DNA of 64,000 nt, taken from contig NZ_CP160906.1 of assembly GCF_041080865.1 (NCBI RefSeq), positions 3,371,629 to 3,435,628 of the forward strand, written 5' to 3'. Numbering within the stretch: position 1 is the stretch's first letter; the number at the start of each line of letters is the position of its first letter. The DNA comes from Psychromonas sp. MME1 (GTDB taxonomy: Bacteria; Pseudomonadota; Gammaproteobacteria; Enterobacterales; Psychromonadaceae). A program made the position numbers and the translations under genes. Below are positions 1 through 64,000 of this stretch, in pieces. Under the pieces are notes generated by a model, which saw nothing but the letters and a program-made list of their open reading frames with translations, made no database searches and was not told where the DNA came from.

Positions 1-1
1 T

Positions 2-448
2 GGTCTACGTCCAACAGTTACAACTACTTGTACTGGTGTTGAGATGTTCCGTAAACTTCTTGACGAAGGTCGTGCTGGTGAGAACGTTGGTGTTCTTCTA
101 CGTGGTACTAAGCGTGATGACGTTGAACGTGGTCAAGTTCTTGCTAAGCCTGGTTCAATCAAACCACACACTAAATTTGAAGGTGAAGTGTACATCCTAA
201 GTAAAGATGAGGGTGGTCGTCACACTCCTTTCTTTAAAGGTTACCGTCCACAGTTCTATTTCCGTACTACTGACATCACTGGTGCTGTTGAGCTTCCAGA
301 AGGTGTTGAAATGGTAATGCCTGGTGATAACCTTAAGTTCGTTGTTGAACTAATTGGTCCAATCGCTATGGATGAAGGTCTACGTTTCGCGATTCGTGAA
401 GGTGGCCGTACTGTTGGTGCTGGTGTTGTTTCTAAAATCATCGAATAA
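2..448 (+). CDS. tuf: Elongation factor Tu, C-terminal part (5' end outside window)
   Basis: EF-Tu carries aminoacyl-tRNA to the ribosomal A site in a GTP-dependent manner. Only about the last 148 residues are in the window; the frame is open from base 2, so the gene starts upstream, and the first ATG at 44 is internal. The visible part covers domains 2 and 3, with the family-typical stretches [21 protein letters not shown] and VLAKPGSI, the domain 3 strands around [12 protein letters not shown], and the closing [11 protein letters not shown] rho-independent terminator follows directly. Gammaproteobacteria often have two tuf genes (tufA in the str operon, tufB behind tRNA genes); the flank seen here does not say which this is. 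Identity is essentially certain. Confidence 0.97.
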
Positions 449-473
449 TTTTTATTCGTAGATTGAACAATAC

Positions 474-502
474 AAAAAAGAGAGCTTAGGCTCTCTTTTT
501 TT
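474..502 (+). terminator. Rho-independent terminator of tuf
   Basis: An AGAGAGC / GCTCTCT type stem closed by a short TTAGG-like loop is followed by a run of seven or more T. It lies 26 bases after the EF-Tu stop codon. Confidence 0.9.
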
Positions 503-530
503 ATGCGTGAAGAAAAGCGTCGGCTTGTTT

Positions 531-692
531 ATACCAACTCCGGTAAGTATGTGATCTAAATTTTGCGTAGGAAAAATAGCTTAATTCAAGGCGTAATTTG
601 ACGTAAATGGTTATTCCCTTTGCGAAAATTACAACGCAGCAGTAAGTTGTTTTAACCAGTAAAATAGATCAGCTATTTATCGGAATTGGTAT
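531..692 (-). repeat. Dispersed MITE-like repeat, copy 1
   Basis: This 162-bp element begins ATACCAACTCCGGTAAGTAT and ends in the inverted equivalent CGGAATTGGTAT. The outer 27 bases of the two ends match as imperfect inverted repeats (about 21 of 27). Related copies are at 2752-2909, 53101-53252 and 61293-61510. The orientation is called minus because the side ending in CCAGTAAAATAGATCAGC is on the right. An internal hairpin spans 593-632 with arms GTAATTT and AAATTAC. No open reading frame is present, so if mobile it would depend on a transposase elsewhere. The MITE interpretation is inference from the structure. Confidence 0.85.
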
Positions 693-929
693 TAAATTGC
701 GCAGTGAAGTAATGCTAAAAGCCGTTTACATTATTTCCCTCTATGGTGTATATGCGCTGTGTATTCTCCTGTGGTTGCCTATGTGGTGCATTTTTTGACT
801 GTTCCCGTTGCGCATAATACCATTCCGCATAATATTGTAATATTGTGGTCACCCATTAGTTAGTTCCGGTCAGGGCTTGTTTAGGAAAAATGATGGAGAG
901 CAGGGGGCATGATTGAGTAATAGCAGGTT
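693..929. other. Intergenic stretch without a supported gene
   Basis: Between repeat copy 1 and the relic repeat there is no convincing coding region. The only open frame with an ATG is a hydrophobic 28-codon one at 712-798 with a weak ribosome binding site. I see no tRNA, terminator or clear promoter. Confidence 0.5.
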
Positions 930-1004
930 ATTACGATTGAATGCAACGCTGTTATCTATTATTTTAACCAATAATCTAGATCAGATACTTATGTGGATTG
1001 GTAT
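930..1004 (-). repeat. Degenerate right-end relic of the dispersed repeat
   Basis: Bases 962-1004 align without gaps to the right end of copy 1 (650-692), with roughly three quarters identity, including TTTTAACCA, TAGATCAG and the terminal ATTGGTAT. Weaker similarity (GCAACGC...) continues a little upstream. The left half of the element is not recognisable, so this looks like an old, truncated copy just in front of hipBA. Confidence 0.55.
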
Positions 1005-1115
1005 GCCCATTTTATGATATTAACTATACGGCTTGACAGGTGTGGTGTAAGGTTCTAAATTATGGACATTAAGCTAATTAATTGTGTTTAGTGTAACTGA
1101 ATTAGGACTTTTTGT

Positions 1116-1439
1116 ATGAGGGATATGACCGCCGGCGCATTAGCCGAAGAGCTAGGCGAAAGATTGAAGCAAGCTCGACTAAATCGAGACCTCACTCAAT
1201 CCGAAGTGGCAGTGCTTGCTGGCATAGCCCGTAAAACTGTTATGAATGCAGAAAAAGGAAAAGTGCAACTCGATATCATGATTGCAATATTAATGGCATT
1301 AGACCTAGCAGATCAGTTAGACCTATTTCTTCCTCAACAAGAAATTTCTCCCCTACAGTTGGCCAAATTGCAAGGCAAGAAAAGACAGAGAGCTTCGGGG
1401 CAACGCAGCAATAAAGATGAGGAGCCCTCTGAATGGTAA
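1116..1439 (+). CDS. hipB: HipB-like XRE-family antitoxin/repressor
   Basis: This 107-residue protein has a helix-turn-helix of the XRE/Cro type at about residues 14-70 (GERLKQARLNRDLTQ, then SEVAVLAGIARKTVMNAEKG), followed by a basic, glutamine- and lysine-rich C-terminal tail. In the HipAB family the antitoxin dimer binds operators in its own promoter and holds the HipA kinase inactive. The gene overlaps hipA by 7 bases (1433-1439), so the two are translationally coupled. An AGGA sequence lies just upstream of the ATG. The short region upstream, next to a relic repeat, should hold the autoregulated promoter. The family is clear; that it really neutralises the downstream kinase is inferred from the pairing. 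Confidence 0.85.
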   Translation: MRDMTAGALAEELGERLKQARLNRDLTQSEVAVLAGIARKTVMNAEKGKVQLDIMIAILMALDLADQLDLFLPQQEISPLQLAKLQGKKRQRASGQRSNKDEEPSEW

Positions 1440-2752
1440 TGGAAGTCATTAAAATAACTTACCAAGATGAAGTGGTTGGCGCCGTTAGTTTTGACACAGA
1501 GAAAGGGGGCGGATCATTTGAATACGCTCCTAGCTTCGTAAAAAATGGCATCGAACTATCCCCAATCAAAATGCCATTATCAGGTAGAATTTATAGCTTT
1601 CCTGAGCTAGATTTCAATACTTTTAAAGGTCTGCCTGGATTAATTGCGGATTCATTGCCTGATGATTTTGGTAACGCGGTTCTCAACGCGTGGGTTGCCG
1701 GACAAGGTCGTTCACCGAGCGAAATTACGCCGTTACAACGCCTTCAATATACGGGCAAGCGTGGCATGGGAGCATTGGAATATGCTCCGGCTACACAGTT
1801 GCGAAGTTTAAATGCTTCACAACCTGTACAAATCCAATCGCTCGTTTCAATTGCACAGGAAATATTAGATTCACGAGGTGGTTTTGCAGTAAAACTAAAA
1901 CAAAATGGCCAAGATGATCGGGAAGCAATGATCTCTTTATTATCTGTTGGTATGAGTGCAGGTGGAGCACGACCGAAAGCGGTATTGGCATTTAATGAAG
2001 ATTTTACTCAAGTTCGCTCTGGGCAAGCCAATGTCCCAATAGGTTTTACTCATTATCTGATGAAATTTGATGGCGTAAGTGAGCATAACAAAAATCAAGA
2101 AACCTTCGGAGATCCATTGGGTTATGGTGCAATGGAATTTGTTTATCATTTGATGGCTCAGAAATGTGATGTCGATATGATGCCATGCCACTTGCTTCAC
2201 GAAGGCCATCGAAGGCACTTTATTACACAGCGCTTTGATCGAATTATAAATAGAAAGGTGCATGTACAAACACTTAATGGTATTGCACACGTTGACTATA
2301 AAAAGCCTGGCTCATTCTCTTACGCCGAGTTATTTGGCATAGCCAGACAACTGAAGCTTTCTGCTCTTGAAGCCGAGCAACTTTTCAAACGCATGACATT
2401 CAATATCATTGCGCGAAATCATGACGACCATTCAAAGAACTTTGCTTTCATTCTGAAAAAAAAGAAGTGGAGTCTCGCGCCAGCTTATGATTTAGCCTAT
2501 AGCTACAAACCAGGGAGTAAATGGGTCAATAGTCATTGGATGAGTTTGAATGGTAAAAGAGATAGCTTTACACGGAGTGATTTCTATAGCTTAGAAAAAC
2601 TAAGCCCGATTTTTAGCAAAAGAAAGATTGACGATATTATTGATACGACTATTGAGCACGTATCAAGTTGGCCACAACTTGCACAGGAATGGGGGGTACC
2701 AAAAACATTGATAGAGGAAATACAAGCAAACTTGCGCCTCAACATTAAATAA
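1433..2752 (+). CDS. hipA: HipA-like serine/threonine kinase toxin
   Basis: The 439-residue protein matches the HipA kinase family, whose best-known member phosphorylates glutamyl-tRNA synthetase and induces dormancy. The N-terminal HipA domain covers about residues 5-120, and the kinase-like C-terminal domain about 175-430. A glycine-rich stretch, GMSAGGARPKA (173-183), is followed by the lysine-bearing HYLMKFD (207-213). The catalytic loop is RNHDDHSKN (328-336) and the metal-binding aspartate is in LAPAYDLAYSY (353). All key residues appear intact. The length is normal (E. coli HipA 440). It follows hipB with a 7-base overlap. The stop codon abuts repeat copy 2, so the mRNA 3' end may run into that element. 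The target protein cannot be deduced from sequence. Confidence 0.87.
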   Translation: MVMEVIKITYQDEVVGAVSFDTEKGGGSFEYAPSFVKNGIELSPIKMPLSGRIYSFPELDFNTFKGLPGLIADSLPDDFGNAVLNAWVAGQGRSPSEITPLQRLQYTGKRGMGALEYAPATQLRSLNASQPVQIQSLVSIAQEILDSRGGFAVKLKQNGQDDREAMISLLSVGMSAGGARPKAVLAFNEDFTQVRSGQANVPIGFTHYLMKFDGVSEHNKNQETFGDPLGYGAMEFVYHLMAQKCDVDMMPCHLLHEGHRRHFITQRFDRIINRKVHVQTLNGIAHVDYKKPGSFSYAELFGIARQLKLSALEAEQLFKRMTFNIIARNHDDHSKNFAFILKKKKWSLAPAYDLAYSYKPGSKWVNSHWMSLNGKRDSFTRSDFYSLEKLSPIFSKRKIDDIIDTTIEHVSSWPQLAQEWGVPKTLIEEIQANLRLNIK

Positions 2753-2909
2753 TATCAATCGGAGTAAATAGCTGATCTATTTTGCTGGTTAAAGTAACTT
2801 ACTTTTTTGTTGTAAGTTTCGTAAAGGGATCAACCATTTACCTCAACTTATGCCTCAAATTAAGCCATTTTTCCTGTGCAAAATTTAGATCACATACTTA
2901 ATCCGAATA
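2752..2909 (+). repeat. Dispersed MITE-like repeat, copy 2
   Basis: This is an inverted-orientation relative of copy 1 that starts at the hipA stop codon with TATCAATCGGAGTAAATAG and ends near ACATACTTAATCCGAA. The hairpin arms are at 2812-2818 (GTAAGTT) and 2845-2851 (AACTTAT), with the inner stem GTAAA/TTTAC. The outermost bases of the right terminal repeat are eroded. Confidence 0.82.
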
Positions 2910-2982
2910 AAGCCCCAATGCTGTAGAGGCTGAAAGAATTGCCAGATTCAGTCTGAGCTAACGCAGTTTATAAAATGGCTAT

Positions 2983-3020
2983 AAAAAAACCTCAGATGAT
3001 TACTCACCTGAGGTTTTTTT
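2983..3020. terminator. Bidirectional terminator between hipA and the porin gene
   Basis: The hairpin CCTCAGATGA / TCACCTGAGG is flanked by an A run on the left and a T run on the right, so it can work for both convergent genes. It is 54 bases from the end of the minus-strand porin gene. Confidence 0.85.
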
Positions 3021-3073
3021 ATCAACGGATTAATAAGCTACTTTATATAATGTATTGGCTCATTAAATCGCTA

Positions 3074-3850
3074 TTAGAATGCGTAACTTGCACCAAGTAC
3101 GATAACGTTGTTGTTTGCGCCTGGGTTGACGTCAGCAGCATCAGCTTGGTTACGGTACTCTAGGTAAGGTTGTACACCTTCACGAGTCCATGTTGCACGA
3201 ACTTCATGCTCAAATGTGTTGCTCTTGTTGTCCGCTTCATTGATGTAGTAAACATTGTTGTAAGCTACTTGAACAGGCATTTCTTGGAATTGGTATGCAA
3301 TTCTGTTATCAAAACGTAGTTGATCGTTTGTGTTGTCTTGATCGCCTACTTTATTGCTGCCATCAGCAATTTGGTAACGAGTTCGGTTAGAAATAGAAAC
3401 ACCTTTCAACATGCCATCATTGAAGTTGTAACCGATTTTTGCGTATGGGCGGTATTGAATGGTATCACCATTATGTAGTAAGTGTTGGTAACCACCACCT
3501 ATCCAAAGACTTTCTGTGATATCGAAAGCTTGATCAACACCGATTGTAGTATATGCGGAGTTGCTGTAGTAGCTGTCGTCACCTTCTTCATCTGTTTTAC
3601 CAAGTTGAATACCGTCAAACTCAACGTATACTGTTGTGCCAGTAGCAAAGGTGTGCCCAGCTTCAATTGTTGATGTGACATCAGATCCATTGAAATCTTG
3701 GCGAGAGTGGTTTTGTACATTACCAGTGATGTATGAAGATGTTGTGCCTTGAGGTGTGTAAGGTACTTCGGCTTCTGCTTCGCCTTCAGCAAAAGCAAGA
3801 GATGAACATAAAATAGTAGAAATTGCGATAGAAAGATTGAATTTTTTCAT
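3074..3850 (-). CDS. KdgM-family outer-membrane oligosaccharide channel
   Basis: This 258-residue protein has a clear Sec signal peptide (MKKFNLS, hydrophobic core, SLAFAEG; cleavage near residue 21-22). Alternating polar/hydrophobic strands of a small beta-barrel follow, ending in the outer-membrane signature GASYAF with terminal phenylalanine. The pattern (RQDFNG, YVEFDG, GGGYQHL, Y.PYAKIGYNF, NRTRYQ, QPYLEYRNQ) resembles the KdgM family of 12-stranded channels, known for uptake of acidic oligosaccharides such as oligogalacturonate. The substrate here cannot be read from sequence. It stands alone with its own terminator, divergent from a LysR-type gene. The nearby rhamnose locus makes a role in uptake of plant or algal oligosaccharides possible, but this is speculation. 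Confidence 0.75.
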   Translation of the reverse strand: MKKFNLSIAISTILCSSLAFAEGEAEAEVPYTPQGTTSSYITGNVQNHSRQDFNGSDVTSTIEAGHTFATGTTVYVEFDGIQLGKTDEEGDDSYYSNSAYTTIGVDQAFDITESLWIGGGYQHLLHNGDTIQYRPYAKIGYNFNDGMLKGVSISNRTRYQIADGSNKVGDQDNTNDQLRFDNRIAYQFQEMPVQVAYNNVYYINEADNKSNTFEHEVRATWTREGVQPYLEYRNQADAADVNPGANNNVIVLGASYAF

Positions 3851-4046
3851 AGTTGTGAGCCTGTTGAGTTGTTAATAATTCATAGTTATCGTTCTCTCCT
3901 TGTTTATCCATAATGGTGAATCTCATATTCACTAGCTCAATCTTATTAATATATCCATTTCCTGATTGATGGCGCTAATATAAATGGACTAAATAAGCAG
4001 ATCAAGGGCATAATGTTAGGGAAAACCAAACAATGTGGGAATGTCT

Positions 4047-4936
4047 ATGCCATCAATCAGCCAAATTAATGCATTTATTGCAGTTTACGAATTAGGTGGA
4101 TATAGCGCAGCTGCTCGTCAGTTAAACAGGGGAGAACGACGGTCAGAGAGTTGCTTTTAACCTTAGAAGAGCAGATGCATGTTACCCTTTTTAAGGTCGA
4201 TAAAAAAAACGTCGTACCTACCAAGAAAGCTGATAATCTCTACTTTCATGCGAAACTTTTACAGTCTCAATTGGTGTTTTTTGATGAACTCACTTCGGCG
4301 GTTGAAATAGAGCAAGAAGGCCAAATCACACTCTATTATGATGCTATGCTACCTATTCAATTTATGGGGGCGTTGAGTCAGCTAATGCAGCAAAAATTTA
4401 GTAAATTAAATTTAGTTTGGAAAGCTCTGAGCTGGAGTGAATCACTGGAAAACGTTTCTGAAAATGTGAGTGATGTCGCGTTTTTTACAACGGCTAAGCG
4501 TCAGTTTCCCAATGTCAAAATAGACGCCTGTATATTGGGAGCTATTAAATTAGGAATTTATGCTGGTAAAGAATCACCATTATTAGTTAAAGATTCAGTT
4601 TCTCGCCTTGATTTGCGCACCAATAGACAGATTATTACCCACAGTTTTTTAGACTCTCGTATCAATGATTATTTACGTTATGCCGCCCACTATATTGCCG
4701 TTGATAATAATAAAGATGTCTGTGAATTATTGGAACAAGGGGGGTGGGCGATATTACCTGAATATTATGCGCGCGAAGCGTTACAAGCAGATAAAATAGC
4801 TCCTTTAAAAGTAGATTTTGTATGGAATGATTTGCATCTTAATTTTGCGGCTTTCCATAATAAAAATGCCCATCAATCACCGACTATCGAGTATTTGTTA
4901 TCACTTTTACCTGCTTTATCTAAAACATACTTTTAG
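4047..4936 (+). pseudogene. LysR-type regulator, frameshifted in a G run
   Basis: Reading from ATG 4047 (GGGA seven bases upstream) gives a LysR-type helix-turn-helix start, MPSISQINAFIAVYELGG then YSAAARQLNR. The frame closes after about 37 codons. From 4130 another frame continues as GRTTVREL and LLTLEEQMHVTLF to residue 296, the usual LysR length. One missing base in the GGGG run at 4129-4132 explains the break. The rest, a substrate-binding domain of two alpha/beta lobes, has no stop. Such proteins activate neighbouring genes in response to a small molecule. Candidate targets are the divergent porin gene or the adjacent rhamnose operon, but nothing in the sequence proves either. It may be a true pseudogene or a sequencing error; see findings. 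Confidence 0.8.
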
Positions 4937-4976
4937 ATTGGATATTGTCTATTGATAGTAGAGCAGACTTGATTTG

Positions 4977-5005
4977 ACAGTTACCCATTTTGTAATGGTG
5001 ACTGT
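4977..5005. terminator. Probable convergent terminator after the LysR gene and fucO
   Basis: The imperfect hairpin ACAGTTACCCATT / AATGGTGACTGT lies between the two convergent genes. No strong T run follows on either side, so the assignment is moderate. Confidence 0.45.
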
Positions 5006-5089
5006 TAGTTTAGATTTGAGTTAAATTCGACCGTTTAATCACAATTAACCGGTCGAAGGTGCATGGTATAAAATTTTTACTGCCCAGTG

Positions 5090-6237
5090 TTACAGTGCTT
5101 TTTCAAACAAAGTTTGAATATCTTGCTCTGTTGGCACTCTTGGATTTCCGCCTAAACAAGGATTATCATCGCCTTATCAATCCAGCTGGTAATATCCTCA
5201 CTCGTAATACCCAGTTCTTTGAATCCCGCAGGAATTGCAACTGTATTACTTAATCTTTGAATGAGTAATACCGCCAAGTCGGCTGCATCACTATCATTTA
5301 ACTTGCTCGTGTCACCACCGAGAGCTTCGGCAACAGCACGAAATCGTTCTGGATTTTTCTCGGCATTATATTCACAAACGATAGGCAATAATATTGCGTT
5401 ACATACTCCATGAGGCAAATTATGCGTTGCACCAGGTTGATGTGCCATTGCATGTACTAATCCAAGTCCTGCGCTGTTAAACGCCATGCCTGCAAGATAT
5501 TGTGCACATGCTAGCTTTTCTCTCGCTTCTAAATTTTGTCCATCAGAGACGGCTTTAGGTAACCAGATATTAATCAGCTTAATAGCTTCAAGTGCCGTAG
5601 GCTCGGTTAAAGCATGAGCACTAGGGGTGACATAGGCTTCAATGGCATGAGTTAATGCATCCATACCCGTTGCAGCGGTAACATGAGCTGGCAAACCTAG
5701 CATCAAAGTGGGATCGTTGACAGCGATATCAGGTATTTGCTTATCATCAATGATCACCATTTTAACTCGATTCTTAGTATCTGTAATAACAGAGTTAGAT
5801 GTCATTTCAGCTGCAGTTCCAGATGTTGTATTGATAGCAACAAAAAAGTCACCGGGATATTTCACCTTTTCAATACCGTTAAAATCTTGAATATTACCTT
5901 CGTTTGAGGTGATAATTCTAATCGCTTTTGCACAATCAATTGGACTGCCGCCCCCCACGGCGATAAAACTATCACACGCTTCTTGTAAATATATATCTTT
6001 ACCTCGATTGACCATATCAACCGTCGGATTAGGAGTTACTTCATCAAATAAAACATAATCAAGTTGCTGATTTTTCAGTGATGCAAATAGCTCATCGAGT
6101 ACTCCTAGTTGTATTAAATTTCTATCTGTCACCAATAAGGCTTTTTTACTGCCCATTGCTTTTAATCGGATAATGCTATCACCCGTTGCTCCGACACCTG
6201 TCAGGCTCAGTTTTGGCATTTTTAATGCGAAAGACAT
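5090..6237 (-). pseudogene. fucO: FucO-type lactaldehyde reductase, frameshift near the C-terminus
   Basis: This is an iron-dependent group III alcohol dehydrogenase that interconverts L-lactaldehyde and L-1,2-propanediol with NAD(H). It disposes of the lactaldehyde released by rhamnulose-1-phosphate aldolase. Nucleotide-binding GGGSPID lies at residues 95-101, and the iron ligands fit D193, H197, H262 and H276. The uninterrupted frame stops at 5152 after 361 residues. If one base is added near 5171, the protein continues as DDNPCLGGNPRVPTEQDI to a stop at 5090-5092, giving 382 residues, the normal FucO length. The lost tail carries the family-typical GGNPR motif. It is the last gene of the rhamnose operon, 17 bases behind rhaD. 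Confidence 0.88.
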
Positions 6238-6254
6238 AATAACTCCTATTTATT

Positions 6255-7078
6255 TTAAAGGTTGAATGTTTGTTTTAAATCCAATAAATCAGCACCACTT
6301 ACGCCTTCAGGAATAAATCCACTGGCTAGGCAGCCGAGAAATAATTTCGCTCCCTTATTCGCAACATCGATATAATCAAATGCCTCTAACGCATCTTTAC
6401 CTGTTGCCACTGCACCATGTTTTTCCCAAATGGCGACATCATATTGCATAAGCTTCTCAGTTGTCCCCTTGGCCAATTTTTGACTTCCTGGCATACAGTA
6501 AGGAACAATACCAATTCCACGAGGTACAAATGCTCTGACTTCAGGGATCATTTGCCAACACATTTGTGTATACATCATTTCATCATGAGCATATTCGGGA
6601 TGATGGGAAAGCATGATCAGTTCTATCGGATGTGTATGGATAACGCAGCGATCTAAACTCCCCATCTTTTGTTTCGCCATAATAATTTCAACATGAGAAA
6701 TAAATTCACTAGTCGGCGCATAATTATCTACTCCCCGCCCCCCCAAAGAACATGATAACCATTAGCTTGATCATCGATTCTCAAAACACAGCCAGCATCC
6801 TGTGGAGTTTTTAAATCGCGAATACGCTCTCCTGTGCCCTTAACAAAGAAAATATGCCCAGCACTTTCCTTGGGGAAAGCAAACTCGCCGACGGACTTTA
6901 GAAAACAGTGCGGATAAGCCGATAAATCACTCGGTACTTCGCCAAATATCTCAGTGAGATCAACTGAAATATTACCACCATTACGCTCGGCCCATTCTCG
7001 TTGCCAGAGGTATTGACCCGCTTCAGAAACTTTGGATATTTGTTCAACAACAAGACTATTTAAGGTTACTTTAGTCAT
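6255..7078 (-). pseudogene. rhaD: Rhamnulose-1-phosphate aldolase, split by a G-run frameshift
   Basis: RhaD cleaves L-rhamnulose-1-phosphate to dihydroxyacetone phosphate and L-lactaldehyde. It is a zinc class II aldolase. The N-terminal half (7078 down to 6728) contains AERNGGNISVDL and runs into a stop after VLWGGGE. The other half begins in a different frame at the same place and carries the zinc-site HTHP motif and the WEKHGAV motif. Adding one G to the seven-G run (C7 on the plus strand, 6738-6744) restores a 274-residue protein, the same length as E. coli RhaD. No other defect is visible. A homopolymer of this length is a typical site of both sequencing slips and real phase variation. 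Confidence 0.9.
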
Positions 7079-7159
7079 AATATTCTCACATAATTAATTA
7101 AATTTTAGGCGTAACTATCCTCAATCCAGGTGCAAAAAATAGATTAAAAATAGGGGGTG

Positions 7160-7486
7160 TTACTTCATATAAAAGACTGAACGCATCATTGTCATCATCG
7201 GCGAATTATCGGGGTTGGTTTTCATTATATCTTTCATATAACGCCACCATTTTTGACAAACATCCGTATTGGCCAAATCACTCCACACTTTTTCATTTTT
7301 GATTTCTACGTAAGCAAATAGTTGATTACTATTTTTATCTAAAAAAATGGAGTAGTTGCGACCACCGTGCTGTTTTAATAACTTAAGCAACTCCGGCCAT
7401 ATTTCATCGTGGCGACGCTCATATTCCTGTGCACAGTTGGGCAATAAATACATGATCAATCCTATTCTTATAAATTCATTGTTCAT
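7160..7486 (-). CDS. rhaM: L-rhamnose mutarotase
   Basis: RhaM interconverts the alpha and beta anomers of L-rhamnose so that imported sugar can enter the isomerase. The protein has about 108 residues from the ATG at 7486, which has an AAGGAG site at good distance; an earlier in-frame start at 7504 lacks support. Family motifs are all present: EYERRHDEIWPEL, GRNYSIFLD, LFAYVEI, TDVCQKWWRYM and TNPDNSP, with the active-site histidine in ERRH and the tryptophan pair WW. It sits between the permease gene rhaQ and rhaD in the operon. Confidence 0.93.
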   Translation of the reverse strand: MNNEFIRIGLIMYLLPNCAQEYERRHDEIWPELLKLLKQHGGRNYSIFLDKNSNQLFAYVEIKNEKVWSDLANTDVCQKWWRYMKDIMKTNPDNSPMMTMMRSVFYMK

Positions 7487-7506
7487 CGGAACTCTCCTTA
7501 GCACCT

Positions 7507-8511
7507 TTATTTTGCTTTCGCAGCCAGTAAACGTTTAAATAAACCAGGCAAAGCAATAACGCTAATGAGCATTAACCCAATAATAATTGACATCACTATT
7601 CCTGGTACATTTAATAAGCCCAATCCAACCGTGACCAATCCCATTAAGAAAATAGCAATGACAACACCGCCAATACCGCCAGAGCCACCGAGAATGCTCA
7701 CCCCACCTAAAACAACCATGGTGATGATGCTTAACTCCCAACCAAGGGCAATAGTCGGCCGCGTACTGCCTAATCTTGACGTCAACATAATAGAAGCGAC
7801 ACCACAGAATAAGCCCACTAGCGTGAATAAGATCAGCTTATGACGAGCAACATTTATACCCGTATAAAAAGCAGCAACAGGGTTCTGGCCTATGGCATAG
7901 GTTTGTCGGCCAAAATTGCTTTTATGTAACAATATATAAAAGATCACAGCCAAAATAACAAAAGTGACAAATTCAAAGCTAAACAAAGAAAAAGCATATC
8001 CTTGGCCAAAATAAGCAAATGATTCAGGATAGTTATGCAGAGATTGATCACCAAGTAAGATGTAAGAGATGCCTCTAAAAAGACTCATTGTCCCTATCGT
8101 TACAACAATAGACGGTATTTGTAATTGAGTCACAAGCAATCCATTGAACAAACCACATAATGTACCAACGGCCATTCCGGCTAAACAAATCAATTCAATG
8201 CCGGCGCCTGTTTCTGCGGTAAATCCCATGGCAACAGAGCTAAGGGCAATAATAGAAGCGACGGAAATATCTATTTCTCTGACAATAATCACTAATGCCA
8301 AAGGCAGTGCGATGATTGCTTTCTCCGTAAAATTAAAGGAAGCATCCGAAAGAGACCATGGATCCAAAAAGTATGGCGATGCAAAACAGTTGATAATGAA
8401 AACCAACACTGTTGCTAATAATAGGAACGCTTCCCAAGTCAATAGCCACCGAGGTAAAGCTCTTTTGGGGGATGAAGGGTTAACCATGCAAATTTTATCT
8501 ACGTTTTCCAT
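7507..8511 (-). CDS. rhaQ: Rhamnose ABC importer, permease subunit (RhaQ-like)
   Basis: This is a ribose/rhamnose-type permease of about 334 residues with 8-10 hydrophobic helices (BPD_transp_2 family). ATG 8511 is chosen because GGAG lies seven bases upstream; an alternative ATG at 8544 would overlap the preceding gene by 11 bases. The core contains the family signature around VVLGGVSILGGSGG and the conserved IPSIVVTIGTMSLFRGISY segment. In the plasma membrane it should form a heterodimeric channel with the neighbouring RhaP, powered by RhaT and fed by RhaS. The assignment to rhamnose rests on the operon, since sequence alone separates the pentose/deoxyhexose permeases poorly. Confidence 0.88.
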   Translation of the reverse strand: MENVDKICMVNPSSPKRALPRWLLTWEAFLLLATVLVFIINCFASPYFLDPWSLSDASFNFTEKAIIALPLALVIIVREIDISVASIIALSSVAMGFTAETGAGIELICLAGMAVGTLCGLFNGLLVTQLQIPSIVVTIGTMSLFRGISYILLGDQSLHNYPESFAYFGQGYAFSLFSFEFVTFVILAVIFYILLHKSNFGRQTYAIGQNPVAAFYTGINVARHKLILFTLVGLFCGVASIMLTSRLGSTRPTIALGWELSIITMVVLGGVSILGGSGGIGGVVIAIFLMGLVTVGLGLLNVPGIVMSIIIGLMLISVIALPGLFKRLLAAKAK

Positions 8512-8533
8512 TTTATTTCTCCAGAACTTATTT

Positions 8534-9517
8534 CTAAGATGCATTTGCCACTGCTTTTCTCAATATGATCCGCCCTAGCTTTCGTTCGGAACGAGAGTTT
8601 GCAATAACAGCAATAATAATAACTGAACCTGATATTGCCATTTGCCAGAATGGGGATATTCCGATTACTGGTAATGCATTATTAATCACACCAAGAAAAA
8701 GGGCGCCCAAAACACAGCCGAAGACAGTCCCAGTTCCTCCTGCGATACTCACGCCCCCTATAACACATGCAGCAATAACTTGGAGCTCAAAACCATTGGC
8801 GATATCAACATATGCAACCGCATATCGCGATATCCATAGGTAGCTTGCTATACCAGCTAATAAACCTGATAGGGTGAAACTTATAAACTGTTTTTTACCG
8901 ACATCAACTCCAATATAATAGGCAGCTGTGGGACTGTTGCCTGCCGCATATATTTTTCGACCGAGAGGATGATGACGAGTAAAATAATAGAAAGCGATAA
9001 TGACCATGATCGAACACCAGCTTAATATAGGAAGCCCTAAAAAAATGGTTCTGGGTATTGCTAAAAACATCTCACTCATTTGATGCGCATTTATCCATTC
9101 TCCATTACTTAATAGAAAGACAGTGCCGCGATAAATACTCATTGTTCCAAGCGTAACTACAATCGCAGGTATATTTAATTTCCAGACAAGCAGGCCATTA
9201 ATCATCCCTAACAATGTCCCTAGTGCAGCACCGATTAAAATGATAATAGGGACAGGAATATCTGGATAGGTGCTATTAATCGTAGCAACAACCATCCCCG
9301 TCAATGCGACATTTGCAGCAACTGACAAGTCAATACAACGCGTAATAATTACGAGCATTTGACCTAGTGCCAGTATTATTAATATTGATGTGTCGTTATA
9401 GACAGAAAATAAATTTCCTACAGCAACAAAGTCGGGTACAGCGAATCCAATTAGCATAATCATGACTAATATCAAGCATGCCAATTGATATTCCCGATTC
9501 TTTAGTAAATTTTTCAT
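8534..9517 (-). CDS. rhaP: Rhamnose ABC importer, permease subunit (RhaP-like)
   Basis: This 327-residue inner-membrane permease has the same fold as its neighbour: multiple hydrophobic segments, the IPAIVVTLGTMSIYRG motif and GGVSIAGGTGT near the C-terminus. Its start ATG overlaps the stop codon of the ATPase gene in an ATGA arrangement at 9514-9517, and a GAGG site lies upstream, so translation is coupled. The two permeases are paralogous to each other, as in the RhaSTPQ importer described in rhizobia. The order of P and Q here is assigned by position after the ATPase. Confidence 0.88.
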   Translation of the reverse strand: MKNLLKNREYQLACLILVMIMLIGFAVPDFVAVGNLFSVYNDTSILIILALGQMLVIITRCIDLSVAANVALTGMVVATINSTYPDIPVPIIILIGAALGTLLGMINGLLVWKLNIPAIVVTLGTMSIYRGTVFLLSNGEWINAHQMSEMFLAIPRTIFLGLPILSWCSIMVIIAFYYFTRHHPLGRKIYAAGNSPTAAYYIGVDVGKKQFISFTLSGLLAGIASYLWISRYAVAYVDIANGFELQVIAACVIGGVSIAGGTGTVFGCVLGALFLGVINNALPVIGISPFWQMAISGSVIIIAVIANSRSERKLGRIILRKAVANAS

Positions 9518-11022
9518 TGCTCACCTCCAGCTAAACCTGTTGCAGCACTCACTATTTTTTCAGCAGTAAAGTTTTTTCGTTCGAATTCAGCAGCCATTAA
9601 CCCTTCGCGCATAACAATAATTCGATCCGACATCCCCATCACTTCGGGTAATTCAGAGGAAATCATAATTACAGCTAAGCCATCACTCGTTAGTTCTGAC
9701 ATAAATTCATGTACTGCAGCCTTGGAACCTATATCAATGCCTTTTGTAGGCTCATCTAATATGATGACTTTAGGCTTCGTCGCTAACCATTTACCTATAA
9801 CAACTTTCTGTTGATTACCACCCGATAAATTTGCAACTTTTTCATGCCAGTTAGGGGCTTTAACATGTAAACGTTTTGCGTACTCATCAGCCAGCACATA
9901 CTCTGATTTGTCATTAAGGAAGCCGCTGGGGTTGATTTTTTTTAACTGCGGTAAGGCAATATTTTGATAGATTGGAAATTCTAGAATCGCACCTTGACTT
10001 TGGCGCTCTTCGGGGACATAGACTATTCCCGCTTCAATAGCAGCTTTTGGCGATTTAAGTAAAATGGGTTGCTGTGCTATTTTTATTTGTCCGGAAGCGT
10101 TCTTGGTAACTCCAAACAAAGCTTGCATTAACTCGGTACGCCCAGCCCCAACCAACCCATAAAATCCTAATATTTCGCCTTGATGTAACTCAAAATTAAT
10201 GTCATCAAATTCAGTTGGATGGCTAAAATTATGCACCTCAAGAATTTTTTCCCCTAATTTTACACTCGACTTAGGGTAAGCATTCTCAATGGTTCGTCCA
10301 ACCATCATCGTAACCAAGTCTGATTCTTCGATCTCATCTATTTTCCCATCTCCAACATAGCAACCATCTCGAAACACTGTAAATCGATCTGCGATAGTGA
10401 ATATTTCATCAAATTTATGACTAATAAACAGGATCGCACAGCCCTTATCTTTTAGTTTTCTAACAATTTTATAGAAATCATCTATTTCACGGTGAGATAA
10501 TGCTGCAGTGGGTTCATCTAAAATAACAACACGGGCATCGAATGATAAGGCGCGCGCTATTGCAACCATATGCCGTTGCCCAATACTTAATTCTTTAAGT
10601 ATTGTTTTAGGGGCAAGAGGTGCATCAATTTCATTGAGAATTCTGACTGATTCTTGCTCCATTTTTTTCCAATTTAATCGACCTGATGGATGCAAAATCA
10701 AATGCCCAGCAAAAATATTTTCAGCAACACTGAGCTCATCAAACAATACTGTTTCCTGATGAATTGCTGTTATACCAAGTTTACGGGCATCATCTGGAGT
10801 GACTAAATTAATTTCTTCTGTATCTAACCATACCTTCCCTGCAGTTGGTTGATAGATTCCAGTCATTACTTTTACTAATGTTGACTTGCCGGCCCCATTT
10901 TCACCGACTAATGCAGTAACCTCTCCTGAATAAAGCTCGAGTTTAACGTTATCTAACGCCTTTACACCGGGGAAGTGTTTACAGATCCCATCAAGGAACA
11001 AAATAGGCTTAACTTCTGACAT
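9514..11022 (-). CDS. rhaT: Rhamnose ABC importer, tandem ATPase (RhaT-like)
   Basis: This 502-residue sugar ABC ATPase has two fused nucleotide-binding domains. The first has Walker A GENGAGKST (40-48), signature LSIGQRHMVAIARAL and Walker B VVILDEP. The second has the degenerate GLVGAGRTEL loop and LSGGNQQKVVIGKWL with VIILDEP. This layout is typical of the ribose/xylose/rhamnose CUT2 class. It energises import through RhaP and RhaQ. It is distinct from the E. coli RhaT, which is a proton symporter with the same letter name. It lies 83 bases behind the binding-protein gene. Confidence 0.92.
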   Translation of the reverse strand: MSEVKPILFLDGICKHFPGVKALDNVKLELYSGEVTALVGENGAGKSTLVKVMTGIYQPTAGKVWLDTEEINLVTPDDARKLGITAIHQETVLFDELSVAENIFAGHLILHPSGRLNWKKMEQESVRILNEIDAPLAPKTILKELSIGQRHMVAIARALSFDARVVILDEPTAALSHREIDDFYKIVRKLKDKGCAILFISHKFDEIFTIADRFTVFRDGCYVGDGKIDEIEESDLVTMMVGRTIENAYPKSSVKLGEKILEVHNFSHPTEFDDINFELHQGEILGFYGLVGAGRTELMQALFGVTKNASGQIKIAQQPILLKSPKAAIEAGIVYVPEERQSQGAILEFPIYQNIALPQLKKINPSGFLNDKSEYVLADEYAKRLHVKAPNWHEKVANLSGGNQQKVVIGKWLATKPKVIILDEPTKGIDIGSKAAVHEFMSELTSDGLAVIMISSELPEVMGMSDRIIVMREGLMAAEFERKNFTAEKIVSAATGLAGGEQ

Positions 11023-11105
11023 AATATTATCTTCTATAGTAATAATAGATTGAGAACCGGTGCCTCAAGGCAAGTCAACACCGGCATCGTTGTTACCTAA
11101 ATAAT

Positions 11106-12101
11106 CTAGAAAATTTTCGCAAACTTATGAACATTATTACTATCATAAATAAAGGGTTCAGCCATTGCAGCGTTGCCATTGGCGTCAAGTTTAGCAACTC
11201 CCATTCGGCCCATATTAACTTCTGTTTCAGTCGCATTATTTTTAACAAGATTATAAGCAATCACCGTGGCCGCATACCCTAAATCAATTGGGTTCCAGAT
11301 CGCGAAGCTTTTCACCGCACCTGAATCTACATGACCAGCCAATTCAGAAGGAAGCCCTAATCCAGTAACAAATACTTTGCCCGTTTTGCCCATATCACTG
11401 ACCGCTTGGGCGGCTGCAACAATCCCCACAGAAGTTGGTGCTACAATTACTTTTAAATTAGGATAAGATTTTATTAACCCTTGAGTTTCACGGTAGCTTT
11501 TATCAGCAAGATCATCTCCATATACTGTTGCAACAAGGTTTAAACCTTTATATTGAGGCAACATTTTTTTCATTTCATCAATCCATATATTCTGATTTGT
11601 TGCAGTAGGAGAGGCACTTAAAATGGCAAAATCACCACCTTCACTACCCGTTTCTTTTATTGCGACGGCCGCTAAATCTAAGTTTATTTTTCCGATTAAT
11701 TCATTGCTAGATGGGTTTAAGTGGACAGCCCGCCCCGGTGCAGCAACTCCAGAATCAAATGAAACAACCTTAATGCCACGTTGTTGGGCTTTTTTAAGAA
11801 TAGGCACTAGCGCATCTGTATCATTAGCTGAAATAGCGATAGCATCAACACGTTGTGAAATTAACGAACTAATAATTTCAATTTGCCCTTCCGCTGTTGG
11901 TGTCACCGGACCTGTATAGATAATTTCAACATCGCCAAGCTCTTTTGCAGCCTCTTGAGCGCCATCATTAGCCGCTTCAAAAAAACCTATTCCAAGTGCT
12001 TTTACGACGAGAGCAACACGTACCGACTCCGCTTGCACAACACCGCTAATAATAATGCTTAATACAATAATTACTGATTTAAGTGCTTTATTAATTTTCA
12101 T
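11106..12101 (-). CDS. Periplasmic L-rhamnose-binding protein (RhaS-type)
   Basis: This is a substrate-binding protein of the periplasmic-binding-protein/LacI family (Peripla_BP_4), about 331 residues. The start is taken at ATG 12101 (MKINKALK), preceded by GGAG; an upstream ATG at 12116 adds five residues without benefit. The signal peptide runs to about VVQAES. The mature part shows two alpha/beta lobes with motifs such as FEAANDGAQEAAKELG, DAIAISANDTDAL and KVVSFDSG, as in the rhizobial rhamnose-binding protein. It is the first importer gene behind rhaA and delivers rhamnose to RhaPQT. In rhizobia the gene is called rhaS, a name also used for the E. coli regulator, so I leave the symbol blank. 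Confidence 0.9.
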   Translation of the reverse strand: MKINKALKSVIIVLSIIISGVVQAESVRVALVVKALGIGFFEAANDGAQEAAKELGDVEIIYTGPVTPTAEGQIEIISSLISQRVDAIAISANDTDALVPILKKAQQRGIKVVSFDSGVAAPGRAVHLNPSSNELIGKINLDLAAVAIKETGSEGGDFAILSASPTATNQNIWIDEMKKMLPQYKGLNLVATVYGDDLADKSYRETQGLIKSYPNLKVIVAPTSVGIVAAAQAVSDMGKTGKVFVTGLGLPSELAGHVDSGAVKSFAIWNPIDLGYAATVIAYNLVKNNATETEVNMGRMGVAKLDANGNAAMAEPFIYDSNNVHKFAKIF

Positions 12102-12193
12102 ATTCGTAAACTCCATTTATAGATTTATTGTTTGACGTAATACTTATTTCATTGACATTGCTTATGATCTCAATTGTTACCTGGTTACTGCCT

Positions 12194-13456
12194 TTAACGA
12201 TTTAATAAGACATCTTTTTCATAACACTTTACTTGTTCAAGCCAATCTATACCCACGGGCACATTTTGTTGCATGCAGTAATAGTCCCAAACGGCCGCCC
12301 AAGGTGCAGACTTAGTTTCCTCTAGAAGTGCGAGTCGACTAGTGTAATCACCACTAATTTCTACTTTTTTAAGCAGTTCAATCGGTTCTAATAGCGCCTT
12401 TAGCAAGGCTTTCCGCATATTCCGAGTTCCAATGACCCATGCGGCAATTCGATTAATTGATGCATCAAAAAAATCCAAGCCAATGGTGACGCGATCGAGA
12501 AGATCATGGCGAATTATTTCACTAGCAATAGCCTGTGTTTCATCATCCAACATAACAACATGGTCACTGTCCCAACGAATTGGACGGCTTACATGCAATA
12601 ACATTTCATTGACATATAGTGAAGCAGATGAAATTTTATCTGAGACAACTTCCGTGGGGTGAAAATGTCCGGCATCCATGCATAATGCAATACCTCGAGT
12701 TGCCGCGTACCCAAAATAAAATTCATTTGATCCTGCGGTGTAAGCTTCAGTCCCGATACCAAATAATTTAGACTCAACAGCATCCTTATGAAATTCAGGC
12801 GATAACTTCTCTTCTATTATTTGATCTAAAGAATCCATTAATCTTTGACGTGGCGCTAATCGGTCAGCAGGTACATCTTTGTAGCCATCTGGAATCCAAA
12901 TATTCATCATTGATGGTGTGCCTAGCTCTTTACCAAAATATTCGGAAACTTTTCTACTTGCTTTACAATGCTCTATCCAAAAATCTCGAATTTCTTTGTT
13001 TGGATTAGTTAATGTAAGATTGTCTGCACTTAAAGGATGTGAAAAACACGATGGATTGAAGTCTAGGCCCACTTTATTTCTTTTTGCCCATAGGACCCAA
13101 TTACTAAAATGCTCAGGACGAATTTTATCTCGATCTACTTTTTCATCTGATTCGAGATAAATAGCATGTAGATTTAAACGAAGTGTTCCCGGAATCATTG
13201 TCATCGCTTCAGAAATATCATCACGAAGCTGAGATGGCGTTGTTGCCTTGCCAGGATAATTACCCGTAGTTTGAATTCCACCGGTTAATTGCCCATCTGG
13301 ATTTTCAAAACCGGATACATCATCCCCCTGCCAACAATGCATTGAGATAGGGATTGTATTGACTATCGCTAACGCTTTATCGACGTCAATGCCTAAATCC
13401 ATATATTGCTGCTTGGCAATCTTAAATGCATTTTCAATATTGTCATTTTTATTCAT
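12194..13456 (-). CDS. rhaA: L-rhamnose isomerase
   Basis: RhaA converts L-rhamnose to L-rhamnulose in the cytoplasm with divalent metal ions. The best start is ATG 13456 ([11 protein letters not shown]), giving 420 residues, close to the E. coli 419; a longer frame from 13558 would overlap rhaB. Strongly conserved blocks are all present: [14 protein letters not shown] near the start, [52 protein letters not shown] and [11 protein letters not shown]. These contain the metal-binding glutamate, aspartate and histidine residues. It lies 16 bases behind rhaB. Confidence 0.97.
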
Positions 13457-13472
13457 AATGTGCCTCTTTAAA

Positions 13473-14923
13473 CTATAAGGTATCGCATAATTTGTGATAG
13501 CGAACCGATTGATCATCAAATGAATTTGACGAATTTGCTTTGTATATAGATATATCAAATGAATTGTTGATTAATTTTCTCGCTGCTGAGACATCTTCAA
13601 TTGCACTGATGGCAATCAATTGACCACAAATATTCCCGATTGCAGATGCCTCTATTGGTCCTGCCCATATATCGCAATTACATGCATCAGCGCATAGTTG
13701 ATTAAGAAGTGAATTTTGACAGCCACCGCCAACGATATGGATCCCAGTTAATACATTACCAGAGAGCTCATTTAACGCTTGCCAAACTGAGCGATATTGC
13801 ATTGCTAGACTTTCCATCGCACAACGAGTAAGTTCGCCAGGAGATACTGGGATAGGCTGCCCTGTTTTTTGGCAGAATAACTGTATGGATTCAACCATTG
13901 AGTGAGGATTTAAAAAACTTAAATCATCTGGATTAATTAAACTCATAAAAGGAGTAGACTGCCTTGCAAACTCTACTAATTCAGCAAACTGTATTGTTTT
14001 AACTCTTTTTGAATCCCTTGAATAAGCCAAAGCCCCATAATATTTTTTAATACACGAAATTTTCCCTCTACCCCTCCTTCATTCGTTATATTAAAGTCCT
14101 GCGCATTTTTTGAAACAATAGCTTGATCACTTTCTATCCCCATCAACGACCACGTTCCTGAACTAAGATACGCCACATTCTTTTCTACTTTCGGGACTGC
14201 TAACACTGCAGCAGCGGTATCATGGCTGGTGATCGATGCGAATGGGATAACTTGATTTGTCATTTCATGAGAATAGGTGCCAATGATTCTATTTGGTTTA
14301 GATATAGGTAGTAACCATTGTGAAGGTAAGGAGAGTTTATGTAATAACTCTTCATCCCATTGCATCGTTTGGCAATTGACCATTTGAGATGTAGTCGCAT
14401 TGGTATATTCGCAATTCAGAGTGCCTGTCAAACGGAACCCTAAATAATCAGGAATGAACAGCAAGTGTTTTACACTGTTTAACCAACAAGGGTTCTGCTT
14501 CTTAAGTGCAATAAGTTGGTAAATAGTGTTAAAAGGAAGAAATTGAATACCGGTAATTTTATATAAATAATCTTTGCCAAGTTGCGCTATGGTTTTATCC
14601 ATCAAACCAGTTGTACGTGGATCTCGATAAGTAACAGAATCGCCTAATTTTAGGCCATCTTTGTCGATCAAGACAAAATCAACTCCCCAGCTATCAATCG
14701 CCATACAATCAGGGGTAATACCCGCGGCAATGATTCTATCTATACCTTCTTTTATTTCAGTAATTAAATAGTCTGTATCCCAACATAGAAAATCATTGCG
14801 TATGACATTTATATTTTCGAATCTATGGAACTCCTTTAAGATCAATTTATTATCTTTATAGAGCCCATGTATGACTCGGCCACTTCCAGCTCCGAGATCG
14901 ATAGCAATAACACTTTTCATCAT
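13473..14923 (-). pseudogene. rhaB: Rhamnulokinase, frameshifted after two thirds
   Basis: RhaB phosphorylates L-rhamnulose to rhamnulose-1-phosphate using ATP. The first frame (14923 to 13976) holds the ATP-binding start IDLGAGSGR, DSWGVDFVLID, TYRDPRT and the SSGTWSLMG motif, then stops shortly after NIMGLWLIQGIQKELK. The remainder continues in another frame as TIQFAELVEF, INPDDLSFLNP and HIVGGGCQN. Adding one A in the A run on the minus strand (near 13997-14010) joins both into 483 residues, near the E. coli 489. As first gene of the operon, a real break would block rhamnose use. The start is the first of two ATG codons, with GGAG eight bases upstream. Confidence 0.9.
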
Positions 14924-15046
14924 TTAATCACTCCTAAACCGATAGAGTGATATTAGTTATAAACAATAATGACAACCTTCATTATTTTTCAGAATAATAT
15001 GAATCACATGTTATTTTTTAAAGATTCTCTTTATAGACCTCACAAA

Positions 15047-15069
15047 AAAAGATTTATCGCAAATCTTTT
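15047..15069. promoter_or_regulatory. Palindromic operator candidate in the rha divergent promoter
   Basis: Between rhaB and the AraC-type gene lies AAAAGATTT, then ATCGC, then AAATCTTTT, a perfect 9-bp inverted repeat with a 5-base centre. It is a plausible binding site for the divergently encoded regulator or another repressor. Function is inferred from position only. Confidence 0.4.
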
Positions 15070-15154
15070 CAAAGAATGTTGTATACATTTATCTGTGGTG
15101 ATTTAAAAAAAAACTAAAAATTATCGTTTTTGCTAACTAAACGGACGCCTTAGA

Positions 15155-15979
15155 ATGATACGCCTTAACTCTTGTGATTTTTTTCTTGATTCCCAGACCG
15201 CAGTAACGACCGAATTACGTGAGCCACAACTTCCATATCCTGAACATAGCCATGATTTTGAGGAAATTGTTATCGTATCGAAGGGGCAAGGAATACATGT
15301 TTTAAATGATATTCCAACACCAGTTAGTCAAAATTTTGTTTGTTTTATAAACTCTCACGATAGGCATGCATTTCAAAGCGTTAACAATCTACATCTAAGC
15401 AATATTCTGTATTTACGAGATAAATTAAACGAAAGTATTAATTTAACTTCCTTTTTACCTGATGAAGATGGTCTACTTAAGGGGTATTTTGTTAATGATT
15501 CAGCTTTGACTACAATCGCGGCATTAATTAAAAGACTGGATGCCGAATCGCATAAAGGAACACACGATGCAAAATTAATGTGTCATGCTATTTTTCAAGA
15601 AATAATTATTGAACTCTGGCGAGGGAAAATAACAGACCATCAAAAATTAACTGAAAATGAGCGAATCGTGCTTGCTATTCAAATCATGAATAACCAGTCA
15701 CATGAAAATTTGACTATAGATAGTGTTGCTGAGCGAGTAAAACTTTCATCGAGAAGATTGAGCGCCTCTATCAAAAAGCACACCAATAAGTCTTTTAATC
15801 AATACTTACATCAAATACGTATTAGAAATGCCATCCATCTTTTAATACATTCTGATATTTGTATTACAGATATCGCCTACCGTATCGGCTATTCGGACAG
15901 CAATTATTTTAGTTCAATGTTCAAAGAGATAATGGAACAACCGCCTAGTCATTACAGAAATAATAATGAAAAAAACTAG
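15155..15979 (+). CDS. rhaS: AraC-family rhamnose activator (RhaS/RhaR-like)
   Basis: The 274-residue protein has an N-terminal cupin sugar-sensing domain (about 20-150; PYPEHSHDFEEIVIVSKGQGIHV resembles E. coli RhaS) and a C-terminal double helix-turn-helix. Helices are seen around NLTIDSVAERVKLSSRRLSASIKKHT and in ICITDIAYRIGYSDSNYFSSMFKE. RhaS/RhaR proteins bind L-rhamnose and activate the catabolic and transport promoters. The gene is divergent from rhaB across a 231-base promoter region, the classical arrangement, but only one regulator is present instead of the RhaR-RhaS pair. The symbol follows the E. coli usage. It ends 12 bases before the convergent motX. Confidence 0.85.
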   Translation: MIRLNSCDFFLDSQTAVTTELREPQLPYPEHSHDFEEIVIVSKGQGIHVLNDIPTPVSQNFVCFINSHDRHAFQSVNNLHLSNILYLRDKLNESINLTSFLPDEDGLLKGYFVNDSALTTIAALIKRLDAESHKGTHDAKLMCHAIFQEIIIELWRGKITDHQKLTENERIVLAIQIMNNQSHENLTIDSVAERVKLSSRRLSASIKKHTNKSFNQYLHQIRIRNAIHLLIHSDICITDIAYRIGYSDSNYFSSMFKEIMEQPPSHYRNNNEKN

Positions 15980-15991
15980 GGGGAGGATCTG

Positions 15992-16615
15992 TTAACTGGC
16001 TATGTCATAGTTCTCTTTTTTTGCTTTTTTGATAATATGTTCTGGCATTTTTTCAGCTAACACTGAGAGTAATTGTTTAGCTTGCTGCTGCAACTTCTTA
16101 TCGGCAATAACGCTATGGTATAGCGCTCTATAGGCATCCATATAATCGACTGGGCTACCATAACCTTCATTTAAAAGACGTACGTAATTTACCTTCGCTT
16201 TTAAAAAGCCCTGTAGTGCCGCTTCTCGATAGTAAATAAGGGCACAATCTTTATCCTTTTTAACCAGAGTTCCCTTTTCATAATAGCGGCCTAATTGTTC
16301 TATTGCTGCTAACAGTCCCTGCTTAGCTGATTGTTTGATGTAGTACATGCCTAGCGTCGCATCTCGCTCTACACAGACTCCCCATGCCAGCATATCGCCC
16401 CATAAATAGGTATAGGAGGGTTCATGTACTTTTATTGCGTGTGCTTTGATATCTTCGACTAATTGACAGTCATCGGCTTTTACGCGTTGTAAATGTAGGT
16501 TTGCGTCGATTAAATTGTTCAGCTCATCCTGTGAATACAATTGCACTACTTCATATGCTGCACTGACATAGGGTGGAAATAGAAATGTAATTAATAGAAA
16601 AAATAAAGCTTTCAT
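15992..16615 (-). CDS. motX: Sodium-driven flagellar motor protein MotX
   Basis: This 207-residue secreted protein with Sel1-like repeats strongly resembles MotX of Vibrio polar flagella, a T-ring component needed for stator assembly of the sodium motor. The signal peptide ends near YVSAAYE. Diagnostic stretches are RVKADDCQLVEDI, YLWGDMLAWGVCVERD, EQLGRYYEKGTLV, LNEGYGSPVDYMDAY and the end AEKMPEHIIKKAKK. The paired cysteines in DDCQ and GVCV match the family. It stands alone; its partners MotY, PomA and PomB are not in the window. Presence of motX implies a Na+-driven polar flagellum, in line with the Na+ pump oadGAB further on. Confidence 0.85.
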   Translation of the reverse strand: MKALFFLLITFLFPPYVSAAYEVVQLYSQDELNNLIDANLHLQRVKADDCQLVEDIKAHAIKVHEPSYTYLWGDMLAWGVCVERDATLGMYYIKQSAKQGLLAAIEQLGRYYEKGTLVKKDKDCALIYYREAALQGFLKAKVNYVRLLNEGYGSPVDYMDAYRALYHSVIADKKLQQQAKQLLSVLAEKMPEHIIKKAKKENYDIAS

Positions 16616-16698
16616 CGCGAACAGTCCCTGAACTCAGTAATATTCCTATATTATCGGCAGGAAATTAAAATAATTAACTTTTATTTTAGGAAAAGAGT

Positions 16699-16728
16699 AA
16701 AAAGCGCTTATTAACAAGAGCGCTTTTT
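16699..16728 (-). terminator. Terminator of the cysJIH operon
   Basis: An AAAAAGCGCT / AGCGCTTTTT hairpin with a T run on the minus strand lies about 45 bases after the restored end of cysH at 16773. Confidence 0.8.
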
Positions 16729-16772
16729 AGCTAATTGAAGCGACTATGGGGTATTTTACGCGAGAAAGTTTT

Positions 16773-17557
16773 TTAGATCCCGCTACCTTGATCTTCGGTT
16801 TGTTCTTCGTGTAGTCCACATTCTCGTTTAAGACCAAAAAAGCGCGTATCCTCTTCACTTAATCCTGCTTCGAGTGGGCGTGAGGTTTGTACATCACCAA
16901 CGGACACGTAGCCTTGTTCCCATAGTGGGTGATATTCAAATCATTCTCTTTCAGGTAATAAAAGACATCTTTATTACTCCAATCGATAATGGGTAAAAAT
17001 TTAAAGCAGCCATTTTGTATGCTTAAAACAGGTAACTGTTCACGGCTAGAGGCCTGTGAACGACGTAAACCTGAACACCATGTTTGTGCATTTAGTTCTT
17101 TCAATGCGCGTTGCATCGGCTCAACTTTATTGATCAAATTGTACTTGGTCAGACCCTCAACACCTTGTTCCCATAATTTGCCATAGCGAGCTTCCTGCCA
17201 AGCATTGCTATGGCGTGCACTATAGACTTTAAGGTTTAAGTTGAGTTGTTCGGTCAACTTATCAATAAACTGATAGGTTTCAGGGAACAGATAGCCGGTA
17301 TCCGTTAAGATAATCGGCGTATCGGCCTTTATTTTCGTCACCAGATGTAAGCAGACTGCAGCTTGAATACCAAAACTTGATGAGAGAACAAACTCATCGG
17401 GTAAATTATCTAGCGCCCATTGAATGCGTTGCTCTGCGTTCATTGATTCTAATTGTACATTGACCTCTGCTAATGTTTCTGTACGTTGCTGTTTGTCTAA
17501 TGCAAGTAAAGATTGCAGATCGAACTGCTTAGTTTCACTACTGTTATTCTTGATCAT
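16773..17557 (-). pseudogene. cysH: PAPS reductase, frameshifted near the C-terminus
   Basis: CysH reduces 3'-phosphoadenylyl sulfate to sulfite with thioredoxin. The intact part includes [27 protein letters not shown] and [15 protein letters not shown], all typical of the adenosine-phosphosulfate reductase family. The open frame runs to 16859 and ends in an unrelated tail. Adding one base near 16933 lets it read [19 protein letters not shown] and on to [10 protein letters not shown], with a stop at 16773-16775 (about 261 residues). The ECGLH motif carries the catalytic cysteine, so the uncorrected protein would be dead. It is the last gene of the cysJIH operon and overlaps cysI by 14 bases. 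Confidence 0.9.
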
Positions 17558-19238
17558 GAAAATCCCTAGAAGCGATAATCACTTCGGAAACGATACCTGC
17601 GCGTATAGCGAAATCACCAAAACATTCACCATTATTACGCTCTGCTGCCCAGCGGCCGATTAACTCATCTAATGTCGCCAGGATGGTTGCTTCGTCGATA
17701 TTTTCTTTATGCATTTTTGGCAAACGCGTACCGTTGGTATTGCCACCTAGATAAAGATTGTAACGACCTGGTGCTTTACCAACTAAACCAATTTCAGCGA
17801 GCATTGAACGACCACAGCCATTAGGGCAACCGGTGATGCGTAGAATTATTTTGTCCTTGGCGATACCATGTTTGGCCAACAGCGCTTCAACGTCATCGGT
17901 TAAACCGGGTAGGTAACGCTCAGCCTCTGCCATTGCCAATGGGCAAGTAGGTAATGCAACACAGGCCATTGAGTATTTACGCTGATCCGTTGTACCGTCA
18001 TCAATCAAACCACACTCACGTGCCATTTTCTCAATCAGCTCTTTTTGTGACTCTTCAACTTCAGCAATCACTAAGTTTTGGTTAGCTGTCATGCGGAAAG
18101 TACCGGTGTGTACTTGAGCAATCTTGTTTAAGCCCGATTTTAATGGTTTGCCGACAAAATCAAGAATACGTCCATTTTCAATAAATACAGTTAAATGCCA
18201 TTTATTATCAATACCCTTAACCCAACCGATACGATCGCCTCGATCGGTAAATTCATATTTACCCGGTGCGGCAAAGGTAATGCCTGAACGTTTTTCAACT
18301 TCTACTTTAAAGGTTTCAACACCATGTGTTTCTAAAGTGTATTTAACTCGTGCATGTGAACGGCTAACTCGACCACCTAAGTCGCGTTGCGTCGTCACTA
18401 CCGCTTCCGCTACAGGGATCACTTTATCTACGGGAATGAAACCAAAATCATCACCTAAGCGAGGGAAAGTGGTTTTATCACCATGGGTCATGCCAAGTCC
18501 CGCACCGACAATGACGTTGTAACCAATAATTTTTTCATTTTCGATAATGGCAACAAAGTTAAGATCATTCGCATGAATATCCACATCGTTATAAGGAGGC
18601 AGTGCTACCGCTATTTTAAATTTACGAGGCAAGAAAGTTTCGCCGTAAATTGGCTCGTCTTCAGTTTCTAATACTTTTTCACCATCTAACCAAATTTCAG
18701 CATAAGCATTACTTTTTGGTAAAAAGTGTTCACTAATCTGTTTTGATAACGTGTAAACTTCACTGTGTAGTGCTGATTGTTCCGGATTTGAGGTACAAAT
18801 CGTGTTACGATTTACGTCACCTGCGGTAAAAATAGCGTCTATATTGGCTTTAAATTTCAGCTCTTGAAATACCGATTTTAGATTACGTTTAAAAATCCCA
18901 TGATATTGGAAAGTCTGTCGTGTGGTAATACGAATACTACCCGCATCGGTCAGTTCAGAGGCGATGCGATCTATCTCAAGCCATTGTTGCGGCGTAACAA
19001 CCCCACCAGGTAAACGAGCGCGTAACAGGAATGAATATAAAGGTTCTAATTTCTGTTTTTTACGCTCAGCCCGGAAATCACGGTGATCCTGTTGGTATAA
19101 ACCGTGGAATTTCACCAGCTGCACTTCATCGGAAGGAAACGAACCCGTTGTGTTATCGTTTAGCCCTTCAACTAATTTACCGCGAAGAAAATTACTTTCA
19201 ATTTTAATGCGTTCGTTATCGTGTAATTTTTGGCTCAT
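17544..19238 (-). CDS. cysI: Sulfite reductase hemoprotein subunit
   Basis: CysI reduces sulfite to sulfide with six electrons supplied by CysJ, using a coupled siroheme and 4Fe-4S cluster. The 564-residue protein has the two ferredoxin-like/siroheme repeats (NIR_SIR). The cluster ligands are visible in [17 protein letters not shown] and [14 protein letters not shown]. Arginines for siroheme binding are in [11 protein letters not shown]. Its start codon overlaps the end of cysJ by one base, and its end overlaps cysH. The length matches E. coli CysI (570). Confidence 0.96.
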
Positions 19239-21040
19239 TAGTAAACATCCCTTTGGTAACGTTTTGCTTTACGTAATTCATTTAATTGTTGTTCTGCTTG
19301 CTCAGCGTTAATATTGCCTTGCTCGCTGATGATCTCTATTAATGCAGTGTGCACATCTTTAGCCATTCTGTTGGCATCACCACAGACATAAAAATGAGCG
19401 CCATCCTGTAACCATTGATACACTTCTGCTGCGTTCTCTCTTAAGCGGTCTTGCACATAAATTTTTTCAGCTTGGTCGCGTGAGAAGGCCAAATCTAACT
19501 TATTTAGACGCCCTGATTTTAAATGTGATTGCCACTCTGTTTGATAGAGGAAATCTTCATTGAAGGTTTGATCGCCAAATATCAGCCAATTTTTACCCGT
19601 TGCATCGCCCGCTTCACGCTCTTGCATGAAGGCTCTAAATGGTGCTATTCCCGTACCTGGACCAACCATAATCACGGCGGTATCAGGATTAGTCGGCAAA
19701 CGGAAATTGTGATTTTCTTCGATAAATACTTTTACTTCGCCACCTTCTGCTAAGCGGTGATTTAAGAAACCCGATGCTGCGCCAGAGCGTGCTTCACCTT
19801 GCTCATTTTCAAATAGTACCGACCCAATAGTGAGATGTACTTCATCCTCTACTTCACTTTGGCTAGATGCAATGGAATACAAACGGGGCGATATGCGACG
19901 TAATAGAGAGATAAACTGTTCTTCGCTGATCGCTTCATTGCCTTGTTCGCTCACCACATCAATGATTTGATGGTTATTGGCAAATTCCCGTAGGGCATTT
20001 TTATCTTCAGCTAATTTCAATAGCTCACTGTTATTAGTTAGTTTGCCATAACCTTCAATAAATGCAGGGTGTGTACCCGTGAGTTCGTAATCTTCAATGA
20101 GTGCTTGTCTAAACTTCGTTAGGCGGTCATCAATGCTAATTTGTTTTTCAGCATCAACGCCCAGTTTGCCGATTAAGGTATCAACCATCACCTCATCATT
20201 TTTAAACCAGACACCTAATGCATCACCGACTGTATATGATAAATCAGACCCATCAAGATCGATTTCAATATGACGAACATCTTTAGCGGAACGATCCCCT
20301 GTTATCTTTTGGCTAACGGAGAGGGTTGCCGTAAACGGTGACTGTTTATTGTATTTATTTGCCTGAGTTGCTGTTTGAGTCGCCTGCATCGCGGTAGCAG
20401 CAACACCGCCTTTGGCAATCGTTGCTTCTATTTTATTTAGTGCAGCCTCAAACCATGACGGGGTGACTGATTCATAATCGACATCGGCATCTAAACGGTC
20501 ATGGATGACTTCGCCACCTAAGGCTGTAATTCGTTGCTCAAAGTCCTTGCCTGTTTGGCAGAAAAATTCATAGCTTGAGTCACCCAAACCGAGTACTGCA
20601 AACTTAAGATTGTTCAATTTAGGGGCTTTTTTAGTTGCCAAGTATTGGTGTAGATCTATTGCATCATCGGGTGCTTCGCCTTCGCCATTGGTACTGGCAA
20701 CAATCAATAGATGGGTCTCATCTTTAATATTTTTAACTTTATAATCAGCCATCGAGATGAGCTGGTTGGCAATCCCTTTGGCGCTTGCTTGTTCTGCCAG
20801 CTTTTCCGCAACGCCTTTAGCATTACCCGTTTGCGAGCCATAAAGAATGGTGAGAACTTGTCCTGAGCTTACCGTTGTTGATGCTGTTTGCGTTGCCTGT
20901 GGGCTTTGGCTGATCGCAGCTAAATAACCACTTACCCAAGCTATTTGTACAGGCTCTAAACCTGCGGTTGCTTGCTGCAGTTGAGCAAGTTGAGATTCTG
21001 ATAGAGGCGAGGTAAATGCCGACAGATTATTAAGTGCCAT
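19238..21040 (-). CDS. cysJ: Sulfite reductase flavoprotein subunit
   Basis: CysJ passes electrons from NADPH through FAD and FMN to CysI. The 600-residue protein shows an N-terminal flavodoxin domain (about 62-205; [41 protein letters not shown]), then the FAD-binding connection domain ([22 protein letters not shown]), and a C-terminal NADPH-binding part ([27 protein letters not shown]), ending in the usual KRYQRDVY. It is first in the operon, so the promoter should be in 21041-21200. CysB control is expected from the family but I could not identify a site. Confidence 0.97.
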
Positions 21041-21359
21041 ATAAGTAATTTCCGCTATTACATAAAGATAGTGACGATATTACGCTTTGTTAATATAGTG
21101 ACATAATAATAAAATTCGATGTTTTATAACAAAATAGAATTTACAACTTAGATTCGCGCTTTTATTCACTAAATTTGTTTGGCATGCTTACCGCTGTTGA
21201 GATTAGTTTCGCATGCTATTTCTGTCTGTTATATACTTTTAAATATAAAAATTAACTTGGTTAACGGGGCAATAGCCTCTATTCTTGTTTGTAATGCTGT
21301 TAGTTTTACTTTTAGTTTTAATATTATGATTTATTTAACTTTTAATGGTGGAGAACCTG
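21041..21359. other. Divergent promoter region cysJ / RND adaptor
   Basis: This is an AT-rich, gene-free stretch that must contain the promoter of cysJIH (leftward) and of the efflux genes (rightward). I see no regulator gene, no recognisable terminator and no repeat. GGAGAA before 21360 is the ribosome binding site of the adaptor. Confidence 0.5.
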
Positions 21360-22454
21360 ATGAAATTTTTGTCCTTTAAAATAGTGTTGCTAACTTTGTT
21401 GGTCACTAATCTTTTTGCCTGTAGTCAAGAAGAAGTTATCGTTGAAGAGCCTGTTATTAGGCCTGTCAAAACTACGCTTGTCGAAGAACAATTTTTTGAA
21501 GATGGACGTAGTTTCCCTGGGCTTGTTGACGCTGTGCAAAAAGCGCAAGTATCCTTTCGGATTCCTGGTAAGTTATTAAAAATTCACGTAAAAGAAGGTG
21601 ATAAGGTGGAAAAGGGGGCATTGCTTGCAGAGCTTGATCCTACCGATTATCAAATTACCTTAAATAATCGTAAAGCAATTTATAATCGCACTAAAGCTGA
21701 TTTTAAACGTGGTAAAGAATTGGTTGCAGATGGTTATATTTCACGTACTCAATATGACAAAATGGAATCTGACTTTTCCTCTGCCGAAGCGGATTATAAT
21801 CAAGCCAAGCAAGATATGCTTTATACTAAATTGTATGCATCCTTTGCTGGGACGATAGGTAAACGCTACGTTGATAATTTTGAAGAGGTCAGTGCAAAAG
21901 AGGAAATTTTTAATCTTAATGATGTGTCGCGAGTTGAAATTAAAATAAATATTCCAGAAAACTTACTGCAAAATCGCCAAACCACGACTGCCCATCTTCG
22001 TACTTATGCGTCGTTCGATAGTATGCCTGATAAACATTTCCCGATTAAATTAAAAGAAATGAGCACTAAGGCTGATCCGCAAACACAAACCTTTCAGGCA
22101 ACTTTCTTAATGGATCAACCGAAAGAGATTAAATTGTATGCAGGGATGACCGCTAATGTTCGTATTGAAGTTGATTCAGATACAATACTAAGTAAATTTT
22201 TCCTTGTTCCGATTAGTGCCGTTAAGGGGGGGATTGACATGAATCCCGTTGTTTTTGTCGTCCAACCTGAGACAAATATGCTTAAAGAGCAAGCTGTTAA
22301 AGTTGGTAGCATGAGAGGCAGTAATATTGAAGTGACAGAGGGGGTTAATGTGGGAGACCGTATTGTTATCGCTGGCGTATCATTTATGCGTGATGGTGAC
22401 AAAGTGAGCTTGATGCCTTTCGTAGAGCAAGCCGATATTATGACCGCACCATAG
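21360..22454 (+). CDS. RND efflux periplasmic adaptor lipoprotein
   Basis: This membrane-fusion protein of about 364 residues links an RND pump to an outer-membrane channel. The start at ATG 21360 gives a lipoprotein signal with lipobox LFAC; a GTG at 21345 would only add five residues. The lipoyl/biotinyl half-motifs are around VSFRIPGKLLKIHVKEGD and GALLAELDPTDY. An alpha-helical hairpin (about 95-155, RKAIYNRTKADFKRG...SAEADYNQAKQDML) and beta-barrel domains follow. It lies 42 bases ahead of the pump gene and is co-transcribed. No TolC-like gene is next to it, so the pair presumably uses a general outer-membrane channel. Confidence 0.88.
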   Translation: MKFLSFKIVLLTLLVTNLFACSQEEVIVEEPVIRPVKTTLVEEQFFEDGRSFPGLVDAVQKAQVSFRIPGKLLKIHVKEGDKVEKGALLAELDPTDYQITLNNRKAIYNRTKADFKRGKELVADGYISRTQYDKMESDFSSAEADYNQAKQDMLYTKLYASFAGTIGKRYVDNFEEVSAKEEIFNLNDVSRVEIKINIPENLLQNRQTTTAHLRTYASFDSMPDKHFPIKLKEMSTKADPQTQTFQATFLMDQPKEIKLYAGMTANVRIEVDSDTILSKFFLVPISAVKGGIDMNPVVFVVQPETNMLKEQAVKVGSMRGSNIEVTEGVNVGDRIVIAGVSFMRDGDKVSLMPFVEQADIMTAP

Positions 22455-22496
22455 TTTAGAACTTATCTCAGTTAAGCCATCAAAGGCAGGAATGAA

Positions 22497-25400
22497 ATGA
22501 ATATTGCAGAGTACTCAGTCGTAAATAAAGTGGTCACTTGGTTGGTGGTCCTTATTTTAGTTGGTGGAGGGATCACCGCCTATGAAAAAATTGGTAAGCT
22601 AGAAGATCCCGCTTATACCATTAAAGAAGCAAAGGTGATAACCCTCTATCCGGGCGCCACCGCAAATGAAGTTGAATCAGAAGTGACCTTCCATGTTGAA
22701 GATGCCTTGCAGCAACTAGAGCAATTAAAACGGTTAAAAATGACCGTGAATAGACCCGGTTATTCCGAGGTATCTATCCAATTTCAAGATAAATATAAAC
22801 CCGAGGATATGCCCGGTATTTATGATGAGGTGCGTCGTAAAATCACCGACATGCAGTCTAAGCTTCCTCCTGGGGCTATGAAACCGATTGTCTATGACGA
22901 TTTTGCTGATGTTTATGGGTTATTTATTGCGTTAACTGGTGAAGGGTATAGCTACCGAGACCTAAAAGATTTTGCTGACCTACTTAAAAAAGAGTTAGTG
23001 TTGGTGGATGGTGTTCGTAAGGTGGTGATTGCTGGAGAGCAACACGAACAAGTTAATATCTTTTTATCACGCACTAAACTGGCTGAATTGGGACTGAACC
23101 CTCAGGAAATTGCTAACGTTTTAACGTCTCAAAATGTAGCGTCCCCCGCGGGTAACTTGCGTGTTAAAGATGATTATATTCGTATCCACCCAACCGGCGA
23201 ATTTGATTCGGTGCAGGGAATTGGTGAGGTGCTTATCTCTGGTGATGGGCGACAATTAATTCGTTTAAAAGATATCGCAACCATAGAACGTAGTTACAAT
23301 GATGAGCCGAAACTGCTTTATTACCGTAACGGTAAGCCTGCACTCGCCCTTGGTTTGTCAATGCAATCGGGTACGAATGTGGTTGCCGTTGGTCAGCGCA
23401 TTGATCAGCGCCTTAAAGAACTCCAATCAGTTACACCGATGGGGATGCAAATAGAGGCGATTTACGATCAGCCTTCAGAGGTTGAGAATTCGGTAAATGG
23501 TTTTGTCATTAGTGTGCTACAGGCGCTGCTTATTGTAGTGGTTGTTTTATTATTCTTTATGGGAGTTCGTGTCGGTTTAATCATTGGTGCGGTACTTTTG
23601 ATTACCGTTGCTGGCACTATTTGGATAATGGAAATGGCAGATATGGAGTTGCAGCGTATTTCCCTAGGGGCATTGATTATTGCCTTGGGAATGCTCGTTG
23701 ACAACGCTATTGTGGTTGCTGAAGGTATGTTGGTGCGAATAAAATCAGGAATGAATGCCACTAAGGCGGCCAGCGAAACCGTAGAGCAGACTATGTGGCC
23801 ATTATTAGGTGGTACTGTTATTGGTATTGTTGCCTTTTCTGGAATTGGTTTTTCTGTCAGTTCGGTCGGGGAGTTTGCGGGTAGCTTATTCTGGGTTATT
23901 TTAATCTCTTTAAGTTTATCTTGGCTGACTGCTGTAACGACCACTCCCTTGCTCTGCGCCCTGTTTATTAAGCCAGATAAAAAAGTAGAAGGTGCTAAAG
24001 AGGTTGATCCCTACGCTGGATTTTTATTCCAAGCTTATAAAAAACTGCTTTTAGTTGCATTACGCTTCCGCTGGGTAAGTGTCTCGCTAGTTGTGACGCT
24101 ATTTATTGTTGCGATTATCGGATTTGGTTATGTGAAACAGGGCTTTTTTCCTGATTCAAATACACCGATGTTTTTTGTCGATATTTGGGAAGTTGAAGGT
24201 ACAGACATTAAAAAAACCCGTGAAGATACCTTAAAAGTTGAACAATTTATATTACAACAGGAAGGGGTTGTCTCAACCTCCACGGTTATTGGTGGTGGAT
24301 CACTTCGTTTTACTTTGGTATATGCCCCTGAGTCGCAAACAGCGGCCTATGCACAAATTATAGTAAAAACGGAAGATCGCTCGAAAATTGCAGCTATTCA
24401 GGAGAAAGTCGATGAATTTATGCGTGTCGAGTTACCTAATACCGAACCGAAGATTAAAAACCTACGGATAGGCCCCGGACGCGATTCAAAAATTGAAGCG
24501 CGTTTTTCTGGGCCAGATCAAAAAGTGCTGCGAGAGCTTTCCGATAAAGCACAAGATATTATGTTTACCGATAGTGAAGCGAAGGATATTCGTGATGACT
24601 GGCGTCAGCCTGTTAAAGTGATTCGTCCAGTTTTCAATGAACAAGTTGGCAGACAGTTAGGGATCACCAGAACAGAATTAACGGCGGCGTTAAAGCAATC
24701 TTCTGTGGGCAATAGTGTTGGGATTTTCAGAGATGGTAACCGTCTACTGGATATCGTCTTACGGTCGCCAGAAAATGAGCGAGATGATGTTGCCAAGCTA
24801 AATGATATTCAGGTTTATAGCCACATATTGCAACAAACCGTACCGGTTGGACAGGTTGTCTCTGGTTTTGAAACAGTATGGGAAAATAATATTGTGCGCA
24901 ATAGAAACCGGGCTCATACCATTATTGCTTCCTGTAATCCCATTGGCGAGTTAGCTTCACCATTATTTAATCGTTTACGACCTCAAATAGAAGCTATCGA
25001 TTTACCGCCAGGGTATACCCTTGAATGGGGTGGGGAATATGAAGATGGTCGAGAAGCATCTGGGCCTCTTTTCTCTGCATTGCCGGGTGGTTTCCTGTTA
25101 ATGATTATTGCCACGATTTTATTATTTGGTCGTATTCGTCAACCGCTGATAATTTGGTTAGTGGTGCCAATGGCTGTCATTGGTATTACTGCAGGCTTAT
25201 TAATAACAGGTGGTGCATTTGACTTTATGGCTTTACTTGGTGCGTTAAGCTTGGTCGGTTTATTGATTAAAAATGCGATTGTATTGATTGAAGAGATTGA
25301 TTTGCAAAAGGAGCAGGGAAAAGAGCTGTTTCAAGCGATTGTGGAGTCTTCCGTTGCGCGTATGCGCCCCGTGATGATGGCCGCCTCGACAACCATTTTG

Positions 25401-25550
25401 GGGCTTATTCCGCTATTGGCTGATGTGTTTTTTGTTAATATGTCGATTGCAATTATGGCGGGACTCGGATTTGCAACGATTTTAACTTTGATCATCATTC
25501 CCGTGCTGTATGCTATTTTCTATAAAGCAAAATATAGAGAGTTAGCGTAA
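22497..25550 (+). CDS. RND-family efflux pump permease
   Basis: This 1017-residue AcrB/HAE1-type proton antiporter has the usual twelve-helix layout with two large periplasmic loops. The N-terminus MNIAEYSVVNKVVTWLV enters helix 1. A cluster around LGALIIALGMLVDNAIVVAEG marks helix 4 with the proton-relay aspartate, and GALSLVGLLIKNAIVLIEEID marks helix 10. The length is typical. It forms an operon with the preceding adaptor and ends at a strong terminator. The substrate cannot be told from sequence; related marine pumps export dyes, detergents or bile salts. A second RND gene, only distantly similar, enters the window at its right end. Confidence 0.92.
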   Translation: MNIAEYSVVNKVVTWLVVLILVGGGITAYEKIGKLEDPAYTIKEAKVITLYPGATANEVESEVTFHVEDALQQLEQLKRLKMTVNRPGYSEVSIQFQDKYKPEDMPGIYDEVRRKITDMQSKLPPGAMKPIVYDDFADVYGLFIALTGEGYSYRDLKDFADLLKKELVLVDGVRKVVIAGEQHEQVNIFLSRTKLAELGLNPQEIANVLTSQNVASPAGNLRVKDDYIRIHPTGEFDSVQGIGEVLISGDGRQLIRLKDIATIERSYNDEPKLLYYRNGKPALALGLSMQSGTNVVAVGQRIDQRLKELQSVTPMGMQIEAIYDQPSEVENSVNGFVISVLQALLIVVVVLLFFMGVRVGLIIGAVLLITVAGTIWIMEMADMELQRISLGALIIALGMLVDNAIVVAEGMLVRIKSGMNATKAASETVEQTMWPLLGGTVIGIVAFSGIGFSVSSVGEFAGSLFWVILISLSLSWLTAVTTTPLLCALFIKPDKKVEGAKEVDPYAGFLFQAYKKLLLVALRFRWVSVSLVVTLFIVAIIGFGYVKQGFFPDSNTPMFFVDIWEVEGTDIKKTREDTLKVEQFILQQEGVVSTSTVIGGGSLRFTLVYAPESQTAAYAQIIVKTEDRSKIAAIQEKVDEFMRVELPNTEPKIKNLRIGPGRDSKIEARFSGPDQKVLRELSDKAQDIMFTDSEAKDIRDDWRQPVKVIRPVFNEQVGRQLGITRTELTAALKQSSVGNSVGIFRDGNRLLDIVLRSPENERDDVAKLNDIQVYSHILQQTVPVGQVVSGFETVWENNIVRNRNRAHTIIASCNPIGELASPLFNRLRPQIEAIDLPPGYTLEWGGEYEDGREASGPLFSALPGGFLLMIIATILLFGRIRQPLIIWLVVPMAVIGITAGLLITGGAFDFMALLGALSLVGLLIKNAIVLIEEIDLQKEQGKELFQAIVESSVARMRPVMMAASTTILGLIPLLADVFFVNMSIAIMAGLGFATILTLIIIPVLYAIFYKAKYRELA

Positions 25551-25579
25551 AGCTAAGGTGCTATTTTAAGTTGAGATAA

Positions 25580-25612
25580 AAGCCCCTGCATTGATTTTGT
25601 AGGGGCTTTTTT
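25580..25612. terminator. Terminator after the RND operon
   Basis: An AAGCCCCTGCA / TGTAGGGGCTT hairpin is followed by a T run on the plus strand. The A-rich left side lets it also serve the convergent minus-strand gene at 25663. Confidence 0.88.
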
Positions 25613-25662
25613 GTTTATATGGCTACTTAATGAGGGAATAGGAGTAATGGCATTAACATCAC

Positions 25663-26487
25663 TTACGGTAAATACTCTAACCACCCGGGATTTTTAAACC
25701 ATCTTTCTTGGAGCTTCTGCAGCTCACCATTACTGGTTAGGGTGATCAATTTCTCCCTTAATTTGCTCTGTAATTGTATCTCTTCTCTATTGACCGCGAT
25801 AACAATCTCTTCAATCGCAAGCGGCTTTTCTAAATGCGTAAGTTTGGATGTAGTGTCTCGTAATACCGCCAAATTACAAATCGTTAAGTCAGTCATTAAT
25901 GCATCGGCTTTATTGGCGTGTAAAGCAAGTATCGCATCTTCATAATGGTCGACAGTATCAATCTGTGCATCGGGAAGGCGCTCCTTGGCAAGCGCTAAGC
26001 TAGTCGATTTTTTCATGGCAAGGATACGTACGTTTTTATCATTGAAGCCCGTTGAATTTCTTATGCGCTGCAAGTTATCTTTAGTGACCAATAACGATTT
26101 TCCAGTAATTGCATAGGGGCCTATAAGGGTACTTTTGGCGCTACGTTCTTTAGAAAAGGAGAATCCTGAGATAATAACATCAATTTTATTATCCTCTAAT
26201 GCCTTGATTAACTCTGCAAAGGGCATTAGTGCTATTTCTACTTGTGCGGGTATTGCGCTTGCTAATAGATCGGCTAATTCGACATCATAACCGATAATAT
26301 TATTTTCATTGGTGACAAAATTAAAGGGGGGTTGTTCGCCTGACATACCTACGATTATTTTTCCTGAACTTTTTATTCGTGCAAAGGCGTTTTCTTCAGC
26401 GTGTACAATTTGGCTACAACAAAAAAGTGCTGCGGCTATTAATAAAAAAAAATGGTTGGATAGTACTCTTCGGCGCAATACGTTCAT
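25663..26487 (-). CDS. Periplasmic solute-binding protein, family 3
   Basis: This 274-residue exported protein has a signal peptide ending near QIVHAEE and a type II periplasmic binding fold (SBP_bac_3). Typical motifs are IVGMSGEQPPFNFV, IGYDVELADLLA, ALEDNKIDVIISGFSFSKER and LPDAQIDTVDHYEDAILAL. This family binds polar amino acids or serves as a sensor-like protein. No ABC permease or ATPase gene is adjacent, so it may be an orphan binding protein or work with a transporter elsewhere. The ligand is unknown. Confidence 0.8.
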   Translation of the reverse strand: MNVLRRRVLSNHFFLLIAAALFCCSQIVHAEENAFARIKSSGKIIVGMSGEQPPFNFVTNENNIIGYDVELADLLASAIPAQVEIALMPFAELIKALEDNKIDVIISGFSFSKERSAKSTLIGPYAITGKSLLVTKDNLQRIRNSTGFNDKNVRILAMKKSTSLALAKERLPDAQIDTVDHYEDAILALHANKADALMTDLTICNLAVLRDTTSKLTHLEKPLAIEEIVIAVNREEIQLQSKLREKLITLTSNGELQKLQERWFKNPGWLEYLP

Positions 26488-26830
26488 TGGATTTCCTATA
26501 ATTTATGAAAGTTTATCTATAGTCAAAGTTATCTATTGGTTTTATTTTTTAATAGTATATGTGAAAGCATGTTTTTTGTCTTTTAGATTTGTTTTTGTTA
26601 TCTGTGTGATTTTTAATTTTCAATAATTAATATAAAAGTATTTGATAAATAAACATATTGAACAAATTGTCGTTATGTTTTATTGTTCTTTTATTTTGTC
26701 AAATTAATGTGATGAAATGAGCGGATTATGTCGTGTTTATTTGTTATTGTATGATTTTTTATTTTATCGTTATATTAAATGCCTCCTCAATTAGAGATAT
26801 TAATATACTCAAATAGTTAAGGAGCTGAAC
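26488..26830. other. AT-rich divergent intergenic region
   Basis: This is a 343-base region between the binding-protein gene and yqiJ with long T- and A-rich tracts. Promoters for both genes must lie here, but I see no defined operator, RNA gene or repeat. AAGGAGC before 26831 is the ribosome binding site that fixes the TTG start of yqiJ. Confidence 0.45.
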
Positions 26831-27448
26831 TTGCTAACATTCTTTCTTGCCGATTTTAATTTACCCTATTCCTTCGCGCTGGCGCTAGTTATTGGTATTG
26901 CTTGTCTTGAAGGTATTGGCTTGTTAATTGGTTTAAGCATTGCTGCTTTTATCGATGAGCTATTTTCTATTGATTTTAATATTGATAGTGAATTACCTAC
27001 TGGTGGTTTAAGTGCAATATTAGGCTGGTTATTTCTTCATCAACTACCTCTATTAGTTTGGTTATTATTGTTTTTATGTAGCTTTGGTATGGTCGGCGTG
27101 ACACTTAACTATTTGATTGTACTGCCGCTATTACTTACTGTTCCTGTAAGTATTGTGTTCGGGATACTCTTAACGCGTTTTTTAGCTAAACATATCGCTG
27201 CGATTATTCCCAATAATGAGAGTTCCGCCTCTTCCTCAAGTAGTTTTTCTGGCAAGTTAGCAACCATCACCATCGGAAAGGCATCAAAGGGCAATGCCGC
27301 TGAGGCCGTATTGCGTGATAAATATAATCAAAAGCACTATGTATTAGTTGAACCAGAGGATGAATTACAAGTATTTGAACAAGGAACTGAGGTTGTGCTC
27401 ATTGAAAAACAAAAAAACAGCTGGTTAGCAATTAAGTTTAAAAGCTAA
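26831..27448 (+). CDS. yqiJ: YqiJ-like membrane protein with OB-fold tail
   Basis: This 205-residue protein has about three to four N-terminal hydrophobic helices (roughly residues 10-40, 55-85, 90-120) and a soluble C-terminal beta-rich domain (about 135-205; GKLATITIGKASKGNAAEAVLRD) resembling the OB-fold of NfeD/YqiJ proteins. NfeD-like proteins pair with flotillins, and the flotillin gene yqiK follows 42 bases downstream, as in E. coli. It probably helps membrane-domain organisation together with YqiK. The start is TTG with a strong AAGGAGC site. The biochemical role is not well known in the family. Confidence 0.83.
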   Translation: MLTFFLADFNLPYSFALALVIGIACLEGIGLLIGLSIAAFIDELFSIDFNIDSELPTGGLSAILGWLFLHQLPLLVWLLLFLCSFGMVGVTLNYLIVLPLLLTVPVSIVFGILLTRFLAKHIAAIIPNNESSASSSSSFSGKLATITIGKASKGNAAEAVLRDKYNQKHYVLVEPEDELQVFEQGTEVVLIEKQKNSWLAIKFKS

Positions 27449-27490
27449 TTATTTACGTATATTTTTTATTTACATATTAAAGGGTGATTA

Positions 27491-29227
27491 ATGGAACAAC
27501 TATTTGGACAAAACATGCAATTTATTTTACTGATGACAGGGATCGCCTTAATCGCATTGATTACTATCGGTCTTATCTTTGCAAAATTATATAAAAGAGC
27601 GACCAAAGAAATTGCTTTTGTGCGTACCGGGATGGGCGGTGAAAAAGTGGTAAAAGATGGTGGCGCGATTGTTTTACCTATTTTGCATGAAACGATTCCT
27701 GTGAATATGAATACCTTACGAATTGAAGTGAGCAAAATACAAAAAGATGCATTAATCACAAAAGATCGTATGCGTGTCGACGTCAAAGCGGACTTTTATC
27801 TTCGTGTAGCTCCTCATTCCGAGGGGATTTCTATGGCTGCGCAAACATTAGGTACCAGAACAATGCGAGTTGCAGAGCTAAAAGCATTGATGGAATCCAA
27901 GTTTGTGGACGTATTACGTGCCGTTGCAGCGGAGATGAGCATGATTGAAATGCACGAGCAACGCGCGGAATTTGTGCAAAAAGTACAGCACAGCGTGATG
28001 AATGACTTAGAGAAGAATGGTTTGGAATTAGAGTCGGTCTCATTAACGGGGTTTGACCAAACTGAACTGCAATTTTTCAATGAAAATAATGCTTTTGATG
28101 CCGAAGGTCGTGCGCGTTTAACCAATATTATTGAGCAAAAACGTAAAGAGACCAATGATATTCAGCAAGAAAATCGAATCTTAATTGAGCAACGAAATCT
28201 GCAAGCGGAAAAACAATCTCTAACTATTCAACAGGAGCAGCAGGAAGCGCAATTAGCTCAAGAGCAAATTCTTGAATTTAAGCGCTCTCAACAAAAAGCG
28301 GAAATTATTAAGCAGCGTGAGTTAAACCAACAGGAAGAGCGTCAAGCTGAGATTTCTAAACAGCGTACTATTCAATTAGCTGAAATTGAAAAAGCTAAGC
28401 AGATTGAAATGCATGAAATTGAGAAACATAAAACGTTAGAGCAATCACGTATTCAACAAGAACAAGATATCGAAGTGTCTGAACAAGATAAACGTATTGC
28501 TATCGCTGAAAAATCAGAAGTTGAATCTGCTGCGCGGGCAAAGGCTGCGGAAGCTGAAAAAGGAAAAGTAGAAAAAGAAGAAGCGGTTATTACTGCCAAA
28601 GAGGTCGCGCAAGCTAATCGTAGTAAAGAGATTGAAGTCATTGATGCTAAAAAAGAAGCTGAAAGAGAGGCTGTCAGTGTCACCGTCCAAGCTGAAGCTG
28701 ATAAGCGCGCTGCACAAGATAGATCTGAAGCTGTATTAATTGAAGCGAGAGCATCGGCTGATGCGAAAAAATTACAGGCTGATGCAGACGAAAAAGTTTA
28801 TGCCGTCGAAGCGACGGGTAAGCTCGCTTTATATGAAGCAGAAAATACACGTAGTGATGAGCAAGTTGCCTTGCAAAAATCACTCGCCATCTTGAAAGTA
28901 TTGCCTGAAATTGTCGCTAATGCAGTTAAACCACTAGAAAACATAGAGGGTATTAAAATATTACAAGGTTACGGTGGCAGTGCCGCTAGCTCAGCGGGTG
29001 GGGCGATGGTTAACTCCACGTCAGGCATGGCGGAACAAATCACTAGCGCCGCGTTAAACTACCGTGCTAACGCACCATTGGTTGATGCTATGTTACGTGA
29101 ATTAGGGTTGGTGAATGGTGAAACGGGATCGCTTGCTGATTTACTCAATGGTAATCATAATTTAGTACAAGAAGCGTTGGCTAATAATAAGGAAGAGGCG
29201 ATAACCAGTAGTGAATTAGTCAATTAA
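27491..29227 (+). CDS. yqiK: Flotillin-family protein YqiK
   Basis: This 578-residue SPFH/band 7 protein has one N-terminal transmembrane helix (about 10-32), the SPFH domain (about 40-200; VRTGMGGEKVVKDGG, ITKDRMRVDVKADFYLRV) and a very long glutamate/glutamine/alanine-rich coiled coil (about 205-470) made of repeated EKA- and EAE-like heptads. A C-terminal region with a glycine/serine-rich stretch follows. Flotillins form large oligomers at the inner membrane in detergent-resistant domains. The gene follows yqiJ and closes at a terminator. The high charged-residue content produces many open antisense frames, which are not genes. Confidence 0.92.
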   Translation: MEQLFGQNMQFILLMTGIALIALITIGLIFAKLYKRATKEIAFVRTGMGGEKVVKDGGAIVLPILHETIPVNMNTLRIEVSKIQKDALITKDRMRVDVKADFYLRVAPHSEGISMAAQTLGTRTMRVAELKALMESKFVDVLRAVAAEMSMIEMHEQRAEFVQKVQHSVMNDLEKNGLELESVSLTGFDQTELQFFNENNAFDAEGRARLTNIIEQKRKETNDIQQENRILIEQRNLQAEKQSLTIQQEQQEAQLAQEQILEFKRSQQKAEIIKQRELNQQEERQAEISKQRTIQLAEIEKAKQIEMHEIEKHKTLEQSRIQQEQDIEVSEQDKRIAIAEKSEVESAARAKAAEAEKGKVEKEEAVITAKEVAQANRSKEIEVIDAKKEAEREAVSVTVQAEADKRAAQDRSEAVLIEARASADAKKLQADADEKVYAVEATGKLALYEAENTRSDEQVALQKSLAILKVLPEIVANAVKPLENIEGIKILQGYGGSAASSAGGAMVNSTSGMAEQITSAALNYRANAPLVDAMLRELGLVNGETGSLADLLNGNHNLVQEALANNKEEAITSSELVN

Positions 29228-29260
29228 CGGTATAAAATTATGCCGATATAGATTTAGCGA

Positions 29261-29291
29261 AAAAACCACAGAATCAATCCTGTGGTTTTTT
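29261..29291. terminator. Bidirectional terminator after yqiK
   Basis: An AAAAACCACAG / CTGTGGTTTTT hairpin with A and T flanks lies between convergent yqiK and the membrane-protein gene ending at 29309. Confidence 0.88.
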
Positions 29292-29308
29292 GTGCCGATT
29301 GAAGGCAA

Positions 29309-30010
29309 TTATTTTTTGGTGATCATCACTTCTTCTAGTTTAAGACCCGTTAAGCCATTAATCGATCGCCACAAGTAATAAAACACACCCAATAGCATTA
29401 TCATTGATGGTAGCGCAATCATCGGATAACTATATAAGGTCATCTGCCCTAACTGTTGATTAAACTCTTCGGTTCCAGCTGGGCTTGTGACTAGCCATTT
29501 AGCAAGTATGTAATTCATGGTGGCGGAAAATACAAAAGATCCTGCCACCATATAAGTCGCTTTTAATAAACGTTTTTCAAATGTAGCAGTACAGTTGTGG
29601 TCTGCTAACCGTTTTTGTATTTTTTCTACATCCATGACGTCGGGATTGAAGAGCAATGTTTTGATTAAAGGGTAAGGTGTAAAAGTAGATGCCAATACTG
29701 CGATCCCGATCAGCGCCGGAATAGCGGCTTCTTTAATCGCTAACCATTTGTTGTCTAATTCCAGCAAACCGATGCCGCCAGTGAGTAATACGCTGATTAA
29801 TCCTAATAAAGCAATAAAATTAAATTTTTTGTATTTGATTAATTCAAAAATACCCCAGCTAATTGGAAAGGCAAGTGCTGCAATCAAAGCGCCTGTCGCA
29901 CCGAGAAACGCTTCACTGCTTAATTTCATCAGTATCAGTGACGGGATAACAATGCTGACAAGAAGGTCAACCATCGGGCGAGATTTGTGTGTCGGTTTAC
30001 TATTCATCAT
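29309..30010 (-). CDS. Conserved membrane protein (VC0807-like)
   Basis: This is a 233-residue protein with about five to six hydrophobic segments (near residues 13-30, 35-55, 63-82, 90-112, 150-172 and 195-215). A soluble loop with VEKIQKRLADHNCTATFEKRLLKATYMVAG lies between segments four and five. It resembles the uncharacterised VC0807 family of integral membrane proteins. No catalytic motif is evident. It is a single gene between two terminators, and its function is unknown. Confidence 0.65.
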   Translation of the reverse strand: MMNSKPTHKSRPMVDLLVSIVIPSLILMKLSSEAFLGATGALIAALAFPISWGIFELIKYKKFNFIALLGLISVLLTGGIGLLELDNKWLAIKEAAIPALIGIAVLASTFTPYPLIKTLLFNPDVMDVEKIQKRLADHNCTATFEKRLLKATYMVAGSFVFSATMNYILAKWLVTSPAGTEEFNQQLGQMTLYSYPMIALPSMIMLLGVFYYLWRSINGLTGLKLEEVMITKK

Positions 30011-30131
30011 TTTTTGGGCACTTTGGGTTGTGGTTTATCGCTAATTATCTTTTATAACATAAAAGAGGGAAGTCGGCATGCTTCGTCATGGGAATTTTAA
30101 CCCGTAGTCGCTCCGGTATATTTTGTTGTGT

Positions 30132-30161
30132 AAAAAAATGGCCTGTAAAAACAGACCATTT
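30132..30161 (-). terminator. Terminator of ssb
   Basis: On the minus strand AAATGGTCTG and CAGGCCATTT form a stem followed by seven T, about 30 bases after the ssb stop codon. Confidence 0.85.
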
Positions 30162-30192
30162 GTAATGTAAATCAATTTTTATTTATGCATTC

Positions 30193-30807
30193 CTAGAACG
30201 GAATATCATCATCGAAATCCATTGAAGGCTCGTTATAAGGTGCGGGTGCTTGCTGTGGCGCTTGGCTAGCTGGCTGACGTTGTTGCGGTGCTGGCTGCTG
30301 GTAAGCGGGTGCCGCTTGCTGTGGTGCTGCTTGTTGAGGTTGACGGTAAGCAGGCGCCATTTGTGGAGCTGCTGCTTGCTGTGGAGCGTTACCCCAGCTT
30401 TGTTGTGGCGCTTGATTATTTGCTTGGGCATTATTCGCTTGGTATGGTGCTTGTCCTGATGCTGGATTGCGTGAATCCATCATCTGGATCTCATCTACAA
30501 CAATTTCAGTTGTGTATCTGTCTTGGCCATCTTGCCCCTGCCATTTACGCGTTTGTAATTTACCCTCTACGTAAATTTTCGCCCCTTTTTTCAAGTATTC
30601 GCCGCACATTTCACCAAGGCGATTAAAGACAGTTAAACGGTGCCATTCTGTTTTTTCTTGACGATCGCCTGTTTGCTTATCTTTCCAACTTTCAGTGGTG
30701 GCAAGTGTTAAGTTTGCGACGGCATTACCATTAGGCATATAACGCATTTCTGGATCTTTACCTAGGTTACCGACTAATACCACTTTGTTTACACTACGGT
30801 TAAACAT
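30193..30807 (-). CDS. ssb: Single-stranded DNA-binding protein
   Basis: SSB coats single-stranded DNA during replication, repair and recombination. The 204-residue protein has the OB-fold (about 4-110; [49 protein letters not shown]), then a low-complexity linker of glutamine, proline and alanine (about 115-190). The acidic tip FDDDIPF recruits partner enzymes. The linker has unusually repetitive QQAAPQ-like units. It is monocistronic with its own terminator. uvrA, the usual divergent neighbour, is absent here; a YajR-like transporter gene takes that place. Confidence 0.97.
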
Positions 30808-30857
30808 CTTTTTGCTCCGCTTGATTCTTGATGTTAATGATTAGTTAACAATCATCA

Positions 30858-32225
30858 TTATTGATTGCCTAAAATTTCTTTCGCTTTGGCTAGTGCAAAG
30901 ACTTGGTTGTTTACTTTGATATAAACTGTTTGCTCTTCGATAATGACAACGACCTCTAAGACGCCATCAAGAAGTAGCAATTGATCCGTTAAAAGGGTTG
31001 CGTGTTGCTCATCTTTGATCTTTGCTGTGCAGCTATGGGTGCGAATTTTACTTGGGTTATGTATTTTCCATGAGATTAAAAACCACAACAAAAGCAATCC
31101 AGCCAAACATAAAAACAAGCCACTGCTGCCAACTAGTTTATAGGATAACCCACCCACAATGCCACCGAAAAATGCACCAAGAAACTGATACGTGCTGTAG
31201 ATCCCCATTGCACTGCCTTTTGCACCTGCAGGAGCAAGCATGGAGATAAACGCGGGTAGTGAAGCTTCTAAAAAATTAAAGGCGGTAAAATAGAGTAAAA
31301 TAGCAATAAACATCGTTGCTATTGAATGCGATGTGAATGCAATAGCAATAAAGCTCGCTGCCATTAGGACGATGGCGAATAGATAAAACTGCTTATTCAT
31401 ATTTTTTCGTGCCGCAATAATGAGCATCGGAATAATTAATATAAATGAGAGTAACAAAGCAGGGAGGTAGATATGCCAATGCTCTGCTGAGCTTAAGTGC
31501 ATATTTTGTAATTTCAATGGTAACACCACAAACATCGCTGTAAGCGCAAGGTGTAATATAAAAATGCCTATATTGAGTCGTTGTAGCTGACTGTTTTTAA
31601 TTAACTGTCCGAGCAGTGCTGGTACCGCAATTGTCTCTCCTCGAGGCGCTCTGCTAATAACGTGAGGGACTAAAAAGTGGACAATAGCAATACCGCTTAA
31701 TGCGCCTGCTGCGGTAATTAAAAATAGGCCGTGTAGACCAATTAACGGCGCTAAAATGGGGCCTGCAACCATGGCGAGTGTAAAGGCAAGGCCAATGCTG
31801 ATACCTATCATACCCATTGCTTTGGATCGTTGTTCCTCTCGGGTCGCATCGGCCGCGAGCGCTAAAATAGCACTGGCTATTGCCCCCGCCCCTTGTAATG
31901 CTCGACCAGCGGTGACTCCGTAAACACTTTCCGAATAGGCGGCAACTAAACTGCCCAAGGCAAAAAGAAGTAATCCTGCAAAAATAATCGGTCGACGACC
32001 AAATTTGTCAGAGAGAATGCCCGCCGGAATTTGCAGTAAGGCTTGGGTTAACCCATATGCTCCGATGGCAATACCCACCCATATTGGCGAGTAGCCTATG
32101 AGATGTTGCCCGTAAATAGCAAAAACAGGCATGATCATGAATAGGCCAAGCATACGTAGGGCAAAAACGAGAGAGAGAGAGAGGGCCGTTCGTTTTTCGA
32201 TCGGGGTTAAAGCATCCGCTTGCAT
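30858..32225 (-). CDS. yajR: YajR-like MFS transporter with C-terminal soluble domain
   Basis: This 455-residue major facilitator protein has twelve hydrophobic helices and conserved motif A (GILSDKFGRRPII) between helices 2 and 3. RALQGAGAIASA marks helix 4. After helix 12 there is a roughly 60-residue soluble tail (KDEQHATLLTDQLLLLDGVLEVVVII) typical of the ferredoxin-like YAM domain of E. coli YajR. Substrates of this group are not established. The gene ends about 50 bases before ssb on the same strand, and could share transcription with it. Confidence 0.8.
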   Translation of the reverse strand: MQADALTPIEKRTALSLSLVFALRMLGLFMIMPVFAIYGQHLIGYSPIWVGIAIGAYGLTQALLQIPAGILSDKFGRRPIIFAGLLLFALGSLVAAYSESVYGVTAGRALQGAGAIASAILALAADATREEQRSKAMGMIGISIGLAFTLAMVAGPILAPLIGLHGLFLITAAGALSGIAIVHFLVPHVISRAPRGETIAVPALLGQLIKNSQLQRLNIGIFILHLALTAMFVVLPLKLQNMHLSSAEHWHIYLPALLLSFILIIPMLIIAARKNMNKQFYLFAIVLMAASFIAIAFTSHSIATMFIAILLYFTAFNFLEASLPAFISMLAPAGAKGSAMGIYSTYQFLGAFFGGIVGGLSYKLVGSSGLFLCLAGLLLLWFLISWKIHNPSKIRTHSCTAKIKDEQHATLLTDQLLLLDGVLEVVVIIEEQTVYIKVNNQVFALAKAKEILGNQ

Positions 32226-32365
32226 TCGTCTTCCATGTTGAGGCTAATTATTACGAAGCAGGATAATAACATGCAGATACGCTTTTGGGGCCTCCTTTTT
32301 TAGCGCAATAGTCGATAATATTCTTTATACTGCCCCTATCTTACTATTCATTTTTGGAGTATTCA

Positions 32366-33208
32366 GTGCTGAGCTATCGTCACTCTTTTCATGCAGGAAA
32401 TTTTGCCGATGTGTTAAAACACACGGTTGCCGTCTCTATTTTGGATTATATGCTGAAAAAGGATAAGCCACTTTGTTATTTAGATACCCATTCTGGGTGT
32501 GGCGCATATTCATTGCACTCTCAGGAAGCATTAAAAACCAAAGAGTATAACAACGGGATTTTTCCATTATGGGGGCGCAATGATTTACCTGCAGCCGTTG
32601 CCAATTATATGCAACAGGTTGTTGAGTTTAATGCCGATAGTGAATTAAAGCACTACCCTGGTTCTCCAAGTATCGCTTGGCAGATGTTACGCGATCAAGA
32701 TCGTCTGTTTTTATTTGAACTACATCCTAATGAATTTACTAATATGCGTGAAAATTTTTCTGGGCAACGACAGATAAAAATGGCTAAAAAGGATGGTCTA
32801 GAAGGATTAATCGCGAATATGCCGCCCAAAGAGCGCCGAGGTTTTATCTTAATTGATCCCTCCTATGAAATTAAAAGCGAATATGAGCAAGTCGTTGAGA
32901 CCTTGGTTGAGGCGGTGCGTCGCTTTGCCACTGGTACTTATGCGCTTTGGTATCCCGTGGTTAATCGCAGTGTGATCAACAAAATGGAGCGCGCCTTAAA
33001 AAATTCAGGTATTCGCAACATACAACTCTTTGAGTTGGCGATTGAAGCCGATTCTAATGAAAAAGGGATGACATCCAGTGGGATGATTGTGATTAATCCA
33101 CCTTGGACATTGCAAAAAGAGATGCAGGAATCGTTGCCATTTTTAGCCAAGACATTGGGCATAAACGGGCAAGGTTTTTACCGTAATGAGGTGTTAGTGG
33201 CAGAGTAA
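32366..33208 (+). CDS. rlmJ: 23S rRNA (adenine-2030-N6)-methyltransferase RlmJ
   Basis: RlmJ methylates A2030 of 23S rRNA using S-adenosylmethionine. GTG 32366 (VLSYRHSFHAGNFADVLKH) is chosen because it matches the family N-terminus and has GGAG at proper distance; a frame open from 32354 is longer by four residues. The SAM-binding segment is YLDTHSGCGAYSL. Family blocks ATGTYALWYPV and GMTSSGMIVINPPW are present. The catalytic motif IV, expected as DPPY, reads DPSY (residues 164-167; serine codon TCC at 32861-32863). The aspartate and tyrosine are kept. Length is 280 residues, as in E. coli. Confidence 0.93.
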   Translation: MLSYRHSFHAGNFADVLKHTVAVSILDYMLKKDKPLCYLDTHSGCGAYSLHSQEALKTKEYNNGIFPLWGRNDLPAAVANYMQQVVEFNADSELKHYPGSPSIAWQMLRDQDRLFLFELHPNEFTNMRENFSGQRQIKMAKKDGLEGLIANMPPKERRGFILIDPSYEIKSEYEQVVETLVEAVRRFATGTYALWYPVVNRSVINKMERALKNSGIRNIQLFELAIEADSNEKGMTSSGMIVINPPWTLQKEMQESLPFLAKTLGINGQGFYRNEVLVAE

Positions 33209-33232
33209 CTCGCTATTGGTGTGCCCTAAAAT

Positions 33233-33264
33233 GTTGTTGTCGAGGTTGTCACCTTGACAACAAC
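33233..33264. terminator. Convergent terminator rlmJ / membrane-protein gene
   Basis: A strong GTTGTTGTC...GGT / ACC..GACAACAAC hairpin with a 4-base loop sits between two convergent genes. A TTTAATTTT tail follows on the plus strand. Confidence 0.75.
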
Positions 33265-33265
33265 T

Positions 33266-34762
33266 TTAATTTTCATCTTCCTCATAGCTATGTACGTTAA
33301 TTTTGGGGCGACGTTTTAAATGTAAAAGATTTTTTAGGGTCGAGTAACGTTCCTGTTGTTTACCATCAGGGGATTCTGATTCGCCCGCACTTTCCAATGA
33401 AATGATCCCCGTACGATTCATGGTCAGGCGATAACGTTCAAATTGTTCAAAGTAACTATCTTGATTAAGTGCGATTACGATATTGATTTGATAGCGACGT
33501 TCAATCACGGTGCTTTGAATTTTTTCGCGGTTAGAGCTGGGGTCGATTTGTTCGTAAACTTTGCCTCTTCCTCGCTCTAAATAGCGAGAAAAATGGCGTA
33601 AACTAAAAATAATTGTTTCATCTAAGGTGTCATATCCCGCTTGGAATTTAGCTTTACTGACTTTTGTTTCAATGCGATAGTGTAATAGTTCGGCACTCTG
33701 TTTATTTTGCGTATGGCGTTTCGCTAATAACTCCTGTGCTTGAATTGGCAGCTTCTCTGCCTTGGTGTAATCCAACCAAATTCTTTGCCAAGCAATTTCT
33801 GATTTGCTGAGGGAGTCTATGACGGTGCGCGCCCATTTCGGTTTTCCTTTACGTATCCAATCCCACAGTATTTTTTTAAAATCTTCCTTAAAGACTTCAC
33901 GCACACCGTAAATAACGGATAGCACGAAAATCATTAAAGAGGTGATATTACTAAGTGCACCTTGCGTTTTTATGATGAGTACTAAGACGATCGCCATAAT
34001 GATAGCCGTTGCGATACCCGTTACAAATTTTCGCGTAATGTTGCCAAGTTCTTGGCTTTCACTTTTAAAAATAACCGCGTACTCAATTAAGCGGCGTAAA
34101 AGACGCATTTTATTGGCAATACGGTTAGCATCGTTGATCGTCGCTGTGGAGTTATAGGCTTTTTCTGCTCGATATTTATTTTCTTGGTTACAGATGTTAA
34201 GCAGTGCTGTGCGGCTATCACTGAATTCGCTGTGCCGTGGTCTGTTTGCCAACATCCCTAAAATGCTCTGTTCAGTATACCAAGATAGATAGTTATCAAC
34301 ATTGGCGAAAAGCGGTAACAGTTTGGGGTTACTGGGCATATTGGTGCGATTTTTATTTAAAATGGTTAAGCAGTGTTCGGCCATATCAATCGCGGCATGG
34401 TAATAATCTGCTAAGTGTTCACCATCATCAATATTCATGGTTTCATTGATATCTGTATCGAGGGCGGTAATATATTGATAGGCAAACTGATTTAAGTTGG
34501 ATTGATATTCTAGGGCGCTGCGATTCATACGTGTTGCAAAACGGGTATGTAACAGGGGTAAATGCAGGCCATCGGTGAAATAAGCGCGACGGCTTTTTAT
34601 CCCTGCGTTATAATAATCTTCTTCCGATAAGGTTTTTCTATTGATGCCCATCTCTTTCGGTAGAGAGAAGTAAACATCAATACGGCGTTGTTCACCCTTG
34701 CTCATTTGATGGTTGAACTTAAGTGATAGTTTATCTTCTTGTGTTAGTTGAAATTTACGCAC
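33266..34762 (-). CDS. Uncharacterised two-helix membrane protein
   Basis: I do not recognise this 498-residue protein. A mostly alpha-helical, charged N-terminal region (1-240) is followed by two adjacent hydrophobic helices (about 246-264 and 270-287). A basic, lysine/arginine-rich C-terminal region (about 290-498) with beta-like strands near the end (RRYQINIVIALNQDSYFEQFERYRL) comes last. There is no signal peptide; the hairpin of two helices would anchor it to the inner membrane with both large parts in the cytoplasm. No catalytic motif is obvious. It is the only gene on the minus strand between rlmJ and the pyrophosphohydrolase-like gene, so context does not help. Confidence 0.7.
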   Translation of the reverse strand: MRKFQLTQEDKLSLKFNHQMSKGEQRRIDVYFSLPKEMGINRKTLSEEDYYNAGIKSRRAYFTDGLHLPLLHTRFATRMNRSALEYQSNLNQFAYQYITALDTDINETMNIDDGEHLADYYHAAIDMAEHCLTILNKNRTNMPSNPKLLPLFANVDNYLSWYTEQSILGMLANRPRHSEFSDSRTALLNICNQENKYRAEKAYNSTATINDANRIANKMRLLRRLIEYAVIFKSESQELGNITRKFVTGIATAIIMAIVLVLIIKTQGALSNITSLMIFVLSVIYGVREVFKEDFKKILWDWIRKGKPKWARTVIDSLSKSEIAWQRIWLDYTKAEKLPIQAQELLAKRHTQNKQSAELLHYRIETKVSKAKFQAGYDTLDETIIFSLRHFSRYLERGRGKVYEQIDPSSNREKIQSTVIERRYQINIVIALNQDSYFEQFERYRLTMNRTGIISLESAGESESPDGKQQERYSTLKNLLHLKRRPKINVHSYEEDEN

Positions 34763-34888
34763 TCATCTCTCCCTGTGTGATTGAGCCATTATAAATTGTG
34801 TTAGTTGAATTTCCGACTTCTTTGTCGGATTATTTTATTATTTCGCCTTTATTGTATATTATCGCCCCTTTTTGATAGGTTACTCGCC

Positions 34889-35464
34889 ATGAAATTATGT
34901 CAACTTACACAACCCATTTTTGATCACCTCTATAGTGATATTTCACAGTTTCGAGCAACCTTTGACCTGCCCTGTAATGATCCCACTTCGTTGGATGCGC
35001 AAGCCGATACTTTACATACCTCGTTAATCATCGAAGAGCTGACTGAGCTAGCGGAAGCGGATTGTAAAGTTGAACAGGCCGATGCGATTGTCGATAGTGT
35101 TTATGTTTTAATGGGGCGATTAGTACATCTTGGTGCGAAAAAAGTAGAAGATAATATTGCCATTAGTTACTTGATTGAGCTGTTATTAAATGTGGCGAAA
35201 CAGAGAGAGATCGATTTCATTCCCTGTTGGGATGAGGTGCATGCCAGTAATATGAGTAAGGTTTGTCGTGATCAGCAAGAGTATCAAGAAACGCAGGCTT
35301 TTTATGCCAAGCAGGGCGTTGAGTTAATCGATAGCATTAAAGGGGATTTTGTCATTGCGAAGTGCGCGAAAGATGTCGAGTTACAGGGTAAAATTGTTCG
35401 CCAAGGCAAGGTACTTAAGTCGGTTTATTATCGCCCCGCAGATTTAGCGCCGCTAGTGCTGTAG
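34889..35464 (+). CDS. MazG/PRA-PH-like NTP pyrophosphohydrolase
   Basis: This is a 191-residue protein from ATG 34889 (MKLCQLTQPIFDHLY); an in-frame start at 34805 adds a hydrophobic leader that is untypical. The N-terminal 110 residues show the all-alpha NTP-PPase pattern: EELTELAEAD followed by EQADAIVDSVYVLMG, the metal-binding EExxE and ExxxD type arrangement. The central part (PCWDEVHASNMSK) resembles the phosphoribosyl-ATP pyrophosphatase-like proteins of Vibrio and Shewanella. Such enzymes hydrolyse nucleoside triphosphates or house-clean damaged nucleotides; the substrate is unknown. It ends at a hairpin shared with metE. Confidence 0.7.
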   Translation: MKLCQLTQPIFDHLYSDISQFRATFDLPCNDPTSLDAQADTLHTSLIIEELTELAEADCKVEQADAIVDSVYVLMGRLVHLGAKKVEDNIAISYLIELLLNVAKQREIDFIPCWDEVHASNMSKVCRDQQEYQETQAFYAKQGVELIDSIKGDFVIAKCAKDVELQGKIVRQGKVLKSVYYRPADLAPLVL

Positions 35465-35486
35465 TTACTAATATTGTTATGAACAA

Positions 35487-35511
35487 TGATAGCAGCTCGT
35501 TGCTGCTATCA
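35487..35511. terminator. Convergent terminator before metE end
   Basis: The perfect 10-bp stem TGATAGCAGC / GCTGCTATCA with a TCGTT loop is followed by an AATTATTTT tail. It serves the plus-strand gene and the convergent metE. Confidence 0.75.
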
Positions 35512-35530
35512 ATTATTTTACATGTAACGA

Positions 35531-37843
35531 TTAACTTGCGCGTAATTGCTGCGCGGCCCTAACCATATTTTCTAAGGCGGGGATCACCTCTTCCCAACGT
35601 CTGGTTTTTAAACCGCAGTCTGGATTTACCCAAAGTTGTTGTGTAGGAATACGCTCTGCCGCTTTTTCCATCAGAGAGACTATCTGGTCGACATTGGGAA
35701 TGTTCGGCGAGTGAATATCGTAAACACCTGGGCCAATGCCGTTCGGGTAATTAAACTCTTCAAACACATCTAACAATTGCATGTCTGAGCGCGATGTTTC
35801 GATGGTGATCACATCGGCATCCATATCCGCAATGGCTTGCATAATATCGTTAAATTCGGAATAACACATGTGTGTATGTATTTGCGTTTTATCTTTCACG
35901 CCATTCGCACTGATGCGGAAGGCTTCGATTGCCCATGCTAAATATTGCTGCCATTGTGAACGGTGTAGCGGTAATTTTTCACGCAATGCGGCTTCATCAA
36001 TTTGGATGATATCAATGCCCGCTTTTTCTAAATCTAAAACCTCTTCGCGAATCGCTAGGGCTATTTGATTACAGGTCTGTTGTAGCGGTTGATCGTCACG
36101 TACAAAGGACCAGTTTAGAATAGTCACCGGGCCTGTTAACATCCCTTTTACTTTTTTTTCTGTGAGAGATTGCGCGTAACTTGCCCATTCTACGGTCATT
36201 GCCTGTGGGCGAGATACATCGCCAAATAGAATCGGTGGTTTAACACAACGAGATCCGTAGGATTGTACCCAAGCAAATTGTGTAAAGACGAAACCCTCGA
36301 GCAATTCACCAAAATATTCAACCATATCATTACGCTCTGCTTCACCATGTACTAGTACATCTAGGCCAAGTTTATTTTGTGCATCGATACAAAAAGCGAT
36401 GGTTTTTTTAATGCTATTTTTATACTGGGTTTCATTAATATCACCTAAACGTTTCGCTTTGCGTAATCCGCGAATTTCATTGGTCTGAGGGAATGAACCT
36501 ATGGTGGTGGTCGGGTAGCGGGGTAGGTTTAAATAGGCTTGTTGTAATGGCTCGCGTTGCGCAATACTCTGTTTGCGTTTACCCAACTCTGGTGTGATAT
36601 TGGCGAGCTGTTTCTGCACCTCAAAGTTATGTACACGGGGGCTGTTGTGGCGACTATCAATACAGAGTTTATTGTACTCAAAGGCGGTTTTAACTTCGTC
36701 CAAACCGAGGTTTAAGGCGCGCCCAATAAGATTAAGCTCTTGTAATTTTTGTACTGCAAAAGCAAGCCATGATTTTATTTCATAATCCAGTTCTTGTTCA
36801 CTGTTGAGATCAACGGGAACGTGTAGTAATGACGAGCTTGGGGCAAGCCATAGGCGATCCTGCAATTGTTCATGAATCGGTGCGAGCGTGGCATAAAGTT
36901 TATTGAGATCTGTTTTCCAAATGTTACAGCCATTGATAACACCTAAGGATAATATTTTATCTTTGCCTAGATAATGAATCGCATCTGCAATCTCATTTTC
37001 TGCATTGATAGCGTCAATATGTAAACCTGCAACGGGGAGTTCACAGGCAAGTGGAAGATTATCCTTTAGCTCTGCAAAATAGGTGGTGAGTAATAGCTTC
37101 ACCTTACTTTCACTGAGTGCTTGATAAGCCGTTTTTAGCGCCTCTTGCCACTGCGTTGCAATTTCTAATACTAAAATCGGCTCATCAATTTGTACCCAAG
37201 TGATATTTTTTTCTGCTAATAGCGTTAACAGTTCGGCGTAGACAGTAATAAGTTGCGGCAGTAAATCGAGTTTATTACTGTTATCTTTCTCTTTGCCTAA
37301 CCACAGGTAGGTGATGGGGCCAATGATCACAGGCTTAACATTGTTATTAATTTGTTGTAGTTCGCTAATTTGTTCTAGCAACTTTTCTGCGTGTAATGAA
37401 AAATGTGTCGCGCTCGTAAATTCGGGAACAATGTAGTGGTAATTGGTGTTAAACCATTTGGTCATCTCACCTGCTTGTGTTTCACCCGATTGTGGATGAA
37501 TTGCCGAACAGCAATTTTTTTTCTGTGAGCGGCCACGGGCGACACGGAAGTAGGTATCTAAATTCTGACTGTCGTTATCTTGTTTTGCCCGTTCGGGGAT
37601 ATTGCCAAGTAAGAAACTGGTATCGAGGACTTGGTCATAAAGAGAAAAGTCTCCCACGGTATGCAAACACAAATCTAAGGCTTGTTGGTCGAGCCAATTT
37701 TGTTGACGTAATTGTGCTGCTGTTGCTTGTAGCTGTTGTTCACTAGAGTCGCCACTCCAAAAACTTTCGAGGGCAAATTTGAGTTGGCGTTTATTGCCAA
37801 TGCGCGGAAAACCGAGGTGATGTATTTTAGCCATAGTATTCAT
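35531..37843 (-). CDS. metE: Cobalamin-independent methionine synthase
   Basis: MetE transfers the methyl group from 5-methyltetrahydropteroyltriglutamate to homocysteine without B12. The 770-residue protein has the N-terminal and catalytic TIM-barrel halves. Conserved blocks include [13 protein letters not shown] at the start, [29 protein letters not shown] and [13 protein letters not shown]. The zinc site is spread over HTHMCYSEF (His and Cys) and NPDCGLKTR (second Cys). The gene is divergent from metR, its expected activator. Starts at ATG 37843 or the in-frame ATG nine bases later would both be acceptable. Confidence 0.97.
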
Positions 37844-37933
37844 TAATCCTGTAAATTGAGATAGTCATTGATGTTATGAAGGATTGTATTTACTATTGTT
37901 CATGAAAAATAATGATTAATTACGCGTAAACAA

Positions 37934-37946
37934 TGAGAAAATTTCA
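37934..37946. promoter_or_regulatory. Possible MetR-binding site
   Basis: TGAG-AAAAT-TTCA fits the known MetR half-site consensus TGAA-N5-TTCA with one mismatch. It lies in the 105-base metE/metR divergent region, next to the metR start. Inference from consensus and location. Confidence 0.4.
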
Positions 37947-37948
37947 TA

Positions 37949-38836
37949 ATGATTGAGCCGTCGCATTTAAAAATCATGGTCGCATTGCATGAAAAAGGGA
38001 CATTGATACAGGCTGCGGATAGTTTATGTTTAACCCAGTCGGCCTTGTCTCATCAAATCCGCTATTTGGAAAAGAAGTTAAATGTAAAACTTTGGCAGCG
38101 TTATGGGCGGCGTTTGCGCCTAACCCCCGCTGGGGAATTGTTACTGAAAGTAGCGCAACAGGTGATGCCGACGTTGACGCAAACTGAGATGACTTTAAAA
38201 GCGATGGGTGAAGGGCTGCAGGGCTTATTGCGCATCGGTGTAGAATGTTATCCCTGTCATGAATGGTTAACGCAAGTCGTGGCGCAGTTTTTACAAACTC
38301 AGGCGAATATCGATATTGATATTATTCGTCGCTTTCAATTTTCCGGTGTCAATGGACTATTAAACCATCAGGTCGATCTCTTAATTACTCCGGATTTTAT
38401 CGACAATAAAAACCTGCATTTGCAGCGATTATTTGACTATGAACAGGTGCTCGTTGTGCCAATCGACCATGTTTTGGCTAACAATGAGTACATTCACCCC
38501 GAGCAACTGAGTAATGAAACGTTAATTACTTTCCCCATCGATAGAGAGCGGTTAGATATTTTTCATCTATTTCTTTGGCCTGCCAATATTGAACCTAAGG
38601 TGCATAAACAGATCGAGTCCTTAGCTATTATGTTACAAATGGTTGAACATCAACGAGGCGTGTGTGTATTACCTGAGTGGTTAGCAAACAGTTACAGCCA
38701 GCAGTATCAGGTGAAAAAAATGCGTTTAGGTAAAGTGGGTATTTTTAAAACCTTGTATGCCGCAATTAAAAAGGAAGATAAAAACATTCCATATATTGAT
38801 GCTTTTATTAAACTCGGTATAGAAAATGCTGTCTAG
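37949..38836 (+). CDS. metR: LysR-type activator MetR
   Basis: MetR activates metE and other methionine genes, with homocysteine as co-effector. The 295-residue protein begins with a LysR helix-turn-helix (LKIMVALHEKGTLIQAADSLCLTQSALSHQIRYLEKK, here residues 7-43) and a two-lobe effector domain including GLLRIGVECYPCHEWL. The last is a MetR-type stretch. Divergent placement beside metE is the classical arrangement. No frameshift or odd residue is seen. Confidence 0.93.
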   Translation: MIEPSHLKIMVALHEKGTLIQAADSLCLTQSALSHQIRYLEKKLNVKLWQRYGRRLRLTPAGELLLKVAQQVMPTLTQTEMTLKAMGEGLQGLLRIGVECYPCHEWLTQVVAQFLQTQANIDIDIIRRFQFSGVNGLLNHQVDLLITPDFIDNKNLHLQRLFDYEQVLVVPIDHVLANNEYIHPEQLSNETLITFPIDRERLDIFHLFLWPANIEPKVHKQIESLAIMLQMVEHQRGVCVLPEWLANSYSQQYQVKKMRLGKVGIFKTLYAAIKKEDKNIPYIDAFIKLGIENAV

Positions 38837-39019
38837 CCATCGAAAATGCGGCTCATAGAGATGCGATGATAGTAACCCCAACCGTTAATCAAATTTAAGT
38901 TAACTTAAATTGCGGGGAGGGGCGCAAAATGGCAATATATTTTCACGTTATTAGGAAATTTTACTATTCTTAAGAGTTGAGCCTCAATCATATTGGGAAA
39001 GATAAAGGGAATTAATTCG

Positions 39020-39964
39020 GTGGAGTTAAAAAAATCTCAGATTCATTGCAAAAGTCATGGACATCCTTGTGCTGAGCAAATGTCCTTAGTACTTGACGCA
39101 TTGCCTGATCCTGCCTTTTTATTATCACGTAGTGGTAAATATTTGGCTGTGTATGGTGGTAAAGATACCCGTTATTACCATGATGGAACTGGCTTGGTGG
39201 GGTCCTATATATCGGACTTAGTGAAAACAGAAAAGGCCAACTGGTTTATTGAAAAAATTACGGAAGCTTTGCGAAGCAGGGCATTGTTAATCGCAGAATA
39301 CGAGTTGAGTAGTCGTGATGTGAAAGGATTATCGGATGAAGGCCCGAGTGAGGTTGTCTGGTTCGAGGGACGTATCCAAGCGCTCGATTTCCTTATCAAT
39401 GATGAAGAGGTTGTATTATGGGTTGCCAGTAATATTTCTAGGCGGCATGCCTTGGAAATGCAACTGCGAGAGCTTAGCAATAAAGATCAGCTTACCGCTC
39501 TTTTTAATCGCAGGAAGCTAGAAAAAGACCTCACATCGCAGTTTGAAGAGTTTATTCGTTATAAAAGACCTACCTCTATTTTAATTTTCGACCTAGATAA
39601 TTTAAAGCAGATAAATGATACCAATGGCCATCATGTCGGCGATCAAGCGATTATTGCCATCGCTAATACCTGCCGTGCACAGTTAAGGAAAAACGATATA
39701 GCTTATCGTTTGGGAGGTGATGAATTTGTCCTTGTTCTGCCTAATCTTGACTTGCATGAGGCAATGCAATTTGCGAGTCGATTACATGAACGTTTTAATG
39801 CGGCACTTAAAAATTTTAGTTTTGCAGGAAAATACGCGACCGTCAGTATGGGGGGGGCCACTATTTCATCTCTTGATAACTCCCATGAAAACACACTAAA
39901 ACGGGCTGATGGCGCTTTGTACCAAGCTAAACGCAATGGCAAGAATCGTGTTCAATTTGCCTAG
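39020..39964 (+). CDS. PAS-GGDEF diguanylate cyclase
   Basis: This protein of about 314 residues makes cyclic di-GMP from GTP. GTG 39020 is chosen because AAGGGA lies nine bases upstream; a TTG at 38993 has no site. A PAS-like sensory part (about 18-140; LVLDALPDPAFLLSRSGKYLAVYGG) is followed by the GGDEF domain (about 150-314) with an intact GGDEF at 232-236. An inhibitory I-site RKND lies five residues before it. No membrane helix is predicted, so it is probably cytoplasmic. The next gene encodes a second diguanylate cyclase 16 bases downstream, so the two are likely co-transcribed. Confidence 0.88.
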   Translation: MELKKSQIHCKSHGHPCAEQMSLVLDALPDPAFLLSRSGKYLAVYGGKDTRYYHDGTGLVGSYISDLVKTEKANWFIEKITEALRSRALLIAEYELSSRDVKGLSDEGPSEVVWFEGRIQALDFLINDEEVVLWVASNISRRHALEMQLRELSNKDQLTALFNRRKLEKDLTSQFEEFIRYKRPTSILIFDLDNLKQINDTNGHHVGDQAIIAIANTCRAQLRKNDIAYRLGGDEFVLVLPNLDLHEAMQFASRLHERFNAALKNFSFAGKYATVSMGGATISSLDNSHENTLKRADGALYQAKRNGKNRVQFA

Positions 39965-39980
39965 GGACTGTTGAAAATTT

Positions 39981-41140
39981 ATGCGTTGCTTTCAAACCGC
40001 ATTCAAATCTAATTTACTAACAATGACAATGTGTATGATGAATATTGTCATTGCGATTGTGATTTCTAGTTTTTTGGCATTCTTCTACCAGTTGTTCATC
40101 GCTACGCTTGAGAAAGAAAAAATGAAGCAGGCTAAAAGCAATGCAGAGTCAGCCATTGTGACCATTCAATTTTTTTATGATTTGGTGTTAGAGGAAAAAT
40201 TGGATAGCCTTACCGCGAAGGAGTATGCCAAGGATGTTTTACACGATATTCGCTTTGGTAAAATGGGATATATCTGGATAAATAGCGGTGAAGGGGTGCT
40301 ATTAATGCAACCTAATACCCCTCAATTAGTTGGTCTTAATCAACTAGACCGGACGGATATTAAAGGAAACTTTATTTTCAAACAATTTATAACGGAGGCT
40401 AAAAAAGGCGGCGGCTGGGTTAATTATTATTGGCCTAAACCGGGGGGGGAAACCGACTATTTAAAAATTTCCTATGTTGCTTATTTTGAGCCGTGGGATT
40501 GGGTAGTTGGGACGGGGGAGTATCTTGATGAAATGCAAGGCAATATATTAAGTGTTGTTTTTAATGCCTCTGCTTGGTTGTTGTCTGCTTTTATTGCTTT
40601 TGTCGTTATTCTATTTTTGGCTATTAATTATTACATTAGACAGTTAAGGGAAAACTCCTGTCATGACGGCCTAACCCTATTATATAACAAGCGCTTTCTG
40701 ACGGAAATGCTCCCTAGAATATTAAAAAAACAGTTACGTCTTAGCGACCAACAGCTTGTTGTAACCTTCATTGATATTGACCATTTTAAGCAGATTAATG
40801 ACGCCTATGGACATGATTATGGCGATAGGGTTTTAAAAAATTTGGCTGCATTGATAACGAATAAGACAAGGCCCGATGATTACTGCATTAGATATGGGGG
40901 CGAAGAGTTTGTTATTGTCGGTTTTTATCAGAACAAAGAATCGGCCTTTCATGCAATGAACGACTGCGGAAGGCTGTCTCTCGGATGGTGTGCTTTACTA
41001 AGAAAAAAAAATTCTCGATTACCATTAGTGCCGGTATTGCAATTCATGATAATAAAAATGACTTTGATGTCACGATGAAACAGGCTGATGAAATGCTTTA
41101 TCTTTCTAAAAAATCGGGACGAAACTGCACTTCATTATAA
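39981..41140 (+). pseudogene. Membrane Cache-GGDEF diguanylate cyclase, frameshifted in the C-terminal part
   Basis: This is a membrane-bound diguanylate cyclase. The first helix is at about residues 14-41, followed by a periplasmic single-Cache sensor (about 42-190; GKMGYIWINSGEG, DWVVGTGEYLDEM), a second helix (about 192-218), then a GGDEF domain. The active site is YGGEEF, with an RPDD I-site upstream. Around 40954-40957 the frame breaks; with one base restored the protein reads NERLRKAVSRMV, SITISAGIAIHD and on to a stop at 41138-41140, about 386 residues. Without it the last 40 residues of the catalytic domain are wrong. Partner or rival of the preceding cytoplasmic cyclase. Confidence 0.85.
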
Positions 41141-41258
41141 TGTAATAATTATTAAGTGGTTAATTGCAAATGGTTAATGTATTAATCTGCTGTCGTTGCT
41201 ATAAATGCCAAGCGCTTATATTGATAAGCTTCTACTCATTCATTAAAAAGGATACGCC

Positions 41259-41627
41259 ATGATTGATTTTGACAATAAAGGTTTTTTTAAATTAAAACAA
41301 AAGTCTGAATATGCTGAAAAGGTACAAGAGCTATTATTAGAAGATGAGCGAATCATTGATGCGTACAAATCGATGCGAGATGGGGTGGTCTTCACCAGTA
41401 AACGTATTATTGCGATTAATGTACAAGGAATAACGGGCAGTAAAAAAGATTTTACCTCTTTACCCTACAAAAATATTGTTGCTTATTCCGTGGAAACATC
41501 GGGAACATTTGACATTGATGCTGAATTAGAAATATATTTTTCTGCAATTGGTAAGGTGAAATTTGAATTTACCGGCAAAACATCCATTTTGGAAATTTCT
41601 AAAGTCATATCGGGTTACGTATTGTAA
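41259..41627 (+). CDS. Bacterial PH-domain protein
   Basis: This 122-residue protein fills one bacterial pleckstrin-homology fold (bPH, YvbH-like). Seen are FFKLKQKSEYAEKV at the start, then the strands GVVFTSKRIIAINVQG, SLPYKNIVAYSVETSG and ELEIYFSAIGKVKFEFTG, ending in a C-terminal helix. No membrane segment is present. The family is abundant in bacteria and without a settled role. A stable 8-bp G/C hairpin follows at 41650-41671 before convergent mutS. Confidence 0.8.
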   Translation: MIDFDNKGFFKLKQKSEYAEKVQELLLEDERIIDAYKSMRDGVVFTSKRIIAINVQGITGSKKDFTSLPYKNIVAYSVETSGTFDIDAELEIYFSAIGKVKFEFTGKTSILEISKVISGYVL

Positions 41628-41649
41628 TCGTTGACCATTTTAATGCGTT

Positions 41650-41671
41650 GGGGGAGATATGACTCTCCCCC
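41650..41671. terminator. GC hairpin between PH-domain gene and mutS
   Basis: The perfect inverted repeat GGGGGAGA / TCTCCCCC has a 6-base loop. There is no clear T tract, so termination may be weak or assisted. Convergent location supports the role. Confidence 0.5.
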
Positions 41672-41681
41672 ATTTGCAACA

Positions 41682-44252
41682 TTACAGCATATCCCGTAAT
41701 TGATAGATTAATGCCAATGCTTTTTTCGGCGTTAATTCATCGGGATCAATCTCTCCAAGCGTTGTTAACACAGGGTTTTTTGCTGCCTCTGTAAAGTTCA
41801 TAACCGTTTGTTCTGGTATGGCTGGATGGTTTGCCATTACGGGGGCACCTAACTCCAATTGTTGCAGCTTACGTTTAGCATTGTTGACTACCTCTTTCGG
41901 GACGCCCGCTAATGAGGCAACCTGTAAACCATAACTTTTATTTGCCGCTCCTTCCTGTACAGCATGTAAAAAGGCAATGTTATCATCATGCTCTACGGCA
42001 TCCAGGTGGACATTAACGAGCTCGGGAATGGTCTCTGGTAGTTTGGTTAGTTCAAAGTAGTGGGTTGCAAAAAGTGTATAGGCTTGGATCTTTTTGGCTA
42101 ACTGTTCCGCACATGCCCATGCCAGTGATAAACCATCAAAGGTGCTGGTACCACGCCCGATCTCATCCATTAAGACTAAACTATTGCTCGTTGCATTATG
42201 AAGAATATTAGCGGTTTCCGTCATCTCAACCATAAAAGTTGATCGCCCGCTAGCAAGGTCATCGGATGCTCCAATACGGGTAAATATTCTATCCACTGGG
42301 CCAATTTTTGCACTTTGGGCTGGGATGTAACTGCCGATGTGTGCCATCAATACCATCAGCGCGACTTGGCGCATATAGGTCGATTTCCCCCCCATATTGG
42401 GTCCCGTTATGATAAGCATGCGACGCTGTTCATTAAGGCTAATAGGGTTCGCAATAAAGGGGGTTTTACTGACTTGCTCTACCACTGGGTGGCGTCCCTC
42501 TTCAATATAGATACCGTTTTCGGCTTGCAAGGATGGACGAACATAATTAAGTGTTAATGCACGTTCAGCAAGATTATTTAATACATCTAATTCAGCTAAT
42601 GCTTGTGCAGTGAATTGCAATTTTTGTAGATGCGGTAAAAGTAGATCAAGTAACTCTTCGTAGAGTTTTTTCTCAAGTGCGAGTGCTTTACCTTGGCTCG
42701 ATAGGACTTTATCTTCGTGCTCTTTAAGCTCAGGAATAATAAAACGTTCGGTATTTTTTAAGGTTTGTCGACGCACATAGTGGATCGGTACGATATCCGA
42801 TTGTGCGCGACTTGTTTCAATATAATAACCGTGGACGCGGTTATAGCCGACTTTTAAGGTCGCAATACCCGTGGCTTGCCGCTCTCTTATTTCTAATTGT
42901 TCCAGGTAATCGGTCGCCCCTTCTGCGAGGTTACGCCATTGATCTAGTTCGGCATTATAGCCCTGTGCGATAACACCGCCATCACGAATGATAACGGGAG
43001 GATTATCAATAATCGCTTTTTCTAATAGCTCTAAGAGTTCTGGATAGGTGCCCATCTCTTTACTTAATTTCACGACCAATTCAGAGGGCATATCGGCGAT
43101 TAAGTGTTGCAGTTCTGGTAGTAATGCAAAGGCACAGCGTAAACGTGTTAAATCACGCGGGCGTGCCGTGCGCAGTGCTAAGCGTGCAATAACGCGTTCC
43201 ACATCCCCAATCTGTTTTAATGGTGCAGCTAAATCGTCAGTTAACTCTAAATCAATTAAGGTTTGAATCATCGTTTGGCGATAATTCAAGGTATTAAAGT
43301 TACGGATGGGCTGGTGGATCCAACGTTTTAATAAACGGCTACCCATAGGAGTTACTGTCTGATCAAGTACCTGAGCGAGGGTATTATCAAAACCACCAGA
43401 AAGATTTTGCGTTAACTCTAAATTTTTACGTGTTGCCGCATCTAAAATGACACTATCAATATTTTGTTCAAGTTTAATGGACTGGATATGCGGTAGTGCG
43501 GTGCGTTGCGTATCTTTGATATATTGGAGTAATGCGCCTGCTGCGCATAGCGCGACTTCCGCTTTTTCAACGCCGAAACCGATGAGATCTTTAGTTGAAA
43601 ATTGTTGTGTTAATATTTTTTTGCTAGTGGCTAATTCAAATTCCCATTCTGGACGACGGCGAATTGTCGTGAGATGGTCAATTAATGCTATTTCGGTAAA
43701 ATTTTCAGGATAAAGTAATTCTGCCGGGTTCAGTCGTTGTAACTCAGCCTGTAATGTTTCTCGCTGTTCAAATTGATTGATAATGAAGCGTCCACTGCCA
43801 ATATCCAAAGAGGCGATGGCAAAGGTTTCTTGATGTTGGTAAACCGCACATAACAAATTGTCTTGGCGGTCATCAAGCAGCGCTTCATCGGTGATTGTGC
43901 CGGGGGTGATAATGCGGACAATTTTGCGCTCAACGGGTCCTTTAGAGGTCGCTGGATCACCTATTTGCTCACAAATTGCAATTGATTCACCCATGGCAAT
44001 TAATTTTGCTAAATAACCTTCTACACTATGATATGGAACGCCTGCCATTGGTATAGCGTTACCGCCTGTTTTACCACGTTGTGTTAGGGATATTCCTAAT
44101 AGTTGTGAAGCCTTGCGTGCATCATCAAAAAAAAGTTCATAAAAGTCGCCCATCCGATAAAATAGAAGAGTGTCGGGCACTTCACTTTTGATGGTTAAAA
44201 ATTGTTGCATCATCGGGGTATGTTGTTGTAACTCTTGTGCCGTTAGCTTCAT
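41682..44252 (-). CDS. mutS: DNA mismatch repair protein MutS
   Basis: MutS recognises mismatches and starts methyl-directed repair with MutL. The 856-residue protein starts with the mismatch-binding domain containing RMGDFYELF (the Phe-x-Glu motif) and ends with the ATPase domain. Walker A is [14 protein letters not shown], and Walker B is [16 protein letters not shown] with GLSLAWA. Connector, lever and clamp domains lie between. The length equals that of E. coli MutS (853). The gene is divergent from pncC and starts the Vibrio-like mutS-recA block. Confidence 0.97.
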
Positions 44253-44293
44253 AATGAATACACTTAATCAAAATTAATTGGTGGAGAAAAACT

Positions 44294-44783
44294 ATGCTTA
44301 CTGAAAAAACCGTGCAAGAACTTGCGCAAGTATTAGGTGAAAAACTTACCCAAGCAGGGTTTGTTGTCGCCACTGCTGAATCCTGTACCGGTGGAGGCGT
44401 AGCATACGCTATTACGGAAATTTCTGGAAGTTCGTTATGGTTTGATCGCAGCTTTGTTACCTATAGTAATGCAGCTAAAACAGAGATGCTTGGTGTAGAT
44501 TATGATTTGATCCATGAAGTTGGCGCAGTATCTGAACAGGTTGTAGAGCAGATGGCTATCGGTGCAGTGCAACATTCCGATGCCGATATAGCCGTCGCTA
44601 TTAGCGGTATTGCAGGGCCTGATGGTGGTAGTTTAGAAAAACCTGGTTGGCACTGTCTGCATCTCTTGGTATAACGCTCATTCCGGTAGCAAAACGGCAA
44701 GTTATCTGTTTGTCGGAGATCGTTCCGATATACGAGTTCAGGCGATACGTCTTGCATTACATGGTCTGATCGAAATTATTTAA
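44294..44783 (+). pseudogene. pncC: Nicotinamide-nucleotide amidase, frameshifted by one extra base
   Basis: PncC (CinA C-terminal family) deamidates nicotinamide mononucleotide in NAD salvage. The open part shows VATAESCTGGGVAYAIT, FVTYSNAAKTEMLGV and AISGIAGPDGGS. It ends abnormally at 44674 after GSLEKP. If one G of the pair near 44645-44646 is removed, it reads VGTVCISWYNA and SYLFVGDRSDIR to a stop at 44781-44783, giving 162 residues, the usual length for this family. The only clear insertion among the frameshifts in the window. Located between mutS and recA, as in Vibrio. Confidence 0.87.
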
Positions 44784-44801
44784 AAGAAATGCAAAAAAAA
44801 C

Positions 44802-44829
44802 TTGATACTGTATAGTTGGACAGTATACT
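44802..44829 (+). promoter_or_regulatory. recA promoter
   Basis: TTGATA at 44802-44807 and TATACT at 44824-44829 are separated by 16 bases. The spacer coincides exactly with the first LexA box, as in the E. coli recA promoter, where the box follows TTGATA directly. Confidence 0.82.
44808..44823. promoter_or_regulatory. LexA (SOS) box 1 of recA
   Basis: CTGT-ATAGTTGG-ACAG is a full match to the CTGT-N8-ACAG consensus. It fills the -35/-10 spacer, so bound LexA would block RNA polymerase. Confidence 0.9.
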
Positions 44830-44843
44830 GTTTGGTTATACAG
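44828..44843. promoter_or_regulatory. LexA (SOS) box 2 of recA
   Basis: CTGT-TTGGTTAT-ACAG is also a full match. It overlaps the end of the -10 and the likely start point, centred 20 bases (about two helical turns) from box 1, a spacing that would allow cooperative binding. Confidence 0.88.
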
Positions 44844-44871
44844 TAAGGCACCTATTTTATTTGGAGAACAC

Positions 44872-45918
44872 ATGAGTCAGGATACAAACAAAGATAAAGC
44901 ATTAGCTGCAGCACTTGGTCAGATTGAAAAGCAATTTGGTAAAGGATCAATTATGCGTTTAGGCGATGGTTCAGCGGCAATGATGGAGATTGAATCTGTT
45001 TCAACTGGCTCACTCGGTTTAGATGTCGCATTGGGTATAGGCGGATTACCATTTGGACGTGTTGTGGAAATTTATGGCCCAGAAAGTTCAGGTAAAACTA
45101 CATTAACATTACAAGTGATTGCCGAAGCGCAAAAAATGGGTAAAACCTGTGCCTTTATTGACGCGGAACATGCACTTGACCCTATCTATGCTAAAAAATT
45201 AGGTGTCGATACTGATAGTTTACTTATTTCTCAGCCAGATACCGGCGAGCAAGCACTCGAAATTTGTGACATGTTAGTCCGTTCGGGCGCGGTCAACGTG
45301 GTGATTATTGACTCCGTTGCAGCTTTGACACCCAAAGCTGAAATAGAAGGGGATATGGGTGATTCACACATGGGCCTACAGGCTCGTTTGATGTCACAAG
45401 CATTACGTAAATTAACGGGTAATATTAAGCAAACAAACTGCTTGGTTATCTTTATCAACCAGATTCGTATGAAAATAGGTGTGATGTTTGGTAACCCTGA
45501 AACAACAACCGGTGGTAATGCACTTAAATTTTATGCCTCGGTGCGCTTAGATATTCGTCGTATTGGCGCAATTAAAGATGGTGATGAAATAACTGGTAAT
45601 GAAACTCGCGTTAAGGTTGTTAAGAATAAAGTATCTCCACCGTTTAAAGAGGCTAATTTTCAAATTCTATATGGCGAGGGTATTAATCATACCGGTGAAC
45701 TTGTTGACCTTGGTGTTAAACTTGATTTTGTCGAAAAATCAGGATCTTGGTATGCTTATAATGGGACTAAAATTGGTCAAGGTAAGAATAATGCCTGTAA
45801 TTATTTGCGAGAAAATCCGGAAATTGCTAAAGAACTTGATACGAGAATACGTGAAGCGTTAATGCCGAAGGTTGAGAAAACGGAAAAAGCGCCAGGAAAA
45901 GAGGCCATCACAGAGTAA
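44872..45918 (+). CDS. recA: Recombinase RecA
   Basis: RecA forms filaments on single-stranded DNA, drives strand exchange and triggers LexA self-cleavage. The 348-residue protein has Walker [11 protein letters not shown], Walker [11 protein letters not shown], the MAW-type motif, loop L1 ([25 protein letters not shown] region) and loop L2 ([17 protein letters not shown]). The tail is acidic with many glutamates. A TTTGGAG site precedes the ATG. A stem-loop at 45931-45958 follows. recX, often the next gene, is absent; an MscS channel gene follows instead. Confidence 0.98.
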
Positions 45919-45930
45919 TAACTGTTTTAA

Positions 45931-45958
45931 ACATAGGCGTGATAGGTCACGCCTATGT
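45931..45958 (+). terminator. Stem-loop after recA
   Basis: The perfect 12-bp stem ACATAGGCGTGA / TCACGCCTATGT has a 4-base loop, 12 bases after the recA stop. The T tract is weak (TTGTATAT), so it may be an inefficient terminator or a stabilising 3' structure. Confidence 0.65.
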
Positions 45959-46136
45959 TGTATATAAATTTGCTATTCATTGCTCTAAGCCGCATAACCT
46001 TCTTATTACCACACACTCTTTTTTACGCTTTATAAAAATCAGTCATGCCCCTCATAAATTGTAAATGGTTTGCACATTTTCTACGATCTAGCCTAAAATT
46101 GTTATCTATGCGATTCTTAATAGTTGATGGAAGACG

Positions 46137-47750
46137 ATGAAAAATAGCCACTTTTACCTAATATTAACCCTCTTTTTTTGTTCCTTTTCGCTGTTTGCAG
46201 AAGATTCTGACCTCTTCTATGAAACACAATCTTCATTATCGTTACAGCTTGCCGAAATTGAAAGAGCAGATGATGCCGATAAATCATTTTTAGAGGATGT
46301 GTTAAGGCGCAAAAACAGTGCCTTTAGGGAGCAAATTGCCCCGCTAGTTAAAACTGAATTGCATGATCAACAGTTAAATAAGATTGTTATGATGCAATTG
46401 AAGCTGCTAGAGGCGTTATTATCGCAGGGGCATCATCAGTTAACGGATTTGATGAAAAAAAGCCGTCAAGTAAGTGGTGATGATCGGCTTGAATATATAC
46501 TGCAGGCACAAAAACGTAGTAATACGATGGACATTGACTATCAGCAGCTCGCACAGACCTTGCAGTGGGCTGATCTGCGTAAAATGGAAGTCGTTGATGA
46601 TGCAAAGATGATGCATGATGAGCTGGTAAAAAGAGCTGATTTTTTAACCAATACTATTTTATATATCCGTTCACAACAAGAGTACATCGAACGTCGCTTA
46701 AAACTTGTTAGTCAGGAAGACGCCGCAGAGTTACACCTGGATATGGCTCGTTATAGAGAGCGTATTGGTATGCTTGTGGTCAGTTTAAGTAAAAGTGTTG
46801 AGCTGATGGGTGCGTTGGATATTGATAGTACCGAATATAAGCAGTTACTGCTTTCTGTCACTGGGGATATCAATGCCGATGTATTAGATTATGATGTGGC
46901 ATTAGGGATCTTTGATGAGTGGGTAACTAACTTTAAAGCGTGGCTTTTTGATAATTCGCCTTCCATTGTCGTTAAATCATTTATTTTTGTTTTTATCTTG
47001 TATATCGCGCATTTATTTTCAAAAACGTTGAAAAAAATTGTGCGTAAAAGCATCGTACATTCGAAGATGGATATCAGTGTCTTGATGCAGGACTTTTTCT
47101 CTTCGATTATATCTAAAATGATCATGTTCATCGGCCTGCTGGTGGCTTTATCGCAATTGGGTATCGAATTGGCCCCCTTGTTAACTGGCTTCGGTGTCGC
47201 GGGGTTAATCATCGGTTTTGCATTACAGGATACGCTATCAAATTTCGCTTCTGGGTTGATGATCTTAATTTATCGTCCCTATGATGTTGGTGATATGGTT
47301 AAAGTCGCTGGGTTTCAGGGCATAGTGAAAAATATGAGCTTGGTCTCTACTACAATTCAAACTGTTGATAATCAACGTTTAATTATTCCAAATAATAAAA
47401 TTTGGGGAGATGTGATTAATAATATTACCGTTGAGAAAGTGCGTCGTATCGATCTGGTGTTTGGGATTGGTTATTCAGACGATATTGATAAAGCTAAAAA
47501 AGTATTAACAGAGATATTAACTGAACATGAAAAAGTGCTGGATACGCCAGCAGCGGTGGTTAAATTGCATACATTAAACACCTCTTCAGTCGATTTTGTG
47601 GTTCGTCCTTGGGTGAAAACGGATGATTACTGGAATGTTTACTGGGATATTACAGAAAGTGTGAAGAAGCGTTTTGATCAGGAAAATATTTCCATCCCAT
47701 TCCCACAACAGGATGTACATTTGTATAAGCATGAAATTAGCGAGTTATGA
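46137..47750 (+). CDS. MscS-family mechanosensitive channel with extended N-terminus
   Basis: This 537-residue protein has a signal peptide (MKNSHFYLILTLFFCSFSLFAED), an extended soluble periplasmic, coiled-coil-rich region (about 25-270) and then the MscS core. Hydrophobic helices lie near residues 280-300, 320-340 and 345-375, with the pore helix GVAGLIIGFALQDTLSNFASG. The MscS beta domain (YDVGDMVKVAG) and a C-terminal vestibule-like part (INNITVEKVRRIDLVFGIGYSDDIDKAK) follow. Such channels release solutes on hypo-osmotic shock. The periplasmic extension resembles that of MscK/MscM relatives but is shorter. It is a single gene between recA and alaS. Confidence 0.87.
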   Translation: MKNSHFYLILTLFFCSFSLFAEDSDLFYETQSSLSLQLAEIERADDADKSFLEDVLRRKNSAFREQIAPLVKTELHDQQLNKIVMMQLKLLEALLSQGHHQLTDLMKKSRQVSGDDRLEYILQAQKRSNTMDIDYQQLAQTLQWADLRKMEVVDDAKMMHDELVKRADFLTNTILYIRSQQEYIERRLKLVSQEDAAELHLDMARYRERIGMLVVSLSKSVELMGALDIDSTEYKQLLLSVTGDINADVLDYDVALGIFDEWVTNFKAWLFDNSPSIVVKSFIFVFILYIAHLFSKTLKKIVRKSIVHSKMDISVLMQDFFSSIISKMIMFIGLLVALSQLGIELAPLLTGFGVAGLIIGFALQDTLSNFASGLMILIYRPYDVGDMVKVAGFQGIVKNMSLVSTTIQTVDNQRLIIPNNKIWGDVINNITVEKVRRIDLVFGIGYSDDIDKAKKVLTEILTEHEKVLDTPAAVVKLHTLNTSSVDFVVRPWVKTDDYWNVYWDITESVKKRFDQENISIPFPQQDVHLYKHEISEL

Positions 47751-47777
47751 TTATCCTTTGTCGATAGTTCCTCGAAA

Positions 47778-47808
47778 GCCTTGCCTAGGAATTTATCTAG
47801 GTAAGGCA
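47778..47808. terminator. Hairpin after the MscS gene
   Basis: GCCTTGCCTAG / CTAGGTAAGGC forms a stable stem with a short AT-rich loop, 28 bases after the stop codon. No T tract is apparent. Confidence 0.5.
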
Positions 47809-47985
47809 TACAGCCCGTTATAATTTTTACTTCGTCGTAACAATTACTTGAAATTAAATAAAAGTGATGTAGATCGATACTTTCCACTCTTCTAGCTCCG
47901 TGTTATATTGGCAGCCTTTAAAATTTAACCCATTTGCTGTTTTATTGAACGCTTGTAAAGTAGCGAACTAGATTTGGAATCACTC

Positions 47986-50595
47986 ATGACCATGATTAAA
48001 TCGACGTCTGAAATTCGCCAAGGATTTTTAGATTTCTTTGCTAAAAAAGGCCATCAAACTGTCAGCAGTAGCTCACTAGTGCCAGATAATGATCCTACCT
48101 TGTTATTTACCAATGCAGGTATGAATCAATTCAAAGATGTATTCTTAGGTACTGATAAACGTAGCTATACCCGTGCAACATCAAGCCAACGTTGTGTGCG
48201 TGCTGGTGGTAAGCATAATGACTTAGACAACGTCGGCTACACGGCACGCCACCATACTTTTTTTGAAATGCTAGGAAACTTTAGCTTTGGTGATTATTTT
48301 AAACGTGATGCGATTAAATTTTCATGGGAATTTCTAACAGAAGAGTTGAAGTTACCTGTGGAAAAATTATGGGTGACGGTATTTGATGAAGATTTAGAAG
48401 CAGAAAAAATTTGGATCGATGAAATTGGTGTTGATCCTGCGCGTTTATCTCGTATCGGCGCAAAGGATAATTTCTGGTCAATGGGCGATACCGGTCCCTG
48501 TGGCCCATGTAGCGAAATATTTTATGATCATGGTGAACATATTTGGGGAGGGCCTCCAGGTACACCAGAAGAAGATGGCGATCGCTACATTGAAATTTGG
48601 AATTTAGTTTTCATGCAATTTAATCGTCACTCAGATGGGACGATGGAAAATTTACCTAAGCCTTCCGTTGATACTGGCATGGGCCTTGAGCGTATTTCTG
48701 CAATTTTGCAAAATGGGCACTCCAATTATGATATCGACCTATTCCAAGGTTTAATTAAAAAAGTAGCGGAAGTGACTGGAGCAAAGGATTTACAGGATAA
48801 ATCATTACGCGTTGTTGCCGATCATATTCGCTCCTGTGGTTTTTTGATCGCCGACGGTGTGATGCCTTCGAATGAAGGGCGCGGATATGTATTGCGTCGT
48901 ATTATTCGCAGAGCGGTACGTCACGGTCATAAATTGGGCGCGCCAGACGTTTTCTTTTTCAAAATATACGAAGAACTTATTACGCAAATGGGTGATGCCT
49001 ACCCAGAGTTAAGTAAGCAACGTGTTTTTGTTGAAAAAATATTACGTTTAGAAGAAGAACAGTTTGCTAAAACGTTGGATCGTGGCCTGCAGATCTTAGA
49101 CAACGCGTTAGAAAACCTTGAAGGTAATGTGATCCCCGGTGATGTGGTGTTCAAACTTTATGATACCTATGGTTTTCCTGCTGATTTAACCGCAGATATT
49201 GCCCGTGAACGCGAGCTTACCATCGATCAAGCTGGTTTTGATAAAGCGATGGATGAACAACGAACTCGTGCACAACAGGCTAATAATTTTGGCACTGATT
49301 ATAACAATGTGTTAAAGATTGAAGAGCAAACTGAGTTTGTTGGTTATCAAACTTTAGCAATATCAGGACGAGTAATTAAACTGCTTAAGGATGGCGAAGT
49401 TGTTAATGCCATAGCAGCAGGAGATAACGCGCAAGTCATTCTTGATAACACCTCTTTTTATGGAGAGTCGGGTGGTCAATCGGGAGATATGGGCGAGCTT
49501 ATTTTTGATAATGGGGTCTTCGTTGTTACGGATTGTAAGAAAGCGGCTGATGCAGTATTACACATCGGTTATTTAAGCACCGGTTCATTAACTGTGCAGG
49601 ATACGGTTAATGCGCAGGTTGACCAAGAAAGACGAAAATTGATTGCCCTTCACCATTCAGCGACTCACCTATTACATGCTGCATTACGCCGTGCTTTGGG
49701 TGAGCACGTGACACAGAAAGGCTCTCTCGTTGAAGCAGATAAACTGCGTTTTGATTTCTCGCATTTCGAAGCATTAAGCGAAGGGACTTTAGCGCAGGTA
49801 AGCTTTTTAGTGAATGAAGCGATTCGTAATAACTTTGACATTGTTACTCAATCGATGGATATCGAAGAGGCGAAAAAAACCGGAGCAATGGCGTTATTTG
49901 GTGAAAAATACGATGACTTGGTTCGCGTAGTACAGATGGGTGATTTTTCAACAGAGCTTTGCGGCGGTACACATGCTCAGCGTACAGGTGATATGGGCAT
50001 GTTTTTAATTCGCTCGGAATCTGGTATCGCAGCGGGTGTTCGTCGTATTGAAGCTTCTGTTGGTGCTCCTGCTGGTGAGGTTGTTGCCGACATTTTAAAT
50101 GAAGTAAGTAAAGCCTGTAGCTTAGTGAAGGGTGATCATTTTACATTGGGCGAAAAAATCACTCAGGTATTAGACCGTAGTAAACTACTTGAAAAAGAGA
50201 TTGCTCAGTTAAAAGCTAAAATAGCGAGCTCTGCCGGTGCTAATTTGACTGATAACGCATTAGAAATTAATGGCGTGAAAGTGGTGGTCGCCAATATGGA
50301 AGGTATTGATCCCAAATCGTTACGTGATAGTGTCGATGAGATAAAGAATAAATTACAATCTGTTATCGTATTGTTAGCGACAGCAGTCGGTGAAGATAAA
50401 GTCAGTATCGTTGCCGGAGTGACAAAAGATTTGACTGCAAAAGTCAAAGCTGGTGACTTGGTTAATTTAGTTGCCACTTGCGTTGGTGGTAAAGGGGGCG
50501 GTCGCCCAGACATGGCTATGGCGGGTGGTACTAACCCACAAGCGCTCAATGATGCATTAGCATTAGTTGAACCTTGGTTAGCAGAACGTTTATAG
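47986..50595 (+). CDS. alaS: Alanyl-tRNA synthetase
   Basis: AlaS charges tRNA-Ala and edits mischarged Ser/Gly. ATG 47986 is chosen ([18 protein letters not shown]) because TGGAA lies six bases before it; the frame is also open from a TTG at 47974 and an ATG at 47992. Class II motifs are visible in the N-terminal part, including [18 protein letters not shown] and [19 protein letters not shown]. The editing-domain zinc motifs [13 protein letters not shown] and [13 protein letters not shown] are present. A C-Ala domain with a glycine-rich end ([16 protein letters not shown]) closes it. About 869 residues, normal. Followed by lysC after 55 bases. Confidence 0.97.
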
Positions 50596-50650
50596 CAAAA
50601 TAGCTGCCTTTAACCGGGCAGTTAACTAGTAGAAAGGCTGAGAAATAATC

Positions 50651-51883
50651 ATGGCGTTAATAGTTCAAAAATACGGCGGCACTTCAGTTGGTAATGTCGA
50701 AAGAATAAAAATAGTTGCTGAAAAAGTAAAAGCAATGAAAGAAGCGGGTAATGATCTCGTTGTTGTATTGTCCGCAATGTCAGGTGAAACCAATCGTATG
50801 ATTGCATTAGCTAAAGAGTTGCACCATACACCAAGCGCAAGAGAGATGGATGTGCTACTGACTACGGGTGAACAAACCACCATTGCGTTATTGTCAATGG
50901 CATTGCATAGCATCGGTGTTGATGCGGTATCGATGACGGGTGATCAAGTTCGCCTAAAAACCGATAGTAGCTTCAGTAAGGCACGTATTTTAGATGTTGA
51001 AACCAAGAATATCGAGGGGCATTTAAAGCAAGGGCGTGTCGTTGTAGTTGCTGGTTTTCAGGGGCGTAACGAAGATAACCATATAACAACATTAGGACGT
51101 GGTGGTTCTGACACTTCTGCGGTGGCTATTGCTGCTGCTCTTAAAGCAGATGAATGCCAAATATATACGGATGTGGATGGTGTTTATACAACCGACCCTC
51201 GTGTTGAACCTAATGCACGTCGTCTAGATAGAATAACATTTGAAGAGATGTTAGAGATGTCTAGTTTGGGCGCGAAAGTATTACAGATTCGTTCAGTGGA
51301 GTTTGCTGGTAAATACAATGTGCCATTGCGTGTTTTATCCAGTTTTAAAGATGGTGGCGGCACATTAATTAGTTATGAGGAAAATAAAATGGAATCTCCA
51401 GTAATTTCAGGCATTGCCTTTAATAGAGATGAGGCGCGTTTAACACTATCTGGTGTGCCAGATCAACCGACGGTAGCGGCACAAATTCTTTCACCAATTG
51501 GTGAAGCGAATATCGATATCGATATGATTGTTCAAAATACCGTCGGTAACGGTAAAACAGATTTCACATTTACTGTGCATCGTGATGATTATCAACAAGC
51601 TAAGGAACTTTTAGAAGCTGTGTGTGTCTCATTAAAAGCAAATGCAGTGCAAGGCAATAATGAGATAGCAAAAGTGTCTATTGTTGGCGTTGGAATGTGG
51701 AACCACCCTGGCGTTGCGAAAACAATGTTTGAGACCCTAGGTCAAGAGGGAATTAATATTCACCAAATAGCAACCTCTGAAATTAAAATATCAGTACTTG
51801 TTGATAGTAAATATTTAGAGTTAGCTGTTCGTGCGTTACACAATGCATTTAATTTGGCCAACGAACCAATTGAAGAGAAATAA
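50651..51883 (+). CDS. lysC: Aspartate kinase
   Basis: This is aspartokinase, the first step of lysine, threonine and methionine synthesis. The 410-residue protein begins with the kinase signature VQKYGGTSVGNVERI and shows GRGGSDTSAVAIAAAL and TDVDGVYTTDPR. Two C-terminal ACT domains (about 265-335 and 345-405; INIHQIATSEIKISVLVD) bind the feedback inhibitor. The short space behind alaS contains no lysine riboswitch, so control is likely through the operon and allostery. The same alaS-lysC-csrA order is known from Vibrio. Confidence 0.95.
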   Translation: MALIVQKYGGTSVGNVERIKIVAEKVKAMKEAGNDLVVVLSAMSGETNRMIALAKELHHTPSAREMDVLLTTGEQTTIALLSMALHSIGVDAVSMTGDQVRLKTDSSFSKARILDVETKNIEGHLKQGRVVVVAGFQGRNEDNHITTLGRGGSDTSAVAIAAALKADECQIYTDVDGVYTTDPRVEPNARRLDRITFEEMLEMSSLGAKVLQIRSVEFAGKYNVPLRVLSSFKDGGGTLISYEENKMESPVISGIAFNRDEARLTLSGVPDQPTVAAQILSPIGEANIDIDMIVQNTVGNGKTDFTFTVHRDDYQQAKELLEAVCVSLKANAVQGNNEIAKVSIVGVGMWNHPGVAKTMFETLGQEGINIHQIATSEIKISVLVDSKYLELAVRALHNAFNLANEPIEEK

Positions 51884-51976
51884 TTTAATTTTCTCCGCAA
51901 ATAAATATGAATTTTAGAATAGATTAGTCCATACTAAAAAGCTATTTAGATGGATAATATAATATAGGAGCAGGAT

Positions 51977-52165
51977 ATGCTGATATTAACTCGTCGAGTT
52001 GGTGAAACTTTGATGATTGGGGATAATGTTACCGTTACCGTTTTAGGTGTAAAAGGTAATCAGGTACGCGTCGGTGTAAATGCGCCAAAAGAAGTATCTG
52101 TTCACCGTGAAGAGATCTATATGCGTATACAAGCTGAAAAAAATGCGAGTTCATATAGCGAATAA
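51977..52165 (+). CDS. csrA: Carbon storage regulator CsrA
   Basis: CsrA is a homodimeric RNA-binding protein that binds GGA motifs near ribosome binding sites. The 62-residue protein has the canonical start [18 protein letters not shown] and the end [14 protein letters not shown]; the RNA-contacting arginines in LTRRVGE and HREEIY are present. AGGAG lies ahead of the ATG. It has its own terminator at 52189. The order csrA, tRNA-Ser, tRNA-Arg is conserved across enterics and vibrios. Confidence 0.97.
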
Positions 52166-52188
52166 CACGCTGTGAATTAAATATTCTA

Positions 52189-52212
52189 AGAGCCTACGGG
52201 CTCTTTTTTTTT
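52189..52212 (+). terminator. Terminator of csrA
   Basis: The stem AGAGCC / GGGCTCT with a TAC loop is followed by nine T, 24 bases after the stop codon. Confidence 0.9.
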
Positions 52213-52346
52213 GCCTAGAGAATGGTTTTACCGTTCGCTCTAATTGGCTGTTGCGATTGAATACAGTGCAATTACAAAAAAAATGGTTTAATAGTAGCTT
52301 ATTTGTTTATTTAACCATCAAACGGAAAAGAGTCATTAAAAAAAGT

Positions 52347-52374
52347 TTGACTTGTTTTCATAAGACAGTAATAT
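52347..52374 (+). promoter_or_regulatory. Promoter of the tRNA-Ser/Arg operon
   Basis: TTGACT (52347-52352) and TAATAT (52369-52374) are 16 bases apart. A GC-rich discriminator (GTGCGCC, 52375-52381) follows the -10, the feature associated with stringent control of stable-RNA promoters. Confidence 0.75.
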
Positions 52375-52391
52375 GTGCGCCACAAGACGAC

Positions 52392-52484
52392 GGTGGGGTG
52401 GCCGAGTGGCCGAAGGCGCTCCCCTGCTAAGGGAGTAACGGGTTTATAGCCTGTTCGAGGGTTCGAATCCCTCCTCCACCGCCA
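52392..52484 (+). tRNA. tRNA-Ser (GCT)
   Basis: This 93-nt tRNA has a long variable arm. The acceptor stem GGTGGGG pairs with CTCCACC (one G-T), the anticodon loop is CTGCTAA, giving GCT, and T-arm GTTCGAATC and encoded CCA end are present. It corresponds to E. coli serV downstream of csrA. Confidence 0.97.
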
Positions 52485-52502
52485 TTCTTGTAGATTCTTA
52501 AA

Positions 52503-52579
52503 GCGGGTGTAGCTCAGCTGGATAGAGTACCTGGCTACGAACCAGGCGGTCAGGGGTTCGAATCCCTTCACCCGCACCA
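52503..52579 (+). tRNA. tRNA-Arg (ACG), copy 1
   Basis: This 77-nt tRNA has acceptor GCGGGTG / CACCCGC, anticodon loop CTACGAA (ACG, to be deaminated to ICG by TadA), T-arm and encoded CCA. It begins a tandem array with 142-bp period. Confidence 0.97.
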
Positions 52580-52644
52580 TCTCTTTTGCAGGATATGGTT
52601 AGCGCTAAGAATCGAATGTAAAACAAAAAATAAAGAATATCGCG

Positions 52645-52721
52645 GCGGGTGTAGCTCAGCTGGATAGAGTACCTGGCTACGAACCAGGCGGTCAGGGGTT
52701 CGAATCCCTTCACCCGCACCA
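52645..52721 (+). tRNA. tRNA-Arg (ACG), copy 2
   Basis: Same sequence as copy 1, and the 65-base spacer that follows is identical as well, so 52503-52644 and 52645-52786 form an exact 142-bp duplication. Confidence 0.97.
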
Positions 52722-52786
52722 TCTCTTTTGCAGGATATGGTTAGCGCTAAGAATCGAATGTAAAACAAAAAATAAAGAATATCGCG

Positions 52787-52863
52787 GCGGGTGTAGCTCA
52801 GCTGGATAGAGTACCTGGCTACGAACCAGGCGGTCAGGGGTTCGAATCCCTTCACCCGCACCA
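52787..52863 (+). tRNA. tRNA-Arg (ACG), copy 3
   Basis: Third identical copy in the same 142-bp phase. It is followed by a different spacer containing a UUCG-type terminator. Confidence 0.97.
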
Positions 52864-52873
52864 TTCTTATAAG

Positions 52874-52894
52874 CTTACTTCGGTAAGTTTTTTT
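52874..52894 (+). terminator. UUCG-loop terminator inside the tRNA-Arg array
   Basis: CTTAC-TTCG-GTAAG is followed by seven T, between the third and fourth tRNA-Arg. It could stop transcription before the fourth copy. Confidence 0.8.
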
Positions 52895-52940
52895 GTTTAC
52901 AGAGCTCAATAATATTAATCCCATTAATATTATGCACCAT

Positions 52941-53017
52941 GCGGGTGTAGCTCAGCTGGATAGAGTACCTGGCTACGAACCAGGCGGTCAGGGGTTCGAA
53001 TCCCTTCACCCGCACCA
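52941..53017 (+). tRNA. tRNA-Arg (ACG), copy 4
   Basis: Identical to the other three tRNA-Arg genes with CCA encoded, but in a different context, 47 bases after the UUCG terminator. It may depend on read-through or a promoter of its own. Confidence 0.97.
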
Positions 53018-53100
53018 TATTTTCTTTTGCCACACCAACCCCTATTAATCCCCTTTGCTAACATTTCAATTTGCTACACGTAATGGCGCATCCTATAATA

Positions 53101-53252
53101 ATACCAATCGGAATAAATAGCTGATCTATTTTACTGGTTAAAATAACTTACTTTTTTGTTGTAAGTTTCGCAAAGGGAACAACCATTTGTGTCAACTTAC
53201 GCCTCAAATTAAGCCATTTTTCCTGCGCAAAATTTAGATCACATACTTAATT
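53101..53252 (+). repeat. Dispersed MITE-like repeat, copy 3
   Basis: ATACCAATCGGAATAAATAG opens the element, ACATACTTAAT closes it; the outer bases of the right end are eroded. Hairpin arms lie at 53161-53167 and 53194-53200. It sits 83 bases behind the tRNA array and ahead of the epimerase-like gene. Confidence 0.85.
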
Positions 53253-53375
53253 ATTCAATGATGCGCCTTGCTCTCCATCCTTTTTCCCTGCAAGCCATGA
53301 CCATCCTATTATGCGAATAGGTATGAGTCATTCATCGGTTTGGCGCAAATGGTTCTCTTTTGATAAGGAAATTTA

Positions 53376-54107
53376 ATGAATTTAGGTGCGCAGTTATATG
53401 GCTTTAAAGAAGAAGAGTTGAAAATGAGGCCGGAAAAAGTGTTTAAGGCTATTGCTGATATCGGTTATCAAGCTGTGGAAATGCCTTTTGTACTTGAAGC
53501 TTCTTCATTATTAAATGAGTACGATTTAACATGTTCTGCCTTGCATATCGGCTCAGAGGGGCTGTTAAACTATGTTGAACTTCTCGACTATTTGGACCGC
53601 CATGATTGTGCTAATTTATGCGTTTCTGGTCCATTAGGTTGGCATGATCGTAGTTTAGAAAATTTTAGCGCGACATGCTCCATTATTAACAAGGCGGCAG
53701 AAGAATTTAAGGTTGCGGGTGTTAAGGTGCATTATCATAATCATGACTTTGAATTTTTAAAGTCGACGCGTAATGATATCACCCCCTTTGATATTCTTAA
53801 TAAGGAGTTAGATATTACCAATGTGGGATTATGTGTCGATATCGGTTGGTTGCATTTAACGGGAATCGATCCCGTTCTCTTTTTAAAAGAGCATGCGAGT
53901 AGGATTTCATATTTACACCTAAGAGATTTTGCTCAGGGGCGATCTGTTGCGTTAGGTGAGGGGGAGGTTAAGCTTCTTCAGATAATGAAGACTTTTGACT
54001 TACTGAGCGATTTGCAGTGGTTGATGGTCGAGTTTGAACCAACGGATAATGCTTATCAATATTTTGCAAGGAGTGAGCGTTTTTTACGTGCGAATCATAT
54101 TTGTTAA
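53376..54107 (+). CDS. TIM-barrel sugar isomerase/epimerase-like protein
   Basis: This 243-residue protein belongs to the xylose-isomerase-like TIM-barrel family (AP_endonuc_2). Metal ligands of this family fit the stretches VEMPF, VHYHNHDFEF, CVDIGWLHLTG, YLHLRDF and MVEFEPTD. Related enzymes include hydroxypyruvate isomerase, 2-keto-myo-inositol dehydratase and sugar epimerases, so the reaction cannot be fixed. It is a single gene between a repeat copy and the long oad leader region, with no sugar pathway genes beside it. A TAAGGAAATTT sequence precedes the ATG. Confidence 0.78.
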   Translation: MNLGAQLYGFKEEELKMRPEKVFKAIADIGYQAVEMPFVLEASSLLNEYDLTCSALHIGSEGLLNYVELLDYLDRHDCANLCVSGPLGWHDRSLENFSATCSIINKAAEEFKVAGVKVHYHNHDFEFLKSTRNDITPFDILNKELDITNVGLCVDIGWLHLTGIDPVLFLKEHASRISYLHLRDFAQGRSVALGEGEVKLLQIMKTFDLLSDLQWLMVEFEPTDNAYQYFARSERFLRANHIC

Positions 54108-54180
54108 TATCAATTAGTGGATATATTGCACGAGGGGAATTACCACGCAGAACTGGTTTTGAGCTAGCACCCCGTAGGTG

Positions 54181-54278
54181 AAGAAAAATAGCACCAATCT
54201 GCTTTGTTATAAAATCTCGATGTAGAATAACTATGCTGCAAATTTTTGCCTCGCATCTCGGCACTATTTTTCCTTTTA
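54181..54278. repeat. Possible second type of small inverted-repeat element
   Basis: GAAGAAAAATAGCACC on the left and GGCACTATTTTTCC on the right are imperfect inverted repeats enclosing about 70 bases without a reading frame. Only this copy is in the window, so repetition elsewhere is a prediction. Confidence 0.35.
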
Positions 54279-54680
54279 TAGATTATTAGTAAAATTGAAT
54301 GGTGAATATTTATTTGTTTTTATTGCATACTTGTTTTGTTTTTTTGTGTCTCAATAATATTCTCCATGTCTACTAATGTCTGATCTTTATTCGTGACAAT
54401 CATCACCTAATTACAACATAAATTTGCTTTTTTCAAAGTAATCATTAGCTTTAAAAAAGCTTGTAATTGTTAATGTTTTAAGCTCTTTGAGGCTGTTTTA
54501 TCTATACTTCCAATTTAATAGAAAATCCCGTATGATAATTTGTTTTTGAAACTCAGTTTAATTTCTTAATTCTTATTTTTTATAGGGTTATTAAGAGGTT
54601 AAGGTATGTTTATTAGGCTTTTTTAGCCTAAAAGTGGTGAGTTAGCTTTTTTATTCACCCTTTATTGCAGGTGATATTGT

Positions 54681-54713
54681 AGAGGAAGTGTGAATAATTA
54701 TTCATTCACCTCT
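54681..54713. promoter_or_regulatory. Inverted repeat upstream of oadG
   Basis: AGAGGAAGTGTGAATAA meets TTATTCATTCACCTCT, an imperfect 33-bp palindrome 44 bases before the oadG start. It could be an operator or leader-RNA hairpin. Confidence 0.35.
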
Positions 54714-54756
54714 GTTTGTTAACAGGCATTTATTATGTACAAAAAGGATAATTACT

Positions 54757-55008
54757 ATGGATGTTACTGAGTCATTATTAGAAGCATTAGTGTTAATGGG
54801 CTTAGGTATGGGCTTTGTGTTTCTGTTTTTAGGTTTATTGATGGTTGTCGTTAGCTTGATGGCAAAATATACGCCCGCAGATCTGCCCGTGACGAAAAAG
54901 GCCGTGCAAGGTGGTAACAATACCGCTGCCAATACGCAAATTAGCCCTCAATTAATTGCAGCAATGACTACGGCTGTGCAGCAATATCGCAAATCAACTG
55001 CACAATAA
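54757..55008 (+). CDS. oadG: Oxaloacetate decarboxylase gamma subunit
   Basis: OadG is the small membrane subunit that joins the alpha and beta subunits of the Na+-pumping oxaloacetate decarboxylase. The 83-residue protein has one N-terminal helix (about 12-36; LVLMGLGMGFVFLFLGLLMVVV) and a short soluble tail ending in an alanine/serine/glutamine-rich segment that binds the alpha subunit. The gene is first in oadGAB and 13-28 bases ahead of oadA depending on its start. Confidence 0.9.
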   Translation: MDVTESLLEALVLMGLGMGFVFLFLGLLMVVVSLMAKYTPADLPVTKKAVQGGNNTAANTQISPQLIAAMTTAVQQYRKSTAQ

Positions 55009-55036
55009 AGGAATATGAACTATGGAGAACGTGAAA

Positions 55037-56815
55037 ATGGCGAAGCCTTTAGCAATAACAGAAGTGGTGCTGCGTGATGCGCACCAATCATTGTTTGCAA
55101 CCCGAATGCGTATCGATGATATGCTACCGATTGCAGAAAAATTAGACAAAATGGGGTACTGGTCTTTAGAGACTTGGGGCGGTGCAACATTTGATTCGTG
55201 TATTCGTTATTTAGGTGAAGATCCATGGGATCGTATCCGCGCATTAAAAGCGGCCATGCCAAACACGCCACAGCAAATGTTATTACGCGGTCAAAATCTA
55301 TTAGGTTACCGTCACTATGCCGATGATGTTGTTGAAAAATTTGTCGAACGAGCACATAAAAATGGCGTCGATGTGTTTCGTATCTTTGACGCGATGAATG
55401 ATGTTCGTAATTTTGAAACTGCGATTAAGTCTGCCGTTAAAATTGGCGCGCATGCACAAGGTACAATTTCTTACACAACCAGCCCTGTTCATACTATTGA
55501 TAACTGGGTTGATATGGCGAAACGCCTTGAAGATATGGGCAGCCATTCTATATGTATTAAAGATATGGCGGGTCTGTTAAAGCCATATGAAGCAGAAGAG
55601 CTAATTACAAAAATTAAAGCGAGTACCAATATACCACTGGCGTTGCATTGTCATGCAACGACGGGATTAAGTCTTGCTACACAGCAAAAAGCGATTGATG
55701 CGGGTATTGATATTATCGATTCTGCAATTTCTTCAATGAGTATGACCTATGGCCATTCGCCAACGGAAACACTTGTTTCAATTGTTGAAGGGACAGAGCG
55801 AGATACCGGACTTAACCTTCCTCAATTAGCTGAAATATCATCATATTTCCGAGAAGTACGTAAAAAATATGTGAAATTTGAAGGGGAATTAAAAGGCGTT
55901 GACCCACGTATTTTAATCGCTCAAGTTCCTGGCGGTATGCTGACAAATATGGAAAGCCAACTTAAGCAGCAAGGTGCTGCAGATAAGATGGATGACGTAT
56001 TAAAAGAGATCACCGTTGTACGTAAAGATCTGGGTTATATTCCCTTGGTTACACCAACATCACAAATTGTTGGCACACAGGCGGTTATTAACGTTTTAAT
56101 GGGTGAGCGCTATAAAAATATCACTAAAGAGACTGCTGGTGTATTAAAAGGCGAATATGGTGCCGCTCCTGCTCCATTTAATGCCGAGCTTCAAGCTAAA
56201 GTACTTGACGGTGCCAAGGCAATCACTTGTCGTCCTGCTGATAATCTTGCACCAGAGATGGATCACCTTGTTAGTGAGCTCAAAAAAGTGGCTGCTGAAA
56301 AAGGTATTACATTAGCGAAAGAAGAGATTGATGACACGCTAATTTATGCTTTATTCCCTGAAATCGGCCTCAAATTCCTAGAAAATCGTAATAACCCAGA
56401 TGCTTTTGAACCTGTACCAAGCGCGGATGATCTATTACCAGCTGCGCCAGTGAAGAAAGGTAAAGCGGAAACTTACTCCGTTGCTGTTGATGGTCAATTA
56501 TACACCGTACAGGTTGGCCCTGAAGGTAGCATTAGCGGTATCACTGCTTCAGCTGCACCAGCACCTGTTACTAATGTTGCATCTGCATCAACGAGCGGTA
56601 CAGGTGAAGATCTTCCTGCACCACTTGCGGGTAATATTTTCAAACTACTTGTTAAGCAAGGCGAACAAGTTAATGAAGGTGATACGCTGCTCGTTATGGA
56701 AGCGATGAAAATGGAAACAGAAATTCGAGCAACTAAATCAGGCATAGTACAAGCCATTTTAGTTAAAGAAGGTGATTCTGTTGCAGTGGGTGAAGCCCTC
56801 TTTACAATAGGTTAA
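55037..56815 (+). CDS. oadA: Oxaloacetate decarboxylase alpha subunit (carboxyltransferase-biotin)
   Basis: OadA transfers the carboxyl group of oxaloacetate to biotin. The N-terminal HMGL-like carboxyltransferase TIM barrel (about 5-275; [24 protein letters not shown]) binds the metal through a DAH/HxH set. The conserved PYC/OADA domain (about 290-470) follows, then an alanine/proline linker and the biotinyl domain with the biotinylated lysine in EAMKMET near the end. ATG 55037 ([11 protein letters not shown]) is chosen for GGAG nine bases upstream and family match; ATG 55022 is possible. The length is normal, about 592. Confidence 0.94.
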
Positions 56816-56827
56816 GGAAGTAATTAA

Positions 56828-57958
56828 GTGGATGGATTAACGACACTTTGGAATGATACGGGCATTGCTCACTTTGAGTGGCCCGGATTAGTTATGATGG
56901 CAGTTGGTGCTTTACTGTTATATTTAGCAATCGTGCGGAAGTTTGAGCCTTTATTATTATTACCTATTGGTTTTGGCGCAGTATTAGCCAATATTCCCAA
57001 TGCCGGTTTTACTGAAGAAGGTGGTATGCTTTATTACATTTATCATGTGGGTATTGAAACGGGTGTATTTCCGTTAATTATCTTCATGGGTGTTGGGGCA
57101 TTAACTGATTTTGGCGCTTTGATTGCTAACCCTAAAACTTTGCTATTGGGTGCTGCTGCGCAGTTTGGTATCTTTGCGACCCTGTTTGGCGCGATTTTAC
57201 TTAATCTTGTACCAGGTTTTAATTTTAGCATGGCTGATGCGTCGGCTATTGCAATTATTGGTGGTGCCGATGGCCCTACGGCGATATTCTTAGCTTCAAG
57301 ACTTGCACCCGATTTACTCGGTGCGATTGCGGTTGCTGCTTATTCCTATATGGCATTGGTACCAATCATTCAGCCCCCTATCATGCGTGCATTAACGACA
57401 CCAGCGGAGCGTGAAATAAAAATGGAACAGTTGCGTCCAGTAAGTAAAAAAGAGAAGATCATTTTCCCACTTGCTGTACTTTTTTTAACTATTCTATTTT
57501 TACCCGCAGCAACGCCATTAGTCGGTATGTTCTGTCTTGGTAATTTAATGCGAGAATCAGGGGTTGTGGATCGTTTAAGTTCCACCGCTCAGAATGAGTT
57601 AATTAATATTGTAACCATTTTCCTAGGCTTAGGCGTGGGCTCTAAACTATCTGCAGATAAGTTTTTAAACTTAGAGACCTTAGGTATTTTGGGATTAGGT
57701 GCAATAGCCTTCTCTATTGGTACGGCTTCTGGCGTGTTAATGGCGAAAGCGATGGGGCGCTTTTCAAAAAGTCCTATCAATCCTTTAATCGGTGCGGCAG
57801 GTGTTTCTGCTGTGCCTATGGCTGCGCGTGTAGCTAATAAAGTTGGATTAGAAGCTAATCCCCATAACTTTTTGTTAATGCATGCAATGGGGCCTAATGT
57901 AGCAGGGGTGCTTGGTAGTGCCGTTGCTGCTGGTGTATTGCTAGCGCTAGTTGGCTAA
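56828..57958 (+). CDS. oadB: Oxaloacetate decarboxylase beta subunit (Na+ pump)
   Basis: OadB decarboxylates carboxybiotin and uses the energy to export Na+. The 376-residue membrane protein has about nine helices. Family blocks: [46 protein letters not shown] (the Na+ site region), GVVDRLS and the C-terminal [18 protein letters not shown] and [26 protein letters not shown]. The start is GTG with an AAGGAAG site. It ends the oadGAB operon with a terminator. The pump would help feed the Na+ gradient used by MotX-type flagella, an inference from the gene set. Confidence 0.95.
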
Positions 57959-57984
57959 ACGACTATTAAATATCGGTTAGTGTA

Positions 57985-58013
57985 AAAGGCCACTTAATAA
58001 AGTGGCCTTTTTT
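57985..58013 (+). terminator. Terminator of oadGAB
   Basis: AAAGGCCACTT / AAGTGGCCTTT with an AATA loop and T tail, 27 bases after the stop codon. Confidence 0.92.
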
Positions 58014-58027
58014 ATTGGAGTTTGAAT

Positions 58028-58442
58028 GTGTGGTCTGAATATATCACTCTCTTTTTTAGTGGTTTAATTTCATCAACACTCTTTCCGGTGGTTGGAGCTA
58101 TTGTTGATTTATTATGTAAAAAACGCACCACAGCATGCCTTTGGATATTTATTAGCGGGAAGTATTGGTAATACATTGGGGGCGGTTATTACCTATTTTA
58201 TGGGGTATTATTTTTATTGGGGGCGGGATAAAGCTCAACATAAATATATAAGATTAACGGCATTTTGTCGACGTTATGGTGCTCCTGCGCTATTACTTAG
58301 TTGGTTACCCGTTATTGGCGATCTATTACCCTTAATTGCAGGGTGGTTTAAGCTGCGGATAATGCCCTGTTTGATATTTATTTTTCTTGGCAAAGCGCTA
58401 CGATACGGCATAATTATAGTTTCGACACTATATTTTCTATAA
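58028..58442 (+). pseudogene. yqaA: YqaA-like DedA-related membrane protein, frameshifted
   Basis: This small membrane protein of the SNARE-associated/DedA type resembles E. coli YqaA (142 residues). From GTG 58028 (GGAG seven bases upstream) one frame gives MWSEYITLFFSGLISSTLFP and then drifts. From about 58095 another frame gives ELLLIYYVKNAPQHAFGYLL, GSIGNTLGAVITYFMG, FCRRYGAPALLLSWLPVIGDL and LGKALRYGIIIV, all family-like. A loss of two bases (or gain of one) near 58085-58096 explains it; two lost bases would restore a PGGSE-type motif. The function of the family is membrane homeostasis, poorly defined. Confidence 0.75.
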
Positions 58443-58508
58443 AATTGCATATTAGCTGCTTTTTAAAGTATGCTGAGATTTATTTTAACCACCTGAAAGG
58501 GGTTTACC

Positions 58509-60089
58509 TTGTCTCTTGATTTTCAGCAAAAATTAGCTTTTCTAGCTCAACAACCAGAAGCATTGAGTCAATTTGGTCGCGGTATTGAGCGTGAAGCATT
58601 ACGTATCAAATCTGATGGCAAATTATCTTCAGATAAACATCCCGATGCCTTTGGTAGCGCCCTTTGCCATGAATCAATCACCACTGATTTTGCCGAAAGT
58701 TTAATGGAATTTATCACGCCTGTTGCCAAAGATGTCCCGCAACTATTTAATTACTTAAATGATATTCACCATTACAGTGCTAAAAATTTAGCGGCAGATG
58801 AGATGCTCTGGCCTATTAGCATGCCCTGTTATGTTGAAAAGGAAGATAACATTGAGCTTGCCCAATACGGTAGCTCTAATGTAGGTTTAATGAAGACAGC
58901 CTATCGGCAAGGGTTGAAAAATCGTTATGGCTGCATGATGCAAGTGATTGCAGGTGTGCATTATAATTTTTCATTACCGAGCGCATTTTGGCCTGTTTGG
59001 TCACAGATGCATGGCGCTGATTTAACGCCGCAAGAGGCGCAGTCAGCGGGGTATTTTGCTTTAATCCGTAATTATATGCGTTTTGGTTGGATCATTCCTT
59101 ATCTGTTTGGTGCATCACCTGCGATTTGCAGTTCTTTTATTCAAGGCAAAGAAACACCTTTACAGTTTAAAAAGTTGGCTAAAGGGACTATCTATTTACC
59201 CTATGCAACCTCTCTACGTTTGAGTGATTTAGGTTATACCAATAGTTCGCAATCTTCTTTAAATATTTGTTATAACAGTTTAGAAAATTATCTTGCTAGT
59301 GTTTCCGAAGCTTTACATAAAAAGTCCCCTGAATTTAAAGCATTAGGAATTAAGAAAAATGGCAAATACATTCAGCTAAATGACAATGTACTGCAAATAG
59401 AAAATGAGCTGTATGCATCGATTCGTCCTAAAAGGGTGCAAAAAAAAGGTGAAACACCATCACAGGCTTTGCATGCTCGTGGTGTCGAATATGTTGAAAT
59501 TCGCTCTTTAGATGTCAATCCATTTTCTAAAGTAGGGATCACCGAAGAGCAAGTGAACTTTTTGGATTTATTTTTAACTTGGTGTGCGATTACCCCTTCT
59601 GATGAGATAAACGAGGCGCAATCAACCCATTTACGCACTAATTTCAGTCAAATAGTGACTGAGGGGCGTCAACCCGATTTACGGCTTGCCATTAATGGAA
59701 AAGAGCAAAGTGTATCGGCGTGGGGCGCGGAGATAATGGCGCAATTAATGGATCTGGCCAGCGTTTTTGATAAGCAGCAAAATGTCAGCCACTACGAGCA
59801 AGCCATTGCGCATATCGCAGAGTACTTCCGTCAGCCAGAATTAACTAATTCCGCGCGAGTATTAGATAAACTGCTAGCGGCTAATGTTGATAATGGTATC
59901 TTAGCTTTGTCGCTGGCAAAAGAATATAAAATAGCGTTATGCGAGCAGGGGTATCAGCTATGGTCGGATCAATATTTTGAGCAACAGCGTTTGGCTTCGC
60001 TTGAAAAACAGCAACATATCGAGCAGCAGGATACGCTTAGTTTTGATCACTATTTGCAACAATATTTTACGAATGCAGAAACATATTAA
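58509..60089 (+). CDS. gshA: Glutamate-cysteine ligase
   Basis: GshA makes gamma-glutamylcysteine, the first step to glutathione. The 526-residue protein matches the E. coli class: FGRGIEREALRIKSDGKLS, DFAESLMEFITPV, MQVIAGVHYNFSLPSAFW and VEYVEIRSLDVNPF. The start is TTG 58509, preceded by AAGGGG at good distance. The gene lies upstream of luxS, as in Vibrio, with one lipoprotein gene between them. Length is normal (E. coli 518). Confidence 0.95.
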   Translation: MSLDFQQKLAFLAQQPEALSQFGRGIEREALRIKSDGKLSSDKHPDAFGSALCHESITTDFAESLMEFITPVAKDVPQLFNYLNDIHHYSAKNLAADEMLWPISMPCYVEKEDNIELAQYGSSNVGLMKTAYRQGLKNRYGCMMQVIAGVHYNFSLPSAFWPVWSQMHGADLTPQEAQSAGYFALIRNYMRFGWIIPYLFGASPAICSSFIQGKETPLQFKKLAKGTIYLPYATSLRLSDLGYTNSSQSSLNICYNSLENYLASVSEALHKKSPEFKALGIKKNGKYIQLNDNVLQIENELYASIRPKRVQKKGETPSQALHARGVEYVEIRSLDVNPFSKVGITEEQVNFLDLFLTWCAITPSDEINEAQSTHLRTNFSQIVTEGRQPDLRLAINGKEQSVSAWGAEIMAQLMDLASVFDKQQNVSHYEQAIAHIAEYFRQPELTNSARVLDKLLAANVDNGILALSLAKEYKIALCEQGYQLWSDQYFEQQRLASLEKQQHIEQQDTLSFDHYLQQYFTNAETY

Positions 60090-60112
60090 TTGATAATAGA
60101 ATAGGTTTAAAT

Positions 60113-60726
60113 ATGGTAAATAAAAAGATCCTTTTATCTTTACTCTTGACCCTCTTTGTGACGGCATGTGCAACGCCGCCACCGAAAAATCCGGATAATA
60201 TTTGCCATATATTTTTTGAAAATCGCGATTGGTATGAAGCCTCCAAGGATATGAATAAAAAGTGGGGGACACCGATCCACGTACCGATTGCGATGATGTA
60301 CCAAGAGAGTAGTTTCAAGCATGATGCTGCACCTCCCATGCAATATTTTTGGTTTATTCCAATTGGTAGAGCAAGTGATGCCTATGGTTATGCGCAGGCT
60401 AAAACGATGACTTGGGATGATTATAAACGTGAAACGGGGATTCATGGGCAAGCCGTGATGATTTTGCCGATGCCGTTGATTTTATGGGCTGGTTTACCAG
60501 TAAAACGCATAAAGTTAATGGTATTTCAAAGTGGGATGCCTATCGCCAGTATCTTAATTACCATGAAGGCTGGGGAGGTTATAAAAAGCAAAGTTATAAC
60601 AAGAAACCTTGGTTAATTAAAGTAGCTCGTAAAGTAGATAATCGTGCAAAACAGTACTCAAGCCAATTAAAGGGTTGCCAAGAGAACTTAGATTCAAGCT
60701 GGTTATGGCGACTGTTTTTTGCCTAA
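60113..60726 (+). pseudogene. Lysozyme-fold (SLT-like) lipoprotein, frameshifted
   Basis: This lipoprotein has a signal peptide and lipobox (LFVTACATPPP). It belongs to a conserved family with a transglycosylase-like domain: NICHIFFENRDWYEAS, WGTPIHVPIAMMYQESSF with the catalytic-type glutamate, and AYGYAQAKTMTWDDYK. The first frame degenerates after GIHGQA; the second resumes as DDFADAVDFMGWFTSK and ISKWDAYRQYLNYHEGWGGY. One missing base near 60453-60455 joins them into 204 residues. It probably acts on peptidoglycan in the periplasm. It sits between gshA and luxS, 23 bases behind gshA. Confidence 0.82.
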
Positions 60727-60765
60727 CCCGTGACGGATATTCATTCATTAAAAGAAGGAAATGAG

Positions 60766-61275
60766 ATGCCATTACTCGATAGTTTTACTGTTGATCATAC
60801 AATTATGAACGCTCCAGCAGTACGCATTGCTAAAAAAATGCAAACACCTGGAAAAGATACTATCACTGTCTTTGATTTACGTTTTACAACGCCCAATAAA
60901 GAGATGCTTTCTGAAAAAGGTATTCATACACTTGAGCATCTATATGCGGGCTTTATGCGTGATCATTTAAATGGTGAGCACGTTGAAATTATTGATATTT
61001 CGCCAATGGGATGTCGTACAGGTTTTTATATGAGCTTGATTGGTTCGCCTAGTGAGGCTGATGTTGCTTCTGCATGGTTAGCCTCTATGCAGGATGTGTT
61101 GAAGGTGCAAGATCAAAAAGATATTCCTGAGTTAAATGAATACCAATGTGGTACCTATTTAATGCACTCGCTCGAGGAGGCGCAAGCAATCGCTCGCGCT
61201 ATTATTGAAGCGGGTATTGGTACTAATAAGAATGAAGATATTGCCTTAAGTGAAGCGCAGTTACAGCAGCTATAA
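60766..61275 (+). CDS. luxS: S-ribosylhomocysteine lyase (AI-2 synthase)
   Basis: LuxS cleaves S-ribosylhomocysteine to homocysteine and DPD, the precursor of autoinducer-2. The start is ATG 60766 ([11 protein letters not shown]), preceded by AAGAAGGAAATGAG; the frame is open from GTG 60730 but would add an odd leader. The 169-residue protein has metal ligands H54 and H58 in HTLEH (E57 catalytic), Cys83 in MGCRTGFY and metal-binding Cys128 in NEYQCGTY. The homocysteine produced can be used by MetE. Repeat copy 4 begins 18 bases after the stop. Confidence 0.97.
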
Positions 61276-61292
61276 TTTCATTAATCGTACTT

Positions 61293-61510
61293 ATACCAAT
61301 CCCTATTATTGTCTGATTGCGTAATAAGTACGATTTTCATCTCAGGTGAAGTAGCTTTAAGTATGAGATCTAAATTTTGCGCAGGAAAAGTGACTTAATT
61401 TGAGGCGTAAGTTGACGCAAATGGTTGTTCCCTTTGCGAAACTTACAACAAAAAAGTAAGTTATTTTAACCAGTAAAATAGATCAGCTATTTATTCCGAT
61501 TATATGGTAT
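61293..61510 (-). repeat. Dispersed MITE-like repeat, copy 4 (with internal insertion)
   Basis: Orientation as copy 1. ATACCAAT at the left end is separated by about 56 extra bases from the rest of the left terminal repeat, which resumes near AAGTATGAGATCT (about 61358). Hairpin arms GTAAGTT (61407-61413) and AACTTAC (61440-61446) are perfect, with inner stem CGCAAA/TTTGCG. It fills the luxS/corB convergent gap. Confidence 0.85.
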
Positions 61511-61513
61511 TAC

Positions 61514-62788
61514 TTATTCATCATCCTTATATAGATGCGGGAGCACTTTGACTAACTTCACCATATTATTTTCTACTTCTAAAATTTCCATCGGATAGCC
61601 GCAAATACGGGCACTAATTTTCTCGGTAGGAATCTCTTCTAAATGTTCTAAAATCAAGCCATTGAGTGTGCGAGGGCCATCGGTAGGTAAAGTCCAACCC
61701 ATCTCTTTGTTGATGTCTCGTAAACCTAAGCTACCTTCGATAATATAAGAGTTATCGTGTTGCTTATAAATCTCTTTAGAATTAACAGGAAGATGTGTTG
61801 TCGTAAAGTCGCCAACGATTTCTTCTAAAATATCAGCGAGCGTGACTAACCCTTGAATATCACCATATTCGTCTACCACTAGGCCTATGCGCTCTTTATT
61901 TTGTTGGAATTTTATGAGCTGTGTATTTAGAGGCGTACCTTCTGGGATAAAATAGAGCTCTCTCACACTACGTAATAGTGTTGTTTTAGTGAAATCTTCC
62001 CTTAATAAAATCAGCAAACAATCACGTGCATGGATAAAGCCTATCGCATCATCGATGGTGTCGCGATAAAGCAAAGTCATGGTATGTGTACGGTGCTTTA
62101 ATTGCTTAAGAATGACATCCCACTCTTGGTTGATATCGATTGCAGCAATTTCATTACGTGGGATCATAATTTCATCGACGGTCACTTTTTCAAGCTCAAG
62201 AATACTTAGCAGCATCTCTTGGTGGTGAACCGGTATCATTCCGGCAGCCTCTCTCACAACAGAGCGCAACTCATCGCTCGAAAGAGCATGGTCACTATTG
62301 TGAGTAACGTTCACACCAAAGATACGTAATAAGCCGTTGGAGATACCGTTAATCAACCATACACAAGGGCTAAGTAACACTTGTAATGGGCGTAACAAAA
62401 AGGAACTTGGAAAAGCAATTTTTTCAGGGTAGAGAACAGCTAATGTCTTTGGTGTTACTTCTGCAAAAATTAAAATAACAAAGGTTAATACCCCTGTTGC
62501 AATGGCAATGCCGGCATCCCCGTAAATTCGTTGGCCAATGATAGTGGCTAATGCTGAAGCGAGGATATTAACAAGATTGTTACCAATCAAAATAAGGCCG
62601 ATCAGTTTATCTGGCTTATTAAGTAGTTTTTCAACACGTAATGCTACTTTATTCTTGTCCTGTGCAAGATGGCGTAGGCGATAACGGTTGAGAGACATCA
62701 TGCTCGTTTCTGAACTCGAAAAATAAGCAGAGATTAGAATTAAAATAACAAGCGTAATTAGTAAAGCACTGGTTGGAATGTCGTTCAA
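61514..62788 (-). CDS. corB: CorB/CNNM-type transporter with CBS pair
   Basis: This 424-residue protein has an N-terminal DUF21/CNNM membrane domain of about four helices (about 1-170; ISAYFSSSETSMMSLNRYRLR, LIGNNLVNILASALAT, FAEVTPKTLA), two CBS domains (about 205-325; VDEIMIPRNEIAAID, VVDEYGDIQGLVTLADILEEIVGD) and a CorC_HlyC tail. This family transports or regulates Mg2+ (and Co2+). E. coli YfjD/CorB is the closest described relative. It is placed behind luxS as in V. cholerae. Its end is 4 bases from repeat copy 4. Confidence 0.9.
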   Translation of the reverse strand: MNDIPTSALLITLVILILISAYFSSSETSMMSLNRYRLRHLAQDKNKVALRVEKLLNKPDKLIGLILIGNNLVNILASALATIIGQRIYGDAGIAIATGVLTFVILIFAEVTPKTLAVLYPEKIAFPSSFLLRPLQVLLSPCVWLINGISNGLLRIFGVNVTHNSDHALSSDELRSVVREAAGMIPVHHQEMLLSILELEKVTVDEIMIPRNEIAAIDINQEWDVILKQLKHRTHTMTLLYRDTIDDAIGFIHARDCLLILLREDFTKTTLLRSVRELYFIPEGTPLNTQLIKFQQNKERIGLVVDEYGDIQGLVTLADILEEIVGDFTTTHLPVNSKEIYKQHDNSYIIEGSLGLRDINKEMGWTLPTDGPRTLNGLILEHLEEIPTEKISARICGYPMEILEVENNMVKLVKVLPHLYKDDE

Positions 62789-63002
62789 TGTATTCTCTTT
62801 TGTATGGGTTACTATTTATTAATGAATGATACTAACGAAGAAAATGTATAAAAAAAAGTTAATTAGTCGATTATATTTAGTAATTATCAATAAATTGTAC
62901 TCAATTAAAGACGTTAAGGGGGTAGATTAACGTTTTTACATATAAAACTCAATGCTAGTTAGTTTGTATATAAAATATACATTAAATTAATTTAACATGA
63001 AT

Positions 63003-63037
63003 AAAAAAAGACCTTAGCAATATTCGCTAAGGTCTTA
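63003..63037 (-). terminator. Terminator of the right-end RND gene
   Basis: Read on the minus strand AAGACCTTAGCGAA / TATTGCTAAGGTCTT with a following T run, 30 bases after the stop codon. Confidence 0.88.
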
Positions 63038-63066
63038 ATTAACTAATACAACAAAATGGATGTTTC

Positions 63067-64000
63067 TTAGCTGTTGTAATTAATCTCTTTGGCTTTGAGT
63101 TTTAATGTTTCATCAAACTCTTTGATCGGTTTATGAGTACTGGCGACAAAAGAGTAGATGACGGGTAAAATAAATAGCGTAAATAGAGTGCCTAAGGATA
63201 AGCCTGCCACGATCACAACCCCAATACCAAAACGACTAACAGCGCCTGCGCCACTCGCAAAAAGTAATGGAATAAGACCAGCAACCATTGCCGCAGTGGT
63301 CATCAAAATAGGGCGTAAACGAATGGTTGCTGCTTTTTGTACCGCTTCGATACGATTTAAACCATGGTGTAATTGCTCCTCTTTGGCAACTTCAGCAATC
63401 AAAATACCATGCTTAGTGATTAATCCTACGAGCGTTATTAGACCGACTTGCGTGTATATATTCATCGTAGGGGGGTGCCAGAACCCTCCCGTAAACCCAA
63501 GCATCATTGCGCCGATATTAATCAGCGGGCCTGAGGCCATCACCACCAGAGCGCCACTGATAGCAAGCGGAACGGTCATTAAGATAACTAATGGATCGCG
63601 AACACTTTCGAATTGACTAGCCAGCACTAAAAAGATGATCAAAATAGCCAAGATAAAGGTCATGTAAAGCGCATCGCCTTCGCTAACGAACTGTCGTGCC
63701 TCCCCAAGATAGTCATGGCGGTAACCTAAAGGTAATTTACTAGTCGCGAGCTCTTCAAAGAAGGTAATGGCATCGCCCATCGCAAAACCGGGGGCTAAAA
63801 CAGCACCGATAGATGCACTATTTAACTGGTTAAAGTGTGGTAATGAACGTGGCTCAGCAACCACATCAATAGTGATTAAATTGCTCAGTGGTAACATGTC
63901 TCCATTTTTAGCGCGTACGTAAAAATTACCTAATTTATCTGGCGATAAACGGTATTTCCGTTCTACTTGTGCGATTACTTCATAACTACGCCCATGGAGG
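63067..64000 (-). CDS. RND-type efflux permease, C-terminal part (5' end outside window)
   Basis: This is the C-terminal third of an AcrB/HAE1-family pump; the frame is open to the right edge, where residues such as YEVIAQVERKYRLSPDKLG precede the internal ATG at 63897. It covers the end of the second large periplasmic loop and helices 8-12: FILAILIIFLVLASQFESVRDPLVILMTVPLAISGALVVM, VGLITLVGLITKHGILIAEVAKEEQ and RPILMTTAAMVAGLIPLLF. The proton-relay residues of this region are conserved. The insert between MASGPLINIGAMMLGFTG and MNIYTQ is longer than in AcrB. It differs clearly from the other RND gene at 22497. The adaptor gene is expected upstream, outside the window. Confidence 0.9.
   Translation of the reverse strand, partial: LHGRSYEVIAQVERKYRLSPDKLGNFYVRAKNGDMLPLSNLITIDVVAEPRSLPHFNQLNSASIGAVLAPGFAMGDAITFFEELATSKLPLGYRHDYLGEARQFVSEGDALYMTFILAILIIFLVLASQFESVRDPLVILMTVPLAISGALVVMASGPLINIGAMMLGFTGGFWHPPTMNIYTQVGLITLVGLITKHGILIAEVAKEEQLHHGLNRIEAVQKAATIRLRPILMTTAAMVAGLIPLLFASGAGAVSRFGIGVVIVAGLSLGTLFTLFILPVIYSFVASTHKPIKEFDETLKLKAKEINYNS

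Follow-up and report, generated by a model that had tools for sequence, protein, structure and literature searches.

Bacterial MITEs such as ERIC, the Correia elements and QMITE1/2 are reviewed in PMC10969869 (for QMITE see also PMC5896051). They are usually pictured as inverted-repeat ends with a passive middle, and their folds are taken as by-products. The repeat analyzed here resembles these elements in that it is short, AT-rich and intergenic, carries terminal inverted repeats (TIRs) and target duplications, occurs in dozens of copies and has a stable predicted fold. It differs from them in three respects: its fold is backed by phylogenetically corrected covariation, its length of 159–160 bp is held across many genera, and its core is common to elements with other TIRs. 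ERIC has a 127-bp consensus; the unit found here comprises 160 bp with TACC ends.

Hairpin modules are also known from other mobile systems. REPINs carry two REPs, and like the REP/REPIN sequences associated with RAYT, the module described below occurs in non-autonomous elements either alone or as two inverted units. However, with 83 nt its core is larger than a REP (20–40 nt), and it comes with TIRs and TNA duplications. An assignment to the REP class, which is defined by 20–40 nt and a GTAG-like foot, was rejected on the size of the core and on the foot of the element, which reads TACC/GGTA. In integron attC sites it is the folded strand that is recognised, with structure counting more than sequence; in contrast, we saw no attC consensus by eye and no gene cassettes here, and a target duplication is present. 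IS200/IS605 elements have neither TIRs nor a target duplication of 3 bp, and their transposition is marked by a lagging-strand bias; the element, with TIRs, TNA flanks and no strand bias, does not match this type.

The window, i.e. the whole stretch of DNA that was analyzed (64 kb, positions 3,371,629–3,435,628), belongs to a Psychromonas genome consisting of a single 3.59-Mb contig. Three sequence searches seeded with different copies put the copy number of the element in this genome at 73 or more, and four good copies lie within the window. Two subfamilies can be distinguished, A (TACCAATTCCGG...) and B (TACCAATCGGAT...), whose outer TIR differs as a block (TTCCGG versus TCGGAT) with both ends matched. 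Copy 1 (532–691, + strand, R1 175.3 bits) belongs to subfamily A and has both TIRs intact; besides its 100% self match, about 31 sister copies with 95–99% identity were found among the matches listed. The other three copies belong to subfamily B: copy 2 (2753–2912, - strand, R1 154.7 bits) and copy 3 (53102–53263, - strand, R1 153.3 bits) have a decayed left TIR, and copy 4 (61346–61505, + strand, R1 146.5 bits) is altered at both ends. Decay at the ends is thus seen in element copies. A divergent member of the same architecture is located at 818–1003 on the + strand, with the TIRs TACCATTCCGCA and TACCAATCCACA (R1 48.4 bits at 850–1003). Between the oppositely oriented copies 1 and 2 we noticed a HipB/HipA-like gene pair (HTH_3, HipA_C; 1116–2752), and the pair together with both flanking copies has the appearance of a unit capable of moving or recombining. 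The stretch 52392–53014 holds five tRNA genes; the later ones sit in 142-bp tandem repeats that are nearly identical to one another, two units being 100% identical.

By its structure the 160-bp repeat is a MITE, a non-autonomous DNA transposon: it combines TIRs, a target-site duplication, a short length without a transposase gene and a high copy number. The copies measure 159–160 bp and start and end with TACCAA.../...TTGGTA; across all fetched loci, 111 of the 128 elements bounded by TIRs and TNA flanks have this length. In copy 1 the left TIR (532–556, + strand, TACCAACTCCGGTAAGTATGTGATC) pairs with the right TIR (667–691, + strand), and the element is flanked by the duplicated target site TTA, present identically at 529–531 and 692–694. 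Identical 3-bp TNA flanks were found for 59 of 74 copies in the host genome and for 95 of 133 full-length copies across the order (TTA 51, TAA 40, TGA 2, TCA 2). In one nested case a B copy is interrupted by an A copy that has TAA at either end, and removing one TAA gives back an intact B copy. The interrupted B copy represents the empty site, showing that the A copy inserted cleanly.

A pattern for the right arm was confined to Psychromonas records across the genome collection. Across the order, a model built from the Psychromonas alignment detected the element in 107 of 295 genomes, covering 26 of 99 genera. Distant blastn relatives lie on a plasmid of Pseudoalteromonas sp. CuT4-3 and on replicons of Vibrio casei, Vibrio sp. 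THAF190c and Photobacterium sp. GJ3; a search for phage carriers gave no match. A further Psychromonas genome (G014) contains 244 terminal-repeat matches, equivalent to about 120 copies. The searched ends are identical in most of the matches listed, which suggests recent activity.

We looked for an enzyme acting on these ends. No partner transposase was found in 18 stretches around orphan ends of G014, two of which were read for ORFs, and a search with the long TIR pattern in the host genome and G014 gave no autonomous partner with the ends of the element. Some IS5-group and PIF/Harbinger elements make a 3-bp duplication of the TNA type, similar to that of the element, but the PF01609 transposases found in five genomes have other ends, and classification as an IS5-type (PF01609) MITE was dropped. 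One PF01609 insertion sequence is present in six copies in the host genome (G000:C1:71984, 762376, 1299316, 1447254, 3094449, 1342114); its ends read GAGGCTGTAGAATTTCTC and it has a 3-bp flanking match.

The whole 160-nt element (532–691) is predicted to fold into one long hairpin on the + strand. For the stretch 525–700 the + strand reached -58.8 kcal/mol (z -6.8), an energy that no shuffled sequence attained, versus -37.6 kcal/mol (z -3.5) for the - strand. Within the hairpin, helix 4 is formed by GTAATTT (593–599) and AAATTAC (626–632) on the + strand. The first-pass annotation had pointed out that the corresponding arms read GTAAGTT and AACTTAC in other copies, and this double change in copy 1 was confirmed. 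Further inward, at 602–624 of the + strand, follows the apical stem CGTAAA/TTTGCG with its loop, which holds the conserved GTTATTC and whose letters are kept throughout the class. For this inner stem (602–607/619–624) the pairs reported earlier, T-G in copy 1, T-A in copy 2 and C-G in copies 3 and 4, were all recovered. However, the stem is not intact in copy 3: its arms CACAAA and TTTGCG place an A-C mismatch beside the C-G pair.

The few changes among the copies of the window are no proof on their own; the proof comes from copies of other species. In an alignment of 31 sequences, almost all from Psychromonas, 26 of the 56 pairs show pair-keeping changes on both sides, and 95.8% of the cells pair, compared to 89.1% after shuffling and 30–47% for slid structures. 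For the covariation analysis we used our own R-scape-like test, which combines a G-test with average-product correction, a FastTree tree and Fitch reconstruction. Two null models were applied: substitutions were moved either among columns within a branch, or among branches within a column. A test over all copies of this genome, as the first-pass annotation had proposed, gave no significant pair (58 distinct copies, phylogenetic null), which we attribute to low power. Across the order, with 82 non-redundant sequences aligned without reference to structure, 11 of 39 structure pairs were significant and none outside the structure. Under the stricter column-rate null 5 of the 39 remained, and in a two-set test 17 passed, again with none outside. 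The pair at 597–628, at which the double change in helix 4 had first been noticed, has the top covariation score with 14 inferred double-change branches. In the TIRs, alignment pairs 9-152 and 10-151 covary significantly. Over the whole order-wide tree we counted 162 one-sided pair-keeping changes and 131 double changes. Across a bacterial order, the fold of the element is upheld by compensatory changes and changes of the G-U type.

Several matches of the order-wide search spanned only model positions ~42–124 and were located in elements without TACC ends. This part corresponds to the innermost 83 nt of the element, the core hairpin, which in copy 1 extends from 573 to 655 (+ strand, R2 87.2 bits, E 3e-18). 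In copies 2 to 4 it is found at 2789–2871 (- strand, R2 72.1 bits), 53138–53220 (- strand, R2 81.5 bits) and 61387–61469 (+ strand, R2 86.2 bits), and the divergent member contains it at 887–967 (+ strand, R2 29.1 bits). A further core-like hairpin at 54186–54267 (- strand, R2 39.7 bits, E 1.2e-6) has no detected enclosing TIR. We built a core model of 83 nt from 26 cores taken from TACC and other elements. Double changes occur in 26 of its 28 pairs, and two G-C pairs are invariant. The core is built from three stacked helices whose sequence is free, together with an internal loop AAGGC/AACG and a loop GTTATTC or GTTGTTC; only a few letters are conserved, most of them at unpaired positions (AGGC, AAC, loop T.GT....C). 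Among 369 genomes sampled across the class Gammaproteobacteria, 106 contained the core (82 of 272 genera), and a phylum-wide sample also placed it in genomes beyond the class.

The core is a separate module that also resides within small elements with other TIRs. Besides TACCAA (with TNA), the enclosing inverted repeats include GGAACCTCTGATTAATTC (also 160 bp), TATACCCAAGCCACTTC, CTAGTACTCTTTCAAGG, GGGGCAGGTCGAAATAATATT, GGGAACACTGATTAGTG and others, giving at least five TIR types other than TACCAA, although the TIR finder was simple and some assignments may be off by a few bases. Two cores in head-to-head arrangement are found in elements of ~255 bp. When 92 core sequences from across the class, with a mean identity of 54%, were put through the same covariation test, 19 of 27 pairs were significant; of two other significant pairs, one is an extra nested pair extending the same helix and one is a neighbour of a structure pair. 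Together with the order-wide pairs and the double changes at 597–628, these data support the earlier suggestion of selection for structure. In comparison with the Rfam 15 covariance models only chance-level matches far below gathering were obtained, and no known family was identified. Our literature search by topic and by sequence strings, covering sources outside ISfinder and subscription journals, returned no description of the element, and an earlier one is possible. The core thus represents a structured family absent from Rfam, whose members could otherwise be misread as scattered small RNAs.

We then considered on which strand and at which time selection acts. Among single changes away from Watson-Crick pairs, read on the + strand, 100 led to G-T and 34 to A-C (tree count, p 1e-8), and the excess is found both in the outer arms (40 versus 13) and in the inner helices (60 versus 21). 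A duplex inverted repeat gives no reason for such an excess; the bias shows that one folded strand is under selection. RNA parameters favoured the + strand in 77 of 82 elements and DNA parameters in 74 of 82, so the folded strand could be either RNA or single-stranded DNA. In contrast, recent substitutions in the host genome were near neutral (23 G-T versus 18 A-C), close to the expectation from drift, and among the host-genome copies 77 pair-breaking versus 52 pair-keeping branches were inferred. The simplest reading is that selection acts on active source copies between bursts and that inserted copies drift.

None of the element sites overlaps a long ORF (124 sites with usable flanks). Based on ORF-derived gene calls the orientation relative to neighbouring genes is not significantly biased: 42 co-directional cases versus 31 (p 0.24), with 35 convergent and 16 divergent. 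GC skew at 22 places located the origin and the terminus of the host genome near 3.0 Mb and 1.2 Mb, respectively, and the element strands showed no replication-strand bias relative to these points. There is consequently no sign of a lagging-strand single-strand step. The lack of a recent G-T bias, of a significant orientation or strand bias and of insertions in ORFs fits selection for the spread of the element itself.

The recurrence of the core in different small mobile elements likewise suggests that the folded strand is a shared requirement for spread. On balance we lean towards a MITE-like element in which the folded strand, and chiefly its core, provides a recognition site on which active copies depend to be mobilised or propagated. 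The element would move as a MITE by means of a trans-acting transposase; here TIRs, target-site duplication and nested insertion are observed and the enzyme is presumed. The core would be a site acting in cis, which a protein would recognise in its folded single-stranded form, selection would act on the active source copies that require it, and copies would drift once inserted. Selection on one strand, the sharing of the core among elements with other TIRs and the drift of inserted copies lead us to this role. In a wider form, which we put forward tentatively, the core may be an old single-strand module recognised by structure and common to unrelated MITEs of the Gammaproteobacteria, with matches in other classes of the phylum, and propagation would depend on a shared host or trans-acting factor reading the fold. 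The middle of a MITE is here structurally conserved over many genera with significant covariation, and elements whose ends differ have it in common. Should mobility require the fold, this points to an unknown recognition step beyond the TIRs.

Alternatively, transcribed copies could act as cis-regulatory elements or small RNAs useful to the host, and this use would keep the structure. In Coxiella, small RNAs derived from MITEs are known (PMC5896051), and the tolerance of G-U pairs on one strand, the conserved loops and internal loops and the intergenic location of the copies would all agree with such a role. We nevertheless regard it as unlikely, as it does not account for the unbiased orientation towards neighbouring genes, the near-neutral recent changes, the surplus of pair-breaking branches in the host genome and the decay at copy ends. 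It is improbable, too, that an HUH-type transposase (REP/RAYT or IS200/IS605-like) uses folded single-stranded DNA as its substrate here: strand asymmetry, the conserved hairpin and the REPIN-like arrangement of two cores in the ~255-nt elements speak for it, but TIRs with a 3-bp target duplication are foreign to IS200/IS605 and a replication-strand bias is missing. Already disfavoured, and very improbable in our view, is the absence of structural selection, with either TIR recognition in double-stranded DNA or hairpin template switching and gene conversion keeping the arms complementary; the block-wise A/B difference matched at both ends would suit it, but not the G-T excess, the many one-sided pair-keeping changes beside the double changes, the conserved unpaired letters or the retention of the same core within other TIRs.

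Apart from the standard unit, longer variants of ~220–290 bp (L087, L096, L097, L135, L150:554-784) carry extra TTCG-loop hairpins in the apical region. Two copies (L008, L031) combine an A end with a B body or the reverse and lack a matching target duplication, as if copies had recombined with each other.
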